Positions 1 to 35,725 of a DNA stretch of 35,725 bases are shown piece by piece. The position numbers were made by a program, and so were the translations under genes. Under the pieces are notes generated by a model. It saw only the letters and a program-made list of their open reading frames with translations, was not told the origin of the DNA and ran no database searches. Every line of letters starts with the position of its first letter. Within the stretch, counting starts at the first letter, position 1. Source of the DNA: Nitrososphaeria archaeon (lineage in GTDB: Archaea > Thermoproteota > Nitrososphaeria > JACIWG01); assembly GCA_026413865.1 (NCBI GenBank), contig JAOAKB010000006.1, forward strand, positions 1 to 35,725, read 5' to 3'.

Positions 1-681
1 CTTGAATCCTTCCTCAAGCCTTTTTTTCGCATCTTCTGAACCTGATGTCATTATTCCAGCAACCTTTCCAGTCTCTTCACATGCTTTAACAACCCTCTTT
101 AATGCTTCAATGAATTTTGGATGATTAAACTGTCTGAATACGCCTAGTGATGCTGAAAGGTCGTTTGGTCCAATAAATGCTACATCTATTCCATCAACTG
201 AAAGTATTTCTGTTAGATTGTCTAAAGCCTTTTGAGTTTCAACCTGTATTGCTATCACAAGTTTTTCCTTCTCAAACTTGTTATAATATTCTAGTATATC
301 TTTTGCACCATACCTTATACATCTTCTTGGCCCGGTTCCCCTTATTCCTACTGGAGGATACTGGCATGCTTCAACAACCTTTTTTGCCTCCTCTTTACTG
401 TTTACCCATGGTACAAGTATTCCATCAAATCCTAGGTCTAAAACCCTTTTTATTGTAACAAAATCGTTCCATGGGACTCTAACAAGTGGTGTTATTTCTG
501 ACCCATTTAAGCCTGGAAGCATTATTTCTAGAGTTTGTATGTCTAATGGTGAATGCTCCATATCAAACATTAACCAATCAAATGGTACGGTTGAAGCAAT
601 TTCAACAATTTCTGGATGTGCTATTGTTATCCATGTTCCAAAATTAGGCTTTTTCTCTTTCAATTTAGACTTTAAACTCAT
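1..681 (-). CDS. HpcH/HpaI-family aldolase, C-terminus beyond window
   Basis: I translated this gene from the minus strand: ATG at 681-679 opens 227 codons that run off the left edge without a stop. The family comprises divalent-metal class II aldolases that cleave or form 2-keto-3-deoxy or 4-hydroxy-2-oxo acids from pyruvate and an aldehyde. Visible family features are an early GTW segment, FDMEHSPLD near residue 40 (acidic/His active-site strand), a PLVRVPW strand, GFDGILVPWV, the GIRGTGPRR loop, an IQVET strand carrying the metal-binding Glu, and FIGPNDLSASLG. About 25-35 C-terminal residues should lie outside the window. It is divergent from the cation-transport operon, and a perfect 12-bp palindrome lies just upstream of the ATG. 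The exact substrate cannot be read from sequence; citrate lyase beta-like enzymes are the nearest alternative, but the motifs fit HpcH/HpaI better. Confidence 0.88.
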   Translation of the reverse strand, partial: MSLKSKLKEKKPNFGTWITIAHPEIVEIASTVPFDWLMFDMEHSPLDIQTLEIMLPGLNGSEITPLVRVPWNDFVTIKRVLDLGFDGILVPWVNSKEEAKKVVEACQYPPVGIRGTGPRRCIRYGAKDILEYYNKFEKEKLVIAIQVETQKALDNLTEILSVDGIDVAFIGPNDLSASLGVFRQFNHPKFIEALKRVVKACEETGKVAGIMTSGSEDAKKRLEEGFK

Positions 682-687
682 TTACCA

Positions 688-699
688 TCACTATAGTGA
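688..699. promoter_or_regulatory. 12-bp perfect palindrome upstream of the aldolase gene
   Basis: The sequence TCACTATAGTGA is a perfect inverted repeat ending 6 bases before the aldolase ATG on the minus strand, in the 105-bp divergent intergenic region. It could be an operator, or it could contribute a GTGATGG ribosome-binding element to the aldolase. Function is inference only. Confidence 0.3.
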
Positions 700-740
700 C
701 AAAATTGTTTTTCTTAACCTTTTCTCTGAAGCCTTTTTTA

Positions 741-777
741 ATAAATTTAAATATTACTTGACTTTTTGTTTAGGTGG
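741..777 (+). promoter_or_regulatory. TATA-like element and Shine-Dalgarno of the PhoU/RCK operon
   Basis: An AT-rich TATA-like stretch (TTTAAATA, about 746-753) precedes AGGTGG at 772-777. The latter lies 9 bases before the ATG at 787, which decides the start of the first PhoU/RCK_C gene over the in-frame TTG at 766: that TTG is upstream of the Shine-Dalgarno site. Confidence 0.5.
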
Positions 778-786
778 CGTCATTAT

Positions 787-1413
787 ATGAATGAGGGTAT
801 GCGATATAGGCCTGTTTCTGTTAGAGAAATTTTGAAGGAAATGCATGATACGACAACTTTGATGGTTGACCTTGCATATTCTTCTATAATTTTTAATGAT
901 AAGGATTTGGCTGAAGAAGTTATTGAACTTGATGATAAAATTAAGGAACTTAAAACGGCATTACTTATGCATACTGCTATAGTGATAAAGGATCCAGAAG
1001 ATGCTGAAGCACTTTCTGGTGTTCTACAGATGGGTGCAGTGTCAGATTTTATATCACATGCTGCAAGAAATATTTCAAATATAGTGTTGCTTGGGCTTGG
1101 TGTTCCTCCAGAAATATTAGGTGCCTTTGCTAGAACTCAGGAAAGGTTTGTTAGGGTAAAGGTTTCCCAAAATTCGATTCTTGTAAAGAAAAGTGTTGGT
1201 GAGCTTTCGCTTGAAACTAGTATTGGTGTAAAGATTATTGCTGTAAGACGTGGTCGAGAAATATTTACTAACCCTGAAAATACTTTCATTTTACAGGATG
1301 GGGATGTCCTTATTGCAAGGGGTAGCGATGTTGGTGTTATTGAATTTGATAAGCTCGCTAAGGGTGAACTGAAATCTATTCCTGAACCTTCGCTTTCTCT
1401 AGAAGAGTGGTGA
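787..1413 (+). CDS. PhoU / RCK_C (TrkA-C) domain regulator of cation transport, copy 1
   Basis: This 208-residue soluble protein has an N-terminal all-helical PhoU-like half (roughly residues 5-115) and a C-terminal RCK_C/TrkA_C half (roughly 120-195). The RCK_C half has the typical strand pattern ending in KIIAVRRG and DGDVLIARG. RCK_C domains bind small ligands or nucleotides and gate cation transporters. The family combining PhoU and TrkA_C is found in many archaea beside an SLC41-like permease, as here. The start at 787 is chosen from the AGGTGG site; an upstream TTG would add seven residues. The stop overlaps the possible GTG starts of the next gene, so the three genes are probably one transcript. 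The protein is clearly paralogous to its neighbour, sharing MVDLAYS at the start of the PhoU half and the VRRG segment. The ion involved is not proven. Confidence 0.85.
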   Translation: MNEGMRYRPVSVREILKEMHDTTTLMVDLAYSSIIFNDKDLAEEVIELDDKIKELKTALLMHTAIVIKDPEDAEALSGVLQMGAVSDFISHAARNISNIVLLGLGVPPEILGAFARTQERFVRVKVSQNSILVKKSVGELSLETSIGVKIIAVRRGREIFTNPENTFILQDGDVLIARGSDVGVIEFDKLAKGELKSIPEPSLSLEEW

Positions 1414-1415
1414 GT

Positions 1416-1991
1416 ATGGAAGAAGATAATCTTGCAAGTATATTGGCTCAGTTAAAGGATCTTTCAGAAATGATGGTTGACCTTGCATATTCTGCATTCA
1501 TATGTGGTAGTGAAGAGATTGCAGAGCATGTTTTAAAGATGGAGGATATTGTTGACACACTCCATATAGAATTTGAGCTTGGAATGATGAAGGTTAAGGA
1601 TAAATGGAAGCCTGAAGAAGTTTTAGGCTCTATTAGATTGGCCATGGCTGCTGAAGAACTAGCTGACGCCGCTACGAGGACTGCATTGCTTGTTAAAAAG
1701 GGTGTGAGAGCTCATCCAATAGTCCATATTGCTTTTCAGGAGGCGGATGAGACTATAGCTCAAGCAATTATTTGTGAAGATTCTATCTTATGTGGTAAGT
1801 CTATTGGTGAGCTTGGTCTCGAAGACGACCTTGGTATAAAGATTGTTGCTGTAAGACGTGGTGGGAAATGGTTCTATAATCCTTCAGACTTGTTCCAACT
1901 TTTATGTGGTGATACTGTAATTTTCAGAGGGTATGTCGAGGGTGCATCAAAATTTTTAAAGATAGCTTCACACGAACGTGAGGAAGAGTAG
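1416..1991 (+). CDS. PhoU / RCK_C (TrkA-C) domain regulator of cation transport, copy 2
   Basis: This second, tandem PhoU-RCK_C protein has about 191 residues. PhoU-like helices occupy roughly residues 5-110; the RCK_C domain from about 115 contains KIVAVRRGG and a GDTVIFRG strand. It is an ancient duplicate of the preceding gene: the architecture is the same, but identity is moderate and concentrated around MVDLAYS and VAVRRG. Two GTG codons in frame at 1407 and 1410 are alternative starts; I prefer the ATG at 1416, just past the stop of copy 1. The stop codon directly abuts the TTG start of the permease, a layout that implies translational coupling. Two different regulators suggest a hetero-oligomeric gating ring on the two-domain permease, which is inference. 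Confidence 0.83.
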   Translation: MEEDNLASILAQLKDLSEMMVDLAYSAFICGSEEIAEHVLKMEDIVDTLHIEFELGMMKVKDKWKPEEVLGSIRLAMAAEELADAATRTALLVKKGVRAHPIVHIAFQEADETIAQAIICEDSILCGKSIGELGLEDDLGIKIVAVRRGGKWFYNPSDLFQLLCGDTVIFRGYVEGASKFLKIASHEREEE

Positions 1992-3203
1992 TTGTGGTAT
2001 GGGCTGGTCTTTTTGCCTACTTTTTTTAAAACAAGCATTTTCAGGCAGTCTCTTACTGCATTATTCTTTGACCTAGGTGGTCTTCTTTCTGGTTCTGTTG
2101 CAGCATATTATTATCCAATGTTCGGTAATCTTGTATGGATTCTATTACTCTTTACTCCTCTTCTAACAGTAAGGGGAAATATTGGAGGCATATTTTCTGG
2201 TAAGCTTGGTACAATGCTTCATCTTGGTTTAGCTAAACCAAGCCTTTTTAAAAACACTCCTGAATTCTATTCTCTGATTAAAGCCATTTTCTCGTTAACC
2301 TTCTTTGACACTCTAGCTATTGGTGCCATATCGTTTACATTAAATTATGCATTTGGCCTTATTTCATTAGAGCATTTGCCATACTTTTTATTGATTCCTC
2401 CATTCACATGCATGTTAGCCATATTGATTTCTATTCCGGCTGCATCTATTGTAGGAATTGAAGTGTTTAAGCGTGGTCTGGATCCGGACATTTTCATTTA
2501 CCCATTTATGTCAACTTTTGACGATATACTCATTACATTTTGTTATTTTACTATCGTAGGTTTTATAATATATTTTGATAATCTATTCATAATGTTTCTT
2601 ATTTTAGCTCTTGTAATGATATACTTTTCTGTCATAGTGTTTAAAAATAGGCGGGACAATGTTTTTAGGAGAACTATTTTGGAAGGCGCTCCAACCGTTG
2701 TATTGGCTAGTCTCTTCGGAGTTTTTGGTGGAATGGGTCTTGGCAGTCTCAAGAAGAAGATTGAAGATATGCCTTCCATATTAATAATTTATCCTGCGCT
2801 AATTGATGCTTTAGGTGATATTGGCTCGATACTTGGTTCTATGGAGACTACAAAACTTGCTCTAGGCTATACTACATCTTTAGTTAAGACATTTAAGGAG
2901 ACATTTGCTGACCTTGTTTCAGTCGAATCTGCGGCTGCAGTTATACACGTAATATTTGCTACTATAGGCTTTACAATAAGTGGGTTAGGGAGCTTCTCTT
3001 TTCTCCTTTACCTAATTTCTATCACTCTCTTCTCTAACATAATCAGTTTTCTCTTTATCTCAATCTTCTCTTTGACTGTTGCGACTCAAACCTTCAAGTA
3101 TGGGTTGGATCCAGACAATTTTGTAATACCATTGGTCGCATCTGTCTCGGATGTTGCTGCAACACTATCATTAGTAGTTTCAATAAGCATTTTCTATATA
3201 TAG
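1992..3203 (+). CDS. SLC41/MgtE-type divalent cation permease with two fused transport domains
   Basis: This 403-residue protein has around ten hydrophobic segments and no soluble N-terminal CBS/MgtE_N region. It contains two homologous MgtE-type halves. The motif GLDPD followed by an aromatic residue and a Pro occurs near residue 163 and again near residue 375, each time followed by an acidic DD or SD pair. Bacterial MgtE has one such transmembrane domain per chain and dimerises; this chain carries both, as eukaryotic SLC41 proteins do. Mg2+ is the expected substrate, though other divalent cations are possible. The start is TTG immediately after the preceding stop, with purine-rich GAGGAAG just upstream. 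The neighbouring PhoU/RCK_C proteins probably replace the missing N and CBS regulatory domains. It converges on the antiporter gene with a 5-bp gap. Confidence 0.87.
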   Translation: MWYGLVFLPTFFKTSIFRQSLTALFFDLGGLLSGSVAAYYYPMFGNLVWILLLFTPLLTVRGNIGGIFSGKLGTMLHLGLAKPSLFKNTPEFYSLIKAIFSLTFFDTLAIGAISFTLNYAFGLISLEHLPYFLLIPPFTCMLAILISIPAASIVGIEVFKRGLDPDIFIYPFMSTFDDILITFCYFTIVGFIIYFDNLFIMFLILALVMIYFSVIVFKNRRDNVFRRTILEGAPTVVLASLFGVFGGMGLGSLKKKIEDMPSILIIYPALIDALGDIGSILGSMETTKLALGYTTSLVKTFKETFADLVSVESAAAVIHVIFATIGFTISGLGSFSFLLYLISITLFSNIISFLFISIFSLTVATQTFKYGLDPDNFVIPLVASVSDVAATLSLVVSISIFYI

Positions 3204-3208
3204 TAAAT

Positions 3209-4369
3209 TTAATCGATCTTTTTGCTCATTATCGTAAAGATTGGTAATATTACAAATATTGTTGCCACCACTACTGCTGTGGTAATAGAAAGGAAAGTGT
3301 TGTCCAAAATCCCTTCAATAAAGGCTTCTCTTGCTATAATTAATGACATTTCAGCTCTTATACTTAAACCTAAGGCCATTATGGCTAATTTTTTTCCATT
3401 TAACTTTGCTATTTTACCTCCTATAATTCCTCCTAAAAATCTAAATGTTATTGCTAAAAATAATATTGTTATTATCCTAAGGCCTTCCTCTGCTATTGTG
3501 TATGGATTCACGCTTAATCCTATGCTTGTAAAAAATATTGTTGAAAATAGTTCTTTCATCATAAAAAGTCTGTAGCCTATCTTTTCTCCAATCTTTTTGT
3601 ATGGTATTATTGCGCCCATTATAAATGCTCCTGTTATTGCTGCTAGTCCAAAGTTTGATGCTATGAAGGCAAGTATTAGCCCGAAACCGAATAGGATTGC
3701 GAAAAAGATTTCGTCTGAAAATATTCTGCTTGCTCGATAAATTATTTTTGGCAAAATTTTTCCTCCTATATAGATTGATGCTAGCACAAAGAATGTTGAA
3801 AGTAAAACTATTCTAGCTACTTCAATAAAGTTTGCTGTTCCAGAAACAGCTATTCCAAGTACTATTGTTAGGATAAGTACTCCTTCAACATCATCTATAA
3901 TGCATGCTGTTAATAGTGTTGACCCTGCTCTTGTATGCACTCTATCGTTTACTGTAAGAGTGTGCGCTATAACGCTTGTTCCACTTGGTGCAATAATTGC
4001 TCCTAAAAGAAGTGACTGGACTGGATTAAGGCCAAAATATACTCCTAAAAAATATCCTATAATAATTGACATTATTACTCCAACTGTTGTTAAAAGAAAT
4101 GCGGCTTTCCCAGCCTTCCAGAAGGCTTCAACATCAAATTCTAGTCCTGTTGTAAAAAGTATTAGAATTGAACCTATTAATGCAAGTGTGTTAACCAAAT
4201 TTAAGTCTGTTACAAGTCCTATTCCTCCTGGTCCCCCTAAAAATAGTCCGACAAATATTGCCCCGATTAGGCCCGGCAGTTTAATTTTCTTAAATATTTC
4301 AGACGCTAGTGACGCTACTATTATAATTAAACCAAGCTCATATAATAGTGTTAATGTTGTCTGTGCCAT
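3209..4369 (-). CDS. Cation:proton antiporter, CPA2 (Kef/NapA) family
   Basis: This integral membrane protein of 386 residues has about twelve hydrophobic segments. Family marks include FTTGLEF (residues 72-79, the usual F-x-x-GLE motif), the APSGTSVIAHTL unwound-helix segment near 127-138, and the adjacent acidic pair D159-D160 in the ion-binding helix. A DD pair is typical of electrogenic Na+/H+ exchangers such as NapA, so Na+ export is more likely than K+ efflux. There is no cytosolic TrkA_N/RCK domain attached, unlike Kef channels, and the length is near the minimal transport domain. The nearby PhoU/RCK_C proteins could act on it, but it is on the opposite strand and in its own transcript. 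Upstream, the 102-bp gap to the peptidase gene is a divergent promoter region. Confidence 0.88.
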   Translation of the reverse strand: MAQTTLTLLYELGLIIIVASLASEIFKKIKLPGLIGAIFVGLFLGGPGGIGLVTDLNLVNTLALIGSILILFTTGLEFDVEAFWKAGKAAFLLTTVGVIMSIIIGYFLGVYFGLNPVQSLLLGAIIAPSGTSVIAHTLTVNDRVHTRAGSTLLTACIIDDVEGVLILTIVLGIAVSGTANFIEVARIVLLSTFFVLASIYIGGKILPKIIYRASRIFSDEIFFAILFGFGLILAFIASNFGLAAITGAFIMGAIIPYKKIGEKIGYRLFMMKELFSTIFFTSIGLSVNPYTIAEEGLRIITILFLAITFRFLGGIIGGKIAKLNGKKLAIMALGLSIRAEMSLIIAREAFIEGILDNTFLSITTAVVVATIFVILPIFTIMSKKID

Positions 4370-4439
4370 TCAAATTTTCTCCAATTTTAACCTTGTAGAA
4401 TACAGATATATATTTTAAAATTTTTTGAAAATGTTCAAG

Positions 4440-4446
4440 TTTATAA
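4440..4446 (+). promoter_or_regulatory. TATA box for a leaderless isoaspartyl peptidase gene
   Basis: TTTATAA is centred about 29 bases before the ATG at 4472. This places the expected transcription start at the ATG itself. No Shine-Dalgarno is visible, so the message is probably leaderless. Confidence 0.55.
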
Positions 4447-4471
4447 CCCATACTTTATACCTCTTATCCTC

Positions 4472-5395
4472 ATGTGGTGTATTGTAGTTCATGGTGGTGC
4501 TGGTTTATGGTCTGAAAAGGAAAAATTTCCTACTATAAAGAACACAATTTTGAAAAGTTTGGAAGCTGGTGCATTCATACTAAGTGCTGGCGGTTCTGCT
4601 CTGGATGCAGTCGTAGATTCTGTCATGGTTCTTGAAGACAGTGGTGTATTAAATGCTGGTGTTGGAGCCTATCCTAATCTTGTTGGTGAAATTGAAATGG
4701 ATGCTGGTGTTATGGATGGCAAAAGTTTGAAAGCTGGTGCTGTTGCAAGTGTTAGGAATGTTAAAAATCCTGTTCTCGCTGCAAAACTTGTTTTAGAAAG
4801 GACTGACCATGTTCTTTTGGTTGGGGAATGGGCTTCAAAATTTGCTCTTTTTATGGGTTTACCTTCATTGAATTTTGATAGAAATGCTAACTTATTAAGA
4901 TATAGGGATTTAGTTAAAAAATTTGAGGAAGGAAATACAAGATACAAATCTAACCTCACACTATATAAGCAGTATCCTGAACTTTTTCATGAAACTGTTG
5001 GTGCCGTAGCCTTAGACTGTGAAGGGAATCTTGCTTCAGCCACGTCGACTGGAGGTTTGGCTTTAAAGCTTCCTGGTAGGGTTGGCGATTCACCAATAAT
5101 AGGTGCCGGAACATATGCTGACAGAAACATTGCAGTTTCTACAACTGGTATTGGTGAATACATCATACTTTTGGGAGTTGGTATACGTGCTTCACAGTAT
5201 GCTGAAAACGGTTTGTCCGCGAAAGATGCTGCTGAGAATATTATTCAACTTTTGACTTCGCGTTTTGGGAAAAATAGTGGTGGCTTAATTGCTTTGGACA
5301 AGAATGGTGTAATTGGCATATCATATAATACTCCTGGAATGGCGAGAGGATACTATTCCTCCCGGATGAGTGAACCTTATGCTGAGGTTCCATAG
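4472..5395 (+). CDS. Isoaspartyl peptidase / plant-type L-asparaginase (Ntn hydrolase)
   Basis: This 307-residue precursor belongs to the type 2 (plant-type) asparaginases, which cleave isoaspartyl dipeptides and L-asparagine after self-cleavage into two subunits. Visible marks are VVHGGAG at the N-terminus, the GSALDAV helix, NAGVG, MDAGVMDG and the cleavage/nucleophile segment HETVGAVALD with Thr175. The ATSTGG and GAGTYAD loops that hold substrate follow. The residue before the nucleophile is Glu, whereas Gly or Asp is usual in this superfamily. Autoprocessing should be tested, but the rest of the site is intact. TATA spacing indicates a leaderless ATG. Repair or recycling of isoaspartyl damage fits a hot habitat. 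The dph6 gene follows after 61 bp with its own TATA-like element. Confidence 0.9.
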   Translation: MWCIVVHGGAGLWSEKEKFPTIKNTILKSLEAGAFILSAGGSALDAVVDSVMVLEDSGVLNAGVGAYPNLVGEIEMDAGVMDGKSLKAGAVASVRNVKNPVLAAKLVLERTDHVLLVGEWASKFALFMGLPSLNFDRNANLLRYRDLVKKFEEGNTRYKSNLTLYKQYPELFHETVGAVALDCEGNLASATSTGGLALKLPGRVGDSPIIGAGTYADRNIAVSTTGIGEYIILLGVGIRASQYAENGLSAKDAAENIIQLLTSRFGKNSGGLIALDKNGVIGISYNTPGMARGYYSSRMSEPYAEVP

Positions 5396-5456
5396 TCTTA
5401 TAATATGATTTTTGTACCAGAAATTTTTAATAATGTTCTAAATATGATCTTATATT

Positions 5457-6140
5457 GTGAAAGTTACTGTTTTATTTTCTGGTGGTAAGGATTCTTGTCT
5501 TGCACTACAGAAGACTATGTCATCCTATGAAATTGCATGTTTGGTTACCGTTTTTTCTGAAAATAGGGAAAGTTATATGTTTCATGTGCCAAATATTGAA
5601 TTAACGCCTTTGCAGGCTAAAGCTCTTAATCTTCCACTCGTGACATGGGGTACGAAAGGTATTAAGGAGGAAGAGGTTGAAGACCTTAAGAATGCACTGT
5701 CATTTTGCAAGAAAGAATATGGTGTGGAAGGTGTTGTTTCAGGAGCTATACGTTCGAGCTATCAGTTGAATCGTGTTAAGAAGGTTTGCAGTGAGCTTGG
5801 TCTCCTATCCATTAACCCTCTATGGTTAAGGGATGAAGTTGAAATATTGAATGAGGTTTTAGAAAACAGTTACCATGTTATTATATCGGCTGTGTTCGCG
5901 TATCCTCTTGGAAAGGAACTTTTGGGTAAAAGGCTTGATAAAGAGCTTGTTAGTCTTCTTGAAGGGTTTAGGAGAAAATATGGTTTAAATCCCGCTGGAG
6001 AAGGGGGTGAAATCGAGACTACGGTTCTTGATACACCTTTTTTCTCTAAAAGGATTGAAATAATAGATTTTGAGATAGATTACAGAAACTATTCTGGTGT
6101 ATTTAAGATAAAGAGTGCAAGGCTTGTAGATAAAAATTAA
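5457..6140 (+). CDS. dph6: Diphthine--ammonia ligase (ATP-PPase family)
   Basis: The product is an ATP-dependent amidase that completes diphthamide on elongation factor 2. The 227-residue protein has the PP-loop SGGKDS at residues 8-13, a Rossmann-like ATP-pyrophosphatase domain, the segment VSGAIRSSYQ, and the family signature GEGGEIET at 181-188 followed by VLDTPFF. The length matches archaeal stand-alone members; eukaryotic homologues carry extra C-terminal domains. The start is GTG at 5457, with an AT-rich TATA-like element (TTTTTAATA, about 5425-5433) at leaderless distance. The gene is convergent with the glutamate synthase gene, leaving 6 bp between stop codons. I am sure of the family and fairly sure of the reaction. 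Confidence 0.9.
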   Translation: MKVTVLFSGGKDSCLALQKTMSSYEIACLVTVFSENRESYMFHVPNIELTPLQAKALNLPLVTWGTKGIKEEEVEDLKNALSFCKKEYGVEGVVSGAIRSSYQLNRVKKVCSELGLLSINPLWLRDEVEILNEVLENSYHVIISAVFAYPLGKELLGKRLDKELVSLLEGFRRKYGLNPAGEGGEIETTVLDTPFFSKRIEIIDFEIDYRNYSGVFKIKSARLVDKN

Positions 6141-6146
6141 TTTTAT

Positions 6147-8276
6147 TTATCCAGTTCCAACAAGTTTTACTCCGGTGATAGTTGAAACTTCTAAGGTTAG
6201 AGCTCTTAAATCATCTTTCTCCAAATTTTTGACATGCGTTTTTCCTGACAACTGTGTAAGCATTTTAAGTTCCTCGATGACAGTGGAAAGGTAATTTTCA
6301 ATTCTTTCTGAAGATTCGTCTATCTTTAACCTTTTTCTTAATAGTGGGTCCTGTGTTGCTATTCCCTTAGGACATTTTCCAGTACTACATAATCCACATA
6401 TCTTACATCCCATGGCAACAAGAACTGAAGTTGCCATTGCAACGGCATCAGCGCCTAATGCAATAGCTTTAGCGACATCAGCGCCACTTCTAATTCCCCC
6501 AGATATTATGAGGTTAACTTCATCTCTTAATCCTATTTCCTTTAAAGCCCTATCTGCTTCAACGAGTGCTGGTAGTGTTGGTAAGCCTGCATGCTCTAGT
6601 ATGATGTCTGGTGCAGCTCCTGTTCCACCTTGTTTTCCATCCACAACAATAATATCTGCCCCAGCCTTCGCAGCTATCTTAACATCATCATAAACTCTTC
6701 CAGCCGAATATTTTACTATTATAGGAACCTTCCAGTCCGTTATCTCTCTTAACTGTTCTATTTTCATTTTTAAATCTTCGGGTCCAACTATATCTAAGTG
6801 TCTTGCTGGGCTTACTGCATCTGTTCCAACAGGTATTCCTCTTACTGCAGCTATCTCAGCAGTAACCTTTTCACCCATCAATAGTCCACCTTGGCCTGCC
6901 TTTGCACCTTGTCCAATCTTTATTTCGATAGCGTCTGCGGTCTGAAGGTTTCTTGCATTAATTCCGAATCTTCCTGAAGCATACTGTGCTATAAGTGTTG
7001 CAGCGTTCTCTCTTTCTTCTGGAATTATTCCTCCTTCTCCCGTGTTCACTGCTATACCTAATCTTGTTGCAGCTTTTGCTATAGCAATTTTTGCCTCCCT
7101 GCTTATTGCTCCAAATGACATAGCACCAACTATTATTGGAGCCTTTAGCTTTAGAGGCTTTTCAGCATACCTTCCTCCTAAAACAACTTCTGTATCACAG
7201 GGTTCCCTATAATGGTCTATTGGTGGTCTTGATGTTTGTGCACATAATATTATTAGATCATCGAAGCTTGGAAAACTTCTCCAAGCACTTGTACCCCTAA
7301 CTACAGGTTTTCCAAGTAACGCCTTAACCTGTATTTCTCTTATAATACTATGTTTCCATAAAAGTTTATCGTCGTCTGCTATCGGATAGATTTTTATGGC
7401 CTTAACCGGGCAAAATTCAATACATGTTTCACATCCGAGACAGTCTTGGTCATTTAATGGGCTAACATAATCTTCTCTAACCTTTTTGAAGACTTCTTGA
7501 GGACATACTTTTATGCATGTGCCACAGCTTTTGCAAATGTTATGGTCCAAAACTACTTGATATCTTACCTTACTCTTAGCTATGTTCTCTTTTAGAGCCT
7601 TTTTTGGACTATAGAATGGCCTTTTGCTTTTTGGAATAATCTTCCTTATCCTCCCAAAATATTTTGGTAGTCCATTATTTTCTAATATTGTGTTAATGTG
7701 TAATGTTTCCTCTTCTGTTACTTCTTCTACTATAGCATTCTTTCCAAGACTCGGCTCAGGGCCTGTGAAAAAAATTTTTCCACCTATTATCGATTCTCCA
7801 GTATAATCTCCAGCCTTTCCAAGTATAATTATTTCTCCTCCCATCATATACAATCCACTCATAATTCCAGTATTTCCCATTACAACTAGTATCCCATTCT
7901 TCATTAACGCACCTATTCTATCACCACAGTCTTTTTTTACTATAATTTCTCCTCCATATATTCCCTGTCCAACACCATTTCCTGCATCACCTTCAATAAC
8001 TATCTTACCTTTTGTCATATTGTCTCCTGTAAACCATCCAGAGTTTCCTTCAACTCTTATTTTTGGTCCTTCAACCATAGTTGCTAGAAAGTATCCTACT
8101 GAACCCCTTATTTCTATATCAACCTCCCTAGTTAATCCTGCTGCAATGTGATGTTTGCCGTTTGGATTCTCTAAAACTATCCTTCTAAAAGAATTTGATA
8201 GCCTTTTTATTTCGACATTTAATTCTCTCAAACTATACTTTTCTGCATCTACAATTATCAATTCTTCTTCCAGCAT
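6147..8276 (-). CDS. gltB: Glutamate synthase, GXGXG - ferredoxin - FMN domain fusion
   Basis: This 709-residue synthase core makes glutamate from 2-oxoglutarate and ammonia delivered by the GATase. Domain order: residues 1-205 are the GXGXG beta-helix (many G-x-x-x-G turns); about 240-295 is a 2x[4Fe-4S] ferredoxin domain with Cys 248, 251, 254, 258 and 279, 282, 285, 289; about 320-700 is the FMN-binding TIM barrel with KQGGTGAAP (548-556). The [3Fe-4S] cysteines are C624, C630 and C635, spaced C-x5-C-x4-C as in bacterial GltB, with an extra C627. Bacterial GltB runs GATase-central-FMN-GXGXG, so here GXGXG has moved to the front. No NADPH subunit gene is nearby, so ferredoxin is the likely reductant. 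The start overlaps the GATase gene by 19 bases. Confidence 0.93.
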   Translation of the reverse strand: MLEEELIIVDAEKYSLRELNVEIKRLSNSFRRIVLENPNGKHHIAAGLTREVDIEIRGSVGYFLATMVEGPKIRVEGNSGWFTGDNMTKGKIVIEGDAGNGVGQGIYGGEIIVKKDCGDRIGALMKNGILVVMGNTGIMSGLYMMGGEIIILGKAGDYTGESIIGGKIFFTGPEPSLGKNAIVEEVTEEETLHINTILENNGLPKYFGRIRKIIPKSKRPFYSPKKALKENIAKSKVRYQVVLDHNICKSCGTCIKVCPQEVFKKVREDYVSPLNDQDCLGCETCIEFCPVKAIKIYPIADDDKLLWKHSIIREIQVKALLGKPVVRGTSAWRSFPSFDDLIILCAQTSRPPIDHYREPCDTEVVLGGRYAEKPLKLKAPIIVGAMSFGAISREAKIAIAKAATRLGIAVNTGEGGIIPEERENAATLIAQYASGRFGINARNLQTADAIEIKIGQGAKAGQGGLLMGEKVTAEIAAVRGIPVGTDAVSPARHLDIVGPEDLKMKIEQLREITDWKVPIIVKYSAGRVYDDVKIAAKAGADIIVVDGKQGGTGAAPDIILEHAGLPTLPALVEADRALKEIGLRDEVNLIISGGIRSGADVAKAIALGADAVAMATSVLVAMGCKICGLCSTGKCPKGIATQDPLLRKRLKIDESSERIENYLSTVIEELKMLTQLSGKTHVKNLEKDDLRALTLEVSTITGVKLVGTG

Positions 8277-9169
8277 ACGACTTCACCAGGTCTTAGTCCT
8301 CTTATTCTCCCACTGTTTCCGAATATTCTTAATGCACTTTCTTCTGAAGCTGCAGCATTCAACTTTTCTCCCTCATAAATTAGTAGTGGTCTTAGTCCAA
8401 GCTTGTCCCTTACCATACCCACTGAATCTGATGTTGAAATTATATATGAAAATGGGCCATCTAATTCTTTTACTGAAGTTTTTAAAGTTTCTTGCAAGCT
8501 TAATCCTTTTTTCAGCATTTCAACAACATAGTGTACTATAAGTTCTGAATCGTTTTCTGTCTCAAATGTTGCTCCCTCTCTTTCAAGTTTTTCTCTGACC
8601 TTCCAATAGTTTGTTATTTGGCCATTGTGTACTAATGCTATGTCAGGATATTTTAGAGACTGAAATGGATGTGCATGGAATATGTCTACGCCACTTTCTG
8701 TAGAAAACCTTACATGCCCTAACCCATGTGTACCATGCATTTCTGAAATTCTAAAGTTTCTTTCCAATTCTTCGGCAACTCCTATATCTTTTATTATCTC
8801 CATCTTTTTCCCTATGCTTATCACTTTCGCCAAGCCTGTAGAATTTACTTTCTCAACAATATCCTTTAACCTATCTTCTGAAGTTCTTACAATATATTTG
8901 TCGAATCCAAATCCTCTTAATGTGTTTATTTTTATGCTTCTAATGTCTGCTCCAGCTGTAGCAAGGGCTGTAGAAATCTTACTTAAGGCTCCAACAACAT
9001 CCTTTGTAAAAACTTTGATAATATATTCATCCCATTGTACACTTTCTCTACCATATATTGCTACTCCAGCAGAATCTTTTCCTCTATGCTGAAGATTTTG
9101 CATCATTATAATCAAATATCTTCCAACAGGTCCTTCTTCGTCAAGGAAGATACATGCTATGCCACAGAT
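8258..9169 (-). CDS. gltB1: Glutamate synthase glutaminase (GATase II) subunit with ACT-like insertion and ATC start
   Basis: This class II glutamine amidotransferase releases ammonia for the synthase next door. Motifs are CGIA (nucleophile Cys), QHRGKDSAG, GHVRFST, HPF, LVHNGQI, TENDSE, ELDGPFSY and DKLGLRPL. The catalytic Cys (codon 9166-9164) must sit at the N-terminus. In this frame the codon before it is ATC, then AAA, TGT, GGA, GGT and a TGA stop. No ATG, GTG or TTG exists upstream, and the first ordinary start (TTG at 9115) would discard the Cys. A GAGGTGG Shine-Dalgarno at 9183-9177 lies 7 bases before the ATC, so I propose ATC initiation (303 residues). A one-base error turning ATG-AAA into ATG-T-AAA is the main alternative. 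Residues about 48-119 look like an inserted ACT domain. It lies in the glnA operon. Confidence 0.85.
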   Translation of the reverse strand: MCGIACIFLDEEGPVGRYLIIMMQNLQHRGKDSAGVAIYGRESVQWDEYIIKVFTKDVVGALSKISTALATAGADIRSIKINTLRGFGFDKYIVRTSEDRLKDIVEKVNSTGLAKVISIGKKMEIIKDIGVAEELERNFRISEMHGTHGLGHVRFSTESGVDIFHAHPFQSLKYPDIALVHNGQITNYWKVREKLEREGATFETENDSELIVHYVVEMLKKGLSLQETLKTSVKELDGPFSYIISTSDSVGMVRDKLGLRPLLIYEGEKLNAAASEESALRIFGNSGRIRGLRPGEVVCWKKN

Positions 9170-9176
9170 TTTACAT

Positions 9177-9183
9177 CCACCTC
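9177..9183 (-). promoter_or_regulatory. Shine-Dalgarno ahead of the unusual GATase start
   Basis: GAGGTGG on the minus strand lies between the glnA stop and the GATase frame. It is 7 bases from the ATC that precedes the catalytic Cys. It directly abuts an ATG-TAA (9176-9171), which is both too close and immediately terminated, so that ATG cannot be the start. Confidence 0.6.
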
Positions 9184-9187
9184 ATCC

Positions 9188-10549
9188 TTACAATCTTCTT
9201 ATGTATCTTTCAATCTCCCAATCAGTGACTTGAGTTCTATATAAGTCCCACTCTCTTCTTTTAATATGCAGATAATTATGGAAAAGGGTTTCACCCAAAG
9301 CCTCTTTCATGAAATCACTGTTCTCCATTAAATCAAGTGCTTCCTTCAACGACTCTGGCAGTGATACAATGTTTCTTGCTTTTCTTTCTTCATAACTTAG
9401 CTTGTAGACATTAAGTTCTGTCGGTTCTCCTGGATCCATTTTTTTCTTTACTCCTTCAAGTCCAGCTAAACAAAGGACTGCGAACTGAATGTATGGGTTT
9501 CCAGCAGGGTCTGGGCATCTTATCTCACATCTTGCAGCATTCTTTCTTCCACCAAAGTTTGGCACTCTTATTAATGGTGACCTGTTTTTGAAGGCCCAGG
9601 CAACGTAAACTGGCGCCTCATATCCTGGAACCAGTCTTTTGTAAGAGTTTGGCCATGAAGCTAGGACTGCACACATTTCTCTTCCAAAATGAAGTTGTCC
9701 TCCTATAAAGTATCTTGCTGTATCTGATAGAAAGTCTGTTGAAGGGTCTTCTGAATAAAAAAGGTTTTCCGTTCTATCTATATTCCATAAACTTTGGTGC
9801 ACATGCATTCCTGAACCGTTGACACCATAGAATGGTTTCGGCATATATGTTGCTATATAACCGTTTTTTGCTGCAACAATTTTTGTAACCATCTTCATTG
9901 TTATTGTCCTGTCAGCGGTTTCGAGTGCCTCGTCAAATTTAAAGTCTATCTCATTTTGTCCAAGTGCAACCTCATGGTGTGCTATCTCTATTTCTATACC
10001 GAAGCATTCCGCCATGTCTGCTATTTCACGCCTAATCCAATCTGTTAGATCGCCTGGATGATAGTCAAAGTATCCTGCCATATCAATGGGCTTAGGTTTA
10101 CCTTCATCACTCTCTTTTAGCAGAAAGAATTCGAGCTCAGGTGCGCACATATACTTCATGCCATATTCTTCGCATTTTTTTAACGCTCTTTCTAGAACAT
10201 ATCTTGGGTCTCCCTCAAATCTTTTATCTTCTGGTGTGTAAACGTCACAGATCATTCTACCTGACGCTTTTTCTTGGGGCCTCCATGGTATTTCTGAAAA
10301 TGTTGATGGGTCTGGATACAGTACCATATCTGATTCTTCTATTGGCCTAAATCCTGTTATAGACGAACCGTCAAATGATTGACCATGTTCAAGTATACTT
10401 TCTATGTTTTTTGAATTGACTTGAAGACTTTTAAGTATTCCGTTGATGTCAGTGAATTGAAGTTTTATAAACTTGATGTTTTTGTCTCTTACTTCTTGCA
10501 CAACCTCTGTAACTTTTTCTTTCCATACTGGATCTTTAAAGTGACGCAT
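9188..10549 (-). CDS. glnA: Glutamine synthetase type I
   Basis: This dodecameric enzyme joins ammonia and glutamate using ATP. The product has about 453 residues, normal for the family. Motifs are KLQFTDINGILKS (beta-grasp domain), FDGSSITGF, the metal-binding APELEFFL, NGSGMHVHQSL, KRLVPGYEAPV, NRSPLIRVP and ARCEIRCPDP. The tail has NVYKL, with a Tyr near where bacterial enzymes are adenylylated, but no adenylyltransferase is present here. The start is uncertain: ATG at 10549 gives the usual N-terminus. In-frame GTG at 10561 and TTG at 10582 would add 4 and 11 residues; the TTG overlaps a GGAGGT site (10580-10575) and is unlikely. The gene heads an operon with the two glutamate synthase genes, 18 bases before the proposed GATase start. 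A TATA box lies at about 10592-10600. Confidence 0.95.
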   Translation of the reverse strand: MRHFKDPVWKEKVTEVVQEVRDKNIKFIKLQFTDINGILKSLQVNSKNIESILEHGQSFDGSSITGFRPIEESDMVLYPDPSTFSEIPWRPQEKASGRMICDVYTPEDKRFEGDPRYVLERALKKCEEYGMKYMCAPELEFFLLKESDEGKPKPIDMAGYFDYHPGDLTDWIRREIADMAECFGIEIEIAHHEVALGQNEIDFKFDEALETADRTITMKMVTKIVAAKNGYIATYMPKPFYGVNGSGMHVHQSLWNIDRTENLFYSEDPSTDFLSDTARYFIGGQLHFGREMCAVLASWPNSYKRLVPGYEAPVYVAWAFKNRSPLIRVPNFGGRKNAARCEIRCPDPAGNPYIQFAVLCLAGLEGVKKKMDPGEPTELNVYKLSYEERKARNIVSLPESLKEALDLMENSDFMKEALGETLFHNYLHIKRREWDLYRTQVTDWEIERYIRRL

Positions 10550-10574
10550 ACAACTCGCCACTATATGGGCTAAT

Positions 10575-10600
10575 ACCTCCAATATTATATCTTATAAAGT
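10575..10600 (-). promoter_or_regulatory. glnA promoter region: TATA box and GGAGGT
   Basis: On the minus strand CTTTATAAG (10599-10591) is a good archaeal TATA box. Transcription is expected near 10570-10575, only 10-25 bases ahead of the candidate GTG (10561) and ATG (10549) starts. GGAGGT at 10580-10575 would lie at the very 5' end of the message or just outside it. Confidence 0.5.
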
Positions 10601-11009
10601 TTTTGATGCACATAATATTATAATTTTTACAAAAATTTTTTTTATTATCAAAAAATTATAAAAAAATGATATTTTTTGAAAAACTAGCCCAATATACTTG
10701 CTGGGTACCTAATATAAACTTTTGTGCTGAATCACTTGCATACTGCCATTAAAATATCTCTTAATTTTTATTGTTTAAGCATTTTGCCAATTGAAAAAGG
10801 GTGAGTTATAATTAGGCTACTCCTACACTCTTGAGAAAGTGAAGGGTGAACACGGCTATTGGACCTTTTTCTGATTAACATAGTTTGAAGGTTGAAGGGA
10901 TGTTCTTTGGTTCTCTCTATAAGTTTGTTTCAAAATTTTGCCTCTGAACATTAGAGGTAAAAAGAATAGTTCATCAAATACACATGTAAATTAGACATAC
11001 TTTCGAAGA
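10601..11009. other. Long gene-free stretch between TldE stop and glnA promoter
   Basis: No reading frame of useful length exists on either strand. The part nearest glnA (about 10610-10680) is almost pure A/T with runs of A and T, possibly curved DNA or an activator region. The remainder (about 10690-10990) is less AT-rich and contains a strong hairpin at 10936-10962 and a weaker one around 10822-10845. It does not resemble SRP RNA, RNase P RNA or a tRNA. It could hold a small RNA, a terminator for the TldD/TldE operon, or the remains of a decayed gene. Confidence 0.5.
10936..10962. terminator. 10-bp stem hairpin in the glnA-tldE intergenic region
   Basis: Arm TTTTGCCTCT (10936-10945) pairs with arm AGAGGTAAAA (10953-10962) over ten positions, with one G-T pair, around the 7-base loop GAACATT. 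On the minus strand the structure lies about 48 bases past the TldE stop and its 3' arm ends in AAAA rather than T. It is therefore not a textbook U-tract terminator. It may instead belong to a small structured RNA. Confidence 0.4.
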
Positions 11010-12347
11010 CTAAAGTTGTGCCTTAGTTATCCTTGTTTTTTCAACCAATATTGTTGGTGTGTATACTGGTATTTCTACTTCCCACCATTTTATCCATTTT
11101 CTATCCTTGCCTATAGCCTTTATATTTAAAAGTTGTCTTGGTATATTATCGCTGATTCTTGTCCCATTTATCGCATACTTTATACTCCCATTTTCTATAA
11201 GGAATGTTGCATCTCTTGGTATAGTGGAATATTCTCCCATCATATAATTTTGATACCTTGTATACCAATTGTTTGTAACATATATTGCTCTTCTACATTC
11301 TCTAATCATTTCCTCTACGCTCATGTCTCCAGCGCTAACGACAATATTCCATGGATGTGGTGCAATTATTCCCGCATTTCCTGTACTGTTGGTCCCATAT
11401 TTTTTTGCTGTTGTCGTATTATGAAGATATGTTTTTAGAAAGCCATTTTCAATGATAGTGTTCTTTTGTGTTGGAATTCCTTCGTCATCAAATTTTCTAC
11501 CACCGAATCCTCCCTCTATTGTTCCATAGTCTTCGACTGTTAGGCTTTCAACTGCAACCTTTTTTCCTAGACAGTCTTTGAAGAATGATGTTCCTGTGTC
11601 AATTCTAAAGGCTGAAGCTGAAATTCCAATCATTTGAAATATGTCCGCTGCAACTGTAGGACTAATTATGAGATCATATTCTCCTTCACTCCAATGTCCT
11701 ACTTTCTTTGACTCTCTTGAAAACATTCCAGCAGTCTTTCCAGCCTCTTCGGGATAAAATTTTGAAAGGTATGTTGAACATGATAGTCCATGCCCACTTG
11801 AGTTTGTTTCAGAAAATGCTCTTATGTTTGCACTCATGTAGCTTACTCTATCCTCTTCTTCTATCCCTCCAGTCGTCCTTATTTTACACATTTCTACATT
11901 CGCTGAAATTGTTCCTGAAACCCTTTTCGCTCCCTCTGCCAATGCCGCATTTATTGCACGTTCACAGCAGTCCACTATTCCTTCACCAAGTTTCTCAATT
12001 TTGTCATCATAATCATTTTTTCCTAAATACTTGAAACTATTTTTTGGTAATGGAACAGTATCTGAACTTTTTTCAATAAACTGCATGCTCGAAAATAGTC
12101 TTCCAACAAATTTATCTAGTTCATCTTTTCCAACAGAATATGTTGAGCCAACAACTTTTTTACCATCCTTTATCATATAAAGGAAGACAGCTGCCTCATT
12201 TAATGTGTCTATGACGGTAATTGAATTGTTGCTGAATCTGGCCATATTTTCTATACCATATACTGCAATAACAGATGCATCATCAACTTTCAACTCTAAA
12301 GCCTTCTTGAATACATTGTTGACAATTTCATCTAAAATCTCTTTCAT
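11010..12347 (-). CDS. tldE: TldE/PmbA-type subunit of the TldD/TldE metalloprotease
   Basis: This is a 445-residue member of the TldD/PmbA family. Family marks include the strand-rich N-terminal half and the C-terminal half with ISPTVAADIF, FRIDTGTSFF, EDYGTIEGGFGGRKFDDEGIPTQK, FLKTYLHNTTTAKKYG and a serine/asparagine-rich NSTGNAG segment. It lacks the HExxxH zinc motif, as expected for TldE, the partner that helps bind unfolded peptide while TldD carries the zinc. The start overlaps the tldD stop by four bases (ATGA type), so the pair is translationally coupled and likely forms the heterodimer. In bacteria TldD/TldE trims microcin B17 and antitoxin CcdA; archaeal substrates are not known to me. 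No precursor-peptide gene is evident nearby. Confidence 0.87.
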   Translation of the reverse strand: MKEILDEIVNNVFKKALELKVDDASVIAVYGIENMARFSNNSITVIDTLNEAAVFLYMIKDGKKVVGSTYSVGKDELDKFVGRLFSSMQFIEKSSDTVPLPKNSFKYLGKNDYDDKIEKLGEGIVDCCERAINAALAEGAKRVSGTISANVEMCKIRTTGGIEEEDRVSYMSANIRAFSETNSSGHGLSCSTYLSKFYPEEAGKTAGMFSRESKKVGHWSEGEYDLIISPTVAADIFQMIGISASAFRIDTGTSFFKDCLGKKVAVESLTVEDYGTIEGGFGGRKFDDEGIPTQKNTIIENGFLKTYLHNTTTAKKYGTNSTGNAGIIAPHPWNIVVSAGDMSVEEMIRECRRAIYVTNNWYTRYQNYMMGEYSTIPRDATFLIENGSIKYAINGTRISDNIPRQLLNIKAIGKDRKWIKWWEVEIPVYTPTILVEKTRITKAQL

Positions 12348-13780
12348 CTTGTTTTCACCTCCAAGTTTCTAAATCTGAGATAAGGTCCTCCAGCCCAAAC
12401 CGGTGCTCCCTGCATAGGGTCACCTTTACCACATGTTGCAGCCCAAAATTGTATTTCTTTTCCTCTTGCATCAAGGCTTGACCACAACCTTTCTGTTGTA
12501 ACTTCAATAACAGGATTTATTAGTGGATGCTTTATTTCCCCATTTTCTATAAGATATGTTTCGTGTCCCACGTATCTTTGATTCCATCTAATATCATCAA
12601 TATTCCATTCCATAAAAGAGTTTACAAAGATACCTTTCTTAACATCCTTTATCAATTCTTCAAAAGTATAGTCTCCTGGCTCAACATACGTGTTTGCCAT
12701 TCTAACTATTGGTTCTCTATCAAACTTATTTGCTCTAGCAGCCCCATTACTTTTCGTCTTAAACTCTCTTGCAGTAGCCCTGTTGTGTAAAAGCTCGTTT
12801 ACAACACCATTTACGACAAGTTTCCTTCTTCTTGCAGGAACTCCTTCGTCATCATATAAGTAAAATCCGTATGAGTTTGGGATTGTTGGATCATCGGAAA
12901 TGTTTGCTTCCTCACTGCCTATTCTTCTTCCCATATCAGTTGGCTTAAGATATGATTCACCAGCCTGCGCACCTTCTCTACCTAATATCCTATCTGCCTC
13001 AAAAGGATGTCCTATGGACTCGTGAACCATTATACCTGTAACCTCTGGACCAGTTATTATATCATATATGCCAGGTACGGTTTTTTGTCCCTTTTCCAAA
13101 ATTTCTTTAATCACTTGAACCTGTTTTCTGAATTTTTCGAATACTTCAAGTTCTGTAATTATTTCCCAGCCGCCACTTCCTCCAAATTCTATCGTCTTCT
13201 GAACACTTTTACCTTCCTTTAATCCTGTAAGAAAGCCTCCAATATATAATCTGGGAACATAGCCTTCAATAAATGTTCCTTGAGAGTTAGTAAAAAGCTT
13301 TTTTTCAGCTGAGATTTCTAGCTCCAGAAACCTCATTGGAATATAATCTTTTTCTTCCAAAACTATATTATCTAACTCTCTCAGCATCTTTATTAACTCT
13401 TCAAAGCTTTTGTCCATAAGTTTTTGATGCTCTACTGCAGCCCATTTCTTTTTAATTCTCTTTTCCCTGCTAAATTTAATCTTATTTCTGGTAAGGTTTG
13501 AAGCATTCTTCCCCTTCTTCAGAGTCTCTTCAATAACCTTTTTAGCGTTCTCTCTATCTATAATGTTTGTTGCCGAAAATACTAGGGTACCATCAAATAA
13601 TGCTCTTACACCTAGACCATAGGATGATGTGACAATAGCTGGCTCTAGTTGACCATTTTTTAGTATACATCCAATCTCTTCACGAGTATGAAGTCTTGCC
13701 TCTACATACTCTGCTCCAGTCTCTTCTATTTCTCTAACAATATAAAATGGTATTTCTAAATCTAAATTTTTTCCACTCAC
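12344..13780 (-). CDS. tldD: TldD zinc metalloprotease subunit
   Basis: This 478-residue catalytic subunit has the zinc motif H253-E254-S-I-G-H258 followed by PFEADR, and a conserved C-terminal cysteine, C450, in the segment TCGKGDPMQG that should supply the third zinc ligand. Other family segments are LYDDEGVPARR, LHNRATAREF and MANTYVEPGD. The GTG start at 13780 sits about 25-30 bases from an AT-rich TATA-like element (about 13800-13810), so a leaderless message is plausible. It is followed by tldE with a 4-bp overlap, and is divergent from the RNase J-like gene across 81 bp. The enzyme processively degrades unstructured peptides. All expected metal ligands are present, so it should be active. 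Confidence 0.9.
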   Translation of the reverse strand: MSGKNLDLEIPFYIVREIEETGAEYVEARLHTREEIGCILKNGQLEPAIVTSSYGLGVRALFDGTLVFSATNIIDRENAKKVIEETLKKGKNASNLTRNKIKFSREKRIKKKWAAVEHQKLMDKSFEELIKMLRELDNIVLEEKDYIPMRFLELEISAEKKLFTNSQGTFIEGYVPRLYIGGFLTGLKEGKSVQKTIEFGGSGGWEIITELEVFEKFRKQVQVIKEILEKGQKTVPGIYDIITGPEVTGIMVHESIGHPFEADRILGREGAQAGESYLKPTDMGRRIGSEEANISDDPTIPNSYGFYLYDDEGVPARRRKLVVNGVVNELLHNRATAREFKTKSNGAARANKFDREPIVRMANTYVEPGDYTFEELIKDVKKGIFVNSFMEWNIDDIRWNQRYVGHETYLIENGEIKHPLINPVIEVTTERLWSSLDARGKEIQFWAATCGKGDPMQGAPVWAGGPYLRFRNLEVKTR

Positions 13781-13861
13781 AACAATCTTATAAAAGAAAT
13801 TTTATATTAATCTTTCTCAAAAAATATAATAGTAAGTTTTGAGTAAGATAATTGTACGATA

Positions 13862-15400
13862 TTGTCCTCCAACATTTTCTTAACATCATATGGTGGTGTT
13901 AATAGAATAGGTGGAAACGTTTTCCTTATAGAAGATGGTTCATCAAAAATCTTCTTAGATTTTGGACAAGATTTTGGAAAATATAAGTTATACTATGATT
14001 TTCCATTAAATACTCCAAAGACTACACAAGAACTGTTAATTACAGGCATATTGCCGAGTATAAGCTCACATGAAGGGCGACAATTTTTTGAATATTGTGA
14101 AATAGAAAAAGGTGAAGACAAGAATAGAGGGTGGACAATAATCGAAAACCAGCCCAAGGAGCATTTCTCTGTAATAATATCACATGCGCATTTGGATCAT
14201 ATAGGTCACTCTATCTTTCTCCCATCCTCTGTGCCGATATATTTAAGCACATTTTCTAAAATATCTTTTTTAACATTCTTTCTATCTCATATTTTTATAA
14301 GTAAGAGAAGTTCTTTAATTGATAAGCTTGCAATATCTTATGAATCAAAAGAGAGGATAAAAAGTTTGGAAAGGCTTGAATTCGATGTCTTTAGAAACAA
14401 CTATACTATATTTAGGAACAATATTCCATTTAAAGCCTATGATATGCTGGTTGAACCTTATGCAGTGGACCATTCTATACCTGGTGCCTTCGGCTTTCTA
14501 ATTAGAACAGGCAATCATATGATAGCGTATAGTGGTGATTTTAGAATGCATGGTATAGTAAAAGATTTTTCTAGCAAATTTATTGAAAAGCTTTCAAGTG
14601 AAAGATTAGACTATTTTCTGTGCGAGGGAACAAATTTGGGGTTAAATCCTATAAGAAGTGAAGAGGAAGTTGTATTTTCTACTGAGTCTGTTTTAAAAAA
14701 ATTTTTTGACCATGGTGGTGAGCATGCGCTTGTCATCTTATCACAGACAAACATTGACAGAATAAGTGAAATGTATGGTATTGCAAGAAGATTGGGCTTA
14801 AACTTCTATATTTCTGGAGCAATCTTTCTATTGTTATACTATATTTTAACAAGCGAGCTTAAGGAGAGGATTAAATCTCCTCTACCAGCTATTGTTAAAG
14901 ACTCTAGAATTGATAGGAAAGTTCAAGAGTTTTGGCCTGGTTCGAGTGAAGTAAGCTCTTTTGGTGTGCTAGCCAACGATAGCCAAAAATTGATAAAGTT
15001 GGTTGAAAAATTATCTCTTAATCTCGCTGACGAAAACGATTTTTCTACTGTTCCAACAAAATCCTTAATTCTTTTAAATAGCTTGTCTCCGATCTTCAGT
15101 AAAAGGTTTGTGAAGAATAGTCTGTTTATAGTGAGTACAACTGAGCATGAAGATGAAGAAGAAATGTATGATTTAAATCGTTTCGTTAACCAAGCAATGC
15201 TTCTAGGAATTCCACTACTAAGAATACATTCATCTGGTCATATTAGTGTAATCGAATTGATTGAAATTATTAAAAGGGTTAAACCAAAAAATTTGATTCC
15301 AATACACACATTATATCCAAACTTTTTCAAATCCTATTTTGAAAGAATTTTGGACATAAATGTGATATTGCCTAAAGAAGGTTATCCTATAAAGCTCTAA
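13862..15400 (+). CDS. RNase J-like metallo-beta-lactamase/beta-CASP nuclease
   Basis: This 512-residue predicted RNA- or DNA-processing hydrolase has MBL motifs in order: GGVNRIGGNVFLIED with DFGQDFG (motif 1), H108-A-H110-L-D112-H113-x-x-H116 (motif 2), the DHSIPGAFG histidine H204 (motif 3) and YSGDFRMH with D226 (motif 4). A beta-CASP section follows, with LSQTNIDRI, then SSGH and PIHT near the C-terminus, which match beta-CASP His motifs. Two metal ions should be bound. It is longer than common archaeal RNase J, with an insertion of about 50 residues between motifs 1 and 2, and no KH domain as in the archaeal CPSF type. The start is TTG. Family assignment is firm; exonuclease against RNA is likely but not proven. 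Confidence 0.85.
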   Translation: MSSNIFLTSYGGVNRIGGNVFLIEDGSSKIFLDFGQDFGKYKLYYDFPLNTPKTTQELLITGILPSISSHEGRQFFEYCEIEKGEDKNRGWTIIENQPKEHFSVIISHAHLDHIGHSIFLPSSVPIYLSTFSKISFLTFFLSHIFISKRSSLIDKLAISYESKERIKSLERLEFDVFRNNYTIFRNNIPFKAYDMLVEPYAVDHSIPGAFGFLIRTGNHMIAYSGDFRMHGIVKDFSSKFIEKLSSERLDYFLCEGTNLGLNPIRSEEEVVFSTESVLKKFFDHGGEHALVILSQTNIDRISEMYGIARRLGLNFYISGAIFLLLYYILTSELKERIKSPLPAIVKDSRIDRKVQEFWPGSSEVSSFGVLANDSQKLIKLVEKLSLNLADENDFSTVPTKSLILLNSLSPIFSKRFVKNSLFIVSTTEHEDEEEMYDLNRFVNQAMLLGIPLLRIHSSGHISVIELIEIIKRVKPKNLIPIHTLYPNFFKSYFERILDINVILPKEGYPIKL

Positions 15401-15444
15401 AATTATATAGTATGAACCCCAATTTATATGAGGTGGAAAGACTA

Positions 15445-15567
15445 TTGTCATCTATTAGTGATCCAAACTTCATATATGCTCTTTCTGCGCTTGCGATAGC
15501 ATTTGCCCTACTTGGAATACTGATACTATTGTATGAAACAAAATTCAAGTTCAGGAAATATGTTTAG
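15445..15567 (+). CDS. Tiny single-pass membrane protein
   Basis: This small gene of 40 codons has a TTG start 8 bases after a clear GAGGTGG Shine-Dalgarno at 15430-15436. An in-frame ATG at 15412 would give 51 residues but lacks such a site. The product begins with a short polar segment (SSISDPNF). One hydrophobic helix follows, about 20 residues long and rich in A, L and I, then a positively charged tail (KFKFRKY). That suggests a cytoplasmic C-terminus. It lies 44 bp after the RNase J-like gene and may be co-transcribed. I do not recognise the family. The Shine-Dalgarno plus the clean transmembrane pattern make it likely real. Confidence 0.6.
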   Translation: MSSISDPNFIYALSALAIAFALLGILILLYETKFKFRKYV

Positions 15568-15574
15568 GCTTAGA

Positions 15575-15868
15575 TTAATCTAATTCTATCTTTTCTTTTA
15601 TTACTTCCTTCCTTTTCTTAATATACCATACTTCAGCTTCTGCACCGAATGCTTTAGCCCAACATATTAACTCTTCCCTCTCTTTCTTATTTATTCTCGC
15701 TCTCCCACTTTTAACCTGTATTAGGACTGTCCTACCATCTTTTCCAGCGAATATGTCAACTGGACCATGTGACATAGCACTTCTACTACAAAACCATCCC
15801 TCTTTCCTCAAAATCTCCATAGCCTTATACTCTTTAGCCCTACCCCTATAGTAGGGTGTTGAAACCAT
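15575..15868 (-). CDS. PD-(D/E)XK nuclease, Holliday junction resolvase (Hjc)-like
   Basis: This is a 97-residue protein with the core of the Hjc-like endonuclease fold. E13 lies in the RGRAKEYKAMEIL helix. A GPVDIFAG strand carries D38, and LIQVKSG carries Q51 and K53. Archaeal Hjc normally has E-x-K in the last motif; here it is Q-x-K, a variant known in other nucleases of the superfamily such as Mrr types. The length is shorter than classical Hjc (about 120-140 residues), missing part of the C-terminus. It could be a repair nuclease or a junction resolvase. The gene converges on the tiny membrane protein and is divergent from an orphan at 15945. Confidence 0.72.
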   Translation of the reverse strand: MVSTPYYRGRAKEYKAMEILRKEGWFCSRSAMSHGPVDIFAGKDGRTVLIQVKSGRARINKKEREELICWAKAFGAEAEVWYIKKRKEVIKEKIELD

Positions 15869-15944
15869 TTTCTTCTTTCACTCCACCATATATGTTATTA
15901 AAAATGGTTTTTAAACTAAAACGTTTTAAACTATTGGAGCCACC

Positions 15945-16238
15945 TTGGAAGAAAGATACCTATTTCCACAGGAAGTAAAATTAAACTTTATTGCAACAAA
16001 TGAAGGTTTTCTCGTCTTCAAAGATGGTGACATATTATCAGGTTTAAAGATAAATACACAGTTTTTGACAATTGTTATTGAAACGATTTCAGGCAAAAAT
16101 GTCGTAATAGCTAACCTTAACCTTTCTTCAAATTCTTCATTGGTTGTGTTTGGCGCAAAAGCAATGTCCGTTTCACCCTCAAATGAATCAGCTGTTGTCT
16201 ACATAGAATTTTATTCCAAAGACGACATACAAACATAG
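15945..16238 (+). CDS. Hypothetical beta-rich small protein
   Basis: This 97-residue protein of unknown family opens with a TTG start at 15945. The predicted pattern is alternating short strands (KLNFIAT, GFLVFKDGD, FLTIVIET, NVVIANLNL, SLVVFGAKAM, AVVYIEFYS) without cysteines or membrane segments, suggesting a small beta-barrel or sandwich. AT-rich TATA-like elements (TTTTTAAAC near 15908 and TTTTAAAC near 15924) precede it. The gene is divergent from the Hjc-like nuclease and convergent with the heat-shock regulator. I do not recognise it and propose no function. Confidence 0.6.
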   Translation: MEERYLFPQEVKLNFIATNEGFLVFKDGDILSGLKINTQFLTIVIETISGKNVVIANLNLSSNSSLVVFGAKAMSVSPSNESAVVYIEFYSKDDIQT

Positions 16239-16270
16239 CAAAAGATTAAAATAATAAAAAATTTAACTAT

Positions 16271-16717
16271 TTAAATACTATTTTCTATTCTTTCAAGCAT
16301 CTCAAGCTCTTTAAGTAGTTTAATCCTCTTCTTTTCCAGCTTTCTCAACTTAACCTTTAGTAACGCTTTTCTCATCCTTATATCCTCAATATCATAAGAT
16401 TCTTCTTCAACCTTGGGGTTAATTATGTAAAACTCTAGGCCTGCAATTTCTTCGTCAAGGAAAAATTTGGGTATAATCTTATACTTTAAATAATAGACCT
16501 TTTTAGGTCTACCCTCACTTCTCTCCCTAACATTTTTTGCCTCAATAATTTTTGCCTTCTCAAGTACGTCTAAATGTTTTAGGACTGCTGGAACACTAAT
16601 ATTTAATTCCTCCGCTATCTCTTCAATCGAAAGAGGTTTTTCCCTAAGCATGTCCAGTATCTTAAACCTGTTTAATGTTCCAATCATCTCCAGTAACTCT
16701 TCTATTGTTATGTTCAT
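16271..16717 (-). CDS. Winged-helix (ArsR-like) regulator divergent from hsp20-cdc48
   Basis: This 148-residue DNA-binding protein has an N-terminal winged helix-turn-helix (about residues 5-80): RFKILDML, LSIEEIAEELNISVPAVLKHLDVLEKAKII and a wing reaching RPKKVYYLK. A linker follows, then a long charged helix from about 110 to the end (RKALLKVKLRKLEKKRIKLLKELEMLE), which should form a dimerising coiled coil. Its position, divergent from hsp20 and cdc48 across 72 bp, mirrors the archaeal heat-shock repressor Phr of Pyrococcus, whose regulon includes hsp20 and an AAA+ ATPase. By analogy it should repress both the chaperone operon and itself through the palindrome at 16767-16778. The analogy in context is strong; orthology to Phr is not shown. 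Confidence 0.82.
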   Translation of the reverse strand: MNITIEELLEMIGTLNRFKILDMLREKPLSIEEIAEELNISVPAVLKHLDVLEKAKIIEAKNVRERSEGRPKKVYYLKYKIIPKFFLDEEIAGLEFYIINPKVEEESYDIEDIRMRKALLKVKLRKLEKKRIKLLKELEMLERIENSI

Positions 16718-16748
16718 GGTTCTATCGCTTCAGTATTGGATAGAAAGA

Positions 16749-16756
16749 TTTATAAA
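16749..16756. promoter_or_regulatory. Symmetric TATA box between regulator and hsp20
   Basis: TTTATAAA reads the same on both strands. It lies 33 bases before the hsp20 ATG (16790) and about 31 bases before the regulator ATG (16717). One box could therefore serve both divergent genes, or two overlapping promoters compete. The only other TATA-like sequence in the 72-bp gap is weak. Confidence 0.55.
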
Positions 16757-16766
16757 CTTAACTTTT

Positions 16767-16778
16767 GGTTAATTAACC
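16767..16778. promoter_or_regulatory. Palindromic operator candidate for the heat-shock regulator
   Basis: GGTTAATTAACC is a perfect 12-bp palindrome located between the TATA box and the hsp20 start, overlapping the expected transcription start. A dimeric winged-helix protein bound here would block RNA polymerase recruitment or start-site opening, as Phr does in Pyrococcus. Confidence 0.55.
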
Positions 16779-16789
16779 GGTGGTAAACT

Positions 16790-17293
16790 ATGTTTGATGA
16801 AAGAAGATTTGAAGAGTTCTTTGAAGAATTAGAAGAATTAATGGAGAAGACAATGGAAGACCTAGAGAAGTCCATAAAAAACCTACTAAAGAGCGACTAC
16901 ACTAAAACATTCTATAAACCAAAACTTTACGGCTTCTCCATACAATTAGATGAAAACGGTCTTCCAAAAATAACAAAATTCGGTGACAGCTTCCTAACGC
17001 CATCTGAAGAAAGAACACCATTTTACGATCAATACTTGGACAAGAACAGAAACCTACTAACAATAATATTCGAGGTACCCGGTGTCGAAAAAGAAGACAT
17101 TCAACTAAAATCTTCCTCAACAAAACTAATACTTGATGCAAAAAGTGAGGATCGAAAATATCATGCAGAAGTTGATCTAGAAGCTGAAGTTGATCCATCA
17201 ACAGCAACATGCTCTTTCAAAAACGGAATACTTACAGTATCTTTTAAGACAAAAAGCAAAGGCGATGAGTTTACAAATTTAAGTATAAGTTAA
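16790..17293 (+). CDS. hsp20: Small heat-shock protein Hsp20 (alpha-crystallin family)
   Basis: This 167-residue chaperone holds unfolded proteins. The N-terminal region (1-80) is helical and acidic (repeated FEE/LEE pattern) and should drive oligomerisation. The alpha-crystallin domain spans about 85-158, starting with NLLTIIFEVPGVEKEDIQL and ending with the hallmark segment CSFKNGILTVSF (A-x-x-x-N-G-V/I-L consensus). The tail ends NLSIS, a possible weak I-x-I docking motif. The gene is followed after 24 bp by cdc48, and the operon is headed by a TATA box with an embedded palindrome opposite a winged-helix regulator. Heat-inducible expression is inferred from this layout. Confidence 0.92.
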   Translation: MFDERRFEEFFEELEELMEKTMEDLEKSIKNLLKSDYTKTFYKPKLYGFSIQLDENGLPKITKFGDSFLTPSEERTPFYDQYLDKNRNLLTIIFEVPGVEKEDIQLKSSSTKLILDAKSEDRKYHAEVDLEAEVDPSTATCSFKNGILTVSFKTKSKGDEFTNLSIS

Positions 17294-17303
17294 ACAATAA
17301 TAT

Positions 17304-17312
17304 GGAGGTGAT
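17304..17312 (+). promoter_or_regulatory. Strong Shine-Dalgarno that sets the cdc48 TTG start
   Basis: GGAGGTGAT is a long match to the archaeal anti-Shine-Dalgarno and lies 5 bases before the TTG at 17318. It supports translation of cdc48 from the hsp20 transcript and confirms the non-ATG start. Confidence 0.7.
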
Positions 17313-17317
17313 AAAAG

Positions 17318-19486
17318 TTGAGTGAAGGTATAAGGCTTCAGGTAATGGAGGCTTACCCAAGGGATGTTGGAAGAGGTATAGCGAGAATCGACTATTCAGT
17401 CATGGATGCTCTTCAAGCTCACACTGGTGATGTTATAGAAATTAGAGGGCGAAAGAGAACTGTAGCAAAGGTTTTGCCTGTACACCCATCAGATGAAGGT
17501 AAGGATATTATAAGAATTGACGGTATCACAAGAAGTAATGCGGACGTCCCATTAGGCGATACTGTGATTGTTAGAAAGATTAACGCATTGCCTGCTGAAA
17601 AGGTAACATTAATTCCTCCAGAAGGGTATCCTCCTCTTGATAAAAGATACTTTTCTGAAGTTTTAGAAAGTATTGCAGTAACTAAAGGTGATAATATTAT
17701 AGTACCATATTTTGGAAGTAAGCTTATATTTAATGTCGCATCTGTTTACCCTAACGCTGACGCCGTAGTTATAACAAAAAGAACAGAATTTATAATTTCT
17801 GAAAAGAGTGCTGCATTACGTGGAATCCCACAGATAACTTATGAAGACATAGGTGGACTGAAGGATGAAATACAGAAGGTAAGAGAAATGATCGAATTAC
17901 CTTTAAGGCATCCGGAAATTTTTGAGAAACTTGGTATAGAGCCTCCAAAAGGTGTACTCTTGTATGGTCCTCCTGGTACTGGTAAGACACTGCTTGCAAA
18001 GGCTGTAGCAAACGAAAGTAATGCATACTTTATAAGTATAGGCGGCCCAGAAATCATGAGCAAATACTATGGTGAATCTGAGGCAAGACTAAGAGAAATC
18101 TTCAAGGAAGCAAAGGAAAAGGCTCCATCAATAATATTCATAGACGAAATAGACTCCATAGCTCCAAAACGTGAAGAAGTTACTGGAGAAGTTGAAAGAA
18201 GAGTTGTAAGCCAACTTCTCTCGCTGATGGATGGGCTTGAAGCCAGAGGAAAGGTAATAGTTATCGCCGCAACCAATAGACCTAATGCTCTTGACCCAGC
18301 TTTAAGGCGTCCTGGAAGATTCGATAGGGAAATCGAGATAAAGGTTCCTGACAAAAAGGGTAGGCTCGAAATTCTTCAAATACATACAAGAAATATGCCT
18401 TTAGCGCCTGATGTTGACCTCGAAAAGCTAGCTGCATTAACACACGGTTTTGTAGGTGCTGACCTAGAATATTTGTGCAAAGAAGCGGCAATGAAAGCGC
18501 TCAGGAGGGTGCTTCCAGAACTAAAGCTTGACGAGGATAGAATAGACTATGATACCCTAAACAAGCTTCAGGTAACAATGGCTGACTTTGAAAAAGCTCT
18601 TAAGGACGTTCAACCATCTGCACTTAGAGAAGTTTTCTTAGAAACTCCGAATGTCAGATGGACTGACATCGGTGGGCTAGAAAATGTGAAAAAGGAACTT
18701 CAAGAGGCTATAGAGTGGCCTCTAAAATTCCCAGAAGTATATAAGAAAGTAGGATACAAGATGCCTAAAGGTATACTCTTGTATGGTCCTCCTGGTACTG
18801 GTAAGACACTGCTTGCAAAGGCTGTAGCAACAGAAAGTGAAGTAAACTTCATAAGCGTAAGAGGGCCTGAACTACTATCAAAATGGGTTGGGGAATCAGA
18901 AAGAGGAATACGTGAAGTATTTAGAAAAGCAAGACAGGCAGCGCCATGTATAATATTCTTTGATGAAATAGACTCACTAGCACCTATAAGAGGTTATGGG
19001 CTAGGAGAAAGTATGGTTACAGAAAGAGTTGTAAGCCAACTCCTAACAGAATTGGATGGAATACAAGAATTGCAGGATGTAATCGTTCTTGCAGCAACAA
19101 ACCGAATAGACATGGTTGACCCAGCACTACTAAGAGCAGGAAGATTCGACAAACTAATATATGTGCCTCTCCCAGATAGGGCAGCAAGAAAACAGATACT
19201 TGAAATACACTTCAAAGGCAAGCCACTGTCTCCAGAAATAAGTATAGACAGGATCGCTGACATAACCGACGGTTTCTCAGGAGCAGACTTGGCTGCAATA
19301 GCAAATACAGCTGTATCGCTTGTGGTGCAAGAATTTGTATCAAAATATCCATCTCCAGATGAAGCTAAAAAGCATCTTGAAGAAGCAATGATAACACAGA
19401 AGCACATAGACCAGGCAATAAACAGAGTAAAAGCAACCAAGGAAGGACGATTGCCAGAAAAGGAGATAAAGCCCTACTATAGGTAA
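17318..19486 (+). CDS. cdc48: Cdc48/VAT AAA+ unfoldase
   Basis: This 722-residue hexameric ATPase pulls proteins apart and delivers them to the proteasome. The N-terminal substrate domain (double-psi barrel plus second lobe) covers about 1-165. D1 has Walker A G217PPGTGKT224 and Walker B IIFIDE (272-277); D2 has Walker A G490PPGTGKT497 and Walker B IIFFDE (545-550). The D1 sequence [22 protein letters not shown] carries sensor and arginine-finger residues, with a parallel set in D2. The C-terminus ends KPYYR, fitting the hydrophobic-Tyr-any (HbYX) tail that docks on 20S proteasomes. D1 and D2 share an exact 57-base stretch around the Walker A. Start TTG with a strong Shine-Dalgarno; in the hsp20 operon. 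Confidence 0.96.
17955..18011 (+). repeat. 57-base direct repeat, copy in cdc48 D1
   Basis: These bases are identical to 18774-18830 in D2, including all synonymous third positions, across codons for the Walker A loop and the helix after it. Bases just outside differ (for example GTG versus ATA codons before it). Neighbouring D1 and D2 sequence is far less alike, so this looks like intragenic gene conversion. Confidence 0.75.
18774..18830 (+). repeat. 57-base direct repeat, copy in cdc48 D2
   Basis: This is the second copy of the exact repeat found at 17955-18011. It lies in the same reading frame and at the same structural position (P-loop) of the second ATPase domain. Confidence 0.75.
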
Positions 19487-19524
19487 CAAACCATTTATTA
19501 CACTCTTATTTTTCACCCTTTTTG

Positions 19525-21105
19525 ATGCAAATAATTGGAAAAGGAACATGGATTGACCTTGTAGCATATAAGGTTATAGAAAGAGAAAAAAGTCTAGGCC
19601 GCTCTCTCAACCTCATTCGGGTAGAAAGTGGTTTAGGCGCCTCAGGAATACCACATATAGGTAGTCTAGCTGATGCTGCAAGGGCTGCTGCAGTAAAACT
19701 TGCACTAGAAAATTTAGGCTACAAATCTGAGTTTATAGCATTTTCAGATGACATGGATGGACTAAGAAAGGTTCCTCAAGGTCTACCAGAATGGTTAAGC
19801 AATTACCTCGCCTATCCAGTTTCATCTATTCCAGACCCATTCAAGTGCCATGAAAGTTATGGTTCACATATGAGCTCAATGCTTATTGATGCTATGGAAA
19901 AATGTGGTATAGAATTCAAATTTATGAGTGGTAGAGATGCTTACAGGGGTGGCGTGTACACAAAACAGGCTGTAAAAATTTTAGAAAACTGGGAAAAAAT
20001 AGGTCAAGCTATAGAAGAAATTACAGGACAAACAAAATTTAGAAACCAGCTTCCATATTTTCCAATATGTGAAAACTGCCACAGAATATATCTTCCAAAA
20101 GCTATATCATACGATATAAAAACTCAAAAGGTTGCATACAAGTGTGAGGGAACAGAAATTAGGAAAAAGTTTATCAAGGGCTGCGGTCACGAGGGTGAAA
20201 CAAAAGTTGACAGTGATCAAGGTAAGCTGGCTTGGAAAGTGGAATTTGCAGCAAGATGGGCTTCACTGGACATAAGATATGAAGCATACGGCAAAGACAT
20301 CGCCGACTCTGTAAAGGTAAACGATTGGGTTGCAGACAACATATTAGGCTTCCCGCACCCATATCATGTACGATATGAAATGTTTTTAGACAAAAGTGGG
20401 AAAAAAATTTCAAAATCGGCTGGAAACGTTTTCACTCCTCAAATGTGGTTAAGGTATGGAACACCTCAATCTCTACTGCTTCTACTCTACAAAAGAATAG
20501 TTGGAACACGAACTCTTTCAATAGAAGATATACCAAATTACATGGATGAAGTTGACCAAATTGAGGAAATATACTTTAGCAAAAAAGAGCCTTCAAGTAT
20601 GTGGGAAATAAAACTTAGAGGATTATACGAGTATATTCATCTTCTAAAACCTCCTGAAAAGCCATCAAAACATATACCATACTCTCTACTAGTACAATTG
20701 TGTGCAATCGCACCAGAAGGGAAAGAAATAGAATATGTTGCAAACAAGCTAAAACAATATGGCATGATAAAAGAAGCTGATGAGATTATTGTACAAAGAA
20801 TAAGGTTGGCACTAAACTGGGCAAAAGAAATGCATGAAGTCAAAAGAGAGAAGATACAATTAAATGAGAAAGAAAAACAGATGATAAAAGAACTGCTCAA
20901 CACGCTAACAAATGATCCAAAAGAATCACAGCAAGCAATATTTCAAACAGCAAAAAAATATGAAGTAGAACCAAAAGACTTCTTCAAAACATTATACAAA
21001 ATACTCTTAGGCACAGAAAGCGGTCCAAGACTTGGCCCATATATAGTTGACATAGGCTTAGAAAAGGCTCGTGCAATACTAATGCAAGCAATAGAAAGTA
21101 GCTAA
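19525..21105 (+). CDS. lysS: Lysyl-tRNA synthetase, class I
   Basis: This is the archaeal class I LysRS of 526 residues, charging tRNA-Lys. The HIGH-like motif reads PHIGSL (about residues 43-48) and the KMSKS-like loop reads KISKS (294-298). Between them a zinc-ribbon-like insertion has Cys 182, 185, 207 and 220 with His 222. The C-terminal half is helical, as expected for the anticodon-binding bundle. The ATG at 19525 is preferred to the TTG one codon earlier. A TATA-like TTTATTA at about 19494-19500 is at leaderless distance. It lies 38 bp after cdc48. Class I LysRS is typical of most archaea and a minority of bacteria, supporting archaeal origin. Confidence 0.95.
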   Translation: MQIIGKGTWIDLVAYKVIEREKSLGRSLNLIRVESGLGASGIPHIGSLADAARAAAVKLALENLGYKSEFIAFSDDMDGLRKVPQGLPEWLSNYLAYPVSSIPDPFKCHESYGSHMSSMLIDAMEKCGIEFKFMSGRDAYRGGVYTKQAVKILENWEKIGQAIEEITGQTKFRNQLPYFPICENCHRIYLPKAISYDIKTQKVAYKCEGTEIRKKFIKGCGHEGETKVDSDQGKLAWKVEFAARWASLDIRYEAYGKDIADSVKVNDWVADNILGFPHPYHVRYEMFLDKSGKKISKSAGNVFTPQMWLRYGTPQSLLLLLYKRIVGTRTLSIEDIPNYMDEVDQIEEIYFSKKEPSSMWEIKLRGLYEYIHLLKPPEKPSKHIPYSLLVQLCAIAPEGKEIEYVANKLKQYGMIKEADEIIVQRIRLALNWAKEMHEVKREKIQLNEKEKQMIKELLNTLTNDPKESQQAIFQTAKKYEVEPKDFFKTLYKILLGTESGPRLGPYIVDIGLEKARAILMQAIESS

Positions 21106-21141
21106 AAAATACTACTAAATATTTTTTAAGCAAAATAACTA

Positions 21142-21149
21142 TTTTTTTT
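21142..21149 (+). terminator. T-run downstream of lysS
   Basis: Eight T in a row, preceded by another T-rich stretch at about 21120-21127, fits an archaeal U-tract terminator after lysS. No strong hairpin is needed in archaea. Confidence 0.35.
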
Positions 21150-21193
21150 ATACCATCAGCCTAATTTAAACAATATCATAAAGGGAAAACAAT

Positions 21194-21523
21194 ATGGACA
21201 AAATGCAGATAAAATTAACTAAAAATATTATAAAAGAATATAAGGAACTTTACAACACGCTAGGAATGGCAAAAAACACCATCAATTCAAGAGAAATGAA
21301 GAAGAACTTCCAAAAAGTATCAAATAAAAACAAAACAAATATTGGAAACAAGATAACATCCGTTGGCATAGCATTAATCGCGTTTCCGGATCCAACAATC
21401 TCAGATATTATTGGAAGTGCACTCATACTTTCAGGACAGTACATTCAAAGAAGGTCTCCTATTGGAATAGAAGATGTCTACAAACAGTTTAATAAAATAA
21501 GTTCTTCACTAAAAATATTCTAA
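21194..21523 (+). CDS. Hypothetical small protein with hydrophobic hairpin
   Basis: This 109-residue protein of unknown family has a lysine/asparagine-rich, helical N-terminal half (1-55). Two short hydrophobic stretches (about 58-68 and 74-86) follow, separated by FPDPTISD, then a charged tail. It could be membrane-attached through a short hairpin. There are no cysteines or known motifs. The gene sits alone between lysS and the histidine kinase, each with its own AT-rich upstream region. I do not recognise it. Confidence 0.55.
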   Translation: MDKMQIKLTKNIIKEYKELYNTLGMAKNTINSREMKKNFQKVSNKNKTNIGNKITSVGIALIAFPDPTISDIIGSALILSGQYIQRRSPIGIEDVYKQFNKISSSLKIF

Positions 21524-21546
21524 AATAATATTAATTCCATTAAATG

Positions 21547-21577
21547 TTTTTATAAAGCAAAATTATATTCTAGAATA
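21547..21577 (+). promoter_or_regulatory. Kinase gene promoter with 12-bp palindrome
   Basis: TATA-like TTTTTATAAAG (21547-21557) is followed by the perfect palindrome TATTCTAGAATA (21566-21577), located between the TATA box and the expected transcription start. The half-site TAGAATAG recurs at 21592-21599. Such placement suits a repressor site, but this is inference. Confidence 0.4.
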
Positions 21578-21636
21578 GCGCAATGTTTAAATAGAATAGA
21601 AAATAAGGTATCTTATCACGAAGGTGCCTTAAGCAA

Positions 21637-23274
21637 TTGTACTCCTATAGCACGTTAATCGAAACTTTGCTTTCATCTATAACTGATTTAGAGCACGTTT
21701 CTAAAAAGGTTCTAGATGCTGCTAAGGCAGCCACTGGGAGTAGACACGGGTTTGTGGGTATTATTGATCATACTACTAAAGCCTTGATGATCAAAACCTT
21801 CAGCCGCTTAGAAGACTGTTTTATGAAAGAAAAAATTTCAACTTTTTATCCTGACGAAAGTGGACGCTATCCTGCTCTATTCGGTTATGCCATAAATGAA
21901 AGAAAAGCTTTTTTCACAAATAATCCCAAAGTGCATCCTGCATCAAAGGGTGTTCCAGAAGACCATATTCCAATAGAACGCTTTCTAGCAGTGCCATTAA
22001 TTCTAAACGATAGGGTTCTTGGACTGATCGCATTAGCAAATCCTGAAAAAGATTATACAGAAGAAGATTTGGGAAAGGTAAAAATTATTGGAAGATATTT
22101 TGCATTGGTGCTAGACCACTATTGGTTTGAAGAAGAACTTAGGGTTTCAAAAGCATTTTATGAAATCCTATTTGATGACTCACCATTACCAATAATAGTT
22201 GTAGAAGAAAATGATATCATTTCACAAGTGAGTAAGGCATTTGAAGAGCAAACAGGATACACTAAAGAAGAAACTGTTGGGAAAATAAGATGGCAACAGC
22301 TTGTGCATGAAAAAGAAATTAAAAGGTTGACTGAATACAGAAAGAAAAGATTAGCTGGAGAACCAGCGCCCAAAGTCTATGAATGTCAAGCAATTTATAA
22401 AGATAAAAGTGTCCATAATGTGCTAGTATATTCAAAAATTGTTCCTGGAACAAAAAAGACTATTGCAGCATGGTTAGACATAACTAAAGAAAAGAAACTT
22501 TTTAAGAAGATAAAACGTCAGCAGAAAAAGCTTGAAGCCTATACTCGTAACCTTGAAAAGTTGGTTGAAGAAAAGGTGAAAGAACTTCGTGAAAAGGAAA
22601 TGCTTGCAACATTAGGTCAGATGACCTTAATGGTAGCCCATGACCTAAGAAATCCACTTCAGGCTATAGCAAACTACAATTTCCTATTAAATGAGGCAGT
22701 AAAATATTCTGAACTACCAAACGATTTAAAAGAAAGTTTCACAAAATACATTCAACTTATAGAAAAAAACATATTCTACACAAACAAGATAGTAAATGAC
22801 CTACAATATCTTGGGAAAAAGGAGGCAAAACTTGAACCAGTGAACCTACAGACTATAGTGGAAGAAGCCCTCAAACAGGTTCCAAAATCAGAATGTATAA
22901 AAATAATATTGGATGTAGACAATATTCAAACGCAACTTGATTCTGTTCTAATTATAAGAGCTTTATCTAATATTATATCGAATAGTGTACAGGCTATGCC
23001 AGAAGGCGGTACATTAACAATAAAGGCAAAATTAAGAAATACTCATATAGAGTTTACTGTTATAGATACTGGCATAGGAATGTCAGAAGAAGTGAAGAAG
23101 AACCTGTTTAAACCATTCTATACAACAAAATCTAAAGGCATGGGCTTAGGCCTAACACTGGTAAAGCATGTAGTAGACCTACACCAAGGAACAATTGAAG
23201 TGGAAAGCGAACCAAACAAAGGAACAAAAATAACAATAAAAATACCAAGCATAAAAGTTTTTCCTACCACGTAG
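21637..23274 (+). CDS. Soluble GAF-PAS sensor histidine kinase
   Basis: The product is a 545-residue cytoplasmic two-component kinase without membrane segments. A GAF-like domain spans about residues 8-165 (VSKKVLDAAKAATGS, then FLAVPLILNDRVLGLIALANP). A PAS domain spans about 172-285 (FYEILFDDSPLPIIVV, ending AAWLDITKEK). A charged coiled coil spans about 285-325. The dimerisation/phosphoacceptor helix has H335 in HDLRNPLQ; the ATPase domain has NIISNSVQAM (N box), DTGIGMS (G1), PFYTTKSKGMGLGLTLVK (F/G2) and GTKITIKIP. There is no adjacent response regulator, so it is an orphan kinase whose partner lies elsewhere. Start TTG, with a GGTG about 10 bases upstream. Two-component genes in archaea are generally acquired from bacteria. 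Confidence 0.92.
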   Translation: MYSYSTLIETLLSSITDLEHVSKKVLDAAKAATGSRHGFVGIIDHTTKALMIKTFSRLEDCFMKEKISTFYPDESGRYPALFGYAINERKAFFTNNPKVHPASKGVPEDHIPIERFLAVPLILNDRVLGLIALANPEKDYTEEDLGKVKIIGRYFALVLDHYWFEEELRVSKAFYEILFDDSPLPIIVVEENDIISQVSKAFEEQTGYTKEETVGKIRWQQLVHEKEIKRLTEYRKKRLAGEPAPKVYECQAIYKDKSVHNVLVYSKIVPGTKKTIAAWLDITKEKKLFKKIKRQQKKLEAYTRNLEKLVEEKVKELREKEMLATLGQMTLMVAHDLRNPLQAIANYNFLLNEAVKYSELPNDLKESFTKYIQLIEKNIFYTNKIVNDLQYLGKKEAKLEPVNLQTIVEEALKQVPKSECIKIILDVDNIQTQLDSVLIIRALSNIISNSVQAMPEGGTLTIKAKLRNTHIEFTVIDTGIGMSEEVKKNLFKPFYTTKSKGMGLGLTLVKHVVDLHQGTIEVESEPNKGTKITIKIPSIKVFPTT

Positions 23275-23276
23275 TC

Positions 23277-23283
23277 TTTTTTT
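23277..23283 (+). terminator. T7 run after the histidine kinase
   Basis: Seven T start three bases after the kinase stop codon. A U-tract terminator is likely. The following 250 bp to the tRNA hold no convincing gene, only the palindrome at 23479-23492 and the tRNA promoter. Confidence 0.35.
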
Positions 23284-23478
23284 GAATACACTAAATTGGG
23301 GATACTGTAAAAGTAAAGCTGACCATATAGTTTTAGATAATAATCAATGAACCTTTATCTACTCTAGGCAGAAAAGGGTTTTGCGATGAAAACATTTTCC
23401 TTAAAAGAACTTGCCCTATTAAACCTGAATATATCCTCAATATTCTAAAGGAATGCAATCTATTCCCTCAAAATTAAA

Positions 23479-23492
23479 ATTCTATATAGAAT
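23479..23492. repeat. 14-bp perfect palindrome upstream of tRNA-Arg
   Basis: ATTCTATATAGAAT is self-complementary and contains the TAGAATAG half-site (23487-23494) also seen twice in front of the histidine kinase gene. It lies just upstream of the tRNA TATA box. Role unknown. Confidence 0.35.
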
Positions 23493-23498
23493 AGAACC

Positions 23499-23512
23499 AA
23501 TTAAATATAAAA
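23499..23512 (+). promoter_or_regulatory. TATA box of tRNA-Arg
   Basis: The AT-rich TTAAATATAA run at 23501-23510 is about 27-36 bases before the tRNA 5' end, the usual archaeal distance. Confidence 0.5.
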
Positions 23513-23536
23513 AAGTCAAACCTATATATGATGTGT

Positions 23537-23612
23537 GGGCCCGTGGCCCAGAATGGACTAAGGCATCGGCCTGCGGAGCCGAAGATCGTGGGTTCAAGTC
23601 CCACCGGGCCCG
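23537..23612 (+). tRNA. tRNA-Arg, anticodon GCG
   Basis: The full cloverleaf can be folded. The 7-bp acceptor GGGCCCG (23537-23543) pairs with CGGGCCC (23605-23611), and the discriminator is G. The D arm begins at 23546. The anticodon stem TCGGC/GCCGA encloses the loop CTGCGGA, so the anticodon is GCG (23573-23575), reading CGC and CGT. The T arm is GTGGG/CCCAC with loop TTCAAGT. The gene has no intron and the encoded end lacks CCA. Its stems are nearly all G-C in an AT-rich genome, a mark of thermophily. Confidence 0.96.
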
Positions 23613-23667
23613 TTAAAGACTTCAAAATTAGATTCAGAAGAATAATTTTATTTTACTGACAAACGTC

Positions 23668-24090
23668 TTACTCATAACAATTTTTACTGCATCCAGAATT
23701 TAGTAATTGGATTGCAGCAGTAAGTCCTGCCTTTACAATAATCTCAGATGGAATTGTTTCATATATTTGTTCTCCAATATTAACTGTTCTACATTCATAT
23801 GGTTCACAGACATCGCAGCAAGAACTTTGGCCAACATTTCCTCCAAAATATTCTTCCAAAGGTCTATCGTTGATCCAAATTCTATTAGATTCTAGAGGGT
23901 TATTCTCAAACTCTTTAATGGATAATACATCTTTTTCTAAGACAACTTTTATTCCTAATGGAGAAAGAGCTTGCCTAAGAGTGGAAACAGCTTTCTCAAG
24001 TTCTTTTTCAGTTGAACTGCATCTTGGGCATGTGTTTCCTTCGAATATTAATCTTTGCCATCTAATTTTTAATTCCTTTTTCTTACTCAT
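23668..24090 (-). CDS. DUF2703-family cysteine-rich protein
   Basis: This 140-residue protein matches what I know of the DUF2703 family, probably thioredoxin-like: KIRWQRLI, TCPRCSSTE (a C-x-x-C pair early on, after the first strand), LSPLGIKVVLEKD, ESNRIWINDRPLEEY, SSCCDVCEPYECRTV and IPSEIIVKAG. Ten or so cysteines, including a C-terminal GCSKNC, suggest metal or redox chemistry. The TATA box TTTATATA (about 24114-24121) is about 28 bases from the Met at 24090, favouring that start over the in-frame ATG at 24099. It is divergent from the TspO-like gene across about 230 bp. Function is unknown; a role with thiols or heavy metals is speculation. Confidence 0.78.
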   Translation of the reverse strand: MSKKKELKIRWQRLIFEGNTCPRCSSTEKELEKAVSTLRQALSPLGIKVVLEKDVLSIKEFENNPLESNRIWINDRPLEEYFGGNVGQSSCCDVCEPYECRTVNIGEQIYETIPSEIIVKAGLTAAIQLLNSGCSKNCYE

Positions 24091-24298
24091 ATTGTCCATT
24101 CCATTTATCTATGGTATATAAATCTTGTTAGATTTGTGTTGATTTAAATTATGTTTTGTTTTGATCATCTTCATTCCTCTCATGTTTTGATCTTTCTCTT
24201 TTAGAATTTATTGACAGTTTTCTTTGCTTTAATATAAAAATTTATCTAAATAAATTGTTTTCAAAAATATTACATAGTTTATTCATCTTATCTCAAAA

Positions 24299-24306
24299 TT
24301 TATATA
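24299..24306 (+). promoter_or_regulatory. TATA box of the TspO-like gene
   Basis: TTTATATA (approximate position) is about 27 bases before the ATG at 24329 with no Shine-Dalgarno, consistent with a leaderless transcript. The rest of the 24122-24328 gap is T-rich and holds no gene. Confidence 0.5.
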
Positions 24307-24328
24307 CAAGGAAATAATTTTTTATAAT

Positions 24329-25114
24329 ATGAAGACAAGTGGTAATAAAAGCTATTTTTCCATCATTCGTTGGGCTAATGTTTTATTATTTATTTTTACT
24401 CTTTTGGTTAACGGTTTAGCAGGTGGTACAACATTTATTGGCGGTAAAAACACTGCGCAAGTTTCTGACAGTTATCCAACCTTAATCACGCCCGCTGGTT
24501 ATGTTTTCTCTATTTGGGGCGTCATTTATATTCTATTGGGTGTTTATGTAGTATACCAATTTTTTGCTTTTTCTCTTGTTGAAAAGTTTCAAAGGAGGAT
24601 TGGATGGTTGTTTGTTTTAAGCTGTATATTTAATGTTATATGGCTTTTCCTTTGGCAGTTTGAGTATCTAACTTTATCTGTTATCCTAATGTTTTTACTA
24701 TTAGCAACTTTGATTTCTATATATTTGCGTCTTGATATAGGTAAGTCTAAAGTTTCAATTACTGAGCGACTAGTGTTTCATTTACCGTTTAGTGTTTACT
24801 TAGGTTGGATATCAATAGCCTCTATTGCTAACGTAGCCGTTACTTTGGTTTCTTTAAAATGGAATGGCTTTAGTATAGATTTTACGGTTTGGGTGACTTT
24901 GATTATAATTGCAGTCTTACTAATTACGTTAATTATGCTTGTTACAAGGAAGGATTTAGCGTATGCACTGGTTGTTGTCTGGGCTTTATTAGGTATTTCA
25001 GTAAAGCAAAGTGGGAATCAAACAGTTGTCCTGTTAATAGAAATATGTACTCTTATCATAGTTTTAGCTTTAATTGCAATAGTACTTTTGGCTTTTATTA
25101 GAGGACGGAAATAG
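24329..25114 (+). CDS. TspO/MBR-related tryptophan-rich membrane protein
   Basis: This 261-residue membrane protein has about seven hydrophobic segments. The N-terminal part has NGLAGGTTFIGGKNT, then ITPAGYVFSIWGVIYILLGVYVVYQ, which resembles the TspO/peripheral benzodiazepine receptor signature (Pro, Phe-x-x-x-Trp, Tyr-x-Leu-x-G). The total length is about 100 residues more than classical TspO, as in the longer bacterial and archaeal variants. Several Trp residues line the helices. TspO proteins bind porphyrins and cholesterol-like ligands; the ligand here is unknown. Its codon choice (many T-ending codons) is similar to neighbours, so recent transfer is not obvious. Confidence 0.72.
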   Translation: MKTSGNKSYFSIIRWANVLLFIFTLLVNGLAGGTTFIGGKNTAQVSDSYPTLITPAGYVFSIWGVIYILLGVYVVYQFFAFSLVEKFQRRIGWLFVLSCIFNVIWLFLWQFEYLTLSVILMFLLLATLISIYLRLDIGKSKVSITERLVFHLPFSVYLGWISIASIANVAVTLVSLKWNGFSIDFTVWVTLIIIAVLLITLIMLVTRKDLAYALVVVWALLGISVKQSGNQTVVLLIEICTLIIVLALIAIVLLAFIRGRK

Positions 25115-25254
25115 GCTATATCATTAGGTACATGATTATTTTAAATTGTTTTTAGTATGGTAGGTAGAAACCATTTTTATCAAGTCCTATAATCTATTAT
25201 GTAATGTTAGGAAAAGTTTAAAATTCTCGTAATATCTCTTTTGAAAGTTAGATG

Positions 25255-25263
25255 TTTATATAG
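25255..25263 (+). promoter_or_regulatory. TATA box of ppsA
   Basis: TTTATATAG predicts transcription starting near 25283. That excludes the in-frame TTG at 25279 and favours the ATG at 25294, which has a GAGG at 25285-25288 as a short Shine-Dalgarno. Confidence 0.55.
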
Positions 25264-25293
25264 TAGTTATTTTTTGCCTTGGTCGAGGAAACT

Positions 25294-27675
25294 ATGTCTA
25301 AAAAGGATAGATTCTTTCTAGAATTCGAGGAGATAAGGAAGGAGGATGTACCGCTTGTAGGTGGAAAGAATGCAAGCTTGGGTGAAATGATAAATGCAGG
25401 TATACCTGTTCCACCAGGCTTTGCTTTAACAGCAGCAGGATACGACTATTTTATAAACGCTTCAGGTGTTGCTGAAAAGATTGTTGAACTTCTTTCTGGT
25501 CTTGATATTAATGATCTTGCAAAGCTTACTGAAACTTCTAAAAAGGTCCGTGCTCTTATAGAATCTTGCGAGTTTCCTAAGGCTCTTGAAGAGGAACTCA
25601 TGAAATACTATAAACGTCTTGGTGAAAAGGTTGGTAAAGAAAATCCTGAAGTTGCAGTAAGAAGTAGTGCTACAGCTGAAGACCTTCCAACAGCCTCTTT
25701 TGCCGGCCAACAGGAAACATACCTTTTTGTTTCAGGAAGAGAAGCTCTTGTTGAAAGTACTAAAAAGTGTATAAGTTCACTGTTTACACCAAGGGCTATA
25801 GCTTATAGGGTTGAAAAGGGCTTTGACCACTTTAAGGTTAAGCTTTCTGTTGGTGTCCAAAAGATGGTTAATAGTAAGGCTGCTGGTGTAATGTTCACAC
25901 TAAATCCAGCAACAGGCGACAATAAAGTAATAATGATTGAAGGAGCTTGGGGTGTTGGAGAATCTGTTGTACAAGGCCATGTTGACCCAGACAGGTTTGT
26001 TGTAGAAAAAGGTACATACAAGATACTTGAAAAGAATATTTCGCAGAAGAAGTTGATGACAATAAAGGGTAAGAGTGAAGACGGCTTCAGCAAGGAAGTT
26101 GAAGTTCCACCAGAACTCCAGAATGTGCCATGTTTAACAGATGAACAGGTTGTAGAATTGGCAAAATATGCTGAGCTTATTGAAAAACATTATGGTCGTG
26201 CAATGGATATAGAGTGGGCTCTAGACTCTGACACTAACAAACTATACATTGTACAGGCTAGGCCTGAAACAGTATGGTCTTCTAGAACAGAAGCTGAAGC
26301 AAAGGTTGAGAAGGTTAAGCCGGCTGAAGCAAAGATTCTAGTAAGAGGTCTTGGAGCGTCGCCAGGTAGAGCCTCTGGAAAGGTTAGAGTTATAATGGAT
26401 GTAAAGGACATTTCACAGTTCCAGGAAGGTGAAATCCTTGTTACTGAAATGACCGCTCCAGACTGGGTTCCTGCAATGAGAAAGGCTGCTGCAATCGTAA
26501 CAAATGGTGGCGGTATGACTGCTCATGCTGCTATAGTTTCTAGGGAGCTTGGTGTACCATGTGTTGTTGGAACAAAAATAGCTACAGATGTTCTTAAGAC
26601 TGGACAGCTAGTGACTGTAGACGGTTCACTTGGCATAATATATGAAGGTGTTATTGAGGAAGCTAAGCCTGAAGTAAAGGCTGAAGTTCCTGCAGCCGCT
26701 GTTGTAGCAAGCACTGTACCCATTACTGGCACAAAAGTTTACATGAATCTTGGAGAGCCTGATAAAATTGATGAATACAAGGATCTACCATTTGATGGGA
26801 TTGGGTTGATGAGAATAGAATTCATTATCGCCGACTGGGTTGGTGAACATCCAATGGCTCTAATTGAACAAGGTAAGCCACAGGTCTTTGTGGACAGGCT
26901 TGCTGACGGTATCGCTAAGGTTGCTAGTGCAATATATCCTAGACCTGTTGTTGTTAGGTTAAGTGATTTCAAGACAAACGAATATGCTGCTTTAAAGGGT
27001 GGTGAAAAATATGAGCCGAAAGAAAATAATCCTATGATAGGCTGGAGAGGTGTATCAAGATACATTAGTCCAGAATATGAGCCAGGCTTTAGACTGGAAT
27101 GCAAGGCTATAAAGAAGGTAAGAGACGAGATGGGTTTAAAGAACGTTTGGGTGATGTTACCATTCGTTAGAACAACATGGGAAGTTGAAAAGGCTACCAA
27201 AATAATGAAGGAAGAAGGCCTAGAACGTGGAAAAGACTTTAAACTATGGTTCATGGCAGAAGTTCCATCCATAATAATATTGGCTGACGAATTCAGTAAA
27301 CTCTGTGATGGCTTCAGCATAGGCTCTAACGACCTCACACAGCTACTACTAGGTGCAGATAGAGACAGTGGTATACTCGGAAACCTAGGCTACTTTGATG
27401 AAAGAGATCCTGCAGTATTGAGGTCTATTGCACACCTAATTAAGGTAGCGCACGAAAACGGTGTGACTGTAAGCATTTGTGGACAAGCACCATCGGTGTA
27501 CCCTGAAATAACAGAGTTTCTTGTAGAAAATGGAATAGACAGTATTTCAGTAAATCCTGATGTTGTTGTAGCCACAAAGAAGCTTGTAGCAAGTGTTGAA
27601 CAGAAGCTTATACTAAAGCGTCTTTCAGAACTTAAGAATACCTTATCTAATCAGAAATCAAGCCTTCTAAAATAA
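25294..27675 (+). CDS. ppsA: Phosphoenolpyruvate synthase (pyruvate, water dikinase)
   Basis: The enzyme converts pyruvate and ATP to PEP, AMP and phosphate, the entry to gluconeogenesis in archaea. The product has 793 residues from the ATG. The N-terminal ATP-grasp domain begins at LVGGKNASLGEM and includes RSSATAEDLPTASFAGQQET. The swivelling phospho-histidine domain has the signature TNGGGMTAHAAIVSRELG with catalytic His411. The C-terminal TIM barrel has GWRGVSRYI, the segment FMAEVPSIIILADEF, SIGSNDLTQLLLGADRDSG and SICGQAPS with the catalytic Cys. No residue appears missing. It is a single gene with its own promoter, 81 bp before sufC. Confidence 0.96.
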   Translation: MSKKDRFFLEFEEIRKEDVPLVGGKNASLGEMINAGIPVPPGFALTAAGYDYFINASGVAEKIVELLSGLDINDLAKLTETSKKVRALIESCEFPKALEEELMKYYKRLGEKVGKENPEVAVRSSATAEDLPTASFAGQQETYLFVSGREALVESTKKCISSLFTPRAIAYRVEKGFDHFKVKLSVGVQKMVNSKAAGVMFTLNPATGDNKVIMIEGAWGVGESVVQGHVDPDRFVVEKGTYKILEKNISQKKLMTIKGKSEDGFSKEVEVPPELQNVPCLTDEQVVELAKYAELIEKHYGRAMDIEWALDSDTNKLYIVQARPETVWSSRTEAEAKVEKVKPAEAKILVRGLGASPGRASGKVRVIMDVKDISQFQEGEILVTEMTAPDWVPAMRKAAAIVTNGGGMTAHAAIVSRELGVPCVVGTKIATDVLKTGQLVTVDGSLGIIYEGVIEEAKPEVKAEVPAAAVVASTVPITGTKVYMNLGEPDKIDEYKDLPFDGIGLMRIEFIIADWVGEHPMALIEQGKPQVFVDRLADGIAKVASAIYPRPVVVRLSDFKTNEYAALKGGEKYEPKENNPMIGWRGVSRYISPEYEPGFRLECKAIKKVRDEMGLKNVWVMLPFVRTTWEVEKATKIMKEEGLERGKDFKLWFMAEVPSIIILADEFSKLCDGFSIGSNDLTQLLLGADRDSGILGNLGYFDERDPAVLRSIAHLIKVAHENGVTVSICGQAPSVYPEITEFLVENGIDSISVNPDVVVATKKLVASVEQKLILKRLSELKNTLSNQKSSLLK

Positions 27676-27753
27676 TTTTCTCCCACATCCTTTTATTTTT
27701 TCCATCATCTAATCGTTTATTTATTTCCATGAATTAATGTTGGATGTGAGTCT

Positions 27754-28512
27754 ATGCTACTGGACATAAGAAACCTGACTGTGGAAGTAGAGGGTAAAAC
27801 AGTATTAAAGAATCTTTCACTATCCATAGGTTTTGGGGAGACAATTCTGCTTATGGGCCCAAACGGCTCAGGAAAATCTTCGCTAATATACACTTTAATG
27901 GGCCACCCTCAATATAAGATAAAGAGTGGTTCCATATTTTTTAAAGAAAGGAATATAACAAATATGTCTACTGAAGAGAGAGTTAAATTGGGGTTAGGTG
28001 CTGCTTTACAGTTTCCTCCAAAAATTTATGGTATCACCCTTAGAAATTTAGCCAAAAAACTTGCTAAAAATGATGCTGAAATTGATTCAATAGCCTCTTT
28101 GCTTAATTTAACCAAATTTCTGGATAGAGAAATTAATGTAGGCTTTAGTGGTGGTGAAATGAAGCGTGTAGAAATATTCTTCCTTCTTCTTCAGAAACCT
28201 TCTCTCGCACTATTGGATGAACCTGATTCTGGTGTGGATGTTGAAAACATGACTGTTGTAGGTAATGCGATAGGAAGGCTTCTCTCAAACAGCAATAATA
28301 GTGCGATGAAAAAGCCTTCTGGTCTAATTGTAACACATTTAGGATATATTTCAAGATATGTTTTGACTCATAGAACCTATATTATGCAAAATGGTACAAT
28401 AATATGCTATGGTCCTACAGAAAACCTTGTAAATGATGTGTTAAAGCATGGATTTGACTGGTGCATAAAATGCTATGATAATCGTGTATCATGTAAGATG
28501 GTGGGCGAATAG
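27754..28512 (+). CDS. sufC: SufC, ABC-type ATPase of Fe-S cluster assembly
   Basis: The product is a 252-residue cytosolic ABC ATPase that drives the SufB scaffold. Walker A is G35PNGSGKS42, the Q-loop segment ALQFPP is at about 84-89, the signature is F131SGGEMKR138, Walker B is LALLDEPDSG (151-160), and a switch His lies in IVTHLGYI. The LDEPDSGVD variant is characteristic of SufC rather than of transporters. Unlike typical SufC, the C-terminus has a short cysteine-bearing tail (C237, C240, C247 in the last 17 residues). The gene is followed after 3 bases by sufB. No sufD, sufS or sufE lies in this window, matching the minimal SufC-SufB type found in many archaea. Confidence 0.93.
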   Translation: MLLDIRNLTVEVEGKTVLKNLSLSIGFGETILLMGPNGSGKSSLIYTLMGHPQYKIKSGSIFFKERNITNMSTEERVKLGLGAALQFPPKIYGITLRNLAKKLAKNDAEIDSIASLLNLTKFLDREINVGFSGGEMKRVEIFFLLLQKPSLALLDEPDSGVDVENMTVVGNAIGRLLSNSNNSAMKKPSGLIVTHLGYISRYVLTHRTYIMQNGTIICYGPTENLVNDVLKHGFDWCIKCYDNRVSCKMVGE

Positions 28513-28515
28513 GAT

Positions 28516-29751
28516 TTGAATATAAATGAAAAGATTGATTTCCTGAATAATAGGGCAAGGGTTTCCTTGCAAAATAGATGTCCTTACGGACCAGACGTGG
28601 ACCTTTCACCTTATATTAAATTCGAGAATAGGTTAAAGGAAATTGAAGATATAAGCTTGCTTCCAGAAAATGTTATTGGAAGGTTAAAAAGTTTTGGCAT
28701 AGACTTAGGTGATACCAGTAAATCTTCTGGATACTTGCAGATAGACAATAATCTAGTATATAAGAAGAAACTTTATCCAAATGTTGAAATATTAAGTTTA
28801 AAGGAGGCACTAAATGATAGTTATTTTGTTGAAAATTATTTCTGGAATCTTATAGACGTTGGACAAGATAAGTTTACTGCCGCTGCACAATTATATGGTC
28901 AAGGAGGCTATGTAATAGTTTCTAAAGAAAATTCTGTTACAGAAATTCCGGTTCAAACATGCCTTTTCATAAAAGATACAGAAGTCTTTCAAGCTCCACA
29001 TAATATTGTTGTTGCGGAACCAAATTCTGTTCTACATGTTGTTACTGGTTGTGCTGCAATGCCTGAAACTGTAGGATTACATGCTGGGATAACAGAATTT
29101 TATGTTAAAAAGAATTCTACTGTAACATTTACAATGATACATGATTGGAGCAAAGCTACTCACGTTCGTCCAAGAACAGCTGTGGTTGTTGAAGATGGTG
29201 GAACATTTATCAACAATTACATAAACTTAAATGTCTCAGGCCTTAACTCTATGCAATCTTATCCCATAGTATATTTAAAAGGTGAACATTCTAGAACATT
29301 TATGTCATCAATTATTGTTGGAAGGTCAAATTCTTATATCGATTTGGGTTCCGCTGTGAAAGTTACTGGCAAAGATTCTAGTGCTGAAATCATATCCAGA
29401 TCTGTTTCAACCGATTCTTCAAAAATTGTTTCAAGGGCCAGAATATCTTCTGAAGCGCCTGGTGTAAAGGGGCATATAGAATGTCGTGGTCTTATCCTAA
29501 ATGATGGTTCTGGTATTTGGACTGTGCCTGAACTTGATTCTAATGTTAAGGACGTGGATTTAACTCATGAAGCTGCTGTGGGAAAACTTTCTGAAGAAGT
29601 AATATTCTATCTACTCACTAAGGGTATTGGACGAGATGAAGCAGTATCTATGCTTGTTAGAGGTTTTCTTGAAGTAAAGGTTCCTAATCTGCCAACTTTA
29701 CTTGAAAAGCAGATTAAAATTTTAATGGAATCTAGTACAAAATTTTTATAA
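28516..29751 (+). CDS. sufB: SufB/SufD-family Fe-S scaffold protein
   Basis: This 411-residue partner of SufC builds iron-sulfur clusters. The beta-helix core is visible from about 130 to 340, with the family end segment DLTHEAAVGKLSEEVIFYLLTKGI holding H351-E352 (the His-Glu pair conserved in SufB), and the SufC-binding tail after it. Two other cysteines of note are C22 in the N-terminal region and C323. By my alignment from memory, the cysteine that E. coli SufB uses for cluster building (Cys405) is Ser332 here. The start is TTG at 28516, three bases after the sufC stop. The single SufB-like chain would act as a homodimer in place of SufB-SufD. Confidence 0.9.
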   Translation: MNINEKIDFLNNRARVSLQNRCPYGPDVDLSPYIKFENRLKEIEDISLLPENVIGRLKSFGIDLGDTSKSSGYLQIDNNLVYKKKLYPNVEILSLKEALNDSYFVENYFWNLIDVGQDKFTAAAQLYGQGGYVIVSKENSVTEIPVQTCLFIKDTEVFQAPHNIVVAEPNSVLHVVTGCAAMPETVGLHAGITEFYVKKNSTVTFTMIHDWSKATHVRPRTAVVVEDGGTFINNYINLNVSGLNSMQSYPIVYLKGEHSRTFMSSIIVGRSNSYIDLGSAVKVTGKDSSAEIISRSVSTDSSKIVSRARISSEAPGVKGHIECRGLILNDGSGIWTVPELDSNVKDVDLTHEAAVGKLSEEVIFYLLTKGIGRDEAVSMLVRGFLEVKVPNLPTLLEKQIKILMESSTKFL

Positions 29752-29801
29752 TATTAAATTTAAAATTTTTTAGTATTGTATGTGGTGGTGGTATATAAAA
29801 T

Positions 29802-30251
29802 TTGGTTACAAAGATTAGGGAAATGAATATCGACGATCTTCCAGAAGTTTTTCATATAGGCGAATCTCTGTTTTCTAGCGAAACTTTTCCAATAATGTAT
29901 AGGACATGGGACGAGTATACGGTAACTTCCCTTTTTAATAACAATAAGGATTTGTGTTTAGTCGCTGAATATAATGATAAAGTTATAGGTTTCATAATGG
30001 GCACAATTTTTGAAAAATCTCAATCTCCATGGAAGTATGGGTATGTTGTATGGCTTGGTGTTAGGAAAAGATATCAAGGGTCTGGTATTGCAAGTAGACT
30101 ATATGATAGTTTGGAGGATAGATTTAAAGAGCTTGGTGTAAGAATTGTTCTAGCTGATATTGAAGCAACAAACGTTAAAGCTCTTAAATTCTTTGAAAAG
30201 AAAAAGTTTGAACGTACAGCCTCGTACATTTGGGTTAAAAAGAGTCTTTAG
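29802..30251 (+). CDS. GNAT-family N-acetyltransferase
   Basis: This 149-residue acetyl-CoA-dependent transferase starts with KIREMNIDDLPEV. The acetyl-CoA-binding motif A is VWLGVRKRYQGSGIASRLYDSL (R/Q-x-x-G-x-G/A type, about residues 85-106). It ends with ADIEATNVKALKFFEKKKFERTASYIW (motif B), close to RimI-type enzymes that acetylate protein N-termini. The substrate cannot be deduced. The start is TTG at 29802, about 10 bases after a GGTGGTGG run. It converges on the next gene with 3 bases between stop codons. Confidence 0.86.
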   Translation: MVTKIREMNIDDLPEVFHIGESLFSSETFPIMYRTWDEYTVTSLFNNNKDLCLVAEYNDKVIGFIMGTIFEKSQSPWKYGYVVWLGVRKRYQGSGIASRLYDSLEDRFKELGVRIVLADIEATNVKALKFFEKKKFERTASYIWVKKSL

Positions 30252-30254
30252 AAA

Positions 30255-30917
30255 CTAGAGGTTCCTAGAAAGTTCTTCAAAGCCTTCTTCAAGTTTAACT
30301 ATCGGAAAGTAAACCCATTTTGGTTCAAGTAGGTTATCTGTTATTTTCCATTCTTCTATCGCTGAAACTCTGTATCCAACAAATCTTCCACTAATCTCGT
30401 TTTCTGAAATATAGGTGAAGTATATTCTTCTACTTCTGTCAAATATTCTTTGAACAAGTTTAATGGTATAAACATACTTATCATGATGTTTCCAGTTGTA
30501 GAGTACGAATGCTCTTTTTATAATAGGCCAGCCTAAGGTAGATCGAAGAAGGTCTTCAAAGTTTAGCATTCTAACTATAAGTGGTGTATCTTTTGGAAAG
30601 TTTCTAAAGTCACTTTTTTCATCAATGTATATTAATGGAATATAAACATCTGTTCCCTCTATTCCCTTTGATGGTGAAATCAATTTTTTACCACCTGCTG
30701 TTGAAAATTTTAAAAATTTTTCTCCAACATCCTCATCTTCTGTAAAAAATATGTTTAAAAAGTCGCTTGTATCATCTGGGTCCCCAAAAGTAAAATAATT
30801 TCTAGTTCGCCCTGTTCCAGTAACAAATATTCCACCATAATATTGCATCAATTCTGTAGTTTTTGAGGCTACAATCATTTTTGCAAGTTCTTCTAACGAT
30901 TTTACTTTAAATATCAT
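30255..30917 (-). CDS. Hypothetical conserved-looking soluble protein
   Basis: This 220-residue soluble protein of no family I recognise mixes strands and helices. Segments worth noting are YGGIFVTGTGRTRNYFTFGDPDD (about 27-49), a possible nucleotide or acidic loop; NIFFTEDEDVGEKFL; and aromatic-rich NWKHHDKYVYTIKLVQ. There is no signal peptide, membrane helix or cysteine pair. It begins with ATG after an AT-rich region (TTTAATAAATTATAG) that may hold its TATA box. It is divergent from the GAPDH gene across 96 bp. No function proposed. Confidence 0.65.
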   Translation of the reverse strand: MIFKVKSLEELAKMIVASKTTELMQYYGGIFVTGTGRTRNYFTFGDPDDTSDFLNIFFTEDEDVGEKFLKFSTAGGKKLISPSKGIEGTDVYIPLIYIDEKSDFRNFPKDTPLIVRMLNFEDLLRSTLGWPIIKRAFVLYNWKHHDKYVYTIKLVQRIFDRSRRIYFTYISENEISGRFVGYRVSAIEEWKITDNLLEPKWVYFPIVKLEEGFEELSRNL

Positions 30918-30975
30918 TTTATCACTACTACATTCACTCTATAATTTATTAAATTTTTTCATGAAAGACGAAAAC

Positions 30976-30983
30976 TTTTATAG
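30976..30983 (+). promoter_or_regulatory. TATA box of the GAPDH gene
   Basis: TTTTATAG lies 31 bases before the GAPDH ATG at 31014. A GAGGAG just before the start (31005-31010) would be at the transcript's 5' end. Confidence 0.5.
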
Positions 30984-31007
30984 GTGTAGTATATGTCCAT
31001 TATTTGA

Positions 31008-32036
<1,029 letters not shown>

Positions 32037-32067
32037 AAACTAGTACAGCCATAGGGTGTTTTAGCAT

Positions 32068-33294
32068 TTGAAGTATAAAACATTAGATGATGTGAACGTT
32101 AAAGGTAAAACTGTTATTGTTAGAGTTGACTTTAATTCAACTGTAGACCCTGAAACTAAAAAGCTTTTAGATGATGAAAGAATAAAATTGCATTCTATAA
32201 CAATTAAGGAACTTGCTGAAAAGGGTGCCAAAGTTGTAGTTCTCGCTCATCAAGGTAGGCCTGGTGATCCTGATTTTATTGGGTTAGAACAGCATGCTCT
32301 ACGTCTAAAAGATATATTGGGTATGAATATAAAATTCATTGAAGATATTGTTGGAGAGAAGGCAATTAATGCAATAAAAACATTAAAAGACGGCGAAATT
32401 CTCCTATTGGATAATGTTCGGTGTCTACCTGATGAAATGGCTAAAAAATCTATTGAAGAACATGCTAATTCAACTATCGTTAAAGTTCTTGCACCATTAG
32501 CTGATATGTTTATTATCGATGCTTTTGCAGCTGCACATCGTGCGCATGCATCCATTGTAGGCTTTATTCCAAAACTTCCTACTGTTTTCGGTAGAATAAT
32601 GGAGAAAGAGGTTCTTGCAATCGATAAGGTTAGGTCTGTTGAAAATAGGCCTATAGTGTATGTTTTAGGTGGTTCAAAGGTTAAAGAAGGTGTTGAAATT
32701 TCAGAATACGTTTTATCAAATAATAGAGTTGACTACATACTTACTGGAGGTCTTGTTGCACAACTGTTTTTGTATGCTAAAGGAATAAACTTAGGTGACA
32801 TTAATGTTAATGTCCTAAAGGAAAGAGGTCTTCTCGACCTTGTTTCAAAAGCTAAAACCCTTATTGACACTTTCAAAGAAAAGATTGTTACACCAAAAGA
32901 TTTGGCAGTCAAATTTGATGGTAATAGAAAGGAAATACTTGTTGAAGAGCTGCCAACAGAATATGAAATATCCGATATTGGTTCTAAGACAATGGACTAT
33001 TTTGTAAAGTTCCTATCTAATGCTAAAGCTGTTTTCTTACACGGTCCTATGGGTATATATGAGGATAGTAAATTTATAGAGGGTACAAGGGCTGTTTTTA
33101 AAGCTGCTGTAGAATCTAAAGCCTTCACTGTTGCTGGTGGCGGCCACACTATAGCCGCGTTAAGTAGACTTGGCCTATATGGGAAAGTATCATATGTTAG
33201 CTCTGGTGGTGGCGCACTTTTAGAAGCTCTTATGGGCAAAAAGCTTCCAGTTATTGAAGCTATAGAAAAATATCAAACAAAATTTTTTAATTAG
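32068..33294 (+). CDS. pgk: Phosphoglycerate kinase
   Basis: The product is a 408-residue kinase that interconverts 1,3-bisphosphoglycerate + ADP and 3-phosphoglycerate + ATP. N-domain marks are VIVRVDFNSTVD, LAHQGRPGD, LLLDNVRC and DAFAAAHRAHAS. C-domain marks are VLGGSKVKEG, YILTGG, LHGPMGIYED and the GGGHTIAAL loop. The divergence from bacterial enzymes (DAFAAAHR instead of DAFGTAHR) and the absence of insertions suit archaeal PGK. It starts with TTG at 32068, about 9 bases after AGGGTG. The stop codon overlaps the end of the convergent surface-protein gene by 8 bases. It is the second gene of the gap-pgk operon. Confidence 0.94.
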   Translation: MKYKTLDDVNVKGKTVIVRVDFNSTVDPETKKLLDDERIKLHSITIKELAEKGAKVVVLAHQGRPGDPDFIGLEQHALRLKDILGMNIKFIEDIVGEKAINAIKTLKDGEILLLDNVRCLPDEMAKKSIEEHANSTIVKVLAPLADMFIIDAFAAAHRAHASIVGFIPKLPTVFGRIMEKEVLAIDKVRSVENRPIVYVLGGSKVKEGVEISEYVLSNNRVDYILTGGLVAQLFLYAKGINLGDINVNVLKERGLLDLVSKAKTLIDTFKEKIVTPKDLAVKFDGNRKEILVEELPTEYEISDIGSKTMDYFVKFLSNAKAVFLHGPMGIYEDSKFIEGTRAVFKAAVESKAFTVAGGGHTIAALSRLGLYGKVSYVSSGGGALLEALMGKKLPVIEAIEKYQTKFFN

Positions 33295-35725
33295 TATTTA
33301 CAGTATCCTTCTTTTTTCTATATTTTCTAGAATATAGTATCAATAACATTGTTACAACTACTACTAAAATTGGTGTAATTGTTAGTAGAATGTTTGCAGT
33401 CTTCCATTCTATATTCCATTGTGCTTTAATGTTATATGGTTTATTCATTTTTAGAGTGATTATGGGGTCACTGCTTTCAATATCTCCTGTCCATTTCTCA
33501 AAAGCATAGTAGGTGAAAAAATCTCTGTCTACTGTTAACTCAGAAATATAGAATGAAACTTCAACTCCTTCATTGTACCATTTTGACGGGTTTCCTTGAG
33601 AAGTTTTCGAAAGCACTTGAGCATGTTCTGAAGTTACGTTGAGAAAATATTGTGTTACAAAGACAGCATGTAAGTTTGCCGGCTCATTCATGACTATTTG
33701 TCCTAATGTTGATGTGGTTGTCATGCTACCTTTCCATTCTACAAAAACTTTTCTTATTCCCCCAGAAATGTGTATTGTAGAATTTAATATTCTGAATGTT
33801 GCCTTTTGTGAAGCATTATACCATCCTGTTCCCTCCACTTTTCCATAATCAGATGATACTTTTAGATAATATTGGGGATAATATGTTATGTTTAAAGTTT
33901 TAGGCTTATCCACTTTGAATGAAAAGTTTCTAAAGTACGTTACTATGCCATCATATCTGCTTTGGGAAAAGGTGTATCTAACATTTTCACCAGAATATAT
34001 ATGTGCTGGTACTTCTACACTAACCTCTGTTCCATTATCAAACCAGTAATCTTCTACAAATGGTTGTACTTTAACGGTTTTAGAGTCCAAGCTGTTTGGT
34101 GTAATAATAATATCAAGCTTGTACTGAATTTTCCAAAGAATCCTTTCCTTTAGTGGTCCAATTACATTTACTTTAGCTTTATATTCTCTACCTGAATATG
34201 ATCCAGGTCCACTGCCTTCCCATCCTGTAAAAACTATTCTTGTGTTTGTGGTATTGTATGATTCTATTGGCATTACTGTAATCTCCACTCTTGTTCCATT
34301 CTCATACCAGTGGTCTGGGGTTAATGGTGAAAGGTCGTATAAGAAATATTTTGGCGTCTCAACTTCTAGCATGTATTCAACAGTATATTTTGTTGTGAAC
34401 ATTTTATCTGAATCAATTCTAATTGTTATCTGATTTTTTGTAGAACCAAGTTCTTCCCAAACTTTAAACCTGTACCTACTAACTGATGTAATATTTGAAG
34501 TGTTTTCTGTGATAAGGTTTAATGTTCCAGCGTAAGTATATATTTTCGTGTAACCGCTTGAGTTTGTGTAATATTTTGTTCCATTTATGGTAATTCCTAA
34601 CTTTTGTAATGGATTCCCTTTTATGTCTATAGCTTTAATTGTTATCGTTATAGGCTTTCTAACATCAACTGTTGTTGTGACTGCTGTTTCTTTAAAATCT
34701 GAATTTCCTTCCCATACTGCTTTGAATGTCAATGTACCTGAAATTTTGGGCTCATATATGAATTTGAATACTCCCTTTGCATCTGTTTTTGTTCGCCCTA
34801 TTTCTGTCCATGTTGTCTGGTTTTCTTGAATGTAAAATTTTATTGTCTGGTTTGCTATATTAGGTGTTAGTGTTCCCTCTAGTGTTATATTGTTTCCTAA
34901 TCCTATAACTTTAGGAATAGAAGTTAATGTTAGTTTTGCAAATGGTTGTCTTGTGAACGATAAAATTTTGTTTTTTGTGCATGCTATAAGATATCTTGGG
35001 TTTTCTTCACTGAATGCAATTGCTATATCCGCTGATACAGTGGATATTGTGTAGCTCCAAATATTTTCTCCTGTAAACTTTGTTATTCCAACTTTTCCCT
35101 CTGAAGTCCATGCAATATAATCAAGGTTTTTGTCTCCAAAAATCTTTACCAGACTTTTAGAAACAGTAGTCTTATACCATTCTCCTGTTAAGGTATTATA
35201 ATATAAGATTGTGCCATTGTTTAATCCTAAAGCAACCCTCCCACCATCATATGAGATTATGGATGATGTGAACTGTGTGTTTGAAAGTGTTATTGTTTCT
35301 ATAATATATAGGGTATCTGTTCTAATTAGGTAGAATCTACTTCTAGTTGTCACAGTAGCAAAAAAGCCGAAGCCTGAAACATCTAATGAAGTTATTGAAT
35401 CGTCTAACCTTATACTCTTCATATTTTTACCATTCATCGGATCAATTAGTGCTATTGTTCCATCATCTGAGCCAACCAATATTCTATAAAATGAATCATC
35501 GCAGTCAACTGTATTTATTTTTATACCTACCTTTGAATTCCATTTTATTGATAGACTTGCTGGCGCAACTAAATCTACTCTTGTAATATTTCCGTCTGAA
35601 GTAGTGTAAACAATAGTGTATTCTTCATCAATGTTTTTTGGCAATATTATGTTCTCAACTGTAGCGTTTGCTTTAAATATGAAACTTTTATAGTTTGTTG
35701 TATTATATACGCTTATGTATGTGCC
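33287..35725 (-). CDS. Membrane-anchored surface protein: beta-propeller, Ig-like domain, four B-repeat-like modules (N-terminus beyond window)
   Basis: The frame stays open to the right edge, so at least 812 residues are present and the true start lies outside. Counting from the first internal TTG (35644), residues 1-235 have WD/PQQ-like propeller repeats (VGSDDGTIALID, ALGLNNGTILYY). About 237-330 is an Ig-like domain of the kind found in S-layer proteins (LEGTLTP, FKAVWEG). About 335-410 is a CarboxypepD-like fold (GNPLQKLGITINGT). From 424 to 752 there are four modules starting Tyr-x-Leu with a W-Y/F-x-N/E-G core, resembling divergent InlB B-repeats. A transmembrane helix spans 756-774, then a basic tail (KYRKKK). 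Many N-x-S/T sites suggest glycosylation. Role: cell-surface or adhesion protein, substrate unknown. Confidence 0.83.
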   Translation of the reverse strand, partial: GTYISVYNTTNYKSFIFKANATVENIILPKNIDEEYTIVYTTSDGNITRVDLVAPASLSIKWNSKVGIKINTVDCDDSFYRILVGSDDGTIALIDPMNGKNMKSIRLDDSITSLDVSGFGFFATVTTRSRFYLIRTDTLYIIETITLSNTQFTSSIISYDGGRVALGLNNGTILYYNTLTGEWYKTTVSKSLVKIFGDKNLDYIAWTSEGKVGITKFTGENIWSYTISTVSADIAIAFSEENPRYLIACTKNKILSFTRQPFAKLTLTSIPKVIGLGNNITLEGTLTPNIANQTIKFYIQENQTTWTEIGRTKTDAKGVFKFIYEPKISGTLTFKAVWEGNSDFKETAVTTTVDVRKPITITIKAIDIKGNPLQKLGITINGTKYYTNSSGYTKIYTYAGTLNLITENTSNITSVSRYRFKVWEELGSTKNQITIRIDSDKMFTTKYTVEYMLEVETPKYFLYDLSPLTPDHWYENGTRVEITVMPIESYNTTNTRIVFTGWEGSGPGSYSGREYKAKVNVIGPLKERILWKIQYKLDIIITPNSLDSKTVKVQPFVEDYWFDNGTEVSVEVPAHIYSGENVRYTFSQSRYDGIVTYFRNFSFKVDKPKTLNITYYPQYYLKVSSDYGKVEGTGWYNASQKATFRILNSTIHISGGIRKVFVEWKGSMTTTSTLGQIVMNEPANLHAVFVTQYFLNVTSEHAQVLSKTSQGNPSKWYNEGVEVSFYISELTVDRDFFTYYAFEKWTGDIESSDPIITLKMNKPYNIKAQWNIEWKTANILLTITPILVVVVTMLLILYSRKYRKKKDTVNTN
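33389..34375 (-). repeat. Four tandem ~80-residue extracellular modules
   Basis: At protein level four diverged modules follow one another. Each opens with a Tyr-x-Leu strand (EYMLEV, QYKLDI, YYLKV, YFLNV), continues to a Trp-Tyr/Phe-x-x-G/S-x core (HWYENGT, YWFDNGT, GWYNASQ, KWYNEGV), and three of the four later show a W-x-G segment (GWEGSG, EWKGS, KWTGD). DNA-level similarity is low, so the duplication is old. Confidence 0.6.

Follow-up and report, generated by a model that had tools for sequence, protein, structure and literature searches.

An archaeal glutamate synthase amidotransferase subunit with a probable AUC start codon that recurs across genera

The stretch of DNA analysed here (the window; 35,725 nucleotides of contig JAOAKB010000006.1 from the Nitrososphaeria archaeon assembly GCA_026413865.1) encodes on its minus strand a gltB-type glutamine amidotransferase subunit (that is, a class II/Ntn GATase with an inserted ACT domain; positions 8258–9169 from AUC to stop). 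Upstream of it lies glnA for glutamine synthetase (9188–10582, minus strand), whose TAA (9190–9188) ends about 20 nt 5′ of the ATC, and directly 3′, with a 19-nt overlap, lies the gene for the glutamate synthase FMN domain with Fer4 and GXGXG (6147–8276, minus strand); a PF01645 (FMN domain) gene occupies this 3′ position in relatives as well. The glnA–gltB setting and the intact GATase motifs described in an initial annotation of this DNA were both recovered: the reading frame runs uninterrupted through 302 codons from the cysteine to the stop, matches GATase_6, GATase_7 and ACT (PF13522 and PF13537 above the gathering cut-off) and keeps all of the invariant GATase positions. The ACT domain is inserted near the N terminus (residues 48–109), which suggests that the enzyme is under amino-acid control.

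In class II amidotransferases, removal of the methionine exposes an N-terminal cysteine nucleophile. The corresponding residue of the GATase subunit, Cys1, is invariant in 24 aligned orthologues and directly follows the proposed start codon. On the minus strand of the window, positions 9193–9155 read TTG TAA GGA TGA GGT GGA TGT AAA ATC TGT GGC ATA GCA, in which the ATC (9169–9167) adjoins the cysteine codon (9166–9164) and an in-frame TGA five codons further 5′ (9184–9182) limits the possible start region; no ATG, GTG or TTG stands in frame between this TGA and the ATC. The Shine–Dalgarno sequence GAGGTGG (9183–9177) is located 7 nt from the ATC, and an out-of-frame ATG (9176–9174) is directly followed by TAA. 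The initial annotation had described this arrangement and proposed that the ATC is the start codon, and its account of the letters, including the Shine–Dalgarno spacing, matches the sequence base for base.

The first canonical start codon in frame is a TTG (9115–9113, minus strand) inside the conserved coding sequence and, as the initial annotation anticipated, it is the codon that an ORF caller would choose, at the cost of the first 17 residues and thus of the nucleophile. Although its being canonical speaks for translation from this TTG, which would yield a GATase without its nucleophile, we consider such a start very unlikely, given that Cys1-Gly2-Ile3 and Gly15 all lie N-terminal to it and are invariant in the 24 aligned orthologues, and that the Shine–Dalgarno spacing fits the ATC instead. 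Between the window genome (G000) and its relative G001, dN/dS is 0.08/1.46, and codons 1–17, which precede the TTG, carry 7 synonymous and 2 non-synonymous differences. In three other pairs the same codons are not synonymous-dominated (6/6, 1/6 and 4/6 synonymous/non-synonymous), so that for these pairs the argument rests more on the invariant Cys-Gly-Ile.

Orthologues were collected from GTDB species genomes and related whole genomes, and the codons at the 5′ end of each were read one by one. ATC occurs at exactly the start position in eight species of five genera, three families and two classes: four species of family f1 (the window genome, G001 (L003/L032), G003 (L005/L041) and G004 (L004)), two of family f78 (G591 and G601; L036 and L038) and two of Methanomethylicota (L033, that is, G229, and L034, that is, G119). 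The GATase of the three f1 relatives is 86% (G001), 83% (G003) and 72% (G004) identical to that of the window, and those of the distant ATC species are 59–62% identical to it. In none of the eight species is there an in-frame ATG, GTG or TTG from the upstream stop to the cysteine, and in two of them the intervening stretch is just three codons long (GGA-AGA-ATC in G004 and AGG-AAA-ATC in L036), which leaves ATC as the sole plausible start there. Among 94 distinct orthologues the codon at the start position is ATG in 66, TTG in 14, GTG in 6 and ATC in 8, and nothing else. With ATC at the identical position in seven further species, a chance reading is excluded.

The initial annotation had set against the ATC start a single-base insertion behind an original ATG with a three-residue leader, the result of a sequencing error or a recent pseudogene. 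An ATG is indeed present at 9176–9174, where a one-base change brings it into frame. The eight genomes with ATC all come from uncultured archaea and are either MAGs or fragmented assemblies. However, comparison of the 5′ ends with relatives gave ATC and no version one base shorter; the seven other species carry ATC behind differing upstream sequence, so that the lesion is not unique to one assembly; the ATG is not kept in the other ATC genes, and the proposed leader is found in no orthologue. Together with the strong purifying selection and the intact invariant positions, this leads us to reject an insertion or pseudogene as extremely improbable. On the evidence of these alignments, the ATC before Cys1 is a kept feature and not a sequencing error.

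A 49-row maximum-likelihood tree requires four changes between ATC and canonical labels, at least three of which are forced by well-supported branches, and a single Methanomethylicota genus contains ATC (G229), ATG (G103 and G133) and GTG (G147). The tree and this mixed genus argue that ATC and canonical starts have replaced one another repeatedly, as would be expected of a functional start codon, and the ATG and GTG of such near relatives show that ATC is not indispensable. Translational coupling to glnA was considered as a general reason for the ATC and rejected, given that the f78 and Methanomethylicota ATC genes are not located behind glnA.

The ATC genes also differ from their ATG counterparts in the strength of Shine–Dalgarno pairing. 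The 20 nt upstream of each start were paired to the anti-Shine–Dalgarno sequence, the 3′ end of 16S rRNA in the relative G004 being GGATCACCTCCTT. The GAGGTGG duplex of the window reaches −10.3 kcal/mol, and the mean is −10.2 kcal/mol for the eight ATC genes versus about −5.6 kcal/mol for fourteen related ATG genes (Mann–Whitney P = 0.0005, with shared ancestry ignored). The proposal of the initial annotation is thereby extended: the ATC is shared by species of several genera and of two classes, and it goes with stronger Shine–Dalgarno pairing.

Ribosomes might instead initiate out of frame upstream and reach the GATase frame by programmed frameshifting, and an out-of-frame ATG does lie upstream in the window, G001, G004, L036 and L038. 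Its position and frame nevertheless vary by species, the ATG of the window runs directly into TAA, and L034 has no ATG, GTG or TTG in any frame within the 45 nt before the cysteine. As neither an upstream start nor a slippery site is common to the species, we regard frameshifting as a very remote explanation. Similarly, a special initiator tRNA (for example, one with anticodon GAU) could read AUC at initiation, as might be suspected from ATC being the sole near-cognate codon at the start position, where ATT and ATA do not occur. Yet the initiator-type tRNA of G004 carries CAU, and a pattern search for the GAU form of the initiator stem-loop found none in G004 and the examined part of G000, both surveyed incompletely, which renders a dedicated tRNA highly unlikely too.

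We therefore favour translation of this archaeal GATase subunit from AUC, read by the usual initiator tRNA with anticodon CAU and followed by removal of the methionine, and assign this reading, which is drawn from comparative sequence data, a probability of about 0.88. The strong Shine–Dalgarno sequence would position the 30S subunit such that Met-tRNAi (CAU) pairs with AUC despite a third-position mismatch; AUC would thus be decoded as methionine, and methionine aminopeptidase would remove this residue to expose the N-terminal cysteine nucleophile. In archaea, aIF1 discriminates against initiation at non-canonical codons (PMC6237735), so AUC should reduce the yield. Through its weak codon the GATase may in this way be synthesised at a lower level than glutamine synthetase and the synthase subunit, which are encoded in the same operon, and we infer a possible regulatory role of the AUC start on this basis.

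How general non-canonical starts are in this lineage was surveyed with 377 non-overlapping orthologue pairs between pieces of G000 (0.58 Mb, about 40% of that genome) and G004 (1.37 Mb). In 365 pairs both frames were closed; in 109 pairs the canonical codons did not align, and these stand outside the verdict. Among the 365 usable pairs, a canonical start was found to be lacking only in gltB, in carA (candidate ACG) and in one gene of G004 (ATA); for the gltB GATase and carA the homologous region extends, in G000 and G004 alike, 5′ of every canonical start for lack of a start codon. A lineage-wide habit of starting at ATC was rejected, gltB being the only ATC case among the usable pairs, and glmS, which encodes another class II GATase, starts with ATG-Cys in both G000 and G004. 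The G004 gene is methionine-synthase-like (contig C10, about position 409,340, plus strand) and has ATA, preceded by GAGGTGG, where G000 has ATG; it is a candidate AUA start in one species.

For carA, three species of two genera (G000, G003 and G004) have no in-frame ATG, GTG or TTG before the conserved N terminus (L257/L226, L256 and L161:3819–4988, respectively). In all three, GGGAGAGGGTTYACG stands just 5′ of this N terminus and below a conserved TATA-like box, which makes the ACG, located after the conserved GGGAGAGGGTTY, a candidate start. Separately, carA of G000 (L257/L226, contig C14) has an in-frame TAG where G004 has a glutamine codon, possibly a disruption, a strain variant or an assembly error; this internal stop is absent from G003 and G004.

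As a side observation, a gene resembling those for tail assembly chaperones (PHROG 344, weak match with E = 0.0045) was seen in four genomes (L263 in G004, L264 in G000, L265 in G002 and L266 in G001), and in each of them its reading frame shifts at a conserved GCTAAAAAAAAAGTTAGA, by a +1/−2 frameshift or by slippage on A9. Phage tail chaperones are likewise frameshifted, and the gene suggests a provirus or an injection-like element in this archaeal family.

Start codons in archaea are given as AUG, GUG and UUG in a review of archaeal initiation (PMC7531240), and the one archaeal AUC start that our search of the open-licence literature returned is that of ribosomal protein L12ae of Staphylothermus marinus (Smar_1096), proposed from alignment (PMC2678158). 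That gene resembles the GATase gene in being archaeal, in lacking a valid start codon and in having an alignment that points to ATC; however, it encodes a ribosomal protein and concerns one gene in one genome, whereas the GATase gene is metabolic and its ATC is found in eight species of several genera with recurrent gain or loss. Other archaeal split glutamate synthase GATase subunits are the same protein with the same start position beside Cys1, but use ATG, TTG or GTG.

The classical conserved near-cognate start codon is the AUU of bacterial infC, which encodes IF3. Like infC, the GATase gene has a conserved near-cognate start with presumably weak, Shine–Dalgarno-led initiation, its codon being kept across species with no canonical in-frame alternative upstream of the conserved coding sequence. 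The infC gene, however, belongs to bacteria, starts at AUU and is regulated by the very protein that it encodes, whereas the GATase gene is archaeal and probably starts at AUC. By analogy with IF3 and infC, near-cognate starts could serve this archaeal family as a nitrogen-control device in which the stringency of start selection by aIF1 sets the expression of both glutamine amidotransferase subunits without a canonical start, the gltB GATase (AUC) and carA (candidate ACG), an idea that we consider unlikely.

An archaeal metabolic gene whose AUC start is conserved and recurrent appears, within the open-licence literature, to be undescribed. Gene callers restricted to ATG, GTG and TTG would cut the catalytic residue from such enzymes. 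Instances of initiation at AUC are rare in nature, and this probable one can serve to examine how well archaeal initiation factors accept a mismatch at the third position. As a single genus holds both ATG and ATC versions, the influence of the start codon is directly testable.
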